Source: Rhodococcus sp. HNM0563
Lineage (GTDB): Bacteria > Actinomycetota > Actinomycetes > Mycobacteriales > Mycobacteriaceae
Reading direction: 5' to 3'
Assembly: GCF_012726195.1 (NCBI RefSeq)
Contig: NZ_JAASAF010000003.1
Location: forward strand, 310,001-374,000
Length of the DNA: 64,000 nt
A program made the translations under genes and the position numbers. Below are positions 1 to 64,000 of this stretch, piece after piece (the first letter of the stretch is position 1; each line of letters begins with the position of its first letter). Under the pieces are notes generated by a model. It made no database searches. It was not told the DNA's origin and saw only the letters and a list, made by a program, of their open reading frames with translations.

Positions 1-1
1 G

Positions 2-181
2 CTGGTGAACGTCGTCAAGATGCTCGAGCAGGGCGGGCTGGATCTGGACGATTCACTCGCGTTGTGGGAGCGGGGTGAAGCACTGGCCAAGCGGTGTGAG
101 CAGCACCTCGCAGGCGCACGTCAGCGGGTAGAGAACGCCCTGGCGCACGCCGACGACGAAGACGACAGCGAGGAAGACTAG
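2..181 (+). CDS. xseB: Exodeoxyribonuclease VII small subunit (5'-truncated by window edge)
   Basis: The reading frame is open from the window edge and gives 59 residues ([20 protein letters not shown]...) ending in an acidic tail and TAG. The helical pattern with '[21 protein letters not shown]' character (here shortened) is typical of XseB, the small subunit that associates with XseA to degrade single-stranded DNA to short oligonucleotides in the cytoplasm. The family is about 70-90 residues, so roughly the first 15-25 are outside the window. The neighbour order XseB, DUF4245, GlpX, fumarase is the conserved one in Mycobacteriales. The gene converges with the DUF4245 gene four bases downstream. 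Confidence 0.9.
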
Positions 182-185
182 CCGG

Positions 186-755
186 TCAGGGCTCCAGCGG
201 CTCGGCAACTCCGACCGCGGTGGCGAGTTCGGTGAACTCTTCGTCGGTGCCCGAACCACCGACCAGGATGCGGACGTCGCCGAAGTCCGATACCCACAGC
301 GCTTCGACGCCTTCGCCCCCGTAGACGGTCCAGTCCCGGGTACCGATCTGCTGCGCGCCGGTGACGCGACGCGATTCGCCTGCCACGAACCGGACGAGTT
401 CGTCCTCGCCCGCGTCGGACTGCGTGAAACGCACATAGCGTCCGCCGGCGGTGACGAACCCCACGGTGCTCGAATCGCCGCCTGCGTTTCCGGAGATGAT
501 GCTGCGGCTCCCCGAGTTGGACTGCCAACCCTCCGGCACTTCGGGGTGCCGGATCGGGAAACCGAGTTCCTTCGCGTCGTACTTCAGGCCTGCATCGAGA
601 TCGAAGGTCGGCACCGGACCCGCAGTCGGCCCCCCGGGATTGAATGAGCACTGGCTCGCGACCCCGGCAATGAACAGCATTGCGACAACCAGCGGAATCA
701 GCGACCAGGCCATATCGCGGGTGTCGTTCAGGATGCGAGGTTTCTTGGGAGCCAC
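186..755 (-). CDS. DUF4245 family membrane-anchored protein
   Basis: A 189-residue protein starting at GTG (VAPKKPRILND...). An upstream in-frame start would add 18 residues that lack family character. One hydrophobic segment at about residues 16-33 follows a positively charged N-terminus. The rest is a predicted extracytoplasmic domain with alternating hydrophobic strands. This matches the actinobacterial DUF4245 family, whose function is unknown and which sits between xseB and glpX in mycobacteria. It is divergent from glpX, and the roughly 190-bp gap must hold both promoters. I cannot assign a biochemical role. Confidence 0.85.
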   Translation of the reverse strand: MAPKKPRILNDTRDMAWSLIPLVVAMLFIAGVASQCSFNPGGPTAGPVPTFDLDAGLKYDAKELGFPIRHPEVPEGWQSNSGSRSIISGNAGGDSSTVGFVTAGGRYVRFTQSDAGEDELVRFVAGESRRVTGAQQIGTRDWTVYGGEGVEALWVSDFGDVRILVGGSGTDEEFTELATAVGVAEPLEP

Positions 756-944
756 ATAACCAGTCTGACAGCCCACGCCGAGGTGCGGTGCGCCCGCCCT
801 GGGTCCCACACGTCATCGAGGCCCGGGTGATGAGACAATGACCACGCGATACACCCATCCGCTCGTGCGGCCCCGATCCCGGTGGCCACATCTGCGCCGG
901 CGCGACTCGAGCGCCGACCGACTTTCATCAGGAGGCAGTAGCCC

Positions 945-1982
<1,038 letters not shown>

Positions 1983-1991
1983 CCTGACACG

Positions 1992-2033
1992 CATTTGTGG
2001 GGTGCAGGAACGTTTTCTTGCACCCCACAAATG
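1992..2033 (+). terminator. Perfect stem-loop after glpX
   Basis: Two 15-base arms (1992-2006, CATTTGTGGGGTGCA, and 2019-2033) are perfectly complementary around a 12-base loop containing TTTT. It begins nine bases after the glpX stop and is the probable 3' end of the glpX transcript. No T-tract follows the stem. Confidence 0.7.
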
Positions 2034-2046
2034 TGCTCGGCGGGCC

Positions 2047-2052
2047 TACCGT
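2047..2052 (+). promoter_or_regulatory. Candidate -10 element for a leaderless fumC mRNA
   Basis: TACCGT (TANNNT) ends 7 bases before ATG 2060, and no Shine-Dalgarno precedes that ATG. The spacing fits transcription starting at the first base of the start codon, as is common in actinobacteria. Inference from spacing only. Confidence 0.45.
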
Positions 2053-2059
2053 GGACGGC

Positions 2060-3478
2060 ATGACCGACACTTCCGAGCAGTCTTCCCCTCAGTACCGCAT
2101 CGAGCACGACACCATGGGCGAGGTCCGGGTCCCGGTCGACGCCCTCTGGCGCGCACAGACCCAGCGCGCCGTGGAGAATTTCCCGATCTCCGGACGCGGC
2201 CTCGACCGCGCGCAGATCCGCGCTCTCGGACTTCTCAAAGGCGCATGCGCACAGGTCAACAAGGATCTCGGCCTCCTCGACGCCGAGAAGGCGGAGGCGA
2301 TCATTGCCGCCGCCCGCGAGATCGCCGACGGCAAGCACGACGACCAGTTTCCGATCGACGTGTTCCAAACCGGTTCGGGCACAAGCTCGAACATGAACAC
2401 CAACGAGGTCATCGCGTCGATCGCCGCGCAGGCCGGTGTCACCGTTCACCCGAACGACCACGTCAACATGTCGCAGTCGTCGAACGACACATTCCCCACC
2501 GCAACGCATGTCGCCGCCACCGAAGCGGCCGTCTCCGATCTCGTTCCGGCGCTGGAGCAATTGCAGAGCGCGCTCAGCGACAAGGCCACCGAGTGGCGCA
2601 CTGTCGTCAAATCGGGCCGAACGCACCTGATGGACGCCGTACCCGTAACTCTCGGTCAGGAGTTCGGTGGGTACGCACGCCAGATCGAAGCGGGGATCGA
2701 ACGAGTGCAGGCCACCTTGCCGCGCCTCGGCGAACTGCCCATCGGCGGGACCGCCGTCGGCACCGGCCTCAACGCCCCGGACGACTTCGGGCCGCGTGTG
2801 GTCGCCGAACTCGTCGAGGCCACCGGTGTCGATGCGCTGACACCCGCCCGGAACCGGTTCGAAGCGCAGGCCGCGCGGGATGGTCTCGTCGAGGTATCCG
2901 GAGCGTTGCGCACGATCGCGGTGTCGCTGACCAAGATCGCGAACGACGTCCGCTGGATGGGGTCGGGTCCGTTGACGGGGCTTGCCGAGATCCAGCTACC
3001 CGATCTGCAGCCCGGAAGCTCCATCATGCCGGGGAAGGTCAACCCTGTTCTGCCCGAAGCGGTTACGCAGGTCGCGGCACAGGTCGTCGGCAACGACGCC
3101 GCGGTCGCTTGGGGAGGCGCAGCGGGTGCATTCGAACTCAACGTCTACATCCCGATGATGGCGCGGAACGTGCTGGAGTCGATTCGGCTGCTCGCCAACG
3201 TCTCGCGGCTTTTCGCGGACCGGTGCATCGCGGGCCTGGTCGCGAATGTCGAGCATCTGCGCACCCTCGCCGAGTCGTCGCCGTCGATCGTGACCCCGTT
3301 GAACTCGGCGATCGGCTACGAGGAGGCTGCCGCAGTCGCGAAGGAAGCCTTGAAGGAGGGCAAGACCATCCGGCAGACGGTGGTCGACCGCGGACTCATC
3401 GGCGAGAAACTCAGTGAGGACGAGCTCGACCGTCGCCTCGATGTTCTCGCGATGGCGAAGGTCGAACCCGAACGGTGA
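2060..3478 (+). CDS. fumC: Class II fumarate hydratase
   Basis: 472 residues. It interconverts fumarate and L-malate in the TCA cycle as a cytoplasmic homotetramer without an iron-sulfur cluster. The superfamily signature [11 protein letters not shown] lies near residue 318. [10 protein letters not shown] and the active-site region [11 protein letters not shown] are also present. I chose ATG 2060 (MTDTSEQ) because the in-frame start at 1997 lies inside the glpX terminator stem-loop. There is no Shine-Dalgarno, and a TANNNT element places the likely transcription start at the ATG. The gene ends before a stem-loop facing the convergent LGFP gene. Confidence 0.97.
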
Positions 3479-3485
3479 TGCCCGA

Positions 3486-3513
3486 CCCCGGCCCCCATGC
3501 TCGAGGGCCGGGG
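3486..3513. terminator. Stem-loop between convergent fumC and the LGFP gene
   Basis: Nine-base perfect arms CCCCGGCCC (3486-3494) and GGGCCGGGG (3505-3513) with a 10-base loop lie between two convergent stop codons, so the hairpin could act in both directions. Confidence 0.6.
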
Positions 3514-3519
3514 AGGGTG

Positions 3520-4134
3520 TCAGTCCATCACCACCTCGGTCTGGCCGTCGATGTAGGTGATATGGCCGTTCTCGAAGTCGCTCTGCAGACCCCCGTCGAT
3601 TGGATGCTCATCGCTGACCGGGAAACCTAGTTCGCCGCCTGCCCCGTCTTCTGCCTCCCACGCAACGCGGATCTCGCCCCACACGATGTGGGCGTCGGTG
3701 TCCGGGCTCCACGCGATGATGCCTCCGTCGAATTCGGCGATGTTGCCGTCGCCGACGTCCTCCTGGTTTCCGGTTGCCATGCCGAGCGGGCTGGACTCAC
3801 CGCCGACCTCGTTGTATTTGGCGAGGATCTGACCGCTCAGCTCGACCGATTCGCCGTCCGGTCCGGGTACCGCGCTGGTCTGCTCGTCAGCAGGCTCGGT
3901 GCCGGTCTCTTCCGCACCCTCGGTTCCTTCGGCGCCGGTGGTCTCCTCAGCGCCGGTGGTTTCATCAGAGCCCTGCACCTCGGACGCCACACTTTCGGCT
4001 GCGGACTCGACGGCGCTCGTAGCGCTACCGACTACATCTTCTGCACTGGTGTCGTCGCCGCATGCCGAGGCGACCAGGCCGACGGCAGCGAGCGCGGCCA
4101 CTGTAGTTGCCATTCGACGGTTGATTCGGTTCAT
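3520..4134 (-). CDS. LGFP-repeat lipoprotein
   Basis: 204 residues. The N-terminus has a lipoprotein signal: Arg-rich start (MNRINRRM), hydrophobic stretch, then a lipobox ending ASAC. A Ser/Thr/Glu-rich low-complexity linker with repeated TTGAE-like units follows. The C-terminal half carries LGFP-type repeats (SPLGMATG and LGFPVSDE with aromatic spacing). LGFP repeats occur in mycolic-acid bacteria and are thought to bind the cell wall, as in the C-terminus of the Corynebacterium PS1 mycolyltransferase. ATG 4134 has an AGGAGA Shine-Dalgarno. There is no catalytic domain, so a wall-anchoring or structural role is inferred. Confidence 0.85.
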   Translation of the reverse strand: MNRINRRMATTVAALAAVGLVASACGDDTSAEDVVGSATSAVESAAESVASEVQGSDETTGAEETTGAEGTEGAEETGTEPADEQTSAVPGPDGESVELSGQILAKYNEVGGESSPLGMATGNQEDVGDGNIAEFDGGIIAWSPDTDAHIVWGEIRVAWEAEDGAGGELGFPVSDEHPIDGGLQSDFENGHITYIDGQTEVVMD

Positions 4135-4377
4135 GGATCTTCTCCTGTCGGACTTCCCGCACCGGTGGTCGCGCACGGGATAGGACAAGCGGACGCCCCG
4201 AACGTAACCGCGCGGAACCGGTGTTCGTAGCCGTTCCACCTGGATAAGTCCACTTTCTTCGAAGTGAACCGATTCATGGAGCCACGTGCAGATCGATTCG
4301 ATTCCGAGAAGGTCGTTCTCGTCGACACGCCGGGAACGACGCCGTACCATCCCCGCAATCGACAAAAGGGGGAGCAC

Positions 4378-4812
4378 ATGAATGCCATCGCCACGACACC
4401 GACCACACCCGACACCGCCATCACGGTAGTCAGGGAGTTCCTCGAAGCCCTTGCCGAAAGCCGGCCACGCGACGCCGCCCGCCACATGGATGACGACATG
4501 TCGTGGCACAACACCTCGCTGCCCACCCTGCGTGGCGCTCGGAGGATCGGCTCCGTGCTCGCGGGCCTCGAGAAGCAATCGCTCGGTTTCGATGTGGTGG
4601 TACACCATATCGCCGCCGAAAGCGCCGAGGTCGTGCTCATCGAACGCACCGACGTGCTCCGCTTCGGCCGCATCGAGATCGTCTTCCCGGTGTGCGGCAC
4701 ATTCGAACTACGCGACGGACGCATCGTTGTCTGGCGCGACCATTTCGATGTTCTCGGCTTCCTCGGTGCCACCGCACTCGGTCTCGTCCGGGCCGCGATC
4801 CGCCGGCCGTAA
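4378..4812 (+). CDS. Limonene-1,2-epoxide hydrolase-like protein
   Basis: 144 residues with the cystatin-like fold of the LEH/SnoaL-like group. The catalytic triad of Rhodococcus LEH (Arg99, Asp101, Asp132) is matched by R90 and D92 in ERTDVLR and D121 in WRDHFD. The water-positioning Tyr53/Asn55 pair is W43/N45 here, so the Tyr is replaced by Trp. ATG 4378 has a GGGGGAG Shine-Dalgarno; an upstream in-frame extension to 4264 lacks one. It could hydrolyse an epoxide, but the substrate cannot be read from sequence. The CMD-like gene follows 52 bases later on the same strand. Confidence 0.75.
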   Translation: MNAIATTPTTPDTAITVVREFLEALAESRPRDAARHMDDDMSWHNTSLPTLRGARRIGSVLAGLEKQSLGFDVVVHHIAAESAEVVLIERTDVLRFGRIEIVFPVCGTFELRDGRIVVWRDHFDVLGFLGATALGLVRAAIRRP

Positions 4813-4864
4813 ACTCTCTGCGGCGGCCGAACGGTTCGGTGGCCATCGAACAGGGAGCATTGAC

Positions 4865-5275
4865 ATGTCCGACGCCGAGCACAGCCCTGGGTTCGAAGCG
4901 GGACTCGAGATCCGGCGAGAAGTCATGGGAGACGACTTCGTCGAGCGAGCCTTCGACCGCGCGCGAGGCACCGACTCGGAGGAAATCCAGGAGTTCGTCA
5001 CCGAACATGCCTGGGGCGCAGTGTGGTCGAGGCCCGGCCTCGACCGTCGTAGCCGAAGCCTGCTCAACCTCGGCATGCTCATCGCGCTGCGCGCCGAGAA
5101 CGAGTTGCGCGGTCACGTACGAGGCGCTCTGCGCAACGGCTTGACCCGCACCGAGATCGTCGAATCCGTGATCCATTGCAGCGCCTACTGCGGCGCCCCC
5201 GCGGCACTCGCCGCGATGCGTGTCGTTCAGGAGGTACTCGAGACCGAACTCGGCCCGCTCCCCGACTCCGAATAG
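4865..5275 (+). CDS. Carboxymuconolactone decarboxylase-family protein
   Basis: 136 residues, all alpha-helical in character. The family core is RSRSLLNLGMLIALR...RGHVRGALRNG followed by EIVESVIHCSAYCGAP. The family includes PcaC (4-carboxymuconolactone decarboxylase of the beta-ketoadipate pathway) and AhpD-like peroxidase partners. The AhpD CxxC pair is absent (HCSAYCG has CxxxC), so a PcaC-like role is more likely than AhpD. No other pca genes are nearby, and the real substrate is unknown. GGGAGC serves as a weak Shine-Dalgarno before ATG 4865. The gene ends at a very strong stem-loop shared with the convergent phoH. Confidence 0.8.
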   Translation: MSDAEHSPGFEAGLEIRREVMGDDFVERAFDRARGTDSEEIQEFVTEHAWGAVWSRPGLDRRSRSLLNLGMLIALRAENELRGHVRGALRNGLTRTEIVESVIHCSAYCGAPAALAAMRVVQEVLETELGPLPDSE

Positions 5276-5286
5276 ACCATGGCCCC

Positions 5287-5343
5287 ATTGACCGAACGTC
5301 ACCTTCGGCTAGCTCAGCGCGCCGAAGGTGACGTTCGGTCAAT
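5287..5343. terminator. Long perfect bidirectional stem-loop between CMD gene and phoH
   Basis: Arms of 22 bases (5287-5308 and 5322-5343) are perfectly complementary around a 13-base loop. It fills the gap between two convergent genes; no T-tract is present on the + side. Confidence 0.75.
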
Positions 5344-5346
5344 GTG

Positions 5347-6666
5347 TTAGGCGCCCGGCGCGAACTCTTCGAGCATCTCGGTGACGAGCGCCGCGATCGG
5401 CGAACGCTCGCTGCGCGTCAGTGTGATGTGCGCGAACAGCGGGTGCCCCTTGAGCTTCTCGATCACCGCTGCCACGCCGTCGTACCGCCCGACACGGAGG
5501 TTGTCGCGCTGCGCGACATCGTGGGTGAGCACCACCCGCGACCCGGTACCGAGGCGCGACAGTACCGTCAGCAGCACATTGCGTTCGAGGGACTGTGCCT
5601 CGTCGACGATCACGAACGAGTCGTGCAGCGACCGGCCGCGAATATGGGTGAGCGGCAATACTTCCAGCATCCCTCTCGCGATGACCTCTTCCATCACCTG
5701 CGGGCTCGCAAGCCCCTCGAGGGTGTCGAACACTGCCTGTCCCCAGGGGTTCATCTTCTCGGCCTCTGTCCCGGGGAGATAGCCCAGTTCCTGACCGCCG
5801 ACGGCGTAGAGCGGCCGGAACACGACGACCTTGCGGTGGGACCGCTTCTCGAGCACCGCTTCCAGACCCGCCGTCAGAGCAAGTGCCGACTTGCCTGTTC
5901 CCGCCTTACCCCCGAGTGACACGATGCCGACGGATTCGTCGAGCAACAGATCGAGTGCGACGCGCTGCTCGGCCGAGCGGCCGTGCAGACCGAATGCCTC
6001 GCGATCGCCGCGGACCAGCTGCACCTGCTTGTCCGCGGTGACGCGGCCGAGTGCGCTCGAGGATCCGCCGAGAAGCCGGATACCGGTGTGACACGGAAGA
6101 TCCCGGGCCGTTTCGAGGTCGACGACGCCCGCGGCGAACAGTTCGTCGATCAGCGACTTGTCTACCTCGAGTTCGGTCATGCCGCTCCAGCCGGAGGTGA
6201 CGACGTCCTGTGCGTGGTATTCGTCCGCGGTCAGGCCGACCGCACCGGCCTTGACCCGCAGCGGTGTGTCCTTGCTGACGAGCACCACATCGCGACCCTC
6301 CGCCGCCAGATTCATCGCGCACGCAAGAATTCTCGAGTCGTTCGAATCAGTGCGGAAACCGGAGGGCAGGACCATCGGATCGGTGTGGTTGAGCTCCACG
6401 TGCAGCATTCCACCGGACTCGCCTACCGGGATGGGGCGGTCGAGCCGACCGTGGCGTTGCCGCAGGTCGTCGAGCAACCGCAGTGACTCCCGCGCAAACC
6501 ACCCGAGTTCGTGGTGGTGGCGCTTGCCTTCGAGCTCGCCGATCACCACCAGGGGCAGTACGACCTCGTGTTCGGCGAATCTCGTGACCGCCCACGGATC
6601 GGAGAGCAGGACGGAAGTATCCAGCACGTAGGTGCGTACGGCTGGAACGGAGCGTGTTGCGTTCAC
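5347..6666 (-). CDS. phoH2: PIN-PhoH fusion (PhoH2-type RNase/RNA helicase)
   Basis: 439 residues. An N-terminal PIN nuclease domain (residues 1-150, starting [12 protein letters not shown] with acidic residues further on) is joined to a C-terminal PhoH ATPase. The ATPase has a Walker A GKAGTGKS at 253-260 and Walker B VDEAQ at 354-358. Mycobacterial PhoH2 proteins unwind and cleave RNA and act as the toxin partner of a small upstream ORF, PhoAT. The start is GTG 6666 with a GAGGAG Shine-Dalgarno, overlapping the upstream small ORF by four bases. Synteny with Rv1095 (between glyA and fum) supports the assignment. Confidence 0.93.
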
Positions 6667-6785
6667 GTGAGGCTCCTCGACCTGCGCGGCACCGCGCAGA
6701 TTGTTCGGTGGCCGGTCGTTCCCCGGTGGTCCTCACGGACACGAGGGCCGGGTGCCGGCCCCTCGCTCGGACTGTTCTGCCGCAC
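6663..6785 (-). CDS. Small ORF overlapping phoH2 start (PhoAT-like candidate)
   Basis: A 40-codon ORF ([10 protein letters not shown]..., ending RRSRSLT) starts at GTG 6785 with a good Shine-Dalgarno (GGGAGG, 9 bases before GTG). Its TGA overlaps the phoH2 GTG in a GTGA junction, the arrangement of translationally coupled genes. In mycobacteria a small antitoxin ORF, PhoAT, lies directly upstream of and overlaps phoH2, so this is a candidate counterpart. I cannot confirm sequence homology. GC at third positions is high (about 80%), consistent with coding. Confidence 0.5.
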
Positions 6786-6920
6786 GATCAGGGACCTCCC
6801 GCGTAGTCGGCACTGCGCCGCCTACACACTCGACGCTAACCCCGATACGGTGGGTTCGCTCGGTACAGGCAAGGCGTGTCGATGAAGTTCAGGTGAACCA
6901 CAGCTGTCCGCCTGCACGCA

Positions 6921-7607
6921 TCACGACAACGTCGCGGCCAACTGCTCGTCGTGAGGCACGTTGCGGTGGGCCGTCGCTTCGAGAGCGCCGATGATCGCGT
7001 CGGTCGTTTCGACCCTGCCGACCCGCTTGGCAACGTAGTCGAGTGCCATCACATGCTCGTTGCGGGAGAAGTCGGCGGTGCCGTCGACCACCATGAACGG
7101 GGCCACGTCGCTCATGAAGGCATCGGCGGCACTGAGCATGCACCCCATGTGTGCGTAGACGCCGGTGACGATCAGCTGGTCGCGGCCGTAGTGCGCGAGC
7201 AGCTGCCGAAAATCGGTGCGCTGGAAGGCCGAGTACCGCCACTTGGTGACCTGGATGTCGGAGGCGTCGGGGGTCAGTTCGTCGATCACCTCCGTGTCGC
7301 GTCCGCTGGTCAGCCCTGTGCCCCAGAAGTCGGCGAGGATGCCTCGGCGCGACGGGTGCTGATCGCCCGGCTGCATCGTGTACACGACGGGCACTCCCGC
7401 AGCCTTGCATGCCTCGCGGATACGGACGATGTTGGGCACCACAACGGACAGCGGCTCGACGTCCGGTCGGTAGGCGTCGATGAAGTACTTCTGCATGTCG
7501 TGGATCAGCAGGACGGAACGCGAGGCGTCGAGAGCCCACTCCACCCTGGCGTCCGGGAGTTCGTCGCGGGTGGGCATCGAGTACGGGGAGATGGCGGGAA
7601 TGGCCAT
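6921..7607 (-). CDS. Isochorismatase (EntB/DhbB/PhzD-type)
   Basis: 228 residues. The motifs LLIHDMQKYF (catalytic Asp37), TKWRYSAF (Lys122) and VTGVYAHMGCM, followed by DAFMSDVAPFMV and ADFSRNEHVMAL, match the EntB/PhzD group very closely. These enzymes cleave the vinyl ether of isochorismate to give 2,3-dihydro-2,3-dihydroxybenzoate and pyruvate, the second step of catechol siderophore synthesis. The aryl-carrier domain of EntB is absent. ATG 7607 is preceded by AAGGACG. An IdeR-like box 73-91 bases upstream suggests iron repression. No other siderophore genes are in the window. Confidence 0.88.
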   Translation of the reverse strand: MAIPAISPYSMPTRDELPDARVEWALDASRSVLLIHDMQKYFIDAYRPDVEPLSVVVPNIVRIREACKAAGVPVVYTMQPGDQHPSRRGILADFWGTGLTSGRDTEVIDELTPDASDIQVTKWRYSAFQRTDFRQLLAHYGRDQLIVTGVYAHMGCMLSAADAFMSDVAPFMVVDGTADFSRNEHVMALDYVAKRVGRVETTDAIIGALEATAHRNVPHDEQLAATLS

Positions 7608-7679
7608 GCAGCGTCGTCCTTCTGGTCTCGGGGCACGGAGGTCGTCGTTAACGTGTGCAGCCATCGAACCGGCCACAAC

Positions 7680-7698
7680 GGAGCATAGGCTACCCTAA
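7680..7698. promoter_or_regulatory. Candidate IdeR/DtxR box upstream of isochorismatase gene
   Basis: Read on the minus strand, TTAGGGTAGCCTATGCTCC agrees with the IdeR consensus TTAGGTTAGGCTAACCTAA at 14 of 19 positions (allowing S at the centre). The left half and centre are nearly perfect. It lies between the glyA stem-loop and the isochorismatase start, where an iron-dependent operator would be expected. Confidence 0.6.
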
Positions 7699-7748
7699 TC
7701 CGACGGCGGAGTGGTCGTCGACACTCACAGCCTCAGCGAGATACGAGA

Positions 7749-7788
7749 TGAGCCCGTTCCGCACCGAATTCGGTGCGGAACGGGCTCA
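7749..7788 (-). terminator. 40-bp perfect palindrome after glyA
   Basis: A continuous perfect palindrome centred on AATT (7767-7770), about 40 bases after the glyA stop. The RNA would form a very stable hairpin with the few central bases as loop. It separates glyA from the iron-regulated isochorismatase gene downstream on the same strand. Confidence 0.75.
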
Positions 7789-7829
7789 CGAGAAGAGCGG
7801 ATCGCGACCGGGAACCCGGCCTGCGAAAC

Positions 7830-9125
7830 TCAGATCAAGGGCCAATCCTCCAGGCCCTCGTACAGCGGGATGTCCTGCGCCAGCTTGCTCACGCGAGCAC
7901 GCAGCGCATCGAGATCGGCGCCACCGATGAGAGTCTGCGCGATGACGTCGGCGACCTCGGTGAACTGCTCGTCGCCGAAGCCGCGGGTCGCGAGCGCCGG
8001 GGTACCGATGCGCAGGCCCGAGGTGGTCATCGGCGGGCGCGGATCGAACGGCACTGCATTGCGGTTTACGGTGATACCGACCTCGTGCAGCGCGTCCTCA
8101 CCCTGCTGTCCGTCGAGCTGCGAGTTGCGCAGGTCGACGAGAACCAGGTGGACGTCGGTGCCGCCGGTCAGGACCGAGATGCCCTTGTCGGCCACATCGG
8201 CCTGCGACAGCCGCTCGGCCAGGATGCGAGCACCCGACAACGTGCGCTGCTGACGGTCCTTGAACTCCTCACCCGCGGCGATCTTCAGCGCCACGGCCTT
8301 CGCGGCGATCGCGTGCATGAGCGGACCGCCCTGCTGGCCGGGGAAGACCGCCGAGTTGAGCTTCTTGGCCCAGTCCTTCTTGGCGAGGATCAGGCCGGAG
8401 CGGGGGCCACCGAGGGTCTTGTGCACGGTGGTGGACACGACGTCGGCGTACGGCACGGGCGACGGGTGCAGACCCGCAGCAACCAGGCCTGCGAAGTGAG
8501 CCATGTCGACCCACAGGTAGGCGCCGACCTCATCGGCGATCGCGCGGAACGCCGCGAAATCCTCGTGCCGCGGGTACGCCGACCAGCCGGCGACGATGAC
8601 CTTCGGCTTCTCGCGAAGCGCGATGTCGCGGACCTCGTCCATGTCGATGCGGTGATCATCTTTGCTGACACCGTAGGACGCGACGTCGTACAACTTGCCG
8701 GAGAAGTTGAGCTTCATGCCGTGCGTGAGGTGACCACCGTGCGCGAGATCGAGACCGAGGAGCTTCTCCCCCGGCGTCATGAGCGCCATCAGCACCGCGG
8801 CGTTGGCCTGCGCACCCGAGTGCGGCTGGACGTTCGCGAACTCGGCGCCGAACAGTTCCTTCGCGCGGTTGCGGGCGAGGTCCTCGATGACGTCGACGTG
8901 CTCGCAACCACCGTAGTAGCGGCGACCGGGGTAGCCCTCGGCGTATTTGTTGGTCAGGACACTGCCCTGGGCCTGCAGAACCGCACGCGGCACGAAGTTC
9001 TCCGACGCGATCATCTCGAGGGTGTCGCGCTGACGAGACAACTCACCGGCCATCGCCTGTGCGACCTCCGGATCGAGATCGGCGAGTGAAGCGGTGTTGA
9101 CGTCAGTGCCGGGCACAGTTGTCAT
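7830..9125 (-). CDS. glyA: Serine hydroxymethyltransferase
   Basis: 431 residues, normal SHMT length. It is a PLP enzyme converting serine and tetrahydrofolate to glycine and 5,10-methylene-THF. The Schiff-base lysine is K236 in [27 protein letters not shown] and [15 protein letters not shown] are SHMT signatures. The reading frame stays open far upstream, but ATG 9125 (MTTVPGTD) with a GGAG Shine-Dalgarno gives the family-like N-terminus. Upstream on the minus strand, TAGACT and TATCCT are possible -10 elements. It ends at the palindrome 7749-7788. Confidence 0.97.
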
Positions 9126-9219
9126 CGAGGATTCTCCAAGCTGAGGGCGGCAGGATACGACGTCCAGTCTACGAACCGCGCCTCCATTCGAGGAACCCGG
9201 TCCCCGCAGGTGACCGGGC

Positions 9220-10422
9220 TCACCGCAGCGAACTCGGCACGAGCGGCTCGTCGAGCAGGCGCTGGAAGCGTTCGGAACGCGCGTCGCCGACCGGAACCTG
9301 AGCGAGCCAACCCCCGAGCAGCCGGTAGCCCTCCACGTAGGTGCTGATGTAGGCGCGCCACAGCGGCGACGACAGGAACCGCAACGATTGCCGCGCGCGT
9401 TCCGGACTCGACAGCGACCAGCGTTGAAGGAACCCGGCGACATCGTCGTGACTGCGCCCGCGGTCGTGCAGCAGCAGTGCGGCATCCTGACGCACCGAAA
9501 GCAACCCGGCGGATGCCTGTCCCAGCTGCTCTGCGAGTTCCCCGTCGAATCGGAGTCCGAGATCCGCGTAGATCTCCTGCGCCCAGAGCCCCCACCCCGG
9601 CCCGACGATCGCCTCGAGCGCGAGGTCGGCGAGCCCCTCGGCCATGAGGCACTGCGGGGTGTTGACGAGGAACAACGTCTGCTCACCTTGCCCGCCCGCG
9701 ACGAGGCCCGCCTCCTTCCTGCAGTGTTCGGTGTGATGCCCGGGGTAGGCCTCGTGCGCGATCAGCCTCGGCAGATTCGACATCTGCTGCTCGAGGTCGG
9801 AGTTGATCGCGACCCGCGACCGGTAGTCGCCGAGGTAGTAGTTGAACCCGGACCACGGCTTGTCGCCGACCACCTCGTATTCGACGTGCTCGGTCTCGGG
9901 CAGCGGGTAGACCGCGCGGACTCTGTCGCGCAGCGCACTCGAAAAAGCCTCGATGCATTCGGCAAGCCGGTCGGCGGGAATCACCTCGGTCTTGCGATGA
10001 GCCTGCAGCCGTTCGGCCAGCGACGTTCCACTGCCCCCTCCCGGCGGCAGGAGCGCGTCGAGACGACGATGTGCGTCGCGGTAGTCGTCTTCGTTTCCGG
10101 GCTCGATGTGCACATCGAAATAGGCCTCGACCTCGTCGACGAATCCGATGTCGTCGCCTGCGAACTTGCGGGCGGAGCAGTCCAGTGCCCGCAGGTGGGC
10201 GTCGAGAAACCGGGTCCGCTCGTCGGAGAGTCCCGCAGCCGGAAGCTCGCGGCGGAGCCGTTGCGCGGTGTGTGATAGATCACGAGGCGCTGGCGGCGGC
10301 GCGTTCTCCGTTCGGTGTCGCAACTCCGGGTCGCCGGTGTAGGCGTCGACGAATCCCTCTTCGAGACGGTCGAAAGCCAGCCCCAACAGCAGGTATTCCC
10401 GTACGAATGCGTCCGATCCCAT
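9220..10422 (-). CDS. DUF885 family putative metallopeptidase
   Basis: 400 residues. The motif HEAYPGHH at about 223-230 contains a zinc-ligand-like HExxxxHH arrangement typical of DUF885 proteins, which resemble M32/thermolysin-like peptidases. [14 protein letters not shown] downstream supplies a further acidic helix. The start chosen is ATG 10422 ([10 protein letters not shown]); the in-frame extension to 10551 is Pro/Arg-rich and unlike the family. There is no signal peptide, so it is probably cytoplasmic. The substrate is unknown. It lies between glyA and coaA as in mycobacteria and is divergent from coaA. Confidence 0.82.
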
Positions 10423-10597
10423 ACCCGGCAACACTAGTCGCTCCCCCGGCGGCACAACGCGCGGTTCCGCCACGCGCGGGGACCCCGACGACGCATCATC
10501 CTGTGTCAGCGAGCACAATCCCCTCCATGGACACGCAGCGCCACGACCCACGCAGGGGCCGCATCGACCGAATGTGCGTCATCGGGGGGACGTACCG

Positions 10598-11530
10598 ATG
10601 GCGCGTTTGAGCGAACCCAGCCCGTACGTCGAGTTCGACCGCAAGCAGTGGCGAACACTGCGTAAGTCCACACCGCTCGTGCTCACCGAGGACGAACTCG
10701 TAGGGCTACGCGGGCTTGGTGAGCAGATCGACCTCGCCGAGGTGGCCGAGGTGTACCTGCCCCTCGCTCGCCTGATCCACCTCCAGGTCGCAGCGCGACA
10801 ACGCCTGTTCGCAGCGACCGCAACCTTCCTCGGGGAGAAGCATCCCGACCGCCAGGTGCCGTTCGTGATCGGTGTCGCGGGCTCGGTTGCCGTGGGCAAA
10901 TCCACCACCGCGCGCGTACTTCAAGCCCTGCTGGCGCGATGGGAGCATCATCCCCGCGTCGATCTGGTGACCACCGACGGTTTCCTGTATCCGTCGAAGG
11001 AACTGATCCGCCGGAACATCATGCATCGGAAGGGCTTCCCGGAAAGCTACGACCGGCGCAAGCTGCTGCGCTTCGTCACCGAGGTCAAGTCGGGGGCCGA
11101 AGAGGTTGCAGCCCCGCTCTATTCACACATCTCGTACGACGTCGTCCCGGGCCAGTACCATGTGGTCCGGCAGCCGGACATCCTCATCATCGAGGGCCTC
11201 AACGTCCTGCAGACCGGACCCCGCCTGATGGTGTCCGACCTGTTCGATTTCTCCATCTACGTCGATGCCCGCATCGAGGACATCGAGAAGTGGTATGTAG
11301 ACAGGTTTCTCGCCCTGCGGAAGACGTCGTTCTCGAATCCCGACGCACATTTCCACCACTACGCGGGACTGTCCGATCGTGATGCGATGAGCGCCGCGAA
11401 AGAGCTCTGGCACTCGATCAACCTGCCGAATCTGGTGGAGAACATCCTGCCGACCCGGCCGCGCGCGACTCTCGTACTCCGCAAGGACACCAACCACTCC
11501 ATCAACAGGCTGCGGCTGCGAAAGATCTGA
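10598..11530 (+). CDS. coaA: Type I pantothenate kinase
   Basis: 310 residues, the length of bacterial PanK-I. It phosphorylates pantothenate with ATP, the first and controlling step of coenzyme A synthesis. The P-loop [12 protein letters not shown] lies near residues 92-103. [20 protein letters not shown] and the C-terminal [14 protein letters not shown] are family motifs. ATG 10598 gives the usual [13 protein letters not shown] start, with a G-rich Shine-Dalgarno (GGGGGG) upstream. It converges with the cis-prenyltransferase gene, and the two stop codons sit within one palindrome. Confidence 0.97.
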
Positions 11531-11544
11531 CCGGCCCGGTCAGA
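11526..11544. terminator. Palindrome spanning both convergent stop codons of coaA and the prenyltransferase
   Basis: TCTGACCGG (11526-11534), one central base, CCGGTCAGA (11536-11544). The coaA TGA is 11528-11530 and the opposite-strand TGA is 11540-11542, so each stop codon is part of the stem. Possible minimal bidirectional terminator. Confidence 0.4.
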
Positions 11545-12307
11545 CCCCGAAACGACGATGCCGGGCCGCGAAGTCGCGGAGGGCGCGAAGGAAGTCGACT
11601 CGCCGGAACTCGGGCCAGTATGCCTCGGTGAACCAGATCTCCGAGTACGCGCTCTGCCACAGCAGGAAGCCCGAGAGGCGCTGCTCACCGGAGGTGCGGA
11701 TCACGAGATCCGGATCGGGCTGCCCCGAGGTGTAGAGGTGGCTGCCGACGCCTTCGACGGTGACCGCGTCGATCAACTCGTCGGCCGAGAGCCCTTCTGC
11801 CCGCTTCTTGCGCAGCAGCGCCTGCACAGCGTCGACGATCTCCTGCCGGCCGCCGTATCCGACGGCGACGTTGACGTGTGTGCCGGTACGGCCCGCGGTC
11901 CCGGCCGCGGCTTCACGCAACCGGGTCGCGTGATCGTCCGGAAGCAGTTCGGGAGTGCCGACGATCTTGACGCTCCAGTTCTGGTCCGGCGCCGAGATCT
12001 CCTCGACGACGTCGGCGATGATCTCTAGGAGGGCGTCGAGCTCCTCGGGGTCGCGACGGAGGTTCTCGGTGGACAGCAGATAGATCGTCGCGGTTTCGAT
12101 ACCCGCGGCGTCGCACCAGCTCAGCAATTCGGCGATCTTGCGGGCACCCATGCGGTGACCGTGCGCGACGTCCGTGAACCCGTTCTCTCGTGCCCATCGG
12201 CGGTTCCCGTCGCACATCACCGCGACGTGTCGCGGTTGGCGAGCTCCTTCGAGCTCTCTGAGCAATCGCCGTTCGTAGAGCCCGTACAGCACGCCGCTGA
12301 GCCTCAC
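11540..12307 (-). CDS. cis-prenyltransferase ((2Z,6E)-farnesyl diphosphate synthase-like)
   Basis: 255 residues of the UPP synthase family. Signatures are HVAVMCDGNRRWA (catalytic Asp), VGYGGRQEIVDA and DLVIRTSGEQRLSGFLLWQSAYSE. In synteny it corresponds to Rv1086, which makes Z,E-farnesyl diphosphate, the precursor for decaprenyl phosphate used in arabinogalactan and peptidoglycan synthesis. A second paralogue (Rv2361c-like) would be expected elsewhere. The start is GTG 12307 without a Shine-Dalgarno; TAATGT lies about 25 bases upstream on the minus strand. Confidence 0.9.
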   Translation of the reverse strand: MRLSGVLYGLYERRLLRELEGARQPRHVAVMCDGNRRWARENGFTDVAHGHRMGARKIAELLSWCDAAGIETATIYLLSTENLRRDPEELDALLEIIADVVEEISAPDQNWSVKIVGTPELLPDDHATRLREAAAGTAGRTGTHVNVAVGYGGRQEIVDAVQALLRKKRAEGLSADELIDAVTVEGVGSHLYTSGQPDPDLVIRTSGEQRLSGFLLWQSAYSEIWFTEAYWPEFRRVDFLRALRDFAARHRRFGV

Positions 12308-12416
12308 CGCGTCATCACCACGTGAGTCACATTACGCCCACGAGTTGTCGCGGTTGCGACGGTGGGCAACAACACTCGCGCGCTCCTCCCCCGCCCCGGT
12401 AGCGTGACATCCATTG

Positions 12417-12436
12417 AACCTACGCAACCGTAGGTT
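12417..12436. promoter_or_regulatory. Perfect inverted repeat, candidate operator for the hemolysin III gene
   Basis: AACCTACG-CAAC-CGTAGGTT, 8-base perfect arms with a 4-base spacer. The right arm contains TAGGTT, a plausible -10, 28 bases before ATG 12465. The size and symmetry are those of a TetR-family operator; the binding protein is unknown. Confidence 0.5.
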
Positions 12437-12464
12437 ACTGTCCGGTCGGGAAGGATCCACCCAG

Positions 12465-13130
12465 ATGACGGCCTTCGGAATCGACGAGCTGCCCGTCAAA
12501 CCTCGCATGCGCGGGTGGATCCACCTGTGGGCATTCGGGGCCGCGGTGATCGCGGGCATCGTTCTGGTGTACGCCGCCACGATGATGCATCCCACCGCGA
12601 CGTGGCCGACCCTGATCTACAGCATCACGGTGTGCGGCCTCTTCGGAATCAGTGCCCTCTACCACCGCGTCCACTGGCACAACCCCCGGCACAGAATGTG
12701 GATGAAGCGAGCCGACCATTCGATGATCTTCGTCTTCATCGCAGGCAGCTACACCCCGTTCGCGACCCTCGCTTTGCCACCCGAGACCGGGCGGACACTT
12801 CTGACGATCGTCTGGGCGGGCGCAGCGGGTGGCGTCGCACTGAAGATGCTGTGGCCGACCGCACCGCGATGGGTGGGCGTGCCCCTCTATCTCCTACTCG
12901 GATGGGCGATCGTTCCCGTCGCCGGCGACCTCGTATCCGAAGTGGGCGTCGCCCCGATGGTCCTGCTCGTCGTGGGCGGACTGTTCTACAGCGCCGGAGC
13001 GATTCTGTACGCGACGAAATGGCCCGACCCGTGGCCCTCGACGTTCGGGCACCATGAGTTCTTCCACGCCGCTACCGTCATCGCGGCGGCGTGTCACGCA
13101 GTTGCGGTCTGGCTCGTCGTGTTCACCTGA
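12465..13130 (+). CDS. trhA: Hemolysin III / TrhA family seven-helix membrane protein
   Basis: 221 residues with seven hydrophobic segments. Residues typical of the family's metal site are ISALYHRVHW near helix 2, RADHSMIFVFIAGSYTPF, and HHEFFHAATV near the end. The family (PAQR/TrhA/YqfA) has been linked to membrane lipid homeostasis; the hemolysin name is historical. ATG 12465 has a GGAAGGA Shine-Dalgarno. Position beside the cis-prenyltransferase agrees with Rv1085c-Rv1086. A perfect palindrome overlaps its presumed promoter, suggesting a dedicated repressor. Confidence 0.9.
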   Translation: MTAFGIDELPVKPRMRGWIHLWAFGAAVIAGIVLVYAATMMHPTATWPTLIYSITVCGLFGISALYHRVHWHNPRHRMWMKRADHSMIFVFIAGSYTPFATLALPPETGRTLLTIVWAGAAGGVALKMLWPTAPRWVGVPLYLLLGWAIVPVAGDLVSEVGVAPMVLLVVGGLFYSAGAILYATKWPDPWPSTFGHHEFFHAATVIAAACHAVAVWLVVFT

Positions 13131-13181
13131 ATCGTTCGATCGGACTCATCACACCCTGCAGCACCAATGGTCACGATTCGG

Positions 13182-13187
13182 TAACCT
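13182..13187 (+). promoter_or_regulatory. Candidate -10 for leaderless mscS
   Basis: TAACCT ends eight bases before ATG 13196, with no Shine-Dalgarno between. Confidence 0.4.
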
Positions 13188-13195
13188 CGCGTGCA

Positions 13196-14110
13196 ATGTC
13201 TATCTCGCTTCTCGCCTTCGAATTGACCGACACGAATCGCGAGTGGCTGATCCACAAGCCACTCGCGATCGTCAGCTACATCGTTGTCGCAGTGGTGCTC
13301 AGATATGTGCTGCACAAACTGATCGACCGCATGACGCTGCCCCGCGATCCCGCCCGGCCACCCAAGCGGTCGATCCTGCGCCCCCTGCAGGATCGCGCGG
13401 GCAAGCCCCTCGGCGATCCGGCCGCACGCGAGCGACGCGCTCAGCGCGCCCAGACCATCGGATCCGTTTTCAAATCCGGCGTGTCCATCATCGTGCTGGG
13501 ATGGGTCGTGTTGCAGACCCTCGACAGGCTCGGCTTCAACGTCGCACCGTTCATCGCCTCGGCCGGTATCGCCGGTGTCGCGCTCGGTTTCGGCGCTCAG
13601 AACCTGGTCCGGGATTTCATCTCCGGCATGTTCATGCTGCTCGAGGACCAATACGGAGTGGGTGACGTGGTCGATGTGGGAGATGCCATCGGCACGGTCG
13701 AATCCGTCGGACTCCGGGTGACGACGATCCGCGACATCGACGGGACACTGTGGTACTGCCGCAACGGGGAGATTCTGCGAGTCGGCAACATGAGCCAGGG
13801 TCACGCGGTCGCGGTCGTCGATGTGCCGATCGCCCCCACGGCGAACGTCGACCGCGCGCAACAGGTCGCATTCCGTGCGGTGATCGAAACGGCCGACCGC
13901 GACGACATCGCACCCTACGTTCTGGAAAAACCCGAACTGCTCGGCGTGAACTCGGTCACCGCCGGCGCGGTCACCCTCCGCATGACCGTGCGGGTGCGAG
14001 CCGGCAAGCAGTGGGCGGTCCGCCGCGCCCTGACCGGCGCGGTACTCGAGTCGTTCGATTCGAACGGAATCGAGTCGCCGTCGCTGATGCTCGCGCCGGT
14101 CGCGACGTAG
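13196..14110 (+). CDS. MscS-family mechanosensitive channel
   Basis: 304 residues. Hydrophobic helices lie at about 20-38 and 95-115, followed by the MscS pore helix region (ASAGIAGVALGFGAQNLVRDFISG) abbreviated here as GIAGVALGFGAQ, with alternating Gly/Ala packing. The beta domain motif GDVVDVGDAIGTVESVGLR follows. It is a small-conductance osmotic release channel type in the cytoplasmic membrane. ATG 13196 is chosen over an in-frame start at 13091 because it follows a TANNNT element and begins with the first membrane-proximal segment. It is the first gene after the break in core synteny. Confidence 0.9.
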   Translation: MSISLLAFELTDTNREWLIHKPLAIVSYIVVAVVLRYVLHKLIDRMTLPRDPARPPKRSILRPLQDRAGKPLGDPAARERRAQRAQTIGSVFKSGVSIIVLGWVVLQTLDRLGFNVAPFIASAGIAGVALGFGAQNLVRDFISGMFMLLEDQYGVGDVVDVGDAIGTVESVGLRVTTIRDIDGTLWYCRNGEILRVGNMSQGHAVAVVDVPIAPTANVDRAQQVAFRAVIETADRDDIAPYVLEKPELLGVNSVTAGAVTLRMTVRVRAGKQWAVRRALTGAVLESFDSNGIESPSLMLAPVAT

Positions 14111-14142
14111 CCGGGCTGCGGGCACCTCGGTGACGGCCGTCC

Positions 14143-15162
14143 TCAACCCCGGTAGCGCACCGGCTCCCCGCGATCGACCCGTTCACGCTGCGGAACGACG
14201 GTGTACTTCGGGTCTTTCGCCGAGGCGATACCCGCCTCGTAGACGCCGAGGCGAGTGCACAGCGAGCCCGCCATGAGTGCGGCACCGGACACCATCGACA
14301 ACACTCGGCTGCGACGCCCGGCGAATGCTCCGATGGCACCCAGCGCCGTCAGGGCCTTGCTGACCCTCATGAACTGTCCGGTCCTGCCCCGATGAAGTGT
14401 CTCGGCGGGCAGACCCATCGATTGTTCCATCCGATGTTCTGTTGCGAGCTCGACGAACGCGCCGCCGACTGCGAACGCGCGCGCAGGACCGGCCTCGTCG
14501 ACGGGCGCGCCCAGGAGACCGAGACCGCCGGACGCCGCGGCAGCCGACCCACAGAACACGAAGGGAAGCTCCTTGTAGGCCGAATGCCAGGCCGGGGTGG
14601 CGGTGTCGGAGAGCAGCACTCCCGTGTAGGAAGCCACCGGTGCTGCGGTCAGGGCCCCCGCAATCCCGGCGGGCCGACCGAGGGCGAGCAGTAGCCGGAC
14701 CGGACCCCGCTTCCAGCCGTCGGGCAACATTCCGGCCACTTCCGCCGCCGCGGCGATACCCGCGAACGGACCGTGCAGAGACAGGATCCAGGTACCGACC
14801 GACATCGGCGACGTCGGCTTCACGACCCGCAGCATGTTGAGGAAACGGCTCGGCCTGCCCAGGTCGCGAACGAGGGCGCCGACACTGACGAGCAGGGACA
14901 CGAGCGACCCCAACCGGGCGACGCGACGCAGTGCAGGGCGACCGGTCAGGTCCGCGCCCGCGGCGAGCAGAGAAGATCCGGCCGCCACGCCACCGGTGAA
15001 CAGGTAGACAGCGATGTCGTGCTCCCACGGCGCGGGCTTCACGATGGGGCGCCCGTAATAGGACTCGAAGTCGGCTTCCGGCACCATCACCCGGTCGCCG
15101 CCCCGAGCGCCACCCGACCGATGGGGATTGCCCGGACTGCCGCCGTGCTGCACCTGGGTCAT
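14143..15162 (-). CDS. NrfD-type membrane subunit of the formate dehydrogenase
   Basis: 339 residues. After a hydrophilic N-terminus with YYGRPIVKPAPWEHDIAVYLFTGG, eight or so hydrophobic segments follow, with GRPSRFLNMLRVVKPTSPMSVGTW, the NrfD/PsrC signature. This quinone-interacting subunit lacks heme ligands typical of FdnI cytochrome b. It would accept electrons from the FeS subunit and reduce menaquinone. ATG 15162 overlaps the stop codon of the FeS gene (ATGA), so the two are translationally coupled. It is the last gene of selD-fdhA-fdhB-nrfD. Confidence 0.88.
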   Translation of the reverse strand: MTQVQHGGSPGNPHRSGGARGGDRVMVPEADFESYYGRPIVKPAPWEHDIAVYLFTGGVAAGSSLLAAGADLTGRPALRRVARLGSLVSLLVSVGALVRDLGRPSRFLNMLRVVKPTSPMSVGTWILSLHGPFAGIAAAAEVAGMLPDGWKRGPVRLLLALGRPAGIAGALTAAPVASYTGVLLSDTATPAWHSAYKELPFVFCGSAAAASGGLGLLGAPVDEAGPARAFAVGGAFVELATEHRMEQSMGLPAETLHRGRTGQFMRVSKALTALGAIGAFAGRRSRVLSMVSGAALMAGSLCTRLGVYEAGIASAKDPKYTVVPQRERVDRGEPVRYRG

Positions 15163-16073
15163 CCGCGCCTCCTCAGGAACGACACGGCAGCACCCGCCAG
15201 CATCGCGACCGCCGCGACGGCGGCCCGACCCCACATCTCCGGTAGGTCCTTGGTGGTCACCACCGGGTCCGGAGGCAGTCCGTAGACCTCCGGCTCGTCG
15301 AGCAGCAGGAAGAAGGCGCCGGTTCCGCCGACCCCATCCTCCGGATCGTTGCCGTAGAGACGTGCCTCCGATACCCCCCGCTCGTGCAACAACGCCAGTC
15401 GCTCGTCGGCCCGCGCACGCAACTCCTCGACGTCGCCGAACTGGATCGACTCGGTGGGGCAGGCCTGCGCACACGAGGGTGTCTGGCCGTCGGTGAGCCG
15501 GTCGTAGCAGAGCGTGCACTTCTGGGCGATTCCGACCTTCGGGTCGTCCTCCGGTCCCTTGCGACGGTCGATGACACCGTACGGACAGGCGGCCACGCAG
15601 TAGCCGCAGCCGTTGCAGATCTCGTCCTGCACGACCACGGTGCCGAACTCGCTTCGGAACAGGGAACCGGTGGGGCAGACGTCGAGACAGGCCGCGTGGG
15701 TGCAGTGCTTGCACACGTCCGAGGACATCAGCCACTGGAAGTCGGGTTTCTCCTCATCCGGCCGATCACTCGGTGCCGCACCGACGGAGGGCATGCCCAA
15801 CGACACCGCGGCCGGCTTCTCCACCGGGCGTTCGATGAAGGCGACGTGCCGCCACTGATTGGCGTTGAGCGAGTGGCTGTTGTCGTAGGAGGTGCCCAGC
15901 ATCTGAAACAGGTTCTCGGGGACGTCGTTCCATTCCTTGCATGCGACCTCGCAGGCCTTGCATCCGATGCACACGCTCGTGTCGGTGAAGAAGCCCTTCC
16001 GTGGCGGCGAATCCTCGTACCCGGCATCGGGTGCCGGGTCGAGCGGTCCGAAGAGACTGTTGCGGCCGATCAC
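15159..16073 (-). CDS. fdhB: Formate dehydrogenase iron-sulfur (beta) subunit
   Basis: 304 residues with four cysteine clusters for [4Fe-4S] centres: CIGCKACEVAC (35-45), CKHCTHAACLDVC, CNGCGYCVAAC, and CTLCYDRL...CAQAC. The order and spacing match FdnH/FdoH. A C-terminal hydrophobic helix ending in RRRG (about 280-304) anchors it in the membrane. GTG 16073 is the start because it overlaps the fdhA stop codon (GTGA) and gives the family-like N-terminus; longer in-frame starts lie inside fdhA. It relays electrons from the molybdo/tungsto-bis-MGD subunit to the membrane subunit. Confidence 0.94.
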   Translation of the reverse strand: MIGRNSLFGPLDPAPDAGYEDSPPRKGFFTDTSVCIGCKACEVACKEWNDVPENLFQMLGTSYDNSHSLNANQWRHVAFIERPVEKPAAVSLGMPSVGAAPSDRPDEEKPDFQWLMSSDVCKHCTHAACLDVCPTGSLFRSEFGTVVVQDEICNGCGYCVAACPYGVIDRRKGPEDDPKVGIAQKCTLCYDRLTDGQTPSCAQACPTESIQFGDVEELRARADERLALLHERGVSEARLYGNDPEDGVGGTGAFFLLLDEPEVYGLPPDPVVTTKDLPEMWGRAAVAAVAMLAGAAVSFLRRRG

Positions 16074-19000
16074 TCGTCGTCCTCCTCCTCTTGGGTACCT
16101 GTGTCTTCCGAGGCGGTGACAATGTCGTCCGAGACGGTGACGATGGGTGGGTACTCGGCGTCGGTTACCCCGGCCCTGCTCGTGTACTCCTCGACGTACT
16201 GTCGCATCGCCGCTCCGGTCGGGCGCCGTCCTGGCTGGACATCGCACGTACCGACCTTGGATTCTTGAATGAGCACGTTCGGGTCGAGCGTGATGCCGAA
16301 CAGGTCGTTGGCGGAATCACCCTTGACCAGGCCGCCGCTGCCCCAGTGGTAGGGCATCCAGACCTGGTGGACGGTACGTCCTTCGACCTTCAGCGGCCGC
16401 AGTCGCTCCGTCACCAGTACCCGGCCCTCGACCACCGAACGTGCGGTGACGACGTGGCACCACCCCATGTGCTCGAGGCCACGCTCGGCTGCCAGTGCAG
16501 GCGAGACCTCTACGAACATCTCCGGTTGAAGCTCGGCGAGATGTTCGAGGTACCGGCTCATCCCGCCCGCGGTGTGGTGCTCGGTGAGCCGACTGGTCGT
16601 GAACACGAACGGGAAGACGTCGACGTGCTCCTCGGGCGGGGCGGGGTTCATCGGGTTGTCGTCGCGGCGGTACTCGACGCGCGTCGGGTTGGCCTGCTGC
16701 CCGTAGAGCTGGTTCCGGAACGGCGACTCCACAGGTTCGTAGTGGGTCGGCATCGGGCCGTCGACCAGTCCCTGCGGTGCGTAGAGGGCGCCCTTGCCGT
16801 CGCCCTGCATGATGAACGGATCGATTCCCTCGATCGCCTCGACACCGTCGGCACCCGCCGGCGCGCGGTAGCTCGGCGGCTTGGTCTTCTCGAAGTCGGG
16901 CACGTCCTCGCCGGTCCACTGTTGCGCGTCGGCGTCCCACCACACATAGGCCTTGCGTTCGCTCCACGGTCTGCCCTCGGGATCGGCGGACGCCCGGTTG
17001 TAGAGGATGCGACGGTTCATCGGCCACGCCCAACCCCACTCCGGAGCCACGAACGACTGCTCGTGACGGGACTTGCGGCGGTTGGCCTGGTTGACGCCGT
17101 CGGCATAGACACCGGTGTAGATCCAGCAGCCACCCAGGGTGGAGCCGTCGTCCTTCATCTCGGTGAACGACGACAGCGGCCGGCGCGTCGCCACGTCGTA
17201 GCCGTTGATCTCCATCAGCACGGCTTCGGCGCTGGGCTCGTCGTGCTCGCCGTGCACTGGATAATCCCATGCCAGGTCGAGCAGCGGCCGGTCGCGCTCG
17301 TCGGTCGACTCGGCCAGACGCTCCCGCATCATGCGGCCGAGGTGGTAGAAGAACCACAGTTCCGAGCGGCAGTCCTCCGGTGGTTCGACGGCCTTCTCCC
17401 GCCACTGCAGCATCCGCTGGGTCTGCGTGAAGGTGCCTTCCTTCTCGGCGTAGGAGGCCGCCGGGAAGAGGAACACCTCGGTGGGGCACTCCTCGGTCAC
17501 GATCTCCCCGGTCTCGATTTCCGGGGAGTCCTTCCAGAAGTTGGCGCTCTCGATCTCGAACAGGTCGCGCACGACGAGCCAGTCGAGGTTCGCCATCCCG
17601 AGCCGCTGGGCGCGCCCGTGGGCGGAGCCGACGGCCGGGTTCTGCCCGAGGAGGAAGTAGCCCTTGACCTTTCCGTCGATCATGTCGAGCACCGAACGAT
17701 AGGTGCCGTGGTCGCCGGTGATCTTCGGCATGTAGTCGAAGCAGTAGTCGTTGTCGGCGGTCGCCGCGTCGCCCCAGTAGGCCTTGAGCAGGTTCACCGC
17801 GTAGGCGTCGGCCTTCGACCAGAAACCCTTGCTGCCCGGGTTGCGCACGCTGTCGACCCAGTCCGTGAACGAATGGTGCTTGTTCGCGTCGGGCATCGGC
17901 AGGTAGCCGGGCAACAGGTTGAACAGTGTCGGAATGTCGGTCGAGCCCTGGATGCTGGCGTGACCACGCAGCGCCATGATGCCTCCGCCGGGGCGGCCCA
18001 TGTTGCCGAGCAGCAACTGCAGGATCGCGCCGGTGCGGATGTACTGCACGCCCACACTGTGCTGGGTCCAGCCCACGCTGTAGACGAGCGCCGTCGTCCG
18101 CTCCCGGCCGGAGTTCTCGGTCCACGCGCGGCAGACGTCGAGGAAGTCCTCCTGCGAGACGCCGCACACCTGCTCGACGACCTCGGGCGTATAGCGCGCG
18201 AAGTGTCGCTTGAGCACCTGGTACACGCAACGCGGATGCTGCAGGGTCTCGTCGCGCTTCGGGTGACCCGAGATCTGGATGCCGTGCGCCTCGTGTTGCA
18301 TACCCGCGGCGGTGGCCCGGTGCTTCGCGTGGTCCCCGGAGTTCTCGGCCTGGGAGTCGTGCAGATCTCCCGGCTCGTCCTCGACGTCGTATTGCCAGCT
18401 CGTCGGATCGTAGGTACGCGTCTCGGGGTCGAAGCCCGAGAAGAGCCCGTCGAGGTCGTCGGTGTCCTCGAACTTGTCGCTGACGAGCATCGCCGCGTTG
18501 GTGTAATTGACGACGTATTCGCGGAAGTCCAGCTCGTTGCTCAAGACATAGTTGATGACGCCACCGAGGAAGGCGATGTCGCTGCCGACCCGGATGGGCA
18601 CATGCTTGTCCGCCACTGCGCTGGTGCGTGTGAAGCGCGGATCGACGTGGATGATGCGGGCACCGCGCATCTGGGCCTCCACGACCCACTGGAAGCCCAC
18701 GGGGTGGGCCTCGGCCATGTTGGAGCCCTGAATGACGATGCAGTCAGCGTTGGCCAGGTCGGCTGTGTAGCCGGTGGCGCCGCCGCGCCCGAAGCTGGTC
18801 CCCAGACCGGGGACGGTGGCGGAGTGTCATATGCGGGCCTGATTCTCGACCTGGATCGCCCCCATCGCCGTGAACAGCTTCTTGATGAGGTAGTTCTCCT
18901 CGTTGTCCAGCGTCGCACCGCCGAGGCTTGCGATGCCCATCGTGCGCCGGACGCGGCGACCCTTCTCGTCGAGTTCCTGCCAGGTGTCGCGCCGGGTCTG

Positions 19001-19396
19001 CAACACACGGTCGACGACCATCTCCATGGCCGTGTCCAGGTCGAGGTCTTCCCATTCGGTGCCGTAGGGCCGGCGGTAGCGGACCTTGGTCTCACGCAGC
19101 TCGCTGGTGACGAGATTCTTGCTCGCCGAACCCTTCGGACAGAGCCGTCCACGGTTCACCGGGCTGTCGGGATTGCCCTCGATCTGGACGATCTTCTCGT
19201 CCTTGACGAAGATGTTCTGTCCGCAGCCGACTGCGCAATAGGGGCACACGCTGTGCGCCACCCGATCGGCGGTAGAGGTGCGTGGTTCGACCTCGTCGGT
19301 GCGCCGGGATCGAGCTGCCTTGCCACGTCCGAGCAGATCTCGGCCGAGAAGCTGGCGCAGGACGGGCCACGGAAGAGACGCGCCGTTCTCTGCCAT
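16070..19396 (-). CDS. fdhA: Selenocysteine-containing formate dehydrogenase, catalytic (alpha) subunit
   Basis: 1108 residues when the in-frame TGA at 18827-18829 is read as selenocysteine 190. Both sides of the TGA are in the same frame and encode one FDH: upstream the N-terminal [4Fe-4S] site (C51, C54, C58, C86) with Lys88 in LCPKG, downstream GTSFGRGGATG and NMAEAHPVGFQW. The context ARI-Sec-HSATVPGLG matches the Sec-His active site of E. coli FDH-N and FDH-H. It oxidises formate to CO2 at a bis-MGD Mo/W centre. A GGAGGAGG Shine-Dalgarno precedes ATG 19396. No twin-arginine signal is visible, unlike FdnG, so a cytoplasmic site is inferred. Confidence 0.95.
18785..18829 (-). promoter_or_regulatory. 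SECIS element in fdhA mRNA
   Basis: Directly after the UGA the mRNA reads CAC UCC GCC ACC GUC CCC GGU CUG GGG ACC. GUCCCC and GGGGAC form a six-base stem (18809-18814 with 18798-18803) closing the loop GGUCU. E. coli fdhF SECIS has the same GGUCU loop, and in both mRNAs the GGU codon is the seventh after UGA. This is the expected SelB-binding hairpin. Confidence 0.85.
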
Positions 19397-19506
19397 GGGA
19401 CCTCCTCCGCTGCACTATTGATCACGAATCCTATCGGCCGAGTGGGTTCCGCGCCGAGGAACCGCGTGCGATGCAGGTCGGCCGGGATGTCCCCTCGCGC
19501 GAGCCG

Positions 19507-20526
19507 TCAGCGCACCCGGATCGCGTGCGCGCCGGCCGGAACCACCTCGCCGATCACCGGGTGGCCCGGCAGCTCCCCGACGACCAGAAGACCGCCGGAC
19601 GTCTGCGCGTCGGCGAGCAGGATCAGCTCGTCCTCGCCCAACTCGGAATCCACCTCGTCACGGACCCACTCGAGATTCCGGCGGCTCCCGCCCGGTACGA
19701 ACCCCTCCGCGAGGGATTCCCTTGCCCCCGCGACATACGGCACGTTCGAGGCGTCGAGCACCGCGGTCGTGCCGCTGGCACGCATCATCTTCATCAGGTG
19801 TCCCAGCAAGCCGAAACCCGTCACGTCGGTGGCGGCACGGACCCCGGCCGCATGGGCGAGTTGCGCCGCGTCGCGGTTGAGAGTCGTCATCACCGCGACC
19901 GCTTCCTCGAACCGCTCGCCGGTGGCCTTGTGGCGGTTGTTGAGGATGCCGAGTCCGAGCGGTTTGGTCAGGGTGAGCGGCAGGCCCGGCGCGGCAGCAT
20001 CATTGCGCAGCAGGCGGTCCGGGTCGCCCAGCCCGGTGACCGCGAGCCCGTACTTCGGCTCCCGATCGTCGATGCTGTGCCCGCCGGCGAGATGAGCACC
20101 GGCCTCGGCACACGCGTCGGCACCGCCCCGCATCACCTCGGCGGCCAGCTCGAAGGGAATGAGTTCCCGCGGCCAGCCGAGCAGGTTCACCGCGACGATC
20201 GGCGTGCCTCCCATCGCATAGACGTCGGACATGGCGTTGGTGGCGGCGATTCGTCCCCAGTCGTAGGGGTCGTCGACGACCGGGGTGAAGAAGTCGGCGG
20301 TCACGATCAGCGCTCGGCCGCTGCCGTCGGGTGCCGCGTCGATCCGGACCGCCGCACCGTCGTCTCCGTTTTCGACACCGACCAGCAGGTCGCCTCCGGC
20401 ACGGCCGCCCTGCAGACCACCGAGCACCCGCTCGAGCTCACCCGGCGGAACCTTGCAAGCGCAGCCACCGCCCGCTGCGTACTGGGTGAGTCTGATGCCC
20501 TCGGGAAGGTGGACGTGTGTGGTCAT
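19507..20526 (-). CDS. selD: Selenophosphate synthetase (selenide, water dikinase)
   Basis: 339 residues. It makes monoselenophosphate from selenide and ATP, the selenium donor for SelA. The N-terminal active-site loop GGGCACKV carries Cys22 and Lys25, equivalent to Cys17/Lys20 of E. coli SelD; the catalytic position is Cys, not Sec. ATP-binding AIRS/PurM-like motifs include NAMSDVYAMGG and DVTGFGLLGH. ATG 20526 has no Shine-Dalgarno, but a TATGTT element sits 6 bases upstream, suggesting a leaderless mRNA. It is 110 bases upstream of fdhA on the same strand and divergent from tRNA-Sec. Confidence 0.95.
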   Translation of the reverse strand: MTTHVHLPEGIRLTQYAAGGGCACKVPPGELERVLGGLQGGRAGGDLLVGVENGDDGAAVRIDAAPDGSGRALIVTADFFTPVVDDPYDWGRIAATNAMSDVYAMGGTPIVAVNLLGWPRELIPFELAAEVMRGGADACAEAGAHLAGGHSIDDREPKYGLAVTGLGDPDRLLRNDAAAPGLPLTLTKPLGLGILNNRHKATGERFEEAVAVMTTLNRDAAQLAHAAGVRAATDVTGFGLLGHLMKMMRASGTTAVLDASNVPYVAGARESLAEGFVPGGSRRNLEWVRDEVDSELGEDELILLADAQTSGGLLVVGELPGHPVIGEVVPAGAHAIRVR

Positions 20527-20532
20527 GGGCCC

Positions 20533-20538
20533 AACATA
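20533..20538 (-). promoter_or_regulatory. Candidate -10 for leaderless selD
   Basis: TATGTT on the minus strand, six bases before ATG 20526, no Shine-Dalgarno. Confidence 0.45.
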
Positions 20539-20571
20539 CGGGCGAGCCGTAACACGGGACTCGACTTCGGT

Positions 20572-20577
20572 TAGGGT
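20572..20577 (+). promoter_or_regulatory. Candidate -10 for tRNA-Sec
   Basis: TAGGGT ends six bases before the first base of tRNA-Sec, a spacing that would start transcription at or next to the mature 5' end. Confidence 0.35.
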
Positions 20578-20583
20578 GAGCGC

Positions 20584-20675
20584 GGAGGCGGTTCTCGTCT
20601 GGTGATGGACGCGGTCTTCAAAACCGTTGTGGCCCAGTATCTGGGTCAGGCGGGTTCGATTCCCGTCCGCCTCCG
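20584..20675 (+). tRNA. selC: tRNA-Sec, anticodon UCA
   Basis: An 8-bp acceptor stem (GGAGGCGG with CCGCCTCC), a 5-bp T stem around TTCGATT, an extended D stem, a long variable arm (CCCAG-TAT-CTGGG) and anticodon TCA at 20618-20620 within a CGGT/ACCG stem. The 8+5 acceptor-T architecture is diagnostic of bacterial tRNA-Sec. CCA is not encoded. selA starts about 35 bases downstream. Confidence 0.95.
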
Positions 20676-20710
20676 CCGGATTTCAGGTCAGCCGTGGGAT
20701 GAGGAGGGGC

Positions 20711-22015
20711 GTGCCGGACCCGAGACGGGGCACCCCCCGCACCGACCAGATCCTCGCGGACCCGCGACTGCGTGAAGCCGTCGACCGGCTCGGCACCCGC
20801 CTGGTCAAGCAGACGGTGACCGCGGCCCAGCAGCGGTGCCGCGCCGGCGAGATCGAACCGGCCGCCGTCGCCGACGAAGCGGTCGCATCGTTGCCCGACG
20901 GGGCGACCACCCTGCGCCGCGTCGTCAACGCGACCGGGGTGGTGGTGCACACCAATCTCGGCCGCGCCCCGCTCTCCCGCGCGGCGGTGGACGCCGTGAC
21001 CGCGGCGGCAGGCGCGACCGATGTCGAACTGGACCTGGCCACGGGTCGGCGCGGCCGGCGCGGGCGTGGCGCCCTCCAGGCCCTCGCAGAGCAGGTGCCC
21101 GACGCCGGAGGCGTCCACGTGGTGAACAACGGCGCAGCCGCGCTCGCACTGGTCGCCCGGGTGCTTGCGCGCGGTGGCCGCTCGATCGTGATCGCGCGGG
21201 GCGAGCTGGTCGAGATCGGCGACGGCTTCCGGATCCCGGAACTGCTGGAGTCCGTGGGCGCCAGGTTGCGGGAGGTCGGTACCACCAACCGGGTGCGTCT
21301 GAGCGACTATGCCGCGGCGGTCGACGACGACACCGCCTTCGTTCTCAAGGTGCATCCGTCGAACTTCACGGTCAGCGGCTTCACGTCGTCGGTGCCGGTC
21401 CGGGAGCTGGCGGGGTTGGGCCTGCCGGTGGTGGTCGACATCGGGTCGGGGCTGCTGGCCCCACATCCGCGTCTGCCGAACGAGCCGGACGCCGCCAGTG
21501 CGCTGCGCGCCGGAGCCGAACTCGTGACCGCCTCGGGCGACAAGTTGCTCGGAGGTCCGCAGGCCGGACTGCTGCTCGGCGAGTCGGGGCTGGTGGAGCG
21601 GCTTCGCCGCGACCCGTTCGCTCGTGCACTTCGCGTCGACAAGCTCACTTTGGCGGCGCTGGAGGCGACCCTGGCGGGGCCGACCCCTCCGGTGCCGGCC
21701 GCATTGGCCGTTCGGCCGGACGATCTCCGCACCCGGGCGCGGACGATCTGCGCCGGGCTCCCGGCCGAGTTGAAGCCGGAAGTGGTCGACTCCGACGGTG
21801 TTGTGGGAGGCGGCGGTGCCCCGGACGTCATCCTGCCCAGCGTCGCGATCGCCCTGCCCGAACGCCTCGCCGGCCCATTGCGACTCGGCGCGAAACCTGT
21901 CGTCGGACGAGTCGAGCGCGCCCGGCTGTTGCTCGACCTGCTGACGGTCGCTCCCGACGAGGACGCCGACCTGATCGACGCCGTAAGGTGCGCGGCCGGC
22001 CGCGAAGAACGCTGA
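20711..22015 (+). CDS. selA: L-seryl-tRNA(Sec) selenium transferase
   Basis: 434 residues. A PLP enzyme that converts Ser-tRNA-Sec to Sec-tRNA-Sec using selenophosphate. The Schiff-base lysine is K278 in TASGDKLLGGPQAG. INATGVVVHTNLGRAPL-type and VHPSNFTVSGFT motifs are present. GTG 20711 (VPDPRRGTPRTD) gives the family N-terminus behind AGGAGG, though the spacing is only three bases; ATG 20699, four codons earlier, is the alternative. The stop codon overlaps the selB start (TGATG), so the two are coupled. Confidence 0.95.
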   Translation: MPDPRRGTPRTDQILADPRLREAVDRLGTRLVKQTVTAAQQRCRAGEIEPAAVADEAVASLPDGATTLRRVVNATGVVVHTNLGRAPLSRAAVDAVTAAAGATDVELDLATGRRGRRGRGALQALAEQVPDAGGVHVVNNGAAALALVARVLARGGRSIVIARGELVEIGDGFRIPELLESVGARLREVGTTNRVRLSDYAAAVDDDTAFVLKVHPSNFTVSGFTSSVPVRELAGLGLPVVVDIGSGLLAPHPRLPNEPDAASALRAGAELVTASGDKLLGGPQAGLLLGESGLVERLRRDPFARALRVDKLTLAALEATLAGPTPPVPAALAVRPDDLRTRARTICAGLPAELKPEVVDSDGVVGGGGAPDVILPSVAIALPERLAGPLRLGAKPVVGRVERARLLLDLLTVAPDEDADLIDAVRCAAGREER

Positions 22016-23757
22016 TGCACGTCATCGCGACCGCCGGCCACGTCGACCACGGGAAGTCCACGCTGGTCGAAGCGCTCACCGGCGCCGACCCCGATCGGCT
22101 CGCCGAGGAACGGCGGCGAGGGCTGACCATCGAGCTCGGCTACTGCTGGACGTCCTGGCCGGACGTGGGAGAGGTCGCTTTCGTCGACGTCCCCGGACAC
22201 GAGCGCTTCCTGACGACGATGCTCGCCGGAGTGGGACCGGTCCCGGCCGTGTTGTTCGTGGTGGCCGCCGACGACCCGTGGATGCCGCAAGCGGCAGAAC
22301 ACCTCGCCGCGCTCGACGCTCTCGGAGTGCGGCACGCCGTCGTCGCGGTAACCCGCGCCGACCTCATCGATCCGGGTCCCGCTGTCGCGCGGGCCACCGC
22401 GGAAATTGCCCGCACCGGTTTGGCGGGGGCTCGCGTCGTCGCCGTGAGCGGCCACACCGGGATGGGGCTCGACGACCTCCGCTCGGCTTTGGTGGCGATG
22501 GTCGCCGAGCTGCCCGATCCGGATCCGGACGCCGACGTCCGGCTCTGGGTCGACCGCCGGTTCACCGTGCGAGGAGCGGGGACCGTCGTCACCGGGACGC
22601 TGCCCGCCGGGACGGTCCGCGTCGGAGACACACTCGCCGTCGGCGACACGCCTGTGCGGGTGCGCGGTGTCCAGGCGCTCGGTAGCGACGAGACAGCAGT
22701 GAGCGGCGTGGCCAGGGTCGCGCTCAATCTGAGCGGCCGGGTCGACGACGTGGTCCGGGGCAGTGTGCTCGTGACACCCGGCGCATGGCACCACACCTCC
22801 GTCGTGGACGTGCGGATCACCGGAACGGACCGGCCTCCGGTCGCTCCGGTGCTGCATATCGGGGCGGTGGATGTCGCAGTCCGGTGCCGCCCTCTCGGGG
22901 ACGATCTCGTCAGGCTCACCCTCGACCGGGCGCTGCCTCTCCGCATCGGCGACCGCGCCCTGCTTCGCGACCCCGGACGCCGGATGATCTGGCGTGCCGA
23001 CGTGCTCGATCCCGACCCGCCACGCCTCCGGCGACGCGGTGCCGCGGCACGCCGGGCCCGGCAGCTCGCGGGCGCAGACGGCACTGCGAGGCTGGCGGAC
23101 GAACTCGCCCGCCGCGGACTTCTGCACCGAGAGCAGCTGCGTCGATTGGGCATCCCCGAGGAGGCCGGCGACCACCTGGCCATAGGACCGTGGCTCGTCG
23201 CACCCGCCCTCGCAAGAGCGGTCGCCGATCGGCTGCCCGCACTCGTCCAGCAGCATGCTCACGCGCATCCGCTGGATCCGGCCGTCCCGCTGACCGTTCT
23301 GGCGTCACAGCTGCGACTTCCGACTTCCGATGTGGTCCGGGCGCTGGTACGCCCACCCCTCCGCGTGGTCGGGGGCCGGGTCGCCGGACCTGCAACAGAG
23401 GTACTGCCGAGCAAGGTCCGGACGGCCGTCGACGTGGTACGCCGCGATCTCCTCGCGGCGCCGTTCGTCGCCCCGACAGCCGACCGGCTCCGCGAGCTCG
23501 GCCTGGACGACCGGGCTCTGGGAGCGGCCGACCGCAGCGGGCAACTGTGGCGGGTCGGCCCGGGGATCGTCCTGCTTCCCGACGCCGCCGACGCAGCCGT
23601 GACACTGCTTCGGGAGCTGGAGCAGCCGTTCACGACCAGTGCCGCGCGGGAGCGGCTGGGGACGACCCGACGTGTGGTGCTGCCGTTGCTCGATCAGCTC
23701 GACCGTGCAGGCCGCACACGGCGGCTCGCCGACGACCGTCGCGAGGTGGCCCGATAA
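22015..23757 (+). CDS. selB: Selenocysteine-specific elongation factor
   Basis: 580 residues. The N-terminal GTPase has G1 GHVDHGKS (8-15), switch region GLTIELGY, G3 DVPGHE (58-63) and a G4 TRAD (113-116) where E. coli has TKAD. EF-Tu-like beta domains follow, and the C-terminal third is made of winged-helix repeats (for example TSAARERLGTTRRVVLPLLDQL) that bind the SECIS loop. It replaces EF-Tu for Sec-tRNA-Sec at UGA codons marked by a SECIS. It ends near the convergent YhgE-like gene with no clear terminator between. Confidence 0.95.
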   Translation: MHVIATAGHVDHGKSTLVEALTGADPDRLAEERRRGLTIELGYCWTSWPDVGEVAFVDVPGHERFLTTMLAGVGPVPAVLFVVAADDPWMPQAAEHLAALDALGVRHAVVAVTRADLIDPGPAVARATAEIARTGLAGARVVAVSGHTGMGLDDLRSALVAMVAELPDPDPDADVRLWVDRRFTVRGAGTVVTGTLPAGTVRVGDTLAVGDTPVRVRGVQALGSDETAVSGVARVALNLSGRVDDVVRGSVLVTPGAWHHTSVVDVRITGTDRPPVAPVLHIGAVDVAVRCRPLGDDLVRLTLDRALPLRIGDRALLRDPGRRMIWRADVLDPDPPRLRRRGAAARRARQLAGADGTARLADELARRGLLHREQLRRLGIPEEAGDHLAIGPWLVAPALARAVADRLPALVQQHAHAHPLDPAVPLTVLASQLRLPTSDVVRALVRPPLRVVGGRVAGPATEVLPSKVRTAVDVVRRDLLAAPFVAPTADRLRELGLDDRALGAADRSGQLWRVGPGIVLLPDAADAAVTLLRELEQPFTTSAARERLGTTRRVVLPLLDQLDRAGRTRRLADDRREVAR

Positions 23758-23809
23758 GAGCCGAAACCCGCTGACCGGACCAGCACAGCGAATCGACGGG
23801 TGCGGGACG

Positions 23810-25894
23810 CTAGACCTCGGCCTCCTGCACGGGCTTACCAGCGCGAACCAGGTCGACCGCGATCACGCATACGAGCGAGACGACACCCCAGATCACGAAC
23901 GTCACCAGGTGGCCGCCGACGTTGTCCGCACCGAAGTACATGATCGACCGGACCGACTCCACCGCCGCGGGCATCGGCAGGACGTCGTGCAGCACCCGGA
24001 AGATCTCCGGGCTCATGAAGATCGACATTGCGCCGTTCGACGCGGGCACACCCAGGAACATCAGGACTGCGACTGCCGGGACCACGGCGAGCATGCCGAA
24101 CAACCTCGTGAGGAACGTGGCGAACATCGACGTCGTGAAGATCGCCAGCACTCCGGTACCGAACAGTTGCAGGAAGTGCCCGTCGACGGCGCCGGTGAGC
24201 GGAGCAGCAATCACCCACACGACCAGCGACATGAACACCGAGAAGCCTGCGGCGATCGGCAGCAGCGTCTTGAGCCGCATGGCCGCCGGAGCGGCACTGT
24301 TGCCCACGACGGCGAGCATGAAGCCCGACATGATCCAGCCCATCGCGACGTACATCGCGACCGTGCCCATGGTGTCGGACCCCGGCAGCGGGGCGATGTC
24401 CTCGATCGTCAGCGGGACCTGCTGGCCTGCGGCCACCTGCTCGAACGTCATCGACACGACCTGCTGCTGGCTCATCCCTGCCGACTGGTTCGCGATCAAC
24501 GTCGCGGTGGGCGAATCGGCCGACGGCAGCACGTATGCCGAGACGACGCTGCGATCCTGCACGGCGGCACGCGCTTCGTCTACGGATGCCGACGCGGTGA
24601 ACTCGAAGAGGCCGTCCATGTTCTGTTCGAGGCCTGCGACCGCCTGCTCTGCCACATCCTCGGTAGCGGCCACTACTGTCACGGGCATCTCACGGGGTGC
24701 CGGCTGGTACATCGCACCGAGCATGATCGAGAACATCATGACGACCATGGCGAGCGGGAAGGCTGCGAGCGTCACGTACCGGACCCAATTGCGTTGCGGG
24801 CGCGGTCCTGCAGTGAGTGAGGCGACCGTGATCTCAGGGTCGCCGGCATCCGGATTCCGCTTGCGTTTGATCGCGTCGATCCCGAATACCGCAGCGAGCG
24901 CAAGAATTGCACCGATCACCATCACGAGAATGTGAGAACCGAGCCCGACGCCGTCGAAATACAGGACGGAGCGGAGCGCTTCGCCGGTGGCCGCGGTGGG
25001 CAGGAACGAGTGCAAGTTCACGTACATCGAGGGCAGCGTGTAGATCGACATGCCCATGTTGGATGCGGGCACACCGAGCACCATGACGAAGAGCATGCCG
25101 ACGAGCACCGCCATCGGACCGAAGATCCGGGTGAGGAAGAACTGCACCGACCCCACCGCGAACACTGCGAGCCAGGAGATTCCGAGAACCGCTGCGGTGT
25201 GCCCCTCGACGGCGCCGAGCACCGGATCGGCGACGAACCACACGAGGGCGGCAATCAGCGCGGACCAGCCGGCCAGCAGAGGGATCGCGCGTCGCTTTCG
25301 GAGCAGCTCGGGCGAGTTCGACAGCGTGATGCTCCACGGCATGTACCCGGCGAGCATCAGACCGGTCGCCATGAACATCGCCGCCAGACCGGCGGTGTCG
25401 TGGTCGGGCAGCGGTGCCAGGTCCTCGGTGACGAGGTCGAGACCCTGGCCGATCACGTGGGGAGCCACCAGGCCGGTGACCGTGGACGACTGGGATGCTC
25501 CTGCCGCTCCGGCGGTGTACAGCGTGGCGGAGCCGGTGTCCGACAACGAGACGGCGCCTGCAACTTCACGGTCGAAAACAAGATCGCGGGCCTGTTCGTC
25601 GCTCGTAACGATGCGCACGTCGACGGCATCGGGGTCGGCATCCTCGAGCGACCGAGCGAACTGTTCCACCTGCTGGCTCGTACCGGCAACGGCGATGGGC
25701 ATGTTGTTCGGAGCCGGGGCGTGCATCGCGAAGAGGTACCCGGTGATCATCATCCCGACCATCAGGAAGGGCATGACGAAGATCGCGACTACACGTCCGA
25801 TCTGTTCTTTGCGTGCACGAGCAAGGTCGGCTTCTGCAGCCTCGTCATCGCCCGGCGGACCGCTGACAGATTGCTCGAGGAAGGTTGTGGACAT
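23810..25894 (-). CDS. Tandem-duplicated YhgE/Pip-like (ABC-2-type) membrane protein
   Basis: 694 residues made of two similar halves. Each half has an N-terminal membrane helix, an extracytoplasmic region of about 130-150 residues, then about five helices. Matching landmarks are DLAPLPDHDTAGLAAMF with DIAPLPGSDTMGTVAMY, LGVPASNMGMSIY with LGVPASNGAMSIF, and EALRSVLYF with ESVRSIMYF. The architecture resembles YhgE/Pip and DUF3533 membrane proteins, but no ATPase partner is nearby. ATG 25894 has a GAGGAG Shine-Dalgarno. A TetR regulator is transcribed divergently, suggesting inducible export or stress function. Confidence 0.75.
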   Translation of the reverse strand: MSTTFLEQSVSGPPGDDEAAEADLARARKEQIGRVVAIFVMPFLMVGMMITGYLFAMHAPAPNNMPIAVAGTSQQVEQFARSLEDADPDAVDVRIVTSDEQARDLVFDREVAGAVSLSDTGSATLYTAGAAGASQSSTVTGLVAPHVIGQGLDLVTEDLAPLPDHDTAGLAAMFMATGLMLAGYMPWSITLSNSPELLRKRRAIPLLAGWSALIAALVWFVADPVLGAVEGHTAAVLGISWLAVFAVGSVQFFLTRIFGPMAVLVGMLFVMVLGVPASNMGMSIYTLPSMYVNLHSFLPTAATGEALRSVLYFDGVGLGSHILVMVIGAILALAAVFGIDAIKRKRNPDAGDPEITVASLTAGPRPQRNWVRYVTLAAFPLAMVVMMFSIMLGAMYQPAPREMPVTVVAATEDVAEQAVAGLEQNMDGLFEFTASASVDEARAAVQDRSVVSAYVLPSADSPTATLIANQSAGMSQQQVVSMTFEQVAAGQQVPLTIEDIAPLPGSDTMGTVAMYVAMGWIMSGFMLAVVGNSAAPAAMRLKTLLPIAAGFSVFMSLVVWVIAAPLTGAVDGHFLQLFGTGVLAIFTTSMFATFLTRLFGMLAVVPAVAVLMFLGVPASNGAMSIFMSPEIFRVLHDVLPMPAAVESVRSIMYFGADNVGGHLVTFVIWGVVSLVCVIAVDLVRAGKPVQEAEV

Positions 25895-25923
25895 CTGCAA
25901 TACTCCTCGAATAATTACGTTGA

Positions 25924-25956
25924 GTGACTTAAAAATGCTACGCTAGGTGTCTTAAA
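25924..25956. promoter_or_regulatory. Divergent promoter region with direct repeat between YhgE-like and tetR genes
   Basis: GTGACTTAAA (25924) and GTGTCTTAAA (25947) form a near-perfect direct repeat, 23 bases apart, in an AT-rich patch. TACGCT (+ strand) and TAGCAT (- strand) between them are plausible -10 elements. Likely binding region of the adjacent TetR protein. Confidence 0.4.
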
Positions 25957-26038
25957 TCCCCCAAGCTGCAAGACTGGTGACGTTCGTCCCACATACCGCG
26001 GGGACCATCGATCGACACAGGAAGTGACGGAAGCGGAC

Positions 26039-26701
26039 ATGGGCAGCTACGGCGATCGAGTTCGGCAGACCCTGCTCGACTCCGCTGAAGAACTCTTCGC
26101 CGAACACGGCATCGACGCAGTGTCGAACCGGCGCATCGCGGAACACGCAGGCAACTCCAACCACTCCGCAGTCAACTACCACTTCGGCGGACGCGACGAA
26201 CTCATCCGCGCCATGCTGCATCGGTTCTCCGAAGACACCCACGCCCGACGACGCGAGCTCGTCTCGATGCTCGCCCCGGAATCCGGCCTACGAGATCTCT
26301 TGAGCTGCCTGATCGTTCCGTTCACCGACCAGCTCGCATCGATGCCTGTCCCAGGTTGGCGTGCAAGATTCCTCCGCCAGATGCGAAGCGTTCCGTCGGT
26401 CACCGAGACCGTGGCCGGCGCCATCACGGCCGATCCGGTCGTGGACGATCTCATCCAGCGCGTGCGTGCGCTACTCACCGAGATCCCGCCTTCGGTCCTC
26501 ACCGGCCGATCCTGGATTCTCGGTCGCATCGTCACCGATCTCTGTGCCGACTACGAGGCGCGCCTCGAGTCCGAGAAGACCCCGCCCAACTGGACTGGCT
26601 TCGCCAATTTCCTCATCGACGCGTGCGCGGGACTACTCGAGGCACCGGTGACCAGTGAGGGCGATTTCCTCGGAGCACGCAGCTCTCTGGTGTGGCCCTA
26701 G
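26039..26701 (+). CDS. TetR-family transcriptional regulator
   Basis: 220 residues. The N-terminal HTH reads LLDSAEELFAEHGIDAVSNRRIAEHAGNSNHSAVNYHFGG with the typical YHFG end (quoted here in part: NRRIAEHAG, VNYHFGGRDEL). The C-terminal ligand domain resembles TetR_C members with a conserved WRARFLRQ segment. ATG 26039 has GGAAG five bases upstream; GTG 26024 is an alternative start. It is divergent from the YhgE-like gene and most likely represses that gene and itself. The ligand is unknown. Confidence 0.9.
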   Translation: MGSYGDRVRQTLLDSAEELFAEHGIDAVSNRRIAEHAGNSNHSAVNYHFGGRDELIRAMLHRFSEDTHARRRELVSMLAPESGLRDLLSCLIVPFTDQLASMPVPGWRARFLRQMRSVPSVTETVAGAITADPVVDDLIQRVRALLTEIPPSVLTGRSWILGRIVTDLCADYEARLESEKTPPNWTGFANFLIDACAGLLEAPVTSEGDFLGARSSLVWP

Positions 26702-26725
26702 CGTCTGGTGCTGCCGCGAACCCGG

Positions 26726-28717
26726 TCAGCGGGCCAGCGCTTCGCGTAACGCGGACACCGAACCGACCGGCCGGTCACACACGAACCCTCGGCAGACATA
26801 GGCGGCGGGCTCTCCGTCGACGAGGGGGCGGTCGCGCAGAAGTGGAGACGAGTCCGGCTCGCCGCCGACCACGATCGATCCACCCGGGGCCTCCCGTCGC
26901 GCGGCCCGGAGCAGCTCACCCTCGCCGGCCACTGCCACCTGGATCGGACCACGCACCGCGGCCTCGGCGACAGTGAGCCAATGTCCGGCCGAGCGCGGAG
27001 CGCGGTCGAGCAGCAGCGACGCATCACTCAACGACGCGTGTGCGGCCTCCGCGTAGCGGTCCCCGTCGTCGACCACCGCGGCCAGGGAAAGCATCGCCTC
27101 GGTGATCAGCGAGGCACCGGACGGTGTCGCGCCGTCGACGGGATCGCGCGGCCGCGTCACGAGCTGTTGGGCGTCGTGAGCGGTATCGAACCAGCTGCCC
27201 GGCCTGTCCGGATCGGCGAAGTAGGTCAGCGCGGCGTCGGCCGACTGCCGGGCAGGGTCGAGCCACCGCACCTCACCGGTGGCCTGATACAACGCGAGAA
27301 GAGCGGTGATCAAGGCGCCGTGGTCTTCGAGCACACCGGCGGGCGCTCCCACCGACCCGCCGAGCGATGCGCGCCGGAGGCGGCCGTCGACCAGATGCAG
27401 ATTCAGTAGCCCACGCGCACAGTCTGCGGCAGCGTCCACCCAGTCCGGCCTTCCCAACGCAAGGCCCGCCTCGACGAGACCGGTGATCGCCAAGGCGTTC
27501 CATGCGGTGACCACCTTGTCGTCGCGACCCGGCTGCGGCCTGACCGACCGCGCCCTGAACAGACGCACACGAACCGAATCCGTACGAACCTGATCGTCCG
27601 GATCGGCAGGTAGCTGCAGGACTGACGTCCCGGCTTCGAACATCCCGGTGTCGGTGACGGCGAACACTTCCGCTGCCCACGCTCCGTCCTCGTCGCCGAG
27701 AACGTCGACAAGTTGCTGCGGCGTCCACACATAGGTCAGGCCTTCGACGCCGTCGGTATCGGCGTCGAGGGCGGACGCGAAACACCCCTCTTCGGTACGG
27801 AGATCGCGGAGCAGGAAGCCGGCGATGCCCTTCGTGACACGGCGCGGCAGAGCCGCATCGGTGATCCGAGCCAGGTGCGCATACACGCGCAGAAGCATCG
27901 CGTTGTCGTAGAGCATTTTCTCGAAATGCGGCACGACCCAACCGGTATCGACGCTGTAGCGGGCGAATCCGCCGCCGAGCTGGTCGTGGATGCCTCCGCG
28001 CGCCATGGCTTCGGCGGTGCGTTCGACGAGCCGCAGCGTCGCTGCGTCCCTCGTGCGTTCGTATCCGCGGAGCAAGCCCTCCAACAGGTTCGACGGCGGG
28101 AACTTCGGTGCACCACCGAAACCGCCGTGAACCTTGTCCTCGTCCGACGCGACCGTCGCCGCAGCCGCGTCGAGAAGCTCCGGGCCGACCATCCGGGTGC
28201 CCGGCGGCAGCCCGCCACTACTGCGCTGGAGTTCGGCAACGATCGCCGCAGCAGCCTTCGCAACGTCGTCGCGGCGGTTTCGCCACGTGTCAGTGATCGC
28301 ACCGAGCAACTGGACGAACGACGGCATCCCACCCCGCGGCATTTTCGGGTAGTAGGTGCCGCAGTAGAACGGCTCCCCGCCGGGGGTGAGGAAGCAGGTC
28401 ATGGGCCATCCACCCTGCCCCGTCATCGCAACCGTTGCGTTCATGTACACCGCGTCGATGTCGGGACGTTCCTCCCGATCGACCTTGATGCACACGAAAT
28501 GCTCGTTCATCAGCGCAGCGGTGTGGTCGTCCTCGAACGACTCGTGCGCCATGACGTGACACCAGTGACACGCGGCGTAGCCGACGGACAGAAGGATCGG
28601 CACATCCCGGTCGCGGGCCTCGGCGAGCGCGTCGCCGCCCCATTCCTGCCAGTGCACGGGATTGTCCGCGTGCTGACGGAGGTATGGGCTGAGAGACTCG
28701 GCAAGCCTGTTCGCCAT
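26726..28717 (-). CDS. DUF255 thioredoxin-domain protein (YyaL/SSP411 family)
   Basis: 663 residues. The N-terminal thioredoxin-like domain begins NRLAESLSPYLRQHADNPVHW and contains the CxxC-like motif ACHWCHVMAHESF. FGGAPKFPP and a six-hairpin (alpha/alpha)6 barrel region follow (GGIHDQLGGGFARYSVD, WVVPHFEKMLYDNA). Human SPATA20 and Bacillus YyaL belong here; the biochemical role is not settled. It matches Rv1084 by position. The small membrane protein gene and mca lie upstream on the same strand, only a few bases apart, suggesting an operon mca-membrane protein-DUF255. Confidence 0.9.
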   Translation of the reverse strand: MANRLAESLSPYLRQHADNPVHWQEWGGDALAEARDRDVPILLSVGYAACHWCHVMAHESFEDDHTAALMNEHFVCIKVDREERPDIDAVYMNATVAMTGQGGWPMTCFLTPGGEPFYCGTYYPKMPRGGMPSFVQLLGAITDTWRNRRDDVAKAAAAIVAELQRSSGGLPPGTRMVGPELLDAAAATVASDEDKVHGGFGGAPKFPPSNLLEGLLRGYERTRDAATLRLVERTAEAMARGGIHDQLGGGFARYSVDTGWVVPHFEKMLYDNAMLLRVYAHLARITDAALPRRVTKGIAGFLLRDLRTEEGCFASALDADTDGVEGLTYVWTPQQLVDVLGDEDGAWAAEVFAVTDTGMFEAGTSVLQLPADPDDQVRTDSVRVRLFRARSVRPQPGRDDKVVTAWNALAITGLVEAGLALGRPDWVDAAADCARGLLNLHLVDGRLRRASLGGSVGAPAGVLEDHGALITALLALYQATGEVRWLDPARQSADAALTYFADPDRPGSWFDTAHDAQQLVTRPRDPVDGATPSGASLITEAMLSLAAVVDDGDRYAEAAHASLSDASLLLDRAPRSAGHWLTVAEAAVRGPIQVAVAGEGELLRAARREAPGGSIVVGGEPDSSPLLRDRPLVDGEPAAYVCRGFVCDRPVGSVSALREALAR

Positions 28718-28736
28718 CCCCTCACGCTACGTGCGA

Positions 28737-29051
28737 TCAGCTCGTCTCGGGGGTGCTGTGTCCCGTCTTGTTCGCCTTGTCCGTCTCTGCAGAAGCCTCG
28801 TCCGTCTTCGTCGTTTTCGCAGCGGCGGCGCCGCGGTCGGTGCCTTCGTCTGCCGCCTGGTCTGCCTCTGGGCTGTCCGTATCGAAACTTTCGGGAAGGT
28901 TGCTCAGCCGCTTGTTCATATTCCAGATGAGCAGGGCGATGGCCACGAGCAGTACCAGCACAAGTGCCAACCCGACCGGCGATGCCTTACCGAACTCGGG
29001 GCCGGTGGGTTCCTGTGCGAGAACCTCGATTGCCAGCGTGCCTAACGTCAT
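28737..29051 (-). CDS. Small single-pass membrane protein between mca and DUF255 gene
   Basis: 104 residues. One strong transmembrane helix (about 25-43, [19 protein letters not shown]) is followed by a basic [11 protein letters not shown] and a long acidic Ala/Thr/Asp-rich tail. ATG 29051 overlaps the mca stop codon (ATGA), which fixes the start. By position it corresponds to Rv1083, a conserved hypothetical. Function unknown; coupling to mca suggests co-expression with mycothiol detoxification. Confidence 0.8.
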
Positions 29052-29926
29052 CTCACCTGTCCGTCCTCGATACCCGCGAAAAGATCCGACTCGGGGATCG
29101 TCGTGGTGACGCGGGTCTTTGCCAACTCGAACTCTTCGGTCGGCCACACCTTCTGCTGGATGTCCAGCGGAACCGCGAAGAACGACCCGTTCGGATCGAT
29201 CTGGGTGGCGTGTGCCCGAAGCGCGTCGTCGCGGTTCGGGAAGTAGTCACCACAGGTTATCTGCGTGGTGACCCGTGCCATGAGGTCGCCCTGCTCAGTG
29301 CGCCACCGGCTGAGCCACTCCTCCATCGGGAACGGTTCGCCTCGGCGTTCGTACTCGTCGCGGAACAGTTCGATGCGCTTGCGGATGAAGCCGTGCGAGT
29401 AGTAGACCTTCTTCACTTCCCACGGCTCGCCGAGTTCGGGATGGTAGTTCGGATCTGCCGCCGCCTCGTATGCCGCCATCGACACCTCGTGGCAACGGAT
29501 GTGATCGGGGTGCGGATAGCCGCCGTTCTCGTCGTACGTGGTCATGACGTGCGGGCGGAACTCTCGTATGACCTCGACGAGCTTGCGGGTGGGCTCGTCG
29601 AGTGGCACCACCGCGAAGCACCCGTCGGGCAGCGGCGGCTTGGGATCACCCTCAGGAAGGCCGGAGTCGATGAAACCGAGCCAGCGATGCTGCACGCCGA
29701 GATGACGCGCTGCCGTCGCCATCTCCTCGCGACGAACCTCGGGCATACGATCCCGGATACCGGGCACGTCCATCGCAGGATTGAGGATGTCTCCTCGTTC
29801 GCCACCGGTGAGGGTCACGACGAGCACGTCGTTCCCCTCTGCCGCGTAGCGGGCCGTCGTGGCGGCACCCTTGCTCGACTCGTCATCGGGATGGGCATGC
29901 ACGGCCATGAGCCGTAGTCCGCTCAC
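29048..29926 (-). CDS. mca: Mycothiol S-conjugate amidase
   Basis: 292 residues. It cleaves mycothiol S-conjugates of toxins to a mercapturic acid, which is exported, and GlcN-Ins, which is recycled. Zinc-binding motifs AHPDDE (near residue 10) and [11 protein letters not shown] are present, with the [15 protein letters not shown] segment diagnostic of Mca/MshB. GTG 29926 ([15 protein letters not shown]) has a GGAGG Shine-Dalgarno seven bases away. It is the marker of mycothiol in this genome. Divergent from the DUF4307 gene. Confidence 0.96.
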
Positions 29927-30005
29927 GTGTTTCCTCCACCTCACCGTCGTGTACATCTCGGGACCGGGCGGCGACCGCCGGTGCGGGCCGTCCGAATCCC
30001 TCCCC

Positions 30006-30011
30006 TATAGT
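30006..30011 (+). promoter_or_regulatory. Candidate -10 for the DUF4307 gene
   Basis: TATAGT, a strong TANNNT, lies 72 bases before ATG 30084 in the divergent region. No clear -35. Confidence 0.35.
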
Positions 30012-30083
30012 TCCACCTGAGCGCTCCTCCGTCAGCCGTGGCCCCACGGGAGCACCCGAACTTCGACCCGGGCCTGAAAGAAA

Positions 30084-30515
30084 ATGATGACCGATACTGC
30101 AGAACAACCCCGACGCAGCGCGAGATACCCGTCGAAGACACGGACGACTCGCGGCAAGAAGTGGGGCTTCACCGCCCTCGGCGTCCTCGCTGGAATCGGG
30201 CTCGGATTCGTGATGTACCAGCAGTTCGGACCTGCCGAGATCGAATACGAAGTGGTGGCGTTCAACGTCGTCGACGACGACACCCTCGATATCAAGCTGT
30301 CGGTCACGCGACAGGACCCGTCGCAGGAGGCTGTGTGCATCGTCCGTGCGCGATCGCGGGACGGCAGCGAAACCGGACGACGTGAAGTCCTCATCCCGGC
30401 GTCGGACTCATCGACGGTGGTTCTGGAGTCGACGGTCAAGACGTCACAGCGCCCCGGCATGGGCGACGGCTACGGCTGCAGCTTCAACGTTCCGGAATAC
30501 CTCCGCGCACCCTGA
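30084..30515 (+). CDS. DUF4307 membrane protein
   Basis: 143 residues. A basic N-terminus (RSARYPSKTRTTRGKK) precedes one membrane helix at about 27-45 (WGFTALGVLAGIGLGFVMY). An extracytoplasmic beta-type domain with two cysteines (VCIVRARS and YGCSFNVP) follows, possibly a disulfide. It matches the actinobacterial DUF4307 family at the position of Rv1081c, between mca and greA. Function unknown. ATG 30087 is an alternative start one codon later. Confidence 0.85.
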   Translation: MMTDTAEQPRRSARYPSKTRTTRGKKWGFTALGVLAGIGLGFVMYQQFGPAEIEYEVVAFNVVDDDTLDIKLSVTRQDPSQEAVCIVRARSRDGSETGRREVLIPASDSSTVVLESTVKTSQRPGMGDGYGCSFNVPEYLRAP

Positions 30516-30560
30516 TCTGATGCCGTTACGCTGCGCTTTCCGCGCGTAATCCAGATCTGA

Positions 30561-30569
30561 TGCTAGAAT
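30561..30569 (+). promoter_or_regulatory. Candidate extended -10 promoter of greA
   Basis: TGC-TAGAAT is an extended -10 element. Transcription would begin near 30576, giving a leader of about 160 bases to the greA start. No convincing -35. Confidence 0.45.
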
Positions 30570-30575
30570 AGGCCG

Positions 30576-30697
30576 ATACACGGTTCCACCCATTGGGGCC
30601 GTGTATTGCTGCATTAGAGACAGTACGACCCCGTTCGCCACATTCCAGGGGGGAACGACGCGGGTCGTGCTGTTGCGGTCGTTGCGTATGCACGACT
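30576..30697 (+). promoter_or_regulatory. Structured 5' leader of greA (three stem-loops)
   Basis: Hairpin 1 pairs ATACACGG (30576-30583) with CCGTGTAT (30599-30606) and may be topped by CCC/GGG. Hairpin 2 pairs 30622-30636 with 30653-30671: ten base pairs, a four-base bulge, then CGTTC/GAACG. Hairpin 3 pairs GTCGT (30678-30682) with ACGAC (30692-30696). It precedes the greA Shine-Dalgarno by about 30 bases. Possibly a regulatory leader; no known riboswitch class recognised. Confidence 0.45.
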
Positions 30698-30738
30698 TGT
30701 CCACGGAGCCGGGGGCTCCAACCCGAAGGAAGTGATCG

Positions 30739-31236
30739 ATGATGACCGAGACCCAGGTGACATGGCTGACACAGGAGTCCCACGACCGCCTCAAGGCGGA
30801 ACTGGACCAGCTCATCGCCAATCGTCCCGTCATCGCGGCCGAGATCAACGAGCGGCGTGAAGAAGGTGACCTCAAGGAAAACGGTGGTTACCACGCCGCC
30901 CGCGAAGAACAGGGTCAGCAGGAAGCACGCATCCGTCAGCTGCAGGAGCTGCTGAGCGCCGCGAAGGTCGGCGTCGCACCTACGCAGTCCGGTGTCGCGC
31001 TGCCCGGCTCGGTCGTCACGGTGTACTACGACGGCGACGAATCCGACAAGGAAACGTTCCTCATCGCGACCCGCGAAGAGGGCGCGCGCAACAGCGAGCT
31101 CGAGACCTACTCGCCCAGCTCCCCGCTCGGCAATGCCCTCATCGAGGCCAAGGTCGGCGAGACACGTGAGTACGCGCTGCCCAACGGCAAGACGATGAAG
31201 GTGACGCTGGTTTCCGCAGAGCCGTACCACGGCTGA
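30739..31236 (+). CDS. greA: Transcription elongation factor GreA
   Basis: 165 residues. An N-terminal antiparallel coiled coil (about 1-78) carries the tip acidic residues in [20 protein letters not shown] (E and D at the tip). A C-terminal FKBP-like domain ends with [15 protein letters not shown]. It binds the RNA polymerase secondary channel and stimulates cleavage of backtracked transcripts. The Shine-Dalgarno AAGGAAG lies eight bases before ATG 30739; ATG 30742 is the next codon. Upstream is an unusually structured leader. It matches Rv1080c in position. Confidence 0.97.
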
Positions 31237-31255
31237 TTCCGACGTTCACGCAGCG

Positions 31256-32599
31256 TCAGATGATCCGACGCGCCTTCATGTCGGGGAACACCGTGCCGAC
31301 ACGCACCACGTCACCGGTGGTCGGGGCGTGCACCATCTGGCCGCCGCCGATGTAGATCGCGACGTGGCCCGGGCCGCCGGCCTGCCAGTTGCCGAACAGG
31401 AGGTCGCCCGGGCGGGCGAGCTCGAGCGGAATCTCGGTGCCCACGTGCCACTGGGTTTCCGAGGTGCGGGGCAGGGTGATGCCGGTCGCAGCGTGCACCG
31501 CGTACGACGTCAGGCCCGAGCAGTCGAAACCGCCCCCGGACGGGCCGTGGATGTTGCCTCCACCCCAGACGTACGGCAGACCCAAAAACTTGAAGGCGAG
31601 ATCGACCACACGGTTGCCGACGTCGCTCGTACCACCCAGACCGAGGCCGAAGAACGGCGACAGCAGTCGGGAGAACGCTGCCTCGGTGGCACGGATCTTC
31701 GCGACATACGGCTTGGTCTGGTTCTCGTAGTCGGGCGACCCGGATGGCATGCCGCCCGACCGACGGACGGCACCCGCACCCGCGTTGTAGGCCGCGAGCG
31801 TGAGATCCAACGTGTTGCCCTCGACGAGTCCGCGCTTCTTCCAATCGTCGATCTGCTTGTAGTTGTCGCACAGCAGGTTGCCGGAGGCCATGACGGGGTC
31901 GGCGATACCGAGGATGTCGATCTTGCCGTCCCCGTCGGCGTCCTTGCCGTACTCGCGCCACGTGCCGGGCATGAACTGTCCCGGCCCCTTCGCGCCCACG
32001 GGAGACACGGGCGCGGTAGCTCCGAACCGGAAGCCGTTCTCTGCCGAGTACAAAGCTGCGAGGACCGGCGCGGTGATCCCGTCGCAGATTTCCCCGGCTT
32101 TGCGCAGCCACGGGGCGAACACCGCGATCGCACCGATGGGCGCCAGACCTGTGCCGGGCAGGATCGCCGGGATCGAGGGCAGGGTGACGCCACCGATCGT
32201 GGCAGTGGGTTGCGGGCCGAGTACCGGCGCCTGTGGCACCGGCGCGATTCCGAACGCGCTCGGTCGCGGGGCAGGGGCCGCCGGTGCGATCGGAGATTCC
32301 GGTGGGGGTTCCTGCGGCCGGAGCGCCTCGATCGCCTCCTCAGGCAGGTGTGGCTCGATGGCCGCCGCGACCGAGTCGGTGGTGTCGGCGACCACCTGCT
32401 GGGCCTGTCCCTGTACCTGCTCGGGTAGCGACGCGACGAAGTCCTCGACCTGCTTGTCGGTGTCCGGTGCCCCCGCCTCGAACGACTCGATCGCTTGTGT
32501 GACTTGATCTTTTACTTCTGCTGGTACGTCCGCTCCTTGAACGAGCGCACTCGCTGCCGTGGCCACTGCCACGATGACCGCAGACGGGTCTACCGACAT
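31256..32599 (-). CDS. Bifunctional lytic transglycosylase / NlpC-P60 (C40) peptidase
   Basis: 447 residues. After a hydrophobic N-terminal segment (VIVAVATAASALVQGA) and a Pro/Ala-rich linker comes an SLT domain with catalytic Glu in ALYSAENGFRFG and PVGAKGPGQFMPGTW. The C-terminal C40 domain has Cys in GGFDCSGLTSY, His in GPGHVAIYIGG and a third residue near QMVHAP. It would cut glycan strands and the D-Glu-DAP peptide bond. ATG 32599 is used; GTG 32659 is an in-frame alternative adding 20 residues. The N-terminus is not a classical signal peptide (no basic n-region), so its export route is unclear. Confidence 0.88.
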   Translation of the reverse strand: MSVDPSAVIVAVATAASALVQGADVPAEVKDQVTQAIESFEAGAPDTDKQVEDFVASLPEQVQGQAQQVVADTTDSVAAAIEPHLPEEAIEALRPQEPPPESPIAPAAPAPRPSAFGIAPVPQAPVLGPQPTATIGGVTLPSIPAILPGTGLAPIGAIAVFAPWLRKAGEICDGITAPVLAALYSAENGFRFGATAPVSPVGAKGPGQFMPGTWREYGKDADGDGKIDILGIADPVMASGNLLCDNYKQIDDWKKRGLVEGNTLDLTLAAYNAGAGAVRRSGGMPSGSPDYENQTKPYVAKIRATEAAFSRLLSPFFGLGLGGTSDVGNRVVDLAFKFLGLPYVWGGGNIHGPSGGGFDCSGLTSYAVHAATGITLPRTSETQWHVGTEIPLELARPGDLLFGNWQAGGPGHVAIYIGGGQMVHAPTTGDVVRVGTVFPDMKARRII

Positions 32600-32689
32600 C
32601 CGCAACCCCCATCCATCCTGAACGACCCCAACCGTACTTGTGATGACGGTCACGAGCACGGCTTCCGCTTCTTGATATCACATATATTT

Positions 32690-32703
32690 AGGAACACGTT
32701 CTA
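32690..32703. promoter_or_regulatory. KstR-like inverted repeat upstream of the SLT/C40 gene
   Basis: Minus strand TAGAACGTGTTCCT agrees with TnnAACnnGTTnnA except at the last position. It sits beside AT-rich TATATGTGATAT, a likely -10 region, about 90 bases before ATG 32599. Confidence 0.3.
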
Positions 32704-32746
32704 GTTGAGTGGCGGGTGGGATCAGTGTGACTGGAGGTACTCGCTG

Positions 32747-34672
32747 TTATCCGTCTGTTGCCTGCGAGGAGAGGGAGGGATCGGTCAGTAACTCCACGAT
32801 GACGACACCGGCGTACTCGTCGGCGCGCTCCCCGTCGTCATCGACCAACCCGAGGATCGCGTCGCACTGCTCCTGAGTCACCGGTGTGGCAGACCCCAGA
32901 ATTCGCCACGTGTCGGCGACCGGTACGACTCGCGCGCACAACAGCATGCCGACGGGAACGTCCTCGCCCACCTCCGGTGCGGTCAGGTTCCGCCGCTCAC
33001 CCGAACGCAGATCGCGCAGCGTCAGACCCTCCCCCGCCCGGACAGCCTCGACCTCGTGCACCGACCGCTCCACCGGCAGCCATTGCGCAAGAAGTTCACG
33101 TTCGTCGTCGGGCAGCAGATGCCCACGCACCTGCGCGAACTCGGCCAGCCCTCCGCCTTCACCGAGCATGACGTCGTCGAGCAGCGGATCGGACAGAGCC
33201 TCGAACAGGTCGTCGTCGTTGTCGCTGTAGCCGCTGCGTGCCTCCGCAAGGGCGAAGCGATGGTCTCGCCACGAGACCTGCGTCATCTGCATGCAGGCTT
33301 TGAAATACAGCCAGGGCGCGCGATCCGCCAGCGGGTACTCGACCTTGCCGAGATGACATGCCTTGTACTTGCGACCCGAACCACACCAGCACCGATCGTT
33401 GCGACCCAGATCGGGGCGCTCGACGGGCTGGAAGGCCTCCAACACCGAATACAGCGGATGATCCGGACCGCCACGAGACCTGCCCAGTAGCGACAGCGCC
33501 CGGACCGCGTCCCCACTGTCGGAAACGTACCGGGCGAGGTCCTCGAGCGCCGGATCGAACTCCGAATCCAGATCCGTCGAACGCTCGAAGTGGCGAGCCG
33601 CCTCGTCGACGCGCGCATCGGTTTCTGCCGCCTTGCCCGCCATCCAGAACGCCGACGCGTCGACCTTCCGCGGTCCGTGGTCCTTCATCCACAACGCCGC
33701 CCATTCGATCGCCTTCGGATCGATCGCCTGCTCGAGGAGTTCATCGAGAACCGTCGACGCGACATCGGGGTCGGCCAACACTGCGAACAACCCGGATTTG
33801 CCCTCCGAGAACCGCGGCTCGAGATCGTGGTCGTCCCCGGAATCGATCGCATCGACCAGCGACGCGAACAACACGACCCCCGGCACCGCCTCGACCGGTA
33901 TCCCGACCTGCTCGGCATAGGAATCGACTGCGCTCTGCGCGAGATACCCGGCGAAATCGAACCCGGGCGGTGCAACAAGACCGCCCGACACCTCGAGCCC
34001 CCCCGCCTGGACCTGTTCCGACAACGGAAGGGTCGGAACGGTGAACGACGTGGGCGTCTCCACCATCACGGCGTACACCGACGCTTCGAGATACGCCGGG
34101 TCGCCGGACGCGAGCGCCTCCCCCAGCACCGCGGTCAATTCGGGCACGACATCGACCTCGGTGGTGGCCGGTGCGATCGTCAATCCCGTCTCCGACACGG
34201 TTGCGGCCACGAGGTCCCCGGCCGACAACTCGGCGAACGCACCGCGGGGAAACACGAGCGCTTCATGACCGAACGGTGCGAGATCGGTGATGCCGCGATC
34301 GTCGAGCCGCTCGGGTTCGTGCTCGATCTCGACGAGGTCGTATCCTTCGTCGCCGGTCACGAACACAAGCAGGGGGTAGATCTCGTCGATGGGAAGCACA
34401 GCCGAAGCCACCTCGGCTTCGGTGAGCCGATGTGTCAGGATACGGCCGCCGAGAAGCGCGTCGAATGCGGCGTATCGGCCGTCGCTCAGGTAGGCCAACA
34501 TCGGATGCTCGGGCAGTTCGTCGACGGGCAGGTCCAGGTCCTCGGCATCGTGGCCCGACGCGAGTCGCTCTCCTATCTCGTCGAGCGTGAGCGGGCCGTG
34601 CTCCCGGAGCAGAGTGAGCACAGCGGCGATCAGTGCGTCATCTGCGGCGAGGTCGTAGTCGAAGTCGGTCAC
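32747..34672 (-). CDS. SEC-C metal-binding motif protein of unknown function
   Basis: 641 residues, acidic. A zinc-binding SEC-C motif, GRNDRCWCGSGRKYKACHLG, lies in the last third; this motif occurs at the SecA C-terminus and in many unrelated proteins. The N-terminal region (LTLLREHGPLTLDEIGERL) looks like a small winged helix. The middle contains helical repeats (AGKAAETDARVDEAARHFERS, TPR-like). The start is GTG 34672, preceded after seven bases by TACGAT and by no Shine-Dalgarno, so the message may be leaderless. Not SecA: no DEAD motor. Function unknown. Confidence 0.75.
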   Translation of the reverse strand: MTDFDYDLAADDALIAAVLTLLREHGPLTLDEIGERLASGHDAEDLDLPVDELPEHPMLAYLSDGRYAAFDALLGGRILTHRLTEAEVASAVLPIDEIYPLLVFVTGDEGYDLVEIEHEPERLDDRGITDLAPFGHEALVFPRGAFAELSAGDLVAATVSETGLTIAPATTEVDVVPELTAVLGEALASGDPAYLEASVYAVMVETPTSFTVPTLPLSEQVQAGGLEVSGGLVAPPGFDFAGYLAQSAVDSYAEQVGIPVEAVPGVVLFASLVDAIDSGDDHDLEPRFSEGKSGLFAVLADPDVASTVLDELLEQAIDPKAIEWAALWMKDHGPRKVDASAFWMAGKAAETDARVDEAARHFERSTDLDSEFDPALEDLARYVSDSGDAVRALSLLGRSRGGPDHPLYSVLEAFQPVERPDLGRNDRCWCGSGRKYKACHLGKVEYPLADRAPWLYFKACMQMTQVSWRDHRFALAEARSGYSDNDDDLFEALSDPLLDDVMLGEGGGLAEFAQVRGHLLPDDERELLAQWLPVERSVHEVEAVRAGEGLTLRDLRSGERRNLTAPEVGEDVPVGMLLCARVVPVADTWRILGSATPVTQEQCDAILGLVDDDGERADEYAGVVIVELLTDPSLSSQATDG

Positions 34673-34679
34673 GGATGCG

Positions 34680-34685
34680 ATCGTA
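34680..34685 (-). promoter_or_regulatory. Candidate -10 for leaderless SEC-C gene
   Basis: TACGAT on the minus strand ends seven bases before GTG 34672. Confidence 0.4.
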
Positions 34686-34738
34686 CGGGCAGGCAGGCGC
34701 ACCGATGCCCGACACTCGAGCACGTTGCATCGCCGCAA

Positions 34739-35962
34739 CTACTCGAGCCTCACCACGTACCCGGCGTCGCGCAGCGCATCGAGCACCTCACTGCGGTGTT
34801 GCGCACCACGGGTTTCCATCGTCAGTGCGACCTGCACCTCGTCCAGCGCGAGTTGTCCCGCCGTGCGCGAATGTACGACGTCGACGACGCTGGCGTCGGA
34901 ATCTCCGACAACGCTCAGCAATCCGACGAGAGCACCGGGCCGATCCGGGATCGACACGCGCACAGCAAGATACCGGCCTGCCGCTCGCAGACCATGTCCG
35001 ATCACATGAGTCAGAACGAGCGGGTCGATGTTGCCACCGGTGAGGATCGCGGCCACCGGGCCGTCGAACTCCAGTCCCGCGGTGGACAGCGCAGCGACCG
35101 CAGCAGCTCCCGCAGGCTCGACGATCAGCTTGGACCGCTCCATGCACAGCACCAACGCCCGGGCGAGGGCGTCGTCGCTGACAGTAACGACGCGCTCGAC
35201 GTAGTCCTGCACGAGCGGAAACGGTACGGACCCAGGCATTCCCACAGCGATACCGTCGGCGACGGTCGCGAGCGTCTCGGCTCGTTCGGGACGTCCCGCC
35301 AGCAACGAACCCGGCCACGCCGCCGCGCCCTCGGCCTGAACACCGATCACCCGAACCTCCGGCCGGACGGAAGCGAGTGCCGCTGCGACTCCGGCCAGCA
35401 GACCGCCACCACCGGTCGGGACCACCACTGCGCTCACATCGGGAAGTTGCGCAGCGATCTCGAGTCCGACGGTGCCTTGCCCGGCCACGACATCCTCGTG
35501 GTCGTACGGGTGGATGAACACCGCGCCCGTCTCCGCCGCGAACTCCTGCGCCGCCACCAGCGCGTCGTCGATCGTGTGGCCGGCGAAGTGGACGTCGGCG
35601 CCGTAGGCACGGGTCGCGGCGACCTTCGGCAGGGCCGCACCGACCGGCATGAACACCGTCGAAGCGATGCCGAGCCCGGTCGCCGCCCACGCGACTCCCT
35701 GCGCATGATTGCCCGCACTCGCCGCAACGACACCGCGCGCCCGCTCGTCCGCCGCGAGTCGCGCGATGCGGTAGTACGCACCACGCGGTTTGAACGAGCC
35801 GGTGTGCTGCAGGTTTTCGCATTTGAACCACACCGGGACGCCGGTGCGCTCGGAGAGCACCCGTGAAGGCAGCACCGGGGTTCGTCGTATGACGGGGGCG
35901 AGTGCATCCTCGGCTGCACGGATCTCCGGTTCTCCTATGCGCACCTGATCGAATGCACCCAT
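34739..35962 (-). CDS. ilvA: Threonine ammonia-lyase with single ACT-like domain
   Basis: 407 residues. PLP lysine K58 lies in HTGSFKPRGA, the glycine loop is VPTGGGGLLAG, and a C-terminal ACT-like domain occupies about 325-405. It deaminates threonine to 2-oxobutyrate, the first step to isoleucine. One ACT-like domain, rather than the two regulatory domains of long IlvA, is closer to the short TdcB-like/actinobacterial enzymes. ATG 35962 lacks a Shine-Dalgarno but follows TACGCT by six bases. The metB stem-loop lies just upstream. Confidence 0.93.
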   Translation of the reverse strand: MGAFDQVRIGEPEIRAAEDALAPVIRRTPVLPSRVLSERTGVPVWFKCENLQHTGSFKPRGAYYRIARLAADERARGVVAASAGNHAQGVAWAATGLGIASTVFMPVGAALPKVAATRAYGADVHFAGHTIDDALVAAQEFAAETGAVFIHPYDHEDVVAGQGTVGLEIAAQLPDVSAVVVPTGGGGLLAGVAAALASVRPEVRVIGVQAEGAAAWPGSLLAGRPERAETLATVADGIAVGMPGSVPFPLVQDYVERVVTVSDDALARALVLCMERSKLIVEPAGAAAVAALSTAGLEFDGPVAAILTGGNIDPLVLTHVIGHGLRAAGRYLAVRVSIPDRPGALVGLLSVVGDSDASVVDVVHSRTAGQLALDEVQVALTMETRGAQHRSEVLDALRDAGYVVRLE

Positions 35963-35968
35963 CGCCTC

Positions 35969-35974
35969 AGCGTA
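35969..35974 (-). promoter_or_regulatory. Candidate -10 for leaderless ilvA
   Basis: TACGCT on the minus strand, six bases before ATG 35962. Confidence 0.4.
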
Positions 35975-35987
35975 GGGGACTCGAACG

Positions 35988-36022
35988 CGCGAGGAGGCGC
36001 CCCAGGCGGGCGCCTCCTCGCG
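35988..36022 (-). terminator. Stem-loop after metB
   Basis: Fifteen-base perfect arms (35988-36002 with 36008-36022) and a 5-base loop, 13 bases after the metB stop. It separates metB from the ilvA promoter. Confidence 0.75.
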
Positions 36023-36034
36023 TGTCGCCGGGAC

Positions 36035-37186
36035 TTATCCCAGAGCCTGCTCGATATCGGCCAGCAGATCCGCGACATCCTCGATGCCGACGGAGAGCCG
36101 CACGAGGTCGTCCGGCACCTCGAGCGCCGAGCCCGCCGTCGACGCGTGCGTCATGGCACCCGGGTGCTCGATCAGCGACTCGACGCCGCCGAGCGACTCG
36201 GCGAGGGTGAATATCTCCGTGCGCTTGCAGAAGTCGAGCGCAGCCTGCCGTCCCCCGGCCAGACGCACCGAGATCATGCCGCCGAATCGACGCATCTGCT
36301 TGGCAGCAGCCTCATGACCGGGATGCGACTCGAGACCGGGATACAGCACCGACGTGACCGCCTTGTGCCCGGAGAGCGCATCGACGATCTTCTCGGCGTT
36401 GTCGCTGTGCCGCTCCATCCGCACCGCGAGGGTCTTGATACCGCGCAGCGTGAGGAAGGCGTCGAACGGCCCGGGCACCGCACCCGCGCCGTTCTGCAGG
36501 AACGCGAATGCGGTGTCGAGTTCCTCGTCGTTCGCCACGAGCGCTCCCCCGACGACGTCGGAGTGACCACCGATGTACTTGGTGGTCGAGTGCAGCACGA
36601 CGTCGGCGCCGAGCGACAGCGGCTGCTGCAGGTACGGCGACGCGAACGTGTTGTCGACGACGAGTTTTGCGCCGCCGGTATGTGCGATGTCGGCGAGCGC
36701 AGCGATGTCGCCGATGTTGAGCAGCGGGTTGGTGGGGGTTTCGACCCACACGAGTTTGGTGTTCGGTCGCAGGGCCGCGCGCACCTCGTCGAGATCGTTG
36801 ACCGCGGCGGGCGTGTACTCGATGCCCCACTGCGTGAAGACCTTGTCGATGAGCCGGAACGTGCCACCGTAGGCGTCATTGGGGATGACGAGGTGGTCGC
36901 CGGGCCGCAGCGCCGAACGCAGCAGGCAGTCGGTGGCCGCCATACCCGAACCGAATGCGCGACCGTAGGCGCCGCCTTCGAGCGCTGCGAGATTCGCTTC
37001 GAGGGGGCGGCGAGTGGGGTTGCCGGTCCGCGCGTATTCGAAGCCGTTGCGCATTTCACCGACGCCGTCTTGAGCGAACGTCGACGACGCATAGATCGGC
37101 ACGTTGACCGCGCCGGTCTGAGGGTCGGGCTCGAAGCCTGCATGGATAGCGCGTGTGGCGAAACCGTGCTGTGTGTTGTCCGTCAT
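36035..37186 (-). CDS. metB: Cystathionine gamma-synthase/lyase-type Cys/Met metabolism enzyme
   Basis: 383 residues of the Cys/Met PLP family. The PLP lysine is K203 in LHSTTKYIGGHSD. SSTFAQDGV and YARTGNPTRRPLE are family motifs. The M. tuberculosis counterpart Rv1079 is named metB, but such enzymes can act as cystathionine gamma-lyase. Its position 15 bases after cbs on the same strand favours a role in reverse transsulfuration (homocysteine to cysteine). ATG 37186 has only a weak Shine-Dalgarno (AGGAC at distance). A strong stem-loop follows the stop. Confidence 0.92.
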   Translation of the reverse strand: MTDNTQHGFATRAIHAGFEPDPQTGAVNVPIYASSTFAQDGVGEMRNGFEYARTGNPTRRPLEANLAALEGGAYGRAFGSGMAATDCLLRSALRPGDHLVIPNDAYGGTFRLIDKVFTQWGIEYTPAAVNDLDEVRAALRPNTKLVWVETPTNPLLNIGDIAALADIAHTGGAKLVVDNTFASPYLQQPLSLGADVVLHSTTKYIGGHSDVVGGALVANDEELDTAFAFLQNGAGAVPGPFDAFLTLRGIKTLAVRMERHSDNAEKIVDALSGHKAVTSVLYPGLESHPGHEAAAKQMRRFGGMISVRLAGGRQAALDFCKRTEIFTLAESLGGVESLIEHPGAMTHASTAGSALEVPDDLVRLSVGIEDVADLLADIEQALG

Positions 37187-37201
37187 TGTGAAATCGGTGT
37201 C

Positions 37202-38587
37202 CTATCGGCCTTCGGAGATGAAACCAAGCAGATCGTGGCGGGTGATGACGCCGACAGGTTTGCCGTCGTCGATCACCATGAGCGCATCGGTGTCGCCGAA
37301 CGCCTTCGTCGCGGAAGCGATCGACTCACCGACACCGATATTGGGCAGCGGCGGGCTCATGTGCTTCTCGACGGAGTCGGCGAGGTTCGCGCGTCCTTCG
37401 AAGACGGCGCTGAGCAGTTCTCGTTCGCTGACCGAACCGGCGACCTCGCCCGCGGTGACGGGTGGTTCGGCACCGACGACGGGCATCTGCGAGACGCCGT
37501 ACTCGCGGAGGATCTCGATTGCGTCGCGCACAGTTTCGGAGGGGTGAGTGTGCACGAGCGCGGGCAGGTCGCCGGACTTGCCGCGTAGCACGTCGCCGAC
37601 TGTGGAGTCGTCGGGCTTGCCGTCGAGCGGAGCGCGCAGGAAGCCGTACGACGCCATCCACTTGTCGTTGAAGATCTTCGACAGGTATCCGCGCCCACCG
37701 TCGGGCAGCAGCACCACGACGACGGCCTCGGGGCCTTCACGCTCGGCAACCTCGAGCGCCGCGACCATCGCCATCCCGCACGAACCGCCGACGAGCAGAC
37801 CTTCCTCGCGCGCGAGGCGACGGGTCATCTCGAACGAGTCGGCGTCGGAAACGGCAATGATCTCGTCAGGGATGGCCGGGTCGTACGCGGCGGGCCAGAA
37901 GTCCTCGCCGACGCCTTCGACGAGGTACGGGCGGCCGGTGCCACCGGAGTACACGGAACCTTCGGGATCGGCGCCGATGACCTTGACCTTGCCGCCCGAC
38001 ACCTCCTTGAGGTAGCGGCCGGTGCCGCTGATGGTGCCGCCGGTGCCGACGCCCGCGACGAAGTGGGTGATCTTGCCGTCGGTGTCGTTCCAGATCTCGG
38101 GGCCAGTGGTCTCGTAGTGACTCTCGGGACCACCCGGGTTGGCGTACTGGTTCGGCTTCCAGCCGCCGGGCAGTTCGCGGGCGAGCCGGTCGGAAACGGT
38201 GTAGTAGCTGTCAGGGTGCTCCGGCGGCACCGCGGTCGGGCACACCACCACTTCGGCACCGTAGGCCTTGAGCACGTTGCGCTTGTCCTCGCTGACCTTG
38301 TCGGGGCAGACGAACACGCACTTGTATCCGCGCTGCTGGGCGACGAGAGCCAGACCGATCCCGGTGTTTCCGGAGGTCGGTTCGACGATCGTGCCGCCCG
38401 GCTTCAGTTCGCCCGAGGCCTCGGCCGCGTCGATCATCTTGACGGCGATGCGGTCTTTCGAGCTACCGCCGGGGTTGAGGTACTCGATCTTCGCTGCCAC
38501 CAGCGCCGATCCAGGTTTGACCACCGAGTTGAGTTTGACCAGGGGGGTATTTCCGATGAGGTCGACAACAGAATCCGCGATGCGCAT
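37202..38587 (-). CDS. cbs: Cystathionine beta-synthase
   Basis: 461 residues. The N-terminal PLP domain has Lys44 in NPGGSSKDRIA, EPTSGNTGIGLA and GVGTGGTISGTGRYLKE. Two CBS domains follow (about 335-460) with VHTHPSETVRDAIEILREYG and DALMVIDDGKPVGVITRHD. It condenses serine and homocysteine to cystathionine. Co-transcribed with metB, so both halves of reverse transsulfuration are encoded together. There is no heme-binding N-terminal extension as in the human enzyme. ATG 38587 has a poor Shine-Dalgarno. Confidence 0.96.
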   Translation of the reverse strand: MRIADSVVDLIGNTPLVKLNSVVKPGSALVAAKIEYLNPGGSSKDRIAVKMIDAAEASGELKPGGTIVEPTSGNTGIGLALVAQQRGYKCVFVCPDKVSEDKRNVLKAYGAEVVVCPTAVPPEHPDSYYTVSDRLARELPGGWKPNQYANPGGPESHYETTGPEIWNDTDGKITHFVAGVGTGGTISGTGRYLKEVSGGKVKVIGADPEGSVYSGGTGRPYLVEGVGEDFWPAAYDPAIPDEIIAVSDADSFEMTRRLAREEGLLVGGSCGMAMVAALEVAEREGPEAVVVVLLPDGGRGYLSKIFNDKWMASYGFLRAPLDGKPDDSTVGDVLRGKSGDLPALVHTHPSETVRDAIEILREYGVSQMPVVGAEPPVTAGEVAGSVSERELLSAVFEGRANLADSVEKHMSPPLPNIGVGESIASATKAFGDTDALMVIDDGKPVGVITRHDLLGFISEGR

Positions 38588-38635
38588 ACCACCATGTTCT
38601 CAGACATCGGTTGTCGAGGGCCTCTCGGCCATACG

Positions 38636-38674
38636 ACAGCGGCCGGACCACCGCATAGGTGGTCCGGCCGCTGT
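38636..38674 (-). terminator. Stem-loop after the Bax inhibitor-1 gene
   Basis: Seventeen-base perfect arms (38636-38652, 38658-38674) with loop GCATA, 11 bases after the stop codon at 38686. Confidence 0.75.
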
Positions 38675-38685
38675 GCGGCTGAAGA

Positions 38686-39537
38686 CTAGTCGCTCTGGAA
38701 GTAGCTGAGCAGTCGAAGGATCTCGACGTACAGCCAGACCAGGGTGACGGTGAGACCGAAGGCCACGCCCCACGCAGCCTTCTCCGGCGCCTGGGCGCGG
38801 ATCAGCTGGTCAGCGGCGTCGAAGTCCAGCAGGAAGCTGAACGCGGCGATGCCGATGCACACGAGGCTGAAGATGATGGCGAGAGCGCCACCGTCGCGCA
38901 GGCCGAGCCCGCCGTCGATGAAGAAGCTCGCGACCAGGTTGCCGAGTGCGAGAACCAGGACACCGACCAGTGCGCCGACGATCATGCGGGTCAGCCGCGG
39001 CGTGACGCGGATCGCGCCTGTGCGGTAGACGACGAGCATGCCGAAGAACACGCCGAACGTGCCGAGGACCGCCTGAGCGATCAGCGTCGAACCGCCGGCG
39101 CCACCGAAGGTGATGTCGGTGAACATGAACGACAGCGCGCCGAGGAAGAAGCCTTCTGCGACCGCGTAGGCCAGGACGATGGCCGGGTTGTCCATCTTCC
39201 GGCCGAATGTGGCGACGAGGACGAGGACGAGACCGATCAGGCCGCCGCCGACCACAAAGGGCAGAGCCAGGCCGGTATTGGAATTGACCAGTACGTACGA
39301 GATCAGCGCCGTGACGGCGAGCACGCCGAGCGTGATGCCGGTCTTGGTGACGACGTCGTCGATGGTCATGGACCGCTGATCTGTGGGACGCGCCCACGGA
39401 TCGGCAGGCGCGTATTGCGGCTGTCCGAATTGCTGGGTTACCTGAGCGGCGCCCGCTGTAGCAGAGCCGAATGAGGCGTATCCGCCGCCCTCTTGCTTGG
39501 GCAGGTTGCGGAACACCGGATTGCTGGTGGTGCGCAC
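38686..39537 (-). CDS. Bax inhibitor-1/YccA family membrane protein
   Basis: 283 residues. An N-terminal cytoplasmic part of about 65 residues rich in Gln/Pro/Ala precedes seven hydrophobic helices, ending in the charged LRLLSYFQSD tail. The conserved acidic residue region FSFLLDFDAADQLI fits BI-1 proteins, which form pH-sensitive calcium leak channels in some bacteria. GTG 39537 (VRTTSNPVFRNLPKQ) has a GAAGGGAAG Shine-Dalgarno; a longer in-frame start to 39621 lacks one. The long N-terminus is common in actinobacterial members. Confidence 0.88.
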   Translation of the reverse strand: MRTTSNPVFRNLPKQEGGGYASFGSATAGAAQVTQQFGQPQYAPADPWARPTDQRSMTIDDVVTKTGITLGVLAVTALISYVLVNSNTGLALPFVVGGGLIGLVLVLVATFGRKMDNPAIVLAYAVAEGFFLGALSFMFTDITFGGAGGSTLIAQAVLGTFGVFFGMLVVYRTGAIRVTPRLTRMIVGALVGVLVLALGNLVASFFIDGGLGLRDGGALAIIFSLVCIGIAAFSFLLDFDAADQLIRAQAPEKAAWGVAFGLTVTLVWLYVEILRLLSYFQSD

Positions 39538-39675
39538 CGTGCACTTCCCTTCTGATGGTTCGCTTCTGTCCGTTGAACCTGGTTGTCCATTGAACGAGGC
39601 AGCCGCGACGAAAGTTCCCACCGCGGAGCGGACCGTCTTCTGATGCCGCAGAGCGACCCCCGGACAAACCGGACT

Positions 39676-40806
39676 CTACCGGGTGCGGACCGATCGGGTC
39701 ACGGTGAACTTGCGGTTACGACCCGCAACGGTCGTGCGGCCGACCAGTCCTTGCAGGTGGCGGTGGTAGCCGAGGTTGGAGTTGTGCACGGTCCACAGTT
39801 CACCGCCGTCACGCAGGATGCGCGCAGCCGATTCGAACATCTTCTCCGCGATACCGGTGTGCACCGCAGCACCGATGTGGAATGGCGGGTTGCACACCAC
39901 GACGTCGACGGACGCATCGGGTAGCGAGGATGCGACGTCGTCGCGGAGAGTCTCGATGCGGTCGGCCAGACCGTTGGCGGCGGCGGTCGCAGCGGCGGAG
40001 GCCACCGCCGAGGCGGACTGATCGGTCGCGATGATTCGCGCCGACGGCCGAATCCTGGCCAGCTCCGCGGCGAGGATTCCGGTGCCACATCCGAGGTCAA
40101 CCGCCACACCGATGTTCCGCGGGGTCTGACGAAGGAAGTCGAGGAGGTAGCGGGTCCCGATGTCGAGGCGCGGCCCTGCGAAGACCGCACCGTGCGCGAC
40201 GACGGTCAGATCGAGGTCGGTCAGCGTCTCGGTGACCGGATAGGTCGGCGTCCCGGGAATCGGCGTCCGGGCTCTGAGGACCCTCGACTTCTGCCGCCCC
40301 CGCGATGCCTGGACCTCGCCGAACGACCGGCCGAGGACGTCGTTCATGGCAATGGTGATGTGTTTGTCCCGTCCACCCGCGAACACAGCGACCTCGGGTG
40401 TTGCATACCGGGCGACGGCTTCCGCGATCTCGGTGAGAGCACTGAGCGATCGGGGCAGCTGCAGAAGTACCACCTGCGCGCCGGTCAGGAGCTCCTCGCT
40501 CAGTTCGCCGGAGGTGAAGCGGTCCAGCATGCCTTCACGGTCGGCGTTCGCGGCCAATGCGCGTTCGGCGACGATCGAATCCTGGTGAACGCGCAATCCG
40601 AACGCATCGTGTCGGGCAGCGGTACCGAGGGTGAGCGCACCGAAGTGGTCGTCGATCACGACGACGGATCCGTCGTCCGCGGCCACGAGCGCGGCGTCCG
40701 CCTCGTCGAGAATCAGACGGTCCGCCGCGTCGACAGCAAGCAGATTGGGCGCTTCCACATCAGGGAAGCGCCGCAACCTGTCGAACAACTCGCTGTTTAT
40801 GAGCAC
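39676..40806 (-). CDS. RsmC/RlmG-like rRNA guanine-N2 methyltransferase
   Basis: 376 residues. The C-terminal half is a class I SAM methyltransferase with VDLGCGTGILAAEL (motif I) and the catalytic VVCNPPFHIG (motif IV), as in RsmC and RlmG, which modify 16S G1207 or 23S G1835. The N-terminal half is a degenerate, non-catalytic copy-like domain (VVVIDDHFGALTLG, VFAGGRDKHIT), also typical of that group. GTG 40806 overlaps the 3' end of the upstream lipoprotein gene by ten bases, suggesting co-transcription. The exact rRNA target is not deducible. Confidence 0.82.
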   Translation of the reverse strand: MLINSELFDRLRRFPDVEAPNLLAVDAADRLILDEADAALVAADDGSVVVIDDHFGALTLGTAARHDAFGLRVHQDSIVAERALAANADREGMLDRFTSGELSEELLTGAQVVLLQLPRSLSALTEIAEAVARYATPEVAVFAGGRDKHITIAMNDVLGRSFGEVQASRGRQKSRVLRARTPIPGTPTYPVTETLTDLDLTVVAHGAVFAGPRLDIGTRYLLDFLRQTPRNIGVAVDLGCGTGILAAELARIRPSARIIATDQSASAVASAAATAAANGLADRIETLRDDVASSLPDASVDVVVCNPPFHIGAAVHTGIAEKMFESAARILRDGGELWTVHNSNLGYHRHLQGLVGRTTVAGRNRKFTVTRSVRTR

Positions 40807-41159
40807 TGCCCCTTACCGGCGTCCTCGATGGCCTTGAGAGTATCGGCCTGTTCTTCCTCACTCAGGTTCTCCCATTCCGGGAGCTGCTGCTGAGCTTCAG
40901 CGACCGCGGACGCTGCCGCAGCGCGATCCTGACCCCATTCCTCGAGCTCGTCGAGGTACGGGAGCATGGCCGCGCAGTTGTCCTCGTAGCTGTCGCCGAG
41001 GTTCACCGCGGGGCTGCTCGGAGTGCCGGACTCGGCCGATGGAGAGGTGGTCGTCGTGGTGGTGTCCTCGGTCGAGTCGGATGCCTCGTCCGAGGATCCG
41101 CACGCCGCCGCCAGCAGGACCACGCCCGCACCGAGCAGCGCCGCGAGAGTCTTCTTCAT
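40797..41159 (-). CDS. Small lipoprotein
   Basis: 120 residues. Signal peptide MKKTLAALLGAGVVLLAAAC with a lipobox ending AAAC, then an acidic Ser/Thr-rich linker and a small helical domain with two cysteines (DNCAAMLPYLDELEEWG and the C-terminal KGQCS), probably a disulfide. GAGAAGTGG precedes ATG 41159. No family recognised. The 3' end overlaps the methyltransferase gene, and the 5' end is divergent from pknK. Confidence 0.75.
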   Translation of the reverse strand: MKKTLAALLGAGVVLLAAACGSSDEASDSTEDTTTTTTSPSAESGTPSSPAVNLGDSYEDNCAAMLPYLDELEEWGQDRAAAASAVAEAQQQLPEWENLSEEEQADTLKAIEDAGKGQCS

Positions 41160-41319
41160 GTGTGTGTCCACTTCTCGTCGCAGTGTCGTTTTCGTCCGGG
41201 TCGTCGGTTTCGTCGACGCGTCCCGGCGGCACAAAGGTAATCGAGTCCCGTGAAGCGATAAGCGCCGGGCGTACACCCAGCGGGACTATCCTGGAGAAAC
41301 CCCTGAACGAGGCACCCTG

Positions 41320-44300
41320 ATGACCGAGAACGACCCGCTTGCCACCCGAGCCGCGCCGGTCCTGACCGCGAACGAGGCCGACACCGTTCGGGCATTGGCG
41401 GCTGCCGGATTCACCGATCCGGAAGAGATCGGTCGCGGCGGTTTCGGTGTGGTCTACCGATGCCGACAGGAATCGCTCGACCGTACAGTGGCGGTGAAAA
41501 TTCTCAGCACCACCCTCGATCCCGACAACATGGACCGGTTTCTGCGGGAGCAACGCGTAATGGGCCGGTTGTCGGGCCATCCGCACATCGTCACCGTGCT
41601 CCAAGCAGGCACCGGCGGCACCGGGCTGCCGTATCTCGTGATGCACTACCATCCGCACGACTCCCTCGAGGCACGGATTCGCAGACACGGTCCGCTGGAG
41701 TGGCCAGAAGCGGTGCGCTTGGGAATCAAGGTCGCGGGAGCGCTCGAAACCGCGCACCGGAACGACGTACTGCACCGCGACGTGAAGCCGGGCAACATCC
41801 TGATCACCGAATACGGCGAGCCTCAACTCACCGATTTCGGCATCGCACGGGTCGGCGGGGGTTTTCGCACCTCCTCCGGAGCAATCACCGGATCGCCCGC
41901 GTTCACAGCTCCCGAGATTCTGCGCGGTGACAATCCCGCAGCCGCGGCGGATGTATACGGGCTTGCGGCGACCCTGTTCTGCGCGATCACCGGCCACGCC
42001 GCTTACGAGCGCCGCGAAGGCGAGAAGGTCGTTGCGCAATTCCTTCGGATCACGTCGGAGCCCATCCCGGATCTCCGGGGCGGCGGACTCCCCGACGCGC
42101 TCTGCGAGGTACTCGAACGCGGAATGTCGACCGACCCCGCAGGACGTCCACAGACCGCCATGGATTTCGGGGAGGAGCTTCAGCAACTCGAACGCAACTT
42201 CGGGCTGCCCGTCGACGACATGGCATTACCCGAGGACGCTCCCGGGCCCTCTCTGCCTGCAGCGCTGCCGTCGACCTCCTCGACAAGCGACTCGGGACGC
42301 CTCCCGTCGACGTCGTTCACATCACCGTCGACCTCACCTGCGACTCGCTTCCGTCCTCCGGCCGCCAACAGGCCACTGATCGACCGCACCCGGTTGATCG
42401 ATCTGCTGCGAGCGGGCCGGCGGCGCAGGCTCACCGCGATCCACGCGCCCACCGGCTTCGGTAAGTCGACCCTCGCCGCCCAATGGCGCGACGTTCTCGT
42501 CGGAGAGGGAATCCCGGTCGCGTGGCTCACCGTCGACAGCGACGACAACAACGTCCTGTGGTTCCTGACCCACCTGATCGAGGCGATCAGACAAGTGCGT
42601 CCACATCTGAGCCGTCAGCTCGCGCAGATCCTCGAATCCCACGGCGACGATGCCGAGCGATACGTGCTGAGCACATTGATCGACGATCTGCACAGCAACA
42701 AGGTGCAGACCACCTTGATGATCGACGACTGGCATCGGATCACCTCGCCGGAGACGATCGCCGCGCTGGACTTCCTCCTCGAGCGCGGGTGCCACCATCT
42801 GCAGATCGTGGTCACCAGTCGCACTCAGGCCGGACTGCCGTTGAGCCGCATGCGGATGCGCGACGAACTCGTCGAACTCGATTCGAGTGTCCTGCGATTC
42901 GACACAGACGAATCCGATTCCTTCCTGCGCGAAGTGAGCGGGCTGCATCTCGACCGCGAAGATGTCCAGGATCTCAACCGCTCCACCGAGGGGTGGGCCG
43001 CGGCGCTACAGCTCGCGTCGTTGTCGTTGCGCGACAGCGACGATCCGACAGGGATGATCGAGAACATCACCGGACGCCACCATGCAATCGGCGAATTCCT
43101 CGCCGACAACGTTCTTTCCACACTCGAGCCAAAGGTCTACGAGTTCTTGTTGTCGACGTCGATCACCGAATCCATCAGCGGTAGCCTTGCTTCGACCCTC
43201 ACCGGGAATCCACGGGCGCAGGCGATGCTCGAGGAGATCGAGCAGCGAGACCTGTTCCTGCGACACGTCGACGACGAACGCGTCTGGTTCCGCTACCACC
43301 ACATGTTCCTCGACTTTCTCCGCCGTCGCCTCGAACACGACAGGCCCGAGCGGATTCCCGAATTGCATCACCTTGCCGCGCAGTGGTTCGCGCGTCACCA
43401 CATGCTGCGCGAGTCGGTCGATCATGCACTGGCCTCCGACGACACCCGGTTCGCGCTGGACCTCGTGGCCACCGACGGCATGAATCTGATGGAACACGGT
43501 CGCATGACGACGTTGCTCACGCTCATCGAAAAGCTCCCGCACCGCGCGGTGTCGGACGATCCACGCCTTCAACTCTCGTGTTCGTGGGCGAACGGCGCTC
43601 TGCAACGAAGCGACAAGGCCAGGACCGCACTCGATGCCGCTCGCGACGCACTCGAACGGAGCGCACTTCCCGCAGCGGAGACCGAATCGCTTCGTATCGA
43701 GATGGACGTGGCCGAAGCAGCAATCCTCATGAACGCCGATCAAGCTGCCGACATCGACCGGCTCATCGCACCGTGCCTGGAATCCGCCGACACGCTGCGT
43801 CCGTGGGTGGTGGCCGCCGCCGCCGTATTCGCCAGCTACACCGCCCTCTTCCGCTTCGACTTCGAGGCCGCCCAACGGTGGCAGGAATGGGCCGAACCGT
43901 ATCACCAGAGCACCAAGGGGCCGTTCGCCGGAATCTATGGGGAATGCCTGTCCGGGATCGCTGCCAGCGAACTGCTCGATGTGGCGGTCGCCGAGAAGCG
44001 CTTTCGTTCGGCGCTGCGCACCGCACGCCACAGCGGCGGCGTGCATTCCCATGGCGGCCGGCTCGCGGCTGCGATGCTCGGAGAGCTGCTCTACGAGCAG
44101 GGTCGGCTCGCAGAGGCCGAAGCACTTCTCGACGAAAGCGCCCAGCTCGGGATCGAAGGCGGCATTGCGGATTTCATGATTGCGCGGTTCGCCACCGCCG
44201 CACGATTGAAGATGCTGCGCGGTGATCGAGACGCGGCCGTCGCACTGCTGGACGAAGGCCTGCGGGCAGCCGCCACCCTCCATCTCCGGCGGCTACGCGC

Positions 44301-44817
44301 GCGCGTCGACAACGAACGCGTCAGGCTGGGCCTGTCCACGGCGCCGCGCGAAGCTCAGGAGATGCCGGCGACGGACCGTCCCGACACGGACGGCGTAGCC
44401 GAAGTGACCGCGCAGATCGAGGACGCCACCGCCATCCGCCTGTTGTACAACAGTGCAGATCCGGATTCGGTTGCCCACGCGGTCGACTGGGCGCAGCTGT
44501 GGTACCGGCGCACCGACATCAACGGACGACGGCGTGCACACCTGCAGGCGGGCCGCCTGCTCGCGGCGTGTCTGCATGCAGCCGGACGGATCGAGGAGGC
44601 CGAGGAGATCCTCGCACCGGCCGTCGAGGTCTGCGGCGACCGCGGCATGCTCCGGTATCTCGTCGACGGTGGCACTCACGTCGTCGCCGTACTCACCTCG
44701 CTCCGCGACAGATTGCGCGAGGACCGCTGGCCGAAGGAATGGCCTGTCGTCGACGCAGCGTTCCTCGACGAGATGCTGCGACTCACCGAAACCGGAGAGA
44801 CCAGCGCCGAGCTCTGA
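41320..44817 (+). CDS. pknK: PknK-type Ser/Thr protein kinase with MalT-like ATPase and repeat domains
   Basis: 1165 residues. The N-terminal Hanks kinase has GRGGFGVVY (38-46), Lys60, HRDVKPGN (152-159), DFG (172-174) and APE, all intact. A Ser/Thr/Pro linker leads to a MalT/STAND-type P-loop (GFGKST near 380-386) and MIDDWH Walker B-like motif, then a long TPR-like helical region. No transmembrane helix, so it is soluble, like Rv3080c PknK. No C-terminal LuxR HTH is evident. ATG 41320 has GAGG at seven bases. PknK homologues adjust growth-phase transcription; the partner here is unknown. Confidence 0.92.
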   Translation: MTENDPLATRAAPVLTANEADTVRALAAAGFTDPEEIGRGGFGVVYRCRQESLDRTVAVKILSTTLDPDNMDRFLREQRVMGRLSGHPHIVTVLQAGTGGTGLPYLVMHYHPHDSLEARIRRHGPLEWPEAVRLGIKVAGALETAHRNDVLHRDVKPGNILITEYGEPQLTDFGIARVGGGFRTSSGAITGSPAFTAPEILRGDNPAAAADVYGLAATLFCAITGHAAYERREGEKVVAQFLRITSEPIPDLRGGGLPDALCEVLERGMSTDPAGRPQTAMDFGEELQQLERNFGLPVDDMALPEDAPGPSLPAALPSTSSTSDSGRLPSTSFTSPSTSPATRFRPPAANRPLIDRTRLIDLLRAGRRRRLTAIHAPTGFGKSTLAAQWRDVLVGEGIPVAWLTVDSDDNNVLWFLTHLIEAIRQVRPHLSRQLAQILESHGDDAERYVLSTLIDDLHSNKVQTTLMIDDWHRITSPETIAALDFLLERGCHHLQIVVTSRTQAGLPLSRMRMRDELVELDSSVLRFDTDESDSFLREVSGLHLDREDVQDLNRSTEGWAAALQLASLSLRDSDDPTGMIENITGRHHAIGEFLADNVLSTLEPKVYEFLLSTSITESISGSLASTLTGNPRAQAMLEEIEQRDLFLRHVDDERVWFRYHHMFLDFLRRRLEHDRPERIPELHHLAAQWFARHHMLRESVDHALASDDTRFALDLVATDGMNLMEHGRMTTLLTLIEKLPHRAVSDDPRLQLSCSWANGALQRSDKARTALDAARDALERSALPAAETESLRIEMDVAEAAILMNADQAADIDRLIAPCLESADTLRPWVVAAAAVFASYTALFRFDFEAAQRWQEWAEPYHQSTKGPFAGIYGECLSGIAASELLDVAVAEKRFRSALRTARHSGGVHSHGGRLAAAMLGELLYEQGRLAEAEALLDESAQLGIEGGIADFMIARFATAARLKMLRGDRDAAVALLDEGLRAAATLHLRRLRARVDNERVRLGLSTAPREAQEMPATDRPDTDGVAEVTAQIEDATAIRLLYNSADPDSVAHAVDWAQLWYRRTDINGRRRAHLQAGRLLAACLHAAGRIEEAEEILAPAVEVCGDRGMLRYLVDGGTHVVAVLTSLRDRLREDRWPKEWPVVDAAFLDEMLRLTETGETSAEL

Positions 44818-44835
44818 GTGCGGCACACTTCGAGC

Positions 44836-45846
44836 ATGACCAATCTCCCCGGAGACGTGCGCACACGGTTGTGGCGCGACGGTGTGCTCGTCGCGGACGG
44901 ATTCCCGCTCGACGACATCGCCGAGCATCTCTCGGACGAGCGCGCGTTGGTATGGGTGGACCTGCACGACCCTGGACACGCCCAGATGAGTGCACTCGCC
45001 GCCGAGCTGGAGTTCGACCCCCATGCCGTCGAGGACGCGGTGGCGCGAAGCGAGCGCACGAAGGCAACCCGCTATCCCACCCACACCTTCGTCACGGTGT
45101 ACGCGACCCACCTCGATCGACAACCCGGTCCCGGCACGGTCGAATCCCGCCTGCACACCACCCGGGTGTCGGCGTTCATACTGCCGCGCGGGATCGTCAC
45201 GGTGCGGCGCGGCGGGCCGTTCGACATCGACGAGGTCACGACACGATGGGACGATCACGCCGACCTCATGCAGTTCGGAACCGGCGCGCTCCTGCACGGA
45301 CTGCTCGACGTCATCGTGGACGGTCAATTCGAGACCATCCAAGCCCTCGACGACGCAATCGAGGACATCGAGGACGGACTCTTCGGCGACACACCGATGA
45401 CTCGCGAGACCCAGCACCGCATCTACCGCCTGCGCAAGGAACTGGTCCAGCTCAGGCGTGTCGTACTTCCGATGCGCGAGGTCGTGACCGCGGTGATGCG
45501 TCACCGCGCCGAGACCGGCAACCCTGCAGAACTCGACGGTTGGTACACCGACCTCTACGACCACGTGATCCGGGCGACGGAATGGACCGAATCGCTGCGC
45601 GACATGGTGACCACGTTGTTCGAAACGAACCTGTCGCTGCAGGATGCGCGCTTGAACACGGTCATGAAGAAGCTCACCGGGTGGGCCGCCATCATCGCGG
45701 TACCCACGGCAGTCACGGGCTGGTACGGCATGAACGTGCCCTACCCGGGCTTCGATCAGCCGTGGGGTGTGCTCGTCAGCGCCTGCGTCATCGCAGGGTC
45801 GGCGGGACTGCTGTATCTGCTGTTCAAGCGGCGCGACTGGCTCTGA
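44836..45846 (+). CDS. corA: CorA-family divalent cation transporter
   Basis: 336 residues. A large cytoplasmic N-terminal domain is followed by two C-terminal helices. The pore signature YGMNVPYPGF (GMN at 298-300) ends the first. The final KRRDWL matches the CorA C-terminus. It probably carries Mg2+; ZntB-type Zn2+ export is less likely given the GMN context. ATG 44836 is used; GTG 44818 directly after the pknK stop is the alternative. It may be cotranscribed with pknK. Confidence 0.93.
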   Translation: MTNLPGDVRTRLWRDGVLVADGFPLDDIAEHLSDERALVWVDLHDPGHAQMSALAAELEFDPHAVEDAVARSERTKATRYPTHTFVTVYATHLDRQPGPGTVESRLHTTRVSAFILPRGIVTVRRGGPFDIDEVTTRWDDHADLMQFGTGALLHGLLDVIVDGQFETIQALDDAIEDIEDGLFGDTPMTRETQHRIYRLRKELVQLRRVVLPMREVVTAVMRHRAETGNPAELDGWYTDLYDHVIRATEWTESLRDMVTTLFETNLSLQDARLNTVMKKLTGWAAIIAVPTAVTGWYGMNVPYPGFDQPWGVLVSACVIAGSAGLLYLLFKRRDWL

Positions 45847-45876
45847 TCACTGCACCTTCGGATCCGAGCGACGCAC

Positions 45877-46038
45877 TCAGATGAGTACGAGGATCAAGAC
45901 GATGATCAGTACTACGACGATGACTGCTGCGATCACCGACGCCACGGACGCACGACGCTTGCCCGCGCCGCTGCGCACCAGTTCGGGGTCGGCGTCCGGC
46001 GCATCACCGATGGGGTCTTCGTCGTTCGATCGAGACAT
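45877..46038 (-). CDS. 53-residue membrane peptide
   Basis: MSRSNDEDPIGDAPDADPEL, a basic SGAGKRRAS, then one very hydrophobic helix (VIAAVIVVVLIIVLILVLI) to the C-terminus. Charge pattern suggests an N-in tail-anchored topology. ATG 46038 has an excellent Shine-Dalgarno (GGGAGG, five bases away). It converges with corA and is divergent from csbD. No family recognised. Confidence 0.7.
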   Translation of the reverse strand: MSRSNDEDPIGDAPDADPELVRSGAGKRRASVASVIAAVIVVVLIIVLILVLI

Positions 46039-46116
46039 GACACCTCCCGGGTCCTCGTGTGATCAACGACCGCGTATCCAGGAAGTCTTGCACGCGAAGT
46101 TCCCGGAGGTGTGGAC

Positions 46117-46141
46117 GTTTGCCTCCCGATCCCGCGGGTAT
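46117..46141 (+). promoter_or_regulatory. SigB/SigF-type stress promoter of csbD
   Basis: GTTT (46117-46120), 15 bases, GGGTAT (46136-46141) is an exact match to the actinobacterial general-stress sigma consensus GTTT-N15-17-GGGTAT. The predicted start near 46149 leaves a leader of about 37 bases. Confidence 0.7.
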
Positions 46142-46185
46142 CTCTTCATGGCACGAAGATCCATCGGCAAGCATGAGGAGGATCG

Positions 46186-46386
46186 ATGGCAGACTTCATC
46201 GACAAGGCCAAGCACAAGGTGGAAGAAGCCACCGGCAAGGTCAAGGAACAGACCGGCAAGGCCACAGACGACCGCGATCTCGAAGCCGAAGGCAAGGGCG
46301 ACCGCGCCTCGAGCGGCATGAAGCAGGCCGGCGACAAGGTCTCCGACGCTGTAGAGGACGTGAAGGACGCGTTCAAGAACAAGTAG
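46186..46386 (+). CDS. CsbD-family stress protein
   Basis: 66 residues, very hydrophilic and helical: ADFIDKAKHKVEEATGKVKE then repeats of GKATDDRDLEAEGKGD type and AGDKVSDAVEDVKDAF. CsbD proteins are among the most abundant SigB-controlled stress proteins in Gram-positive bacteria; their action is unknown. GAGGAGG gives a strong Shine-Dalgarno before ATG 46186. A near-perfect stress sigma promoter lies upstream, and a 19-bp stem-loop lies just downstream. Confidence 0.92.
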   Translation: MADFIDKAKHKVEEATGKVKEQTGKATDDRDLEAEGKGDRASSGMKQAGDKVSDAVEDVKDAFKNK

Positions 46387-46412
46387 GTGCCGGCACAGCA
46401 CACAGATCCGAA

Positions 46413-46452
46413 AGAGGGCCGGTGTACGGAAGTTTCCGTACACCGGCCCTCT
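46413..46452. terminator. Bidirectional stem-loop between csbD and a convergent small gene
   Basis: Nineteen-base perfect arms (46413-46431, 46434-46452) around two bases. It lies 26 bases after csbD and 10 bases beyond the opposite gene's stop. Confidence 0.75.
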
Positions 46453-46462
46453 CTACGGAGTG

Positions 46463-46657
46463 CTACTCCGAGGTCCCTTCGGTGCTGTCGAAGAAGTGCC
46501 ATGTGCCGTCGTTCTCGTGTTGCGCTTCCATGCGCCAGCCGAGCTCGGTGTTGTCGGCGCGAGTATCGACGAACCACGCGTGAGCGTCGTCGGCGCTCTC
46601 GATGTCCTTGGTGTCCACTACATCCCCGTTGGGGTCGATCACTCTGTACGTTGCCAT
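46463..46657 (-). CDS. 64-residue hypothetical protein
   Basis: MATYRVIDPNGDVVDTKDIE then SADDAHAWFVDTRADN, GWRMEAQHENDGTWHFFD. It is a compact soluble alpha/beta-type protein without known family. ATG 46657 lacks a close Shine-Dalgarno. GTTT-N16-GGGAAG ends nine bases before the ATG and resembles a stress-sigma promoter, which would make it leaderless and co-regulated with csbD; this is speculative. Confidence 0.6.
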   Translation of the reverse strand: MATYRVIDPNGDVVDTKDIESADDAHAWFVDTRADNTELGWRMEAQHENDGTWHFFDSTEGTSE

Positions 46658-46706
46658 GGGGATGGGCTTCCCGGGAGGAACGGCAGCCAAACGTCGCCGC
46701 CCCCGA

Positions 46707-48167
46707 TCAGCTGTCGCCGAGGTTTCCGGACAGCATCTCGACCCGGCGCAGACTGGCGCCGTCCAAGCCTACGATTGTCGCGGACTTCCCCTTCTCGGAG
46801 TACTTGTGAAGCACCGAGTCGAATGTCGCTACGGTCGACGCATCCCACACCTCGGCGTCGGTGAGGTCGATGACGACACGCTCGGGGTCATCGACGTAAT
46901 CGAATTGGTACACCAGATCATTGCTCGATGCCCAGAACAACTCGCCCGACACCTTGTAGGTGCGCACGCCGTCCACGTCGAGGGCGCGGACGCGCGTCAT
47001 GTGCGCGACCCGCCGCGCGAACGCGACCATGGCTGTGAGTACACCCGCGACCACACCGACCGCAAGATTGTCGGTGGCCAGCGTTCCGATCACCGTCACG
47101 AGCATGACGAGTGTTTCGCTGACCGGCATGAGTTTCAGGGTCCGGGGGGCGATGCTGTGCCAGTCGAACGTGGTCACCGCGATCACGATCATCACCGCGA
47201 CCAATGCGGCCATCGGGATCGCTCCGACCACATCTCCCACGGTGACGCACAGGAGAAGAAGGAACATCCCCGCGCAGAACGTCGAGATCCGGGTCCTGGC
47301 GCGACCTTCCTTGACGTTGATCATGGTCTGACCGATCATCGCGCACCCACCCATGCCGCCGAACAGCGCGGCAACTCCGTTCGCGACGCCCTGGCCCCAA
47401 GCCTCGCGGGTCTTGTCCGAGTGACTGTCGGTGATGTCGTCGACGAGCTTCGCTGTCATCAACGACTCCATCAATCCCACCAGTGCCAGGCCCACCGCAT
47501 ACGGGGCGATGATCCGGAGGGTTTCGAGTGTGAGCGGTACGTCCGGGATCATCCAGGTCGGGAAGCCTCCGGGCAGCTCACCCTGGTCGGCGACATCCGG
47601 GACATCCACGCCGAACAACACGACGACACCGGTCAGCACGATGATCGCGATCAACGCGGCGGGCACCGCAGTGGTGAGCTTCGGGATGAACACCACCATC
47701 GCGATGCCGAACGCGACCAGCGGGTAGACGAGCCACGGCACGTCGAACAGGTGCCCCAGCTGGGCGCTGAAGATAAGGATGGCCAACGCGTTGACGAATC
47801 CGATCATCACCGAACGTGGAATGAAGCGCATCAGGCGTGCGACGCCGGCCAGCGCCAGTACGATCTGCAACGCTCCTGCCAGCCAGACCCCGGCAATCAA
47901 GTAGTCGAGCCCGTGCGACGCCACCAGCGGCGCGATGACCAGAGCTGTCGCGCCGGCTGCGGCCGACACCATCGCAGGCCGCCCACCCACGAACGCGATG
48001 GTGATGGCCATGACACAGGACGTGTACAACGCGACTTTCGGATCGACTCCCGCGATGACCGCGAACGAGACGACCTCGGGAATCAGGGCCAGGGAGGTGA
48101 CCAGACCCGCGAGGATCTCGGTTGTCAACTTCCGAGGCGATCGGAGGGTCGAAAGAACGGTATTCAC
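46707..48167 (-). CDS. SulP (SLC26) family anion transporter with STAS domain
   Basis: 486 residues. Ten or more hydrophobic helices carry EILAGLVTSLALIPEVVSFA, the substrate-region helix, and GGMGGCAMIGQTMINVKEG. A C-terminal STAS domain (about 390-480) includes VIDLTDAEVWDASTVATFD with the usual Asp-x-Ser switch region. SulP proteins carry sulfate, bicarbonate or dicarboxylates; the substrate is not readable. GTG 48167 lacks a Shine-Dalgarno and follows TAGACT by six bases, again leaderless-like. Confidence 0.92.
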   Translation of the reverse strand: MNTVLSTLRSPRKLTTEILAGLVTSLALIPEVVSFAVIAGVDPKVALYTSCVMAITIAFVGGRPAMVSAAAGATALVIAPLVASHGLDYLIAGVWLAGALQIVLALAGVARLMRFIPRSVMIGFVNALAILIFSAQLGHLFDVPWLVYPLVAFGIAMVVFIPKLTTAVPAALIAIIVLTGVVVLFGVDVPDVADQGELPGGFPTWMIPDVPLTLETLRIIAPYAVGLALVGLMESLMTAKLVDDITDSHSDKTREAWGQGVANGVAALFGGMGGCAMIGQTMINVKEGRARTRISTFCAGMFLLLLCVTVGDVVGAIPMAALVAVMIVIAVTTFDWHSIAPRTLKLMPVSETLVMLVTVIGTLATDNLAVGVVAGVLTAMVAFARRVAHMTRVRALDVDGVRTYKVSGELFWASSNDLVYQFDYVDDPERVVIDLTDAEVWDASTVATFDSVLHKYSEKGKSATIVGLDGASLRRVEMLSGNLGDS

Positions 48168-48173
48168 CGCTGA

Positions 48174-48179
48174 AGTCTA
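48174..48179 (-). promoter_or_regulatory. Candidate -10 for leaderless sulP
   Basis: TAGACT on the minus strand, six bases before GTG 48167. Confidence 0.4.
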
Positions 48180-48383
48180 GGCACGCCCGTCGTGGCGGCG
48201 CGCCTCGCAGCGGCGCCGGGTGTAGTGTTGGACCATCGACCGGTTCGACACCTCCGGACATCTTCCCCGATACGAACCTCGATGATCATCCCCGAGCTGC
48301 ACGTTCCTGGTTTCGCGTACCCCGCGCCCGCGTGTTCCTCGCAACACCTGAAGTGTTCGAAAGCAGTACCCGAAAGGACTCAC

Positions 48384-48530
48384 ATGAGCCAGCACACCGA
48401 AGACAACAACCCGCTGTTCCTGCAGCCGGTGGACCCGAACAACACCGAACCGGCGGTTGTGGAGGCCGAGCACCAGACATCGACCGAGCCGTTCGACTAC
48501 ACGTCGATCTTCTCCTCGCGCGGAGCCTGA
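48384..48530 (+). CDS. 48-residue orphan peptide
   Basis: MSQHTEDNNPLFLQPVDPNN, an acidic middle, and a C-terminus FDYTSIFSSRGA. AAAGGA lies six bases before ATG 48384, so translation is plausible. The acidic N-terminus and Ser/Tyr/Gly-containing tail recall precursors of modified peptides, but no modifying enzyme is nearby. No family recognised. Confidence 0.55.
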   Translation: MSQHTEDNNPLFLQPVDPNNTEPAVVEAEHQTSTEPFDYTSIFSSRGA

Positions 48531-48535
48531 ACCAC

Positions 48536-50248
48536 CTATCTCGTCGCGAAGTCGGCAAGTGCCTCCGAAACCGGTTCGGGGCGCCCGTCGTTCCGTACCC
48601 CGGCTGCGGTGAGCACGTCGATGTGGTTGTAGCCCGGCACCACGACCGGCACGTCGTCCGGATGCCCTGATTCCGGAAGCGCGATACCTCCGCTGCCCTG
48701 AAGCGTGAGAATCGGGTGCCGCGCGACCCCGTCCCTGTGGATGTGGTGTGTCGCGAACGACGGAGCCGACGACAGCGCAAGATCCGATGGCAGCCGAGTC
48801 GGGAAGTACCACTCCGTGAAGTCCAACGGGGGTTCCGACAGATTACGCGCCAGTTCGGCAATCGAGGTGACCTCGCTCGCCGGGTTCGTGTAGCGCGCCT
48901 CGTTCGGAAGCGAATCTGCGGTCGCGACCTCGTCGTAGTCGAGCCACCTGTAGAGCACATCCGCGCCGTACACTGCGGGCGACGCTTTCGGTGCGTCGCC
49001 GAACATTCCCGTCGACAACACCTCGGTTGTGCTCGGCACCGGAAACAGCTTGTCCTGCACGGGGGCTCCCGTGATGAAACCGACACTGGCCTGCAAGAAC
49101 CCGAACGGCTGCGAATTGTCGTCGAGGATCGCTCCGAGAACCGCCTCGTTGGTGGCATTCAGTGAGCGCACCTCCGGTTCCCCGGTCGCGAACATCGCGG
49201 CGTCCTTCGCGAGCAGAGCCCGCAATGTCCAGTCTACGTTCGGGTTGTCCGGCAACCGCTCGACGAGATCGTTGACACCCTCCGGATCGAGACGTACTGC
49301 GAGACCCGCCAGAGCAAGCAGGTTCGTCGTCTCCGGGTTGATCACCGCCGGAAGCGCCAGTACCGGCATGGCCCCGGTGACCGCTCCCGTCGCAGCGTCG
49401 AGCGGAGCTTTCACGATGTCGGGGATCTGCGGGAACGATCCGCCCACCGGTGCGGGAGATTTCGCCGCGATCACAGTGTCGAGCGCGAAATATCCCGAGC
49501 ACTGGCTGAATCCGGCGTCGTCGAGGGTCTGCGGGTTCCCGTCGAAATCCCATTCGGCGAAGAAGCCCGTTATGAACCCTCCCAACGAGTGCCCGCCGCA
49601 CAGCACCTTGTCGTTACGGACCTGCGGGTCGGGAAGTTCGTGTCGAAGGAGGTCGTACTGGTCGCGGAGAGTCTGTTCGAGGCCGACATGGGCGAGCCAT
49701 GCGACATCGGCGCCCGAGGCGTAGCCCGCAAAGCGCGACCCGTCGCTCTCCGCGCCGTGGAAGTAGTAGTCGGTGGCGGTGTCGAAGCTGCCGGTCGCGA
49801 GCGCGGCCTGAACTCCGGTGTGGTCTTCGAGGCAGTTCGATCGCCTGTCCAGCGCCCAGAATTCGACGTGCGCACCTCGTCGAGCGGCCGCAACGACGGT
49901 GTTGCGCGCAACACTTCCGAATGCCCCTGCGCCCTCGAAGATTCCCGGCTGGGCCACGAAGATGCGGTCGGCGTGTGCCGAGTCTGCCGGGCCGTCGACC
50001 GATCTCCAGCGAAGGTAGGACAGGCGGTCGCACCGTTCCGGTCGCGGGCCGACGTACTCCGGTAGGGGCGCGGGGATCGTGACCACCGAGCCGATCACCT
50101 CGCCGGCGAGCGGTGCGGTGGAAGCGTAGGTCGTCTCGGTTCTGCCGTCCTGAGCGGAGGCGTGTGGAGCGCCGCCGACGCCGACAGCGAAGGCCGTTGC
50201 TGTCGCGAGAACCATCCGGATTGCGCTGCTGCCCATCGCCGCCCCCAT
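48536..50248 (-). CDS. Secreted alpha/beta-hydrolase (lipase/esterase-like)
   Basis: 570 residues. A hydrophobic signal-type N-terminus (MVLATATAFAVGVGGAPHASAQ) is followed by a large domain with the nucleophile motif CGGHSLGGFITGFF (GxSxG) and a C-terminal GYNHIDVLTAAG with the likely catalytic His. Conserved Cys pairs (RCDRLSYLRW; SNCLEDH; SQCSGYF) suggest disulfides. ATG 50248 or 50236 are possible starts, both with weak Shine-Dalgarnos. Substrate unknown. Confidence 0.75.
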   Translation of the reverse strand: MGAAMGSSAIRMVLATATAFAVGVGGAPHASAQDGRTETTYASTAPLAGEVIGSVVTIPAPLPEYVGPRPERCDRLSYLRWRSVDGPADSAHADRIFVAQPGIFEGAGAFGSVARNTVVAAARRGAHVEFWALDRRSNCLEDHTGVQAALATGSFDTATDYYFHGAESDGSRFAGYASGADVAWLAHVGLEQTLRDQYDLLRHELPDPQVRNDKVLCGGHSLGGFITGFFAEWDFDGNPQTLDDAGFSQCSGYFALDTVIAAKSPAPVGGSFPQIPDIVKAPLDAATGAVTGAMPVLALPAVINPETTNLLALAGLAVRLDPEGVNDLVERLPDNPNVDWTLRALLAKDAAMFATGEPEVRSLNATNEAVLGAILDDNSQPFGFLQASVGFITGAPVQDKLFPVPSTTEVLSTGMFGDAPKASPAVYGADVLYRWLDYDEVATADSLPNEARYTNPASEVTSIAELARNLSEPPLDFTEWYFPTRLPSDLALSSAPSFATHHIHRDGVARHPILTLQGSGGIALPESGHPDDVPVVVPGYNHIDVLTAAGVRNDGRPEPVSEALADFATR

Positions 50249-50345
50249 CACCAGTGATGCGCACACAATAAGGCACGATCGGACTTCGGCAGGGAGAACG
50301 CCGGGGGCGGCTACACAAACATGGTCCGCAGACAGAAACAACGGT

Positions 50346-50522
50346 TCAGGCAGGCCGATTCTGTCCGCAGGCGTTGTGGTTGTAGGGATTTTGGTGGTCC
50401 CGAACGGTCGTCGCGAACTCGTCCCAGCCGCCGTACTCGTTGTTCACAGCATCGAGCACAGGCTGGATCTTGCTGGCGCTCTGCAACGTAACGTAGACAT
50501 CGCGTACGACGCTGTGCCAAGA
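50346..50522 (-). pseudogene. Remnant ORF in the 356-base gap before the HTH gene
   Basis: A frame without ATG or GTG start, open for 58 codons and ending TGA at 50346-50348, encodes SWHSVVRDVYVTLQSASKIQ, then PVLDAVNNEYGGWDEF and HNACGQNRPA. The third-position GC is high and the composition is protein-like. It looks like the 3' end of a lost gene or a TTG-started 46-residue protein. The rest of the gap 50249-50604 holds only a hairpin (50545-50576) and the HTH Shine-Dalgarno. Confidence 0.4.
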
Positions 50523-50544
50523 TCATCGCCACAAAAGAAAAGGT

Positions 50545-50576
50545 GCCCGCCGCGAGCTTGGACCCTCGCGACGGGC
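50545..50576 (+). promoter_or_regulatory. Stem-loop in the leader of the HTH gene
   Basis: GCCCGCCGCGAG (50545-50556) pairs with CTCGCGACGGGC (50565-50576) with one C/A mismatch and an 8-base loop, 28 bases before GTG 50605. It could end transcription coming from upstream or be a leader element. Confidence 0.4.
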
Positions 50577-50604
50577 GTCGTCCGACTTACCAAAGGAGTC
50601 GAAC

Positions 50605-51408
50605 GTGGCACAGCATACCCATGCCCCATTACAGGGCGGAATCAGACGCGGCCCGCGCTTGGCCGACAATTTCACCGTCCTCTCCAACACCGTCATCAAC
50701 GACGGTCAGCTGAGTTTTCGCGCCAGGGGCCTGCTCATCATGTTGCTCAGCAAACCTGCCGATTGGCATATCCGCTCCGAGTCGATCGCGCGCCACTCCC
50801 CCAAGGAAGGCCGAGACGCCATCCGCACCGCGATGCGCGAACTCGCCGAGGTCGGATATCTGGTGGTGGAGAAGTTCCAGGACGAGCGTGGCCGGTGGAT
50901 CACGATCCAGACGATCTACGAGGAACCGCGCGAGGAAACCCCTGTTCCGCCGGGGCCTGGGAAACCGCCCGCCGGACTCTCCGACATCGGAAAGCCCGTC
51001 CCTCTTACAAGTACTCGAAAAACAAGGACTGAAACGAACAACGAGGTAGTGGCGTCGTCGACTCGCACTGAAACAGACGACCGCGTCCTCAACGCCCTCG
51101 AAGCCGCCACGACCTCCGCAGGCCTGATGGCCTCGTTCGCCAGGATCAAGCCGCCGCAGCGATGCGAAATCCTCGCGCTGGCGGCACTACACGGCGTCGA
51201 CGCTCTCGCATCGGCCGCGAAAACTGCGCATCGACCGGCGAATCCGACGATGCACGTGCACGGGTGGCTGCGCCTCTGGCGCGCACTGCCCGCGCCCCGG
51301 ATGCCGATGGCACCCAAGTGCGGGCAGTGCGACGAGTACGGCTGGCTCGACGACGACGAACACGGACGTGCCGTCCGGTGTGGTTGTCGCGCGCCGGTTG
51401 CCGCCTAG
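50605..51408 (+). CDS. Plasmid/phage-type winged-helix replication-like protein
   Basis: 267 residues. The N-terminal winged helix reads NFTVLSNTVINDGQLSFRAR then GLLIMLLSKPADWHIRSESI and a helix rich in ARHSPKEGRDAIRTAMREL. This is the arrangement of helix-turn-helix proteins on actinobacterial plasmids, phages and conjugative elements. A flexible Pro/Thr linker follows, and the end is a zinc ribbon (CGQCDEYG and RCGC). GTG 50605 has an AAAGGAG Shine-Dalgarno at six bases. No integrase or relaxase is adjacent, so it appears stranded. Confidence 0.7.
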   Translation: MAQHTHAPLQGGIRRGPRLADNFTVLSNTVINDGQLSFRARGLLIMLLSKPADWHIRSESIARHSPKEGRDAIRTAMRELAEVGYLVVEKFQDERGRWITIQTIYEEPREETPVPPGPGKPPAGLSDIGKPVPLTSTRKTRTETNNEVVASSTRTETDDRVLNALEAATTSAGLMASFARIKPPQRCEILALAALHGVDALASAAKTAHRPANPTMHVHGWLRLWRALPAPRMPMAPKCGQCDEYGWLDDDEHGRAVRCGCRAPVAA

Positions 51409-51413
51409 CTCTG

Positions 51414-51887
51414 TCACCACACGTCGACGACGCCACCGCACGATGTGGTCGGGATGCTCCACAGCGGAATGCTGTTGACAGCGCTCACCGTGAACTCGAC
51501 GGGTCCGGGACCCGAGTTCAGATCGAACGTCACCACGTCACCGCCCGGGTACGCGACGGTCGCGGTGTCGGTGAGGGTGCCGCGCTCGTCGGTGGCGATG
51601 TTGTGCCAGTCGAACTTCACGTCGGTCTGATATCCACCGGCGAAGAACCACAGGCTCGACACGTCGGGCATCTGGAGCTGGATGCTGCCCGATTCGGTTT
51701 GGTAACCGAACAGGCGGGCCGGGGCGTAGGGCTGATCGAGGATGTACGGGCTCACGCCCCAGCACCGATCCATCGGCACCTCGACCGTGTCGGCCGCGGC
51801 CGTCCCGGTTCCTACTGCGAGTCCCGTGAGCATGCCTGCGGCGACAAATGTGGCGGCGCCGACGCGGCGGAGGGCTCGTAAAGACAT
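51414..51887 (-). CDS. Secreted protein of unknown function
   Basis: 157 residues. A Sec signal peptide (SLRALRRVGAATFVAAGML, then AVGTGTAAA near the cleavage site) precedes a beta-rich mature part with two cysteines (DRCWGVSP and TTSCGG), likely one disulfide. AAAGG precedes ATG 51887. No family recognised. Convergent with the HTH gene, five bases apart. Confidence 0.75.
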   Translation of the reverse strand: MSLRALRRVGAATFVAAGMLTGLAVGTGTAAADTVEVPMDRCWGVSPYILDQPYAPARLFGYQTESGSIQLQMPDVSSLWFFAGGYQTDVKFDWHNIATDERGTLTDTATVAYPGGDVVTFDLNSGPGPVEFTVSAVNSIPLWSIPTTSCGGVVDVW

Positions 51888-51983
51888 ACATGCACCTTTC
51901 TCGTGGACGGATTGTCCACCCAGTGCACCATGATCAGGTCGACGCCGTTCGCGTGATCGTGTTTCTCATCGATACCGGTGTGA

Positions 51984-53270
51984 TCAGCGGAGTGGTTCGA
52001 GTACGTCCCGTGCAGGCGGCTGTGGAGTTGCCGCATTCGCGGGTGCGAATCGAACAACGGTGAACAACACGCCGCACGCGAGCAGTGCCATTCCCGCGCC
52101 GAAGGCCACCCAGGCGGAGGCCGAGTAACCGCCCGCGTTCGCAACCTCACCAGCGACCCAGTTCCCGATCGAGGTGCCCAGGGTGATTCCGGCACTGAGC
52201 AGGGTCATGATGAATCCGAGACGTCGCGCAGGGGTGTGATCGCCTGCGACCTTGAAGATCGTCACGAGGATCGGGCCGATCGGTGCGCCGACGAACAGCA
52301 GGACGACTGCCATCTGCCACGGAACGCTCGGCAACCACATCAATGCCACAGCAGGAATCAGCACGACCGCACATGCAGTCCACCTCACCGACGCGCTCAG
52401 ACGTCCACTCCACCGTGACACACTCAATGCGGCTGCGCCCGAGGTCAAGCCGAGTGCGGCATAGATCAGGCCCCCACTTCCCGGGTGGCCGGTCTCATCG
52501 GCGAAGACCGCGGTGGTGGTGGCCAGCGAGCCGAAAATGGTTCCGATGCCGAGCATCCCGAGGAAGAGGACCGCTACCGGAGCCCATGACACTTTCGCGA
52601 AGAAGAACTCCCCCTCGCCCAAAGGGTCGACGCCGTCGGCAGGTGCTGCGAACTGTGCGCTGGGATGCAGCGCGAACCATGGCACCACGATCACCGTGAG
52701 CGCGATGAGGACGTACAGCGGCGCCGCAGCACCGAAAAGCGCAGCAACGATGCCCACGGCCGCCGGGCCGAGAACGAATCCGAGTTCGTCCATCGTGCCC
52801 TCGTATCCTTGGGCTTCCCCGACGGCGTGCTCCGAGCCGCGGCTCGACAGCCCACGAATCCACCGCACTCGGGTCATCGGGCCACACTGCGGCACCACGA
52901 TTCCTGCGACGAATGCCGCCGCGAGCAGGCCCGGCGACAACGCCGGGGCGTCGCCGCCCGCGTCGCCCGCAACAAGGACGGCCAGCACCGCAAGCACGTA
53001 GACCGCGGTGGAGACGAGGAGCGCCCACCGCTGACCCCAGCGGTCGGATGCGATTCCGGACAGCGGGGCGCCGACAGCGACCCCTACTCCCGTGACCGCG
53101 GCCGCGATGCCTGCGGAAGCGAAGTCGGATGACGATGCGACGACGTAGGTCAACACACCCATGACGAGCATGGACAGCGGCAGACGAGCCAACGCCGATA
53201 CCGGAAAGTAGGCCGATCCGACGAGATCGTGCATGGTGCGAAAATGAGAGGGTTTGGAGTTGTGGGCCAT
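51984..53270 (-). CDS. MFS transporter
   Basis: 428 residues with about twelve hydrophobic helices. The loop 2-3 motif GIASDRWGQRWALL (GxxxDRxGRR-like) is present, and the central loop after helix 6 is acidic (ADGVDPLGEGEF). It resembles drug or metabolite exporters of the DHA1 type. ATG 53270 (MAHNSKPSHF) has AAAAGG five bases away; an earlier in-frame start at 53351 has none. An 18-base palindrome overlaps its leader. The substrate is unknown. Confidence 0.85.
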   Translation of the reverse strand: MAHNSKPSHFRTMHDLVGSAYFPVSALARLPLSMLVMGVLTYVVASSSDFASAGIAAAVTGVGVAVGAPLSGIASDRWGQRWALLVSTAVYVLAVLAVLVAGDAGGDAPALSPGLLAAAFVAGIVVPQCGPMTRVRWIRGLSSRGSEHAVGEAQGYEGTMDELGFVLGPAAVGIVAALFGAAAPLYVLIALTVIVVPWFALHPSAQFAAPADGVDPLGEGEFFFAKVSWAPVAVLFLGMLGIGTIFGSLATTTAVFADETGHPGSGGLIYAALGLTSGAAALSVSRWSGRLSASVRWTACAVVLIPAVALMWLPSVPWQMAVVLLFVGAPIGPILVTIFKVAGDHTPARRLGFIMTLLSAGITLGTSIGNWVAGEVANAGGYSASAWVAFGAGMALLACGVLFTVVRFAPANAATPQPPARDVLEPLR

Positions 53271-53287
53271 CAGTACCTTTTCAGGAA

Positions 53288-53305
53288 CTTTCTGCGTGCA
53301 GAAAG
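53288..53305. promoter_or_regulatory. Palindrome in the MFS gene leader
   Basis: CTTTCTGC-GT-GCAGAAAG, eight-base perfect arms, 18 bases before ATG 53270. It may be an operator or an RNA hairpin shielding the Shine-Dalgarno. Confidence 0.4.
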
Positions 53306-53447
53306 ACACGCACGGCGTCCCTGCCTCCCGCCGTGCCTGACCCAGAATCAACCCGACGAGTCTACAGCAGGATTTTGCGGGGTGAACCCGAGGGTGAATT
53401 ACCTACTTCCCGGTAACATACGACCGAGTTGGTCCGTTGTTCAAATT

Positions 53448-53600
53448 GTGAACTGGATTTTGTGGGCGCTACTCGCCTGGCTCGTCGTCTCCGTGGCGGT
53501 CGCGTTGATCGCGGGGCGAGTCATCCGTGCCCGCGATCAACGAGAGACTCCACCGGCGATCGAGGACGACGGCGACGACGAGATACACCGGGCCGGCTGA
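53448..53600 (+). CDS. 50-residue membrane peptide
   Basis: One helix directly from the N-terminus (NWILWALLAWLVVSVAVALI) is followed by RVIRARDQRE and an acidic tail. GTG 53448 has no clear Shine-Dalgarno; GTG codons further upstream in frame are alternatives. The typical N-out/C-in small membrane protein of Mycobacteriales. Function unknown. Confidence 0.5.
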   Translation: MNWILWALLAWLVVSVAVALIAGRVIRARDQRETPPAIEDDGDDEIHRAG

Positions 53601-53711
53601 GCCGAGGACCGATCGATCACGAGCGGTGGCACCATGTGTGCTCGGTGCGACCGCCGGACCGTTACTCGGACTCAGTGGGCGCACTCCGACCGGAGGTCAG
53701 CAGTGTGACGG

Positions 53712-53785
53712 TGCCCCCAGTCGGACTCGAACCGACACTGTGCGGATTTTAAGTCCGCTGCCTCTGCCAATTGGGCTATGGGGGC
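53712..53785 (-). tRNA. tRNA-Leu, anticodon UAA, with short variable loop
   Basis: 74 bases: acceptor GCCCCCA/TGGGGGC, D arm with GCC/GGC, anticodon stem GCGGA/TCCGC around CTTAAAA (anticodon TAA), five-base variable loop ACAGT, T stem GTCGG/CCGAC around TTCGAGT, discriminator A. Reads the UUA codon, which is rare in this genome. The variable loop is class I, whereas most bacterial leucine tRNAs are class II. Confidence 0.92.
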
Positions 53786-53818
53786 CGACTGGATCACCCT
53801 AGCGGGTGGCAGACGTCC

Positions 53819-53858
53819 GCTCGGCGCGAGGCCGTGGATTCACGGCCTCGCGCCGAGC
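53819..53858 (-). terminator. Stem-loop after the secreted lipase gene
   Basis: Eighteen-base perfect arms (53819-53836, 53841-53858) with loop GATT, 25 bases after the lipase stop. Confidence 0.75.
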
Positions 53859-53883
53859 AGACATGTGTCGGTAGCGAATGCGG

Positions 53884-55074
53884 TCAGCAGCTGGTCGGCG
53901 TCGGCTCCCCGCGGAACCGTGCGTCGATGTATTCGTAGGCGTCCGGGAATCCGGCGACTGCGGTCGTCATGTGTTCGGCGATCTCGTACGGCACGAAGGT
54001 CAGCGGTGCGCCCTCCGCGCAGTAGCGCCGGGCCACCTCCTCGACCGAGTCGAAGGGTGTGAGGCCATCCATCGTTCCCTGCCACACGTACAGGGGCGCG
54101 GTGGGCACACCCTCGAAATAACGCAGGCTGTTCTCCCGCAAGATCTCCCGCACCTCGGGGCTGGCCAGCAGGCTCGTGCTCGTCGCCACCTCACCCGCGC
54201 TGCGGAAGGCACCGTGGAAGAGAAGGAAACGTCGGCATTCGTTGCCCGTCCAGTCGCGCAACCACATGCCGGTGTCGTTGAGCTGCTCCGAAATGGGCAG
54301 GCGTTCCGGATATTCGCGTTCGAGGCCGATCGCAGCGGCGAAGGCCAGACCGAATCCCGGGTGCGGGTTGAGGCCGAGGCCGTCGGCCATCTGTTCGAGA
54401 TCGGCGGGTATCCCGCCCGCCACCACCGCGGTCAGGTCCAGTTCCGGCGCGTAGGTGGGGGCCAGTGCCGCGGCCCACGCGCTCGCCATTCCGCCTCCCG
54501 AATATCCGGCCAGCGCGACCGGACTTTCGTCGAGACCCAGCTCGGCGACACGTTGCACCGCGCGCACGCTGTCCAGCGTGATCATCCCGCCCAGTTTCGC
54601 CGCGCCGTACGCTCCGGTGGGGCCGAGATGATCGGGGACGGATACCGCCCAGCCACGTTCGAGACCCAACATCATTCCGGGCGATTCCTGCAGCTCCATG
54701 TTGAACAGCGAGCGCGAGGGAGCACACTTGGTTCCCAGCGAGTTGATGATCGCCTGGTACGACACCAACGGCGGGTTCTCGACACCGCGGGGCAACAGCA
54801 CCGTGGTCACCGCGAGGATCGGGTTGTCCAACGAGTTGGTCGACCGGAACGCGACCTGCCAGCCGTCCGAGTTCGGATACATCCAGGTATCGATACGGCG
54901 TGTGCGGACGACATCACCGGGTTGCTTCTCGGCGAGGTCGGCGGGTGCGGAATAGAACGGATCCGGATCGGGATCCGGGTACATCGGATCGGCAGCCGCG
55001 ACGAGCGGCATACCCATTCCCACAAGAACGGCCCCGAGGACCGTTGCCACCACCGTGCCGAGCCTTTGTCGCAT
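53884..55074 (-). CDS. Secretory lipase (LIP family)
   Basis: 396 residues. A Sec signal peptide (MRQRLGTVVATVLGAVLVGM, cleaved near AAADP) is followed by an alpha/beta hydrolase. The nucleophile elbow is VALAGYSGGGMAS (GxSxG), the Asp is likely in QGTMDGLTPFDSV, and the His in EIAEHMTT. This pattern matches the secretory lipase family found in Rhodococcus and in Candida. AAGGG lies seven bases before ATG 55074. It should hydrolyse acylglycerols outside the cell; substrate range unknown. Confidence 0.88.
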   Translation of the reverse strand: MRQRLGTVVATVLGAVLVGMGMPLVAAADPMYPDPDPDPFYSAPADLAEKQPGDVVRTRRIDTWMYPNSDGWQVAFRSTNSLDNPILAVTTVLLPRGVENPPLVSYQAIINSLGTKCAPSRSLFNMELQESPGMMLGLERGWAVSVPDHLGPTGAYGAAKLGGMITLDSVRAVQRVAELGLDESPVALAGYSGGGMASAWAAALAPTYAPELDLTAVVAGGIPADLEQMADGLGLNPHPGFGLAFAAAIGLEREYPERLPISEQLNDTGMWLRDWTGNECRRFLLFHGAFRSAGEVATSTSLLASPEVREILRENSLRYFEGVPTAPLYVWQGTMDGLTPFDSVEEVARRYCAEGAPLTFVPYEIAEHMTTAVAGFPDAYEYIDARFRGEPTPTSC

Positions 55075-55186
55075 GAGTACCCTTCCCGGTTTTCCGCATC
55101 ACCAGCGGCCAACCGCTCTATACTCACGACCCGGTCGTTCGTTACCGGTGGATTACGGAATTTTGGGAAGGCAATGGGATTTCGGT

Positions 55187-56140
55187 CTACTGCACGAGGG
55201 AGAGGGCAATTCCGTCGAGGATGTCGTGCTCGCTCACAACAAGTTCGGTGATTCCGGCACGTCGACCGAGTTCCTCGGCGAGCACAGTGGTCACGATCGA
55301 ACCACCACCGATGACGTCGACACGACCTTCATGCATGGGTCCGAGTGCCGCACGTTCGGCGCGGGTCGCGGCGACGAGTCCGTCGCACACTTCCTTCAAC
55401 CGGTCGAACGGGACCGACGACAGGTGAATCTTCGCCGGGTCGTACACGTCGAGGTCGTGGGCCAGCGCGGCCAATGTGGTCATCGTTCCCGCGACACCCA
55501 CCCAGGTGCGTGCTTCCGCGACGGGAACGCGTTCGAGCGCTTCGGCGATCTTCTCCCCCGCGACCACGCGCGCAGCCGCGACCTGGTCGGCGGTGGGTGG
55601 GTCGTCGTGCAGGCACCGCTCGGTCAGACGCACACACCCGATGTCGGTGGAATAGGCGGCATGCACACCGTTTTCGTCGCCCAGCACCACTTCGGTCGAG
55701 CCGCCGCCGAGGTCGACGACGACGAACGGCCCACGCGCAGGGTCTAGTTCGCCCACAGCACCGGTGAACGACAGTCGGGCCTCTTCGTCGCCGGTGATCA
55801 CCTCGGCTTCGGCACCGGGGATCACGGCCCCGAGCACGTCGCGGGTCATCGCGAAGAAGTCCTCGCGGTTCTGTGCATCGCGGGTCGCCGACGTCGCGAC
55901 CATCCGCACGGCCGTTGCGCCGGTTTCGCGGATGAGATCCGCGTACTCGACGAGTGCGACGCGGGTACGTTCGATTGCTTCGGGGGCGAGGCGGCCGGTG
56001 GCGTCGACGCCCTGCCCGAGTCGCACGACCTTCATGAGTCGGGTGACGTCAGTGAGGCTTCCGTCGTCGGCGATGTCGGCGATCAGCAGGCGGATCGAGT
56101 TGGTACCGCAGTCGATGCCTGCGACACGAACAGCGCTCAC
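55187..56140 (-). CDS. ppx: Exopolyphosphatase / guanosine pentaphosphatase (Ppx/GppA)
   Basis: 317 residues, only the two N-terminal actin-like domains. GIDCGTNSIRLLIAD and VVDLGGGSTEVVLG are the phosphate-binding signatures. The C-terminal HD domain of long Ppx is absent, as in Rv1026 (Ppx2). It releases phosphate from polyphosphate or pppGpp. GTG 56140 overlaps the DUF501 stop (GTGA), placing it in one operon with eno, divIC and DUF501. Confidence 0.93.
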   Translation of the reverse strand: MSAVRVAGIDCGTNSIRLLIADIADDGSLTDVTRLMKVVRLGQGVDATGRLAPEAIERTRVALVEYADLIRETGATAVRMVATSATRDAQNREDFFAMTRDVLGAVIPGAEAEVITGDEEARLSFTGAVGELDPARGPFVVVDLGGGSTEVVLGDENGVHAAYSTDIGCVRLTERCLHDDPPTADQVAAARVVAGEKIAEALERVPVAEARTWVGVAGTMTTLAALAHDLDVYDPAKIHLSSVPFDRLKEVCDGLVAATRAERAALGPMHEGRVDVIGGGSIVTTVLAEELGRRAGITELVVSEHDILDGIALSLVQ

Positions 56141-56664
56141 TGGGATTCTCCGCGCAGTTCGGCGTAGGTGGGCCAGTCGGCGGGGATCGCGGTGCCGCGC
56201 AGGCCTGCGTCGGCAGCGAGCGCGACCGATTCGTCACCGAGCGGGTTGAGGCCCGGCCCCTTGGCAAGCGAATGAGCGATGAGCACGTGCAGGCATTTGA
56301 CGCGGTCGGGCATACCGCCGCCGGTGAAGTCGGTGCCGAGGGATTCGATGGCGTTGCGCTCGTCGAGGTAGGACTGGTGTGCGCGTCGGTACGCGGCGGC
56401 AAGATCGGTGTCGGTGCTGAGCCGCTCCGTCATCTCCCGCATCACGCCTGCCGATTCCTGTCGACTCGCCTCGGCGGTGAGCCGGGGGTCGGTCAGGTAG
56501 TAGAGCGTGGGGAACGGTGTGCCGTCGGGCAGCTTCGGTGCGGTCTTGACCACGCCGGGAGTTCCGTCGGGACTGCGGTAGGCGATGGCGAGGACGCCGC
56601 GGGGTTCGCGCCCGAGCTGGGCGGCGACGGCGTCGAGGTCTTCCTGCGGAACGGGAGCGGTCAC
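56137..56664 (-). CDS. DUF501 family protein
   Basis: 175 residues. The family signature LPTLYYLTDPRL (here FPTLYYLTDPRLTAEAS) and GGMPDRVKCLHVLIAHSLAKG are present. DUF501 proteins are actinobacterial and always near ppx and divIC; function unknown. GTG 56664 overlaps the divIC stop codon (GTGA) and has AGGAG upstream. Position equals Rv1025. Confidence 0.9.
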   Translation of the reverse strand: MTAPVPQEDLDAVAAQLGREPRGVLAIAYRSPDGTPGVVKTAPKLPDGTPFPTLYYLTDPRLTAEASRQESAGVMREMTERLSTDTDLAAAYRRAHQSYLDERNAIESLGTDFTGGGMPDRVKCLHVLIAHSLAKGPGLNPLGDESVALAADAGLRGTAIPADWPTYAELRGESQ

Positions 56665-57362
56665 CCGGGGATATCTCCTGGTTCTGGGGGTGCCACGGGC
56701 ATGTGCTGCGGCACCGGGTCGGTCTCGGGTTCGGGTGGCGGTTCGACCACCGAAAGCCACAGGTCGCTGTACCACGCGCCGGTGGACGGTGTTTCCGGTT
56801 CCTTCTCCTCGTCGACGAGGGCCACGTCGCCGGGCAGCTGCACCTGGTATGGGATGTCGCCCGGCATCACGAAGCCGAGACGGTTGCGTGCTTCCGCCCT
56901 GATCCAGGCGGGGTCTTCGATGTGGGCCTTCTGGGCTTCGAGGGCCGCGATCTCGCCTTCGAGCTGCTCGCGTTCCTGCGCGATCTGCTCCGCCTCCGAC
57001 CGTTGGCTGACGTAGGTGCGCAGCGGCACCGCAAGTGTCAGTGCGAGTCCGCACACGACGAGGGCGAGGATCACCGCCCGCCCGGTGGACAATCCGAGGA
57101 TGGTGCGTTCGGTGCGGGGACGACGACCGTAGCGCGGAGCTCCGACGCGGGTGGGCCGGGCACGGCCCGTACTGCCCCGCCCGCGACGGGACGAATGAAC
57201 AGGATCCTCTCGACCTGCGGGTCGTGCGCCCGCGGTTTCGGGACCGAGGTCGGCCGGTGCGGTAGATCCCGACGGGCGGGTCCGACTGGGACGGCGGGTC
57301 GCGGCCGCACCGTCGGTGCGGCTGCGGCGGGCGCCGGGCCGGGATCTACCGCGCTGGCTCAT
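56661..57362 (-). CDS. Septum formation initiator (FtsB/DivIC-like)
   Basis: 233 residues. A long basic, disordered cytoplasmic N-terminus (about 1-90) precedes one membrane helix (VILALVVCGLALTLAVPL, about 95-113). A coiled coil follows (SEAEQIAQEREQLEGEIAAL) with the DivIC motif DPAWIRAEARNRLGFVMPGD. It forms part of the FtsQ-FtsB-FtsL divisome subcomplex. A Pro-rich extracytoplasmic tail is typical of actinobacteria. ATG 57362 is eight bases after the eno stop. Equals Rv1024. Confidence 0.9.
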   Translation of the reverse strand: MSQRGRSRPGARRSRTDGAAATRRPSRTRPSGSTAPADLGPETAGARPAGREDPVHSSRRGRGSTGRARPTRVGAPRYGRRPRTERTILGLSTGRAVILALVVCGLALTLAVPLRTYVSQRSEAEQIAQEREQLEGEIAALEAQKAHIEDPAWIRAEARNRLGFVMPGDIPYQVQLPGDVALVDEEKEPETPSTGAWYSDLWLSVVEPPPEPETDPVPQHMPVAPPEPGDIPG

Positions 57363-57370
57363 ACCTGGCT

Positions 57371-58681
<1,311 letters not shown>

Positions 58682-58784
58682 TCACGCTGCGGGGTCTGCA
58701 CGCTGGGGACAGCCTAACCGCCACGACCAGGCAGTGAAGCACGGGCGCGCCGCCCGGAGAAGTACGGGCGCGTCGACTCGGCCG

Positions 58785-59561
58785 TCACGGCCGCACACCC
58801 ACGCTGTATGCGGCGGCGCGGTCGCGGACCAGGGCGAGATAGTCGCCCGAGTAGTTGTAGGCCATCAAGGCCCTCGTCCAGCCTTCCGGAGTGGTGAGAT
58901 CTCCGCCTCGATCACACAGGTAGCGTCCCGCTGAGAGAGCTGCGTCGTCGATGTTGTCCGGTTCGGCGACACCGTCACCGTTCGCGTCGACACCCCAGCT
59001 CTTCCATGTTTCGGGGATGAACTGCAGCGGACCCATCGCCCGGTCGAGGATGGGATCGCCGTCGAGCTCGCCTCCGTCGGTGTCGCGGATCTCGGCGAGG
59101 CCGGGTCCGCCGTCGAGCGGAACCCCGCGGATCTGAGGTGTCGCGGTCCCGTTCTCGTCGAGGCTCGCTCTCCCGTGCCTGCCGTGGTTGCTCTCGACGC
59201 TGCCGATCCCCGCGAGGGTGGTCCACGCCAGTCCGCATTCGCTGTTCGACGAGGCGAGAACTGCCGCGGCGTGCCCGTATGCCTCCAGCGCGACGACCGG
59301 GATCCCCAGTGTGTCGGCCTGAGGTTCTGCCCAATCACGTAGGAGGGCAGAGGTCCGGCCCGGACCTTCGAAATCGATGGGCGGCACGGGCACACCGGGG
59401 CCGGGCGGAACACCGTCGGGAACCTCTATTCGTGGCAGCTGGGGCGAACGGAGGTTGGAACCCACCGCGATGATCACCACCACTATCAGCGCGCTGAATA
59501 CGAGCAGCGGCCAGGCCGAGCGACGACGTCGTGGAGCGGGATACACATCTCCATCTTCCAC
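58785..59561 (-). CDS. Membrane-anchored lytic murein transglycosylase
   Basis: 258 residues. A basic N-terminus (RRRR) and one membrane helix (WPLLVFSALIVVVIIAVG) precede an SLT-type domain with catalytic Glu in GIGSVESNHGRHG, then DRAMGPLQFIPETWKSWG and DDAALSAGRYLCDRGGD. It cuts peptidoglycan glycan strands. The position next to eno matches LpqU (Rv1022), but this protein has a membrane helix rather than a lipobox. GTG 59561 lacks a Shine-Dalgarno; GTG five codons downstream is possible. Confidence 0.85.
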   Translation of the reverse strand: MEDGDVYPAPRRRRSAWPLLVFSALIVVVIIAVGSNLRSPQLPRIEVPDGVPPGPGVPVPPIDFEGPGRTSALLRDWAEPQADTLGIPVVALEAYGHAAAVLASSNSECGLAWTTLAGIGSVESNHGRHGRASLDENGTATPQIRGVPLDGGPGLAEIRDTDGGELDGDPILDRAMGPLQFIPETWKSWGVDANGDGVAEPDNIDDAALSAGRYLCDRGGDLTTPEGWTRALMAYNYSGDYLALVRDRAAAYSVGVRP

Positions 59562-59589
59562 ATGCCCGAAGAACCGCAGGTGAACGCGC

Positions 59590-59622
59590 CTGCGCGGGTG
59601 ATCACGAAGATCACCCGCGCAG
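59590..59622 (-). terminator. Stem-loop after galE
   Basis: Fourteen-base perfect arms (59590-59603, 59609-59622) with loop ACGAA, 27 bases after the galE stop. Confidence 0.7.
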
Positions 59623-59649
59623 ACTCGGACGGTGGAAACCCCGAGGGGT

Positions 59650-60660
<1,011 letters not shown>

Positions 60661-60732
60661 GGCTTCCACCCTTCATGCCAGGAGAGTTGCACGTACTCGA
60701 AAAGTTCTCTTACTCGGTTCGATTCGGTCGGG

Positions 60733-62181
60733 TCAGGTCGTCTTGTTGCCATGGATAACAGCGCCGAAGGTCCTGCACAGGATCGACAGATCCATTACGA
60801 AAGACCAGTTTTCGACATATCGGAGATCCGCCCGGTCTGCTTCCTCCGACGAGGGATTGCAGGCTCCGCCGATCCGCCACAATCCGGTGAAACCCGGTTT
60901 GACGACCAGGCGGTGTGCCCCGCCCCGGCCGCCGTACCAGGACCGGCACTCGAGTGGCACCCGAGGTCCGACGAGCGCCAAGGTGCCTCCCACCACGTTG
61001 AACAGTTCGGGTAGTTCGTCGATGAAGTGCCTGCGAAGGAACCTGCCGACCCTGCCCGTCCGGAGATCGTCTCGAAACGCATACACGGCGAATGCGCGAC
61101 CGTCGCGCCCCACCCGGTCCCGCTCGAGGAGCACAGGACCCGAACCGTCGAATCGGATGGTCGCAGCAACGAGTGCGAGCACGGGCGCAAGGACGATGAG
61201 AAGCAGCAATGCGAACACCCGGTCGGCGATGTTCTTCGCGACCCATGTCGGGCCACTGTACCGAGGCGCACTCACCTGCAGCAGAGGAAGACCGGCAAGG
61301 GGCGAGATGTGCAGGCGCGGACCGACGACGTCGATGAGGATCGGGGCGATGATGAGATCCACCCCGACGCTCTCGAGGTCGCGATCGAGGGTCCGCATTC
61401 GCGCGCACGAACACCTGTCGGACGGGAGCAGTGCGACCGCGTCGAACTTGTGGACCTCGGCGACCCTGAGGATGTCGGCGTCGGTTCCCAGTACCGGAAC
61501 GTCGTCTATCGCCACTGGCGGTGCGAGTGGAGCGTCTCCCTCCGCGTCGACAGCAAGGCAGACACCCTCCACCTTCCAACCGGATTTCTCCGGTCCGTTC
61601 GTGCGACCGACGAGTTCATGGACCTCTTCCGCATTCCCGACGACGAGGACGGAGCGCAGCCATTTTCCTCGACTCCGGACACGCAACACTATGATCCGCA
61701 TCATCTTTCGAGTTGCGAGCGTCAGCGCCAGCGCCAGCGGAAGCGCACCGAAAATGTACATCCCGGCCTGAGCCGCACCCAGCATGTATGCAAGGATCGC
61801 CGATGCTGCAATCGCATAGAGATAGGCACGGACGATTCTGCGGTACTCTTCCGGGCCCGATCCCAGAATTCTTCTGTCCCAGCATTTCTGAGATGCAACG
61901 GACAGCACCGTGACGACGATGCAGATCACGAGAACGGCAACCCTCTGCCCATCGGCGAGTGCGACGTTCGGGTGGTATCCGACGGCGACGATGAGGTTTG
62001 CCAGGGCGAGACAGAGCAGGTCGCAGCACAGCACCGAGACTTTGTAGCGACGCTCCCATCGCGCGGGACGCACGATGCGGTCGGGCACGACGATTCCGGG
62101 CGCAGCGAACGCACGAACCGGAGCAGTCGAGTTTCGTACTGGTGCGGCGACTGCGTCATACCCGCCGATACGCTTGTACAT
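60733..62181 (-). CDS. Polyprenyl glycosylphosphotransferase (WcaJ/WbaP-type sugar transferase)
   Basis: 482 residues. Four to five N-terminal membrane helices, a Rossmann-like CoA-binding-type middle (VLVVGNAEEVHEL), and a C-terminal bacterial sugar transferase domain with DRVGRDGRAFAVYAFR, FIDELPELFNVVGGTLALVGPR, KPGFTGLWRIGG and DLRYVENWSFVMDL. It starts a surface polysaccharide by moving a sugar-phosphate to a lipid carrier. The segment of about 30 residues normally between FR and RVGRFLRR is almost missing (only DDLRTG). ATG 62181 is used. Confidence 0.88.
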   Translation of the reverse strand: MYKRIGGYDAVAAPVRNSTAPVRAFAAPGIVVPDRIVRPARWERRYKVSVLCCDLLCLALANLIVAVGYHPNVALADGQRVAVLVICIVVTVLSVASQKCWDRRILGSGPEEYRRIVRAYLYAIAASAILAYMLGAAQAGMYIFGALPLALALTLATRKMMRIIVLRVRSRGKWLRSVLVVGNAEEVHELVGRTNGPEKSGWKVEGVCLAVDAEGDAPLAPPVAIDDVPVLGTDADILRVAEVHKFDAVALLPSDRCSCARMRTLDRDLESVGVDLIIAPILIDVVGPRLHISPLAGLPLLQVSAPRYSGPTWVAKNIADRVFALLLLIVLAPVLALVAATIRFDGSGPVLLERDRVGRDGRAFAVYAFRDDLRTGRVGRFLRRHFIDELPELFNVVGGTLALVGPRVPLECRSWYGGRGGAHRLVVKPGFTGLWRIGGACNPSSEEADRADLRYVENWSFVMDLSILCRTFGAVIHGNKTT

Positions 62182-62274
62182 CAAGGTCACCCCTGTTCGG
62201 AGCCGTCGGACCCCCGACACTCAAACCGTACCTTGAGACTGTTTTATCCGCAATAACAAACTATAGGTTCGTCG

Positions 62275-64000
62275 CTAGAGTGCGACGTCTCCGAGGAACA
62301 TCCGGTGGGAATTGCCGCCGACGACGTTCCAGGGCAACGCGAGCGCACCGACCTCCAGCAGCCGCTGGATCTCCTCCGGCCCCTTCGGCATGCTCATCAG
62401 AAAACCCTGCGCCCGAACACAACCCACGTCGAGAAGGTAGCTCACCGCACCCACGGATTCGACACCCTCGGCCACCACATCGAGCCCGAAGGACGCGGCC
62501 AGCCCGACGATCGAATCGATGATGACTCTGTCGCCTTCGCTTCGATCGAGATTCTGCACGAACACCTTGTCGATCTTGAGGGTGTCGACAGGAAGAGACT
62601 TGAGATGACCGAGAGAACTGTATCCGGTTCCGAAGTCGTCGATTGCGATCCGCACTCCCAATCGCTCGAGTTTCGAGAGCGTGGACCGTGTACGCCGCAG
62701 GTCGCCGACAACCACATTCTCGGTGATCTCGAGGCACAATTCCGAGCCGAGGAGACCGTACTGCTCTAGAACCTGCTTCACATAGATGTCGAAATCCATG
62801 GAAACCAACTGAACCGGCGACACATTGACACTCATGATCAGGTCGAGTTCTCGGAAATCACGCTTCCACTGCCCCAGCTGTGCGCATGCAGTATCGATCA
62901 CCCAGGCACCGAGTTCACCTGCCAGATTGGTGGATTCGGCGACCTCGATGAACTCCAGCGGTTGCAGTTTTCCCAGCACCGGGTGGTTCCATCGCACCAG
63001 CGCTTCGAGCCCCAGTATCCTGCCGGTGCGCAGATCGACCTCGGGTTGGTATTCGAGCATCAGGTGGTCGTCGTCGATCGACGTGCGCAGGTTCATCTCG
63101 ATGATCGTTCGCCGCTCGCCCATATCGTTCATGTCTTCGGTGAATACGCCGACACTGTTCCCACCCTGCGCCTTCGCAGACATCATTGCCTGGTCGGCCC
63201 GGCTGAGCAGAGTGACCGCCAAGACCTCGCCGGGTTCGCCGAGCGCGACCCCCACACTCACACCGCGCCCGACCGTCTGGCCGTCCAAGGCGACGGACTC
63301 TCCGACATGTTGCAGCATCGCTTCTGCCCGACCGGTCACCTCGTCCAGTGTCGCGGGACCGTCGAGCACCACCACGAATTCATCGCCACCCAGCCGCGCG
63401 ACCATGTCGTCACGCCCGTTTCCATCCGACAAACGTTGAGCGATCCGGCACAGGTAGGTGTCGGCTGCGCGGTGACCAAGAAAATCGTTGAGTGCCTTCA
63501 GCCGATCGAGATCGAGGAACAGCACTCCGACAGGACCGGGCTTACCTGCGCACAATCGGTCGTCGAGATACTCGAACAGAGCGCGCCTGCTCGCAAGTCC
63601 CGTCAGCGCATCATGATAGGCCGCGTACCTCAGATCCTCCTCCGCACGAATCCGTGCCTGCACCTGGGTCAGCAATGCGGCGATCAATTTCAGCGTGATG
63701 ACCTCGTTGTCGTTCCAGGCCCGATCGCCTTCTTTGATCAGTCCCAACGCGCCGGTCGTGATCGGTCCGGAAACGAGGGGTACGGCCGCCACTGACACAT
63801 TCGGCATCCCCGACCCCTCGAAGACCCGGTGCTCGTATCCCTCCCAGCCGGGATCGGAGGCCGCCTGCGTGCGCGGGCGACTCAGCAACGGCTCCTTCAT
63901 CGTGGCGGAAGCCGCGAAGATCGGGTCCGCATTGTGGAAGTGGATCACCCCGAGCGGGTCGGGATCCGGGATTGCCGGCCTCTGCGGCCATTCGGCGACC
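62275..64000 (-). CDS. GAF-GGDEF-EAL cyclic-di-GMP signalling protein (5' end beyond window)
   Basis: 575 residues to the window edge with no start required. The N-terminal part resembles a GAF domain (NADPIFAASATMKEPLLSRP, VSVAAVPLVSGP). GGDEF: ARLGGDEFVVVL intact; the RxxD inhibitory site is not canonical (GRDD before MVARL). EAL: LGLEALVRW, SVNVSPVQL, ITENVV, IDDFGTGYSS, LKIDKVFV and VAEGVES are all kept, so phosphodiesterase activity is likely. It could make and degrade c-di-GMP. It is followed at 93 bases by the sugar transferase gene. Confidence 0.93.
   Translation of the reverse strand, partial: VAEWPQRPAIPDPDPLGVIHFHNADPIFAASATMKEPLLSRPRTQAASDPGWEGYEHRVFEGSGMPNVSVAAVPLVSGPITTGALGLIKEGDRAWNDNEVITLKLIAALLTQVQARIRAEEDLRYAAYHDALTGLASRRALFEYLDDRLCAGKPGPVGVLFLDLDRLKALNDFLGHRAADTYLCRIAQRLSDGNGRDDMVARLGGDEFVVVLDGPATLDEVTGRAEAMLQHVGESVALDGQTVGRGVSVGVALGEPGEVLAVTLLSRADQAMMSAKAQGGNSVGVFTEDMNDMGERRTIIEMNLRTSIDDDHLMLEYQPEVDLRTGRILGLEALVRWNHPVLGKLQPLEFIEVAESTNLAGELGAWVIDTACAQLGQWKRDFRELDLIMSVNVSPVQLVSMDFDIYVKQVLEQYGLLGSELCLEITENVVVGDLRRTRSTLSKLERLGVRIAIDDFGTGYSSLGHLKSLPVDTLKIDKVFVQNLDRSEGDRVIIDSIVGLAASFGLDVVAEGVESVGAVSYLLDVGCVRAQGFLMSMPKGPEEIQRLLEVGALALPWNVVGGNSHRMFLGDVAL

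Follow-up and report, generated by a model that had tools for sequence, protein, structure and literature searches.

Formate dehydrogenases (FDHs) that carry a selenocysteine (Sec) codon and have sel genes beside them are already known from other species. In the accessible part of a 2010 report, an FDH gene of Corynebacterium aurimucosum with an internal UGA was clustered with sel genes (PMC2830990), and in the accessible part of a 2020 report, three Sec-FDH systems were described for Actinomycetospora chiangmaiensis, with SECIS elements predicted by bSECISearch (PMC7176365). According to the same part of the latter report, the build-up of formic acid almost vanished when A. chiangmaiensis was supplied with selenite, and formic acid removal was selenite-dependent (PMC7176365). 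FDHs of Geodermatophilaceae in which UAG encodes Sec have also been published (Mukai et al. 2016, as cited in the accessible part of PMC5330540), and an NCBIfam model, NF041513, exists for the enzyme type studied here. The A. chiangmaiensis FDHs and the C. aurimucosum fdnG cluster combine a Sec codon with adjoining sel genes, as does the locus that we describe from Rhodococcus sp. HNM0563. Both of those systems belong to other species, and our gene was absent from the accessible text of the two reports (PMC7176365, PMC2830990). No title on a Rhodococcus Sec-FDH was seen in the part of the literature matches surveyed, which is not proof of absence.

The locus lies in a 64,000-nt stretch of DNA, all of which was analyzed (the window). 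The gene for the FDH alpha subunit, fdhA (16070..19396, minus strand), runs from an ATG at 19396 to a terminal TGA at 16070, and the sole in-frame stop between them is the TGA at 18829..18827. Translation of this TGA as Sec (U190) restores a single protein of 1108 residues, as the first-pass annotation had proposed. FdhA matched NF041513 (formate_DH_Act) over nearly the full length of the model with 1954 bits (cut-off 1400), and passed the curated cut-off of TIGR01553 (FDH-N alpha) with 958 bits (cut-off 814). A plain list of open reading frames splits the gene into pieces of 189 aa (18827..19396) and 882 aa (16070..18718), so the expectation that a simple gene caller would cut it at 18827 was borne out. 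We regard it as nearly certain from the sequence that the UGA is read as Sec190, inserted via a bacterial SECIS, and that fdhA is a canonical bacterial selenoprotein gene. This is the best reading because homology, gene context, and the comparison of Sec with Cys relatives agree.

The genes around fdhA are those of a membrane-bound FDH and of Sec synthesis and insertion. Downstream on the minus strand are fdhB (15159..16073), encoding a 4Fe-4S beta subunit, and fdhC (14143..15162), encoding an NrfD-type membrane subunit. The putative GTG start of fdhB was read from the sequence and overlaps the fdhA stop; its profile matches, computed on 15159-16091, were 80 bits for Fer4_11 (PF13247) and 178 bits for TIGR01582, the latter below the cut-off of 334.7. 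The putative ATG start of fdhC at 15162 overlaps the fdhB stop, and the gene matched PF03916 with 70 bits (on 14143-15030) and nothing in NCBIfam. Upstream of fdhA on the same strand is selD (19507..20526, minus), a selenophosphate synthetase of the Cys form (GGGCACK; TIGR00476, 383 bits). Divergent from it on the plus strand are selC, selA, and selB, which completes the Sec-decoding trait within the window. The tRNA-Sec gene selC (20584..20677, anticodon UCA) was found by ARAGORN and by RF01852 (76.5 bits, gathering cut-off 47). The selenocysteine synthase gene selA (20699..22015; TIGR00474, 403 bits; PF03841, 305 bits) has a putative start at the in-frame ATG 20699, its reading frame opening at 20627. 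The ATG of selB (22015..23757), which encodes the Sec-specific elongation factor (TIGR00475, 267 bits, cut-off 242), shares one base with the stop codon of selA. Residues 3-575 of SelB align with the SelB chain of 5lzb-5lzd, and its C-terminal winged helix is SelB-wing_3 (PF09107, 49 bits). Beyond the cluster, profile matches identified an HlyIII-related membrane protein (12414-13130), an MscS-type channel (13091-14110), and a DUF255 thioredoxin-domain protein (26726-28717), and the protein at 23810-25900 had a weak YhgE/Pip match below the cut-off.

The UGA is followed by CAC UCC GCC ACC GUC CCC GGU CUG GGG ACC. The candidate SECIS apical hairpin (18798..18814, minus strand) comprises the six-pair stem GUCCCC/GGGGAC, formed by 18814..18809 with 18803..18798, and the loop GGUCU (18808..18804), located 18 nt from the UGA. 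The stem, the loop, and the position of GGU at the seventh codon after the UGA, the register of Escherichia coli fdhF, are as the first-pass annotation had given them, the register being confirmed in both sequences. The published bSECIS model, in the accessible part of its description, calls for a loop of 3-9 nt, an upper stem of 4-16 bp, at least one G in loop positions 1-2, a distance of 16-37 nt from Sec codon to loop, and a minimum free energy of -7.5 kcal/mol or lower (PMC13188914). Our element has a 5-nt loop and six pairs in both the 35- and 45-nt folds, though not in the 76-nt fold, with G in the loop GGUCU, the 18-nt spacing, and -11.4 kcal/mol for the 35-nt fold. It thus fits the bacterial SECIS model, and SelB binding and Sec insertion are its predicted role.

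The element was compared with those of E. coli. E. coli K-12 fdhF (TGA CAC GGC CCA TCG GTT GCA GGT CTG) and fdnG have GGU and AGU, respectively, at codon 7, followed by CU, with the same 18-nt spacing as our fdhA, and the loop core (G/A)GU(C/U)U is common to our family, fdhF (GGUCU), and fdnG (AGUCU). However, in both E. coli elements the stem is interrupted and sits on a lower helix, the fdhF loop being GGUC, whereas the Rhodococcus hairpin has a short, uninterrupted, G+C-rich stem of six pairs with a C-G pair closing the GGUCU loop. The earlier suggestion that the element is conserved across phyla in sequence as well as shape therefore held, within this gene family, largely for the loop core and failed for the shape, that of E. 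coli being the only other phylum compared. The register alone is not independent evidence, because codons 7-8 encode the same Gly/Ser-Leu position in homologous proteins.

This homology raises the alternative that conservation of the protein (His-x-x-Thr-Val-x-Gly-Leu) alone explains the loop and register, with the RNA hairpin under no selection. In keeping with it, nearly all homologues have Gly/Ser-Leu at codons 7-8, including most of the Cys-type ones of the same order. The two readings differ at synonymous positions, which we compared in 140 homologues, 133 of Sec type (own gene included) and seven of Cys type. The set consisted of given loci and others that we chose among the matches listed, and left out the window copy, two E. 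coli genes, and one paralogue; the homologue search had matched 206 of 298 genomes, of which 72 were searched again. Codons are numbered after the Sec codon, so that 7.3 is the third base of codon 7. Codon 7 ended in U in 133/133 Sec-type but 0/7 Cys-type homologues, being GGU or AGU in the former and GGG, GGC, or GCG in the latter. Codon 6 was CCC in 133/133 Sec-type and 0/7 Cys-type homologues, the Cys-type genes having GTC, GCC, ATC, or TCA there. In the remainder of the Sec-type fragments, the share of GGT among Gly codons was 12.5%, that of AGT among Ser codons 5%, and that of CCC among Pro codons 21.6%. GUU stood at codon 5 in 48 and GGA at codon 9 in 37 of the 133 Sec-type genes, although in the rest of the fragments GUU accounted for 1.8% of the Val codons and GGA for 4.0% of the Gly codons. 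At the third positions of codons 5 and 9, only the combinations C-G, U-A, U-G, G-U, and G-C occurred.

These third bases also varied together. The wobble pair 5.3-9.3 was canonical in all 76 distinct Sec 42-mers, while permutations, which ignore relatedness, gave a mean of 48.0 and a maximum of 59 in 20,000. By parsimony on a quick tree, 5.3 required 28 steps and 9.3 required 26, but the pair only 38, which suggests up to 16 coincident changes. We then enlarged the comparison to the phylum, where 119 of 396 genomes matched and 81 of 90 loci were added (9 repeats dropped), giving 210 Sec and 11 Cys sequences, or 123 and 11 distinct 33-mers. Phylum-wide, the 5.3-9.3 pair was present in 111/123 Sec versus 2/11 Cys sequences. 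The wobble pair 6.3-8.3 was present in 108/123 Sec sequences (permutation mean 97, maximum 106 in 5,000), with G-C in place of C-G in seven.

We also compared the sequences with synonymous recoding, in which the peptides were kept and success was defined as a loop of xGU with at least four contiguous pairs. Among distinct Sec sequences of the same order, 60/60 succeeded against 0.97 expected; phylum-wide, 106/123 Sec sequences succeeded against 2.1 expected, and 0/11 Cys sequences did. In a further named set, for which 80 of 117 loci were kept and which partly overlaps the genomes compared, the motif expression matched 79 of 80 loci (not L337), 70 Sec and nine Cys. All 70 motif-bearing Sec loci carried CCC, RGT, CTG, and the 5.3-9.3 pair, while among the nine Cys loci CCC occurred in none, GGT in one, and the pair in two. 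By a criterion of our own, selection at the RNA level together with absence from Cys homologues, the element was thus supported, 5 of 123 phylum-wide sequences lacking GU. The wobble-position signal, as opposed to the register, is independent evidence, and on these comparative grounds the data amount to showing RNA-level selection on the loop base at 7.3 (U) and on both wobble-wobble pairs. A purely protein-level origin is accordingly very improbable: the synonymous signal is lost in Cys-type genes (7.3 U in 133/133 versus 0/7), both wobble pairs covary, and the recoding result of 60/60 against 0.97 runs counter to it.

The hairpin was not universal in the phylum. Fewer than four contiguous pairs in the fdhA register were found in 17 of the 123 distinct Sec sequences, and xGU stood at codon 7 in 118, the other five having GCU or GCG. 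Those five loci (L208, L211, L213, L224, L228), from genomes of 1.4-2.7 Mb, encode Ala (GCU/GCG) at codon 7 after a UGA, and their SECIS should therefore differ in loop or register.

Folding energy was a further point in favor of the protein-only explanation, with z-scores near zero. In the 45-nt stretch, the stem-loop that the first-pass annotation predicted did form, but its energy (-15.3 kcal/mol) was no better than chance (z 0.26 against shuffled sequences). The 35-nt fold (-11.4 kcal/mol) had a z of -0.27, and the 76-nt stretch had a z of 0.76 and a different fold. We therefore rejected folding energy as proof of the element: a z near 0 in GC-rich sequence proves nothing, and the comparison carries the proof.

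When the UGA occupies the A site, the ribosome would cover approximately the first 12 nt downstream of it. Where the free RNA extended at least 60 nt, counted from the first base of the UGA, our fdhA preferred another fold, with stem probabilities of 0.01-0.24 when the RNA started at the UGA and 0.01-0.57 with upstream RNA. The probability was 0.01 after removal of the UGA and 6 nt, 0.66-1.00 with 9 nt removed, and 0.93-1.00 (pair 6.2-9.1) with 12 nt removed. With the UGA and 12 nt removed, it exceeded 0.5 in 43/46 UGA and 13/14 UAG sequences of the same order and in 42/63 sequences phylum-wide, versus 0/11 Cys sequences. Since longer free RNA prefers another fold, the fdhA hairpin probably depends on occupancy by the ribosome.

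The Sec codon itself differed among the Sec-type homologues, with UGA in 99 and UAG in 34. The UAG genes (L033-L039, L041, L043, L045, L047, L051-L053, L123-L142), come from one family of the same order, Geodermatophilaceae by the named loci, in agreement with Mukai et al. (2016, as cited in PMC5330540), and belong to the same fdhA family as ours. In all 34, codon 6 was CCC and codon 8 was CUG; codon 7 was GGU in 33 and AGU in one. They differ from the window in having UAG and a tRNA-Sec with anticodon CUA instead of UGA and UCA; the CUA anticodon was present in 11/11 UAG loci scanned (L254-L264), where ARAGORN mislabels the tRNA-Sec as tRNA-Pyl. Because the UAG copies have the same hairpin, the SECIS is common to both groups while codon and tRNA differ, and the hairpin appears, from these genes, to be indifferent to which stop codon is recoded.

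The same comparison bears on whether the UGA is instead a true stop or a sequencing error, leaving a broken fdhA with a 189-residue product. The first frame of the plain list does end at 18827. However, the codon was UGA or UAG in 133 of the 140 homologues, own gene included, eight further genomes of the genus carry fdhA with one TGA, 918 more codons are open beyond the UGA, and the Sec machinery adjoins the gene, which leaves this explanation a negligible chance. Decoding of the UGA by a suppressor tRNA as another amino acid, for example Trp or Cys, can be dismissed with practically the same assurance, as no support for it was found within the window, Cys homologues align at the Sec site, a tRNA-Sec with anticodon UCA adjoins fdhA, and the CUA tRNA-Sec in 11/11 UAG loci indicates that codon and tRNA-Sec change together.

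Decoding as Sec also agrees with the distribution of the machinery in 45 genomes that we chose, comprising 19 with UGA, 14 with UAG, seven with Cys, and five without fdhA. A tRNA-Sec of at least 64 bits was found in 33/33 Sec genomes versus 0/12 others. RF01852 exceeded its cut-off of 47 in two of the seven Cys genomes (53 and 49 bits), where ARAGORN called tRNA-Ser(UGA). Matches to the SelB winged helix (PF09107) exceeded the family's cut-off in 33/33 Sec genomes versus 0/12 others, and among 14 control genomes one, E. coli, was positive. The full-length selB model TIGR00475 was less decisive, with 27/33 Sec genomes over the cut-off and the other six at 224-237 bits; 33 matches scored at least 224 bits and the rest at most 212, a dividing line drawn post hoc. 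The seven same-order Cys genes (L048, L049, L054, L056, L063-L065) have lost the loop U and CCC. No strong tRNA-Sec and no SelB winged helix were found in those seven genomes.

The sequence data establish the UGA and the hairpin after it, selection acting on both loop and stem of that hairpin, a full set of machinery genes, and the co-occurrence of that machinery with Sec codons. Established work on such systems predicts the rest: binding by SelB, the steps on the ribosome, release factor 2 (RF2) as a competitor, Sec as a metal ligand, and enzyme activity. On that model, SelD would supply selenophosphate, and SelA would convert Ser-tRNA-Sec to Sec-tRNA-Sec, to be carried by SelB-GTP. With the UGA in the A site, about 12 nt downstream would lie in the ribosome channel and the apical hairpin would be free just outside, where the C-terminal winged helix of SelB would grip its loop (core GU). 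SelB would then deliver Sec-tRNA-Sec against RF2, and Sec190 would become a metal ligand in FdhABC, a membrane-bound formate dehydrogenase of the FDH-N type.

A search of the same genome for a second selenoprotein by the strict pattern TGA-N18-RGTYTG yielded 40 sites, compared with 34 for a reversed-pattern control, and none of the 39 sites beyond fdhA was convincing. Stems of 0-4 pairs were found at 38 of them (fdhA has 6) and one of 11 pairs at the last (L383 280-330). The frame of that site was open for 55 codons before the TGA and more than 150 after it, and its surroundings, searched as three separate pieces, gave no Pfam match with an E value of 1 or lower. We rejected this site, which lies in a palindrome roughly 200 bases from the end of a contig and mimics a UGA with an AGUCU hairpin.

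The codon-6 residue, 196 in our FdhA, may reflect the demands of the RNA. In the same order it was Pro in 133/133 Sec sequences and Val, Ala, Ile, or Ser in 7/7 Cys sequences. We tentatively suggest, with slightly less than even confidence, that RNA sets the protein sequence near the active site, the G+C stem of the hairpin rather than catalysis holding Pro196, and loss of Sec freeing the residue. Outside the order, the codon-6 residue of Sec sequences was also Ala, Ser, or Thr, and Pro was present in 2/11 Cys sequences phylum-wide; since Pro is not exclusive there, such a rule would be lineage-specific.

Of the named relatives found, the closest were from Rhodococcus, with 88-91% identity over the first 400 residues. 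Within the genus, the fdh-sel cluster was present in nine of 18 genomes, ours among them. Among the matches listed, full-length FdhA of other genera of the same family was 63-70% identical. In a quick tree, Rhodococcus FdhA grouped with two Nocardioides sequences (85% identity, SH-aLRT 100), and tRNA-Sec is upstream of fdhA in both genera (L265-L269). All trees were quick and without bootstrap, and the named tree was read without its midpoint root and without rows L385, L389, and L390. From these relationships, the fdh-sel cluster (14143-23757) may have been exchanged between orders.

On the sequence evidence, fdhA is a routine member of a known system, real, well backed, and already known, and it leaves the understanding of Sec insertion unchanged. 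Its main value is for annotation, as the enzyme is cut in two by plain gene callers. The family also offers a natural experiment, with Sec (UGA or UAG) and Cys versions of one gene in one order, and position 7.3 and the wobble pairs are concrete bases that could be tested in an actinobacterial reporter.
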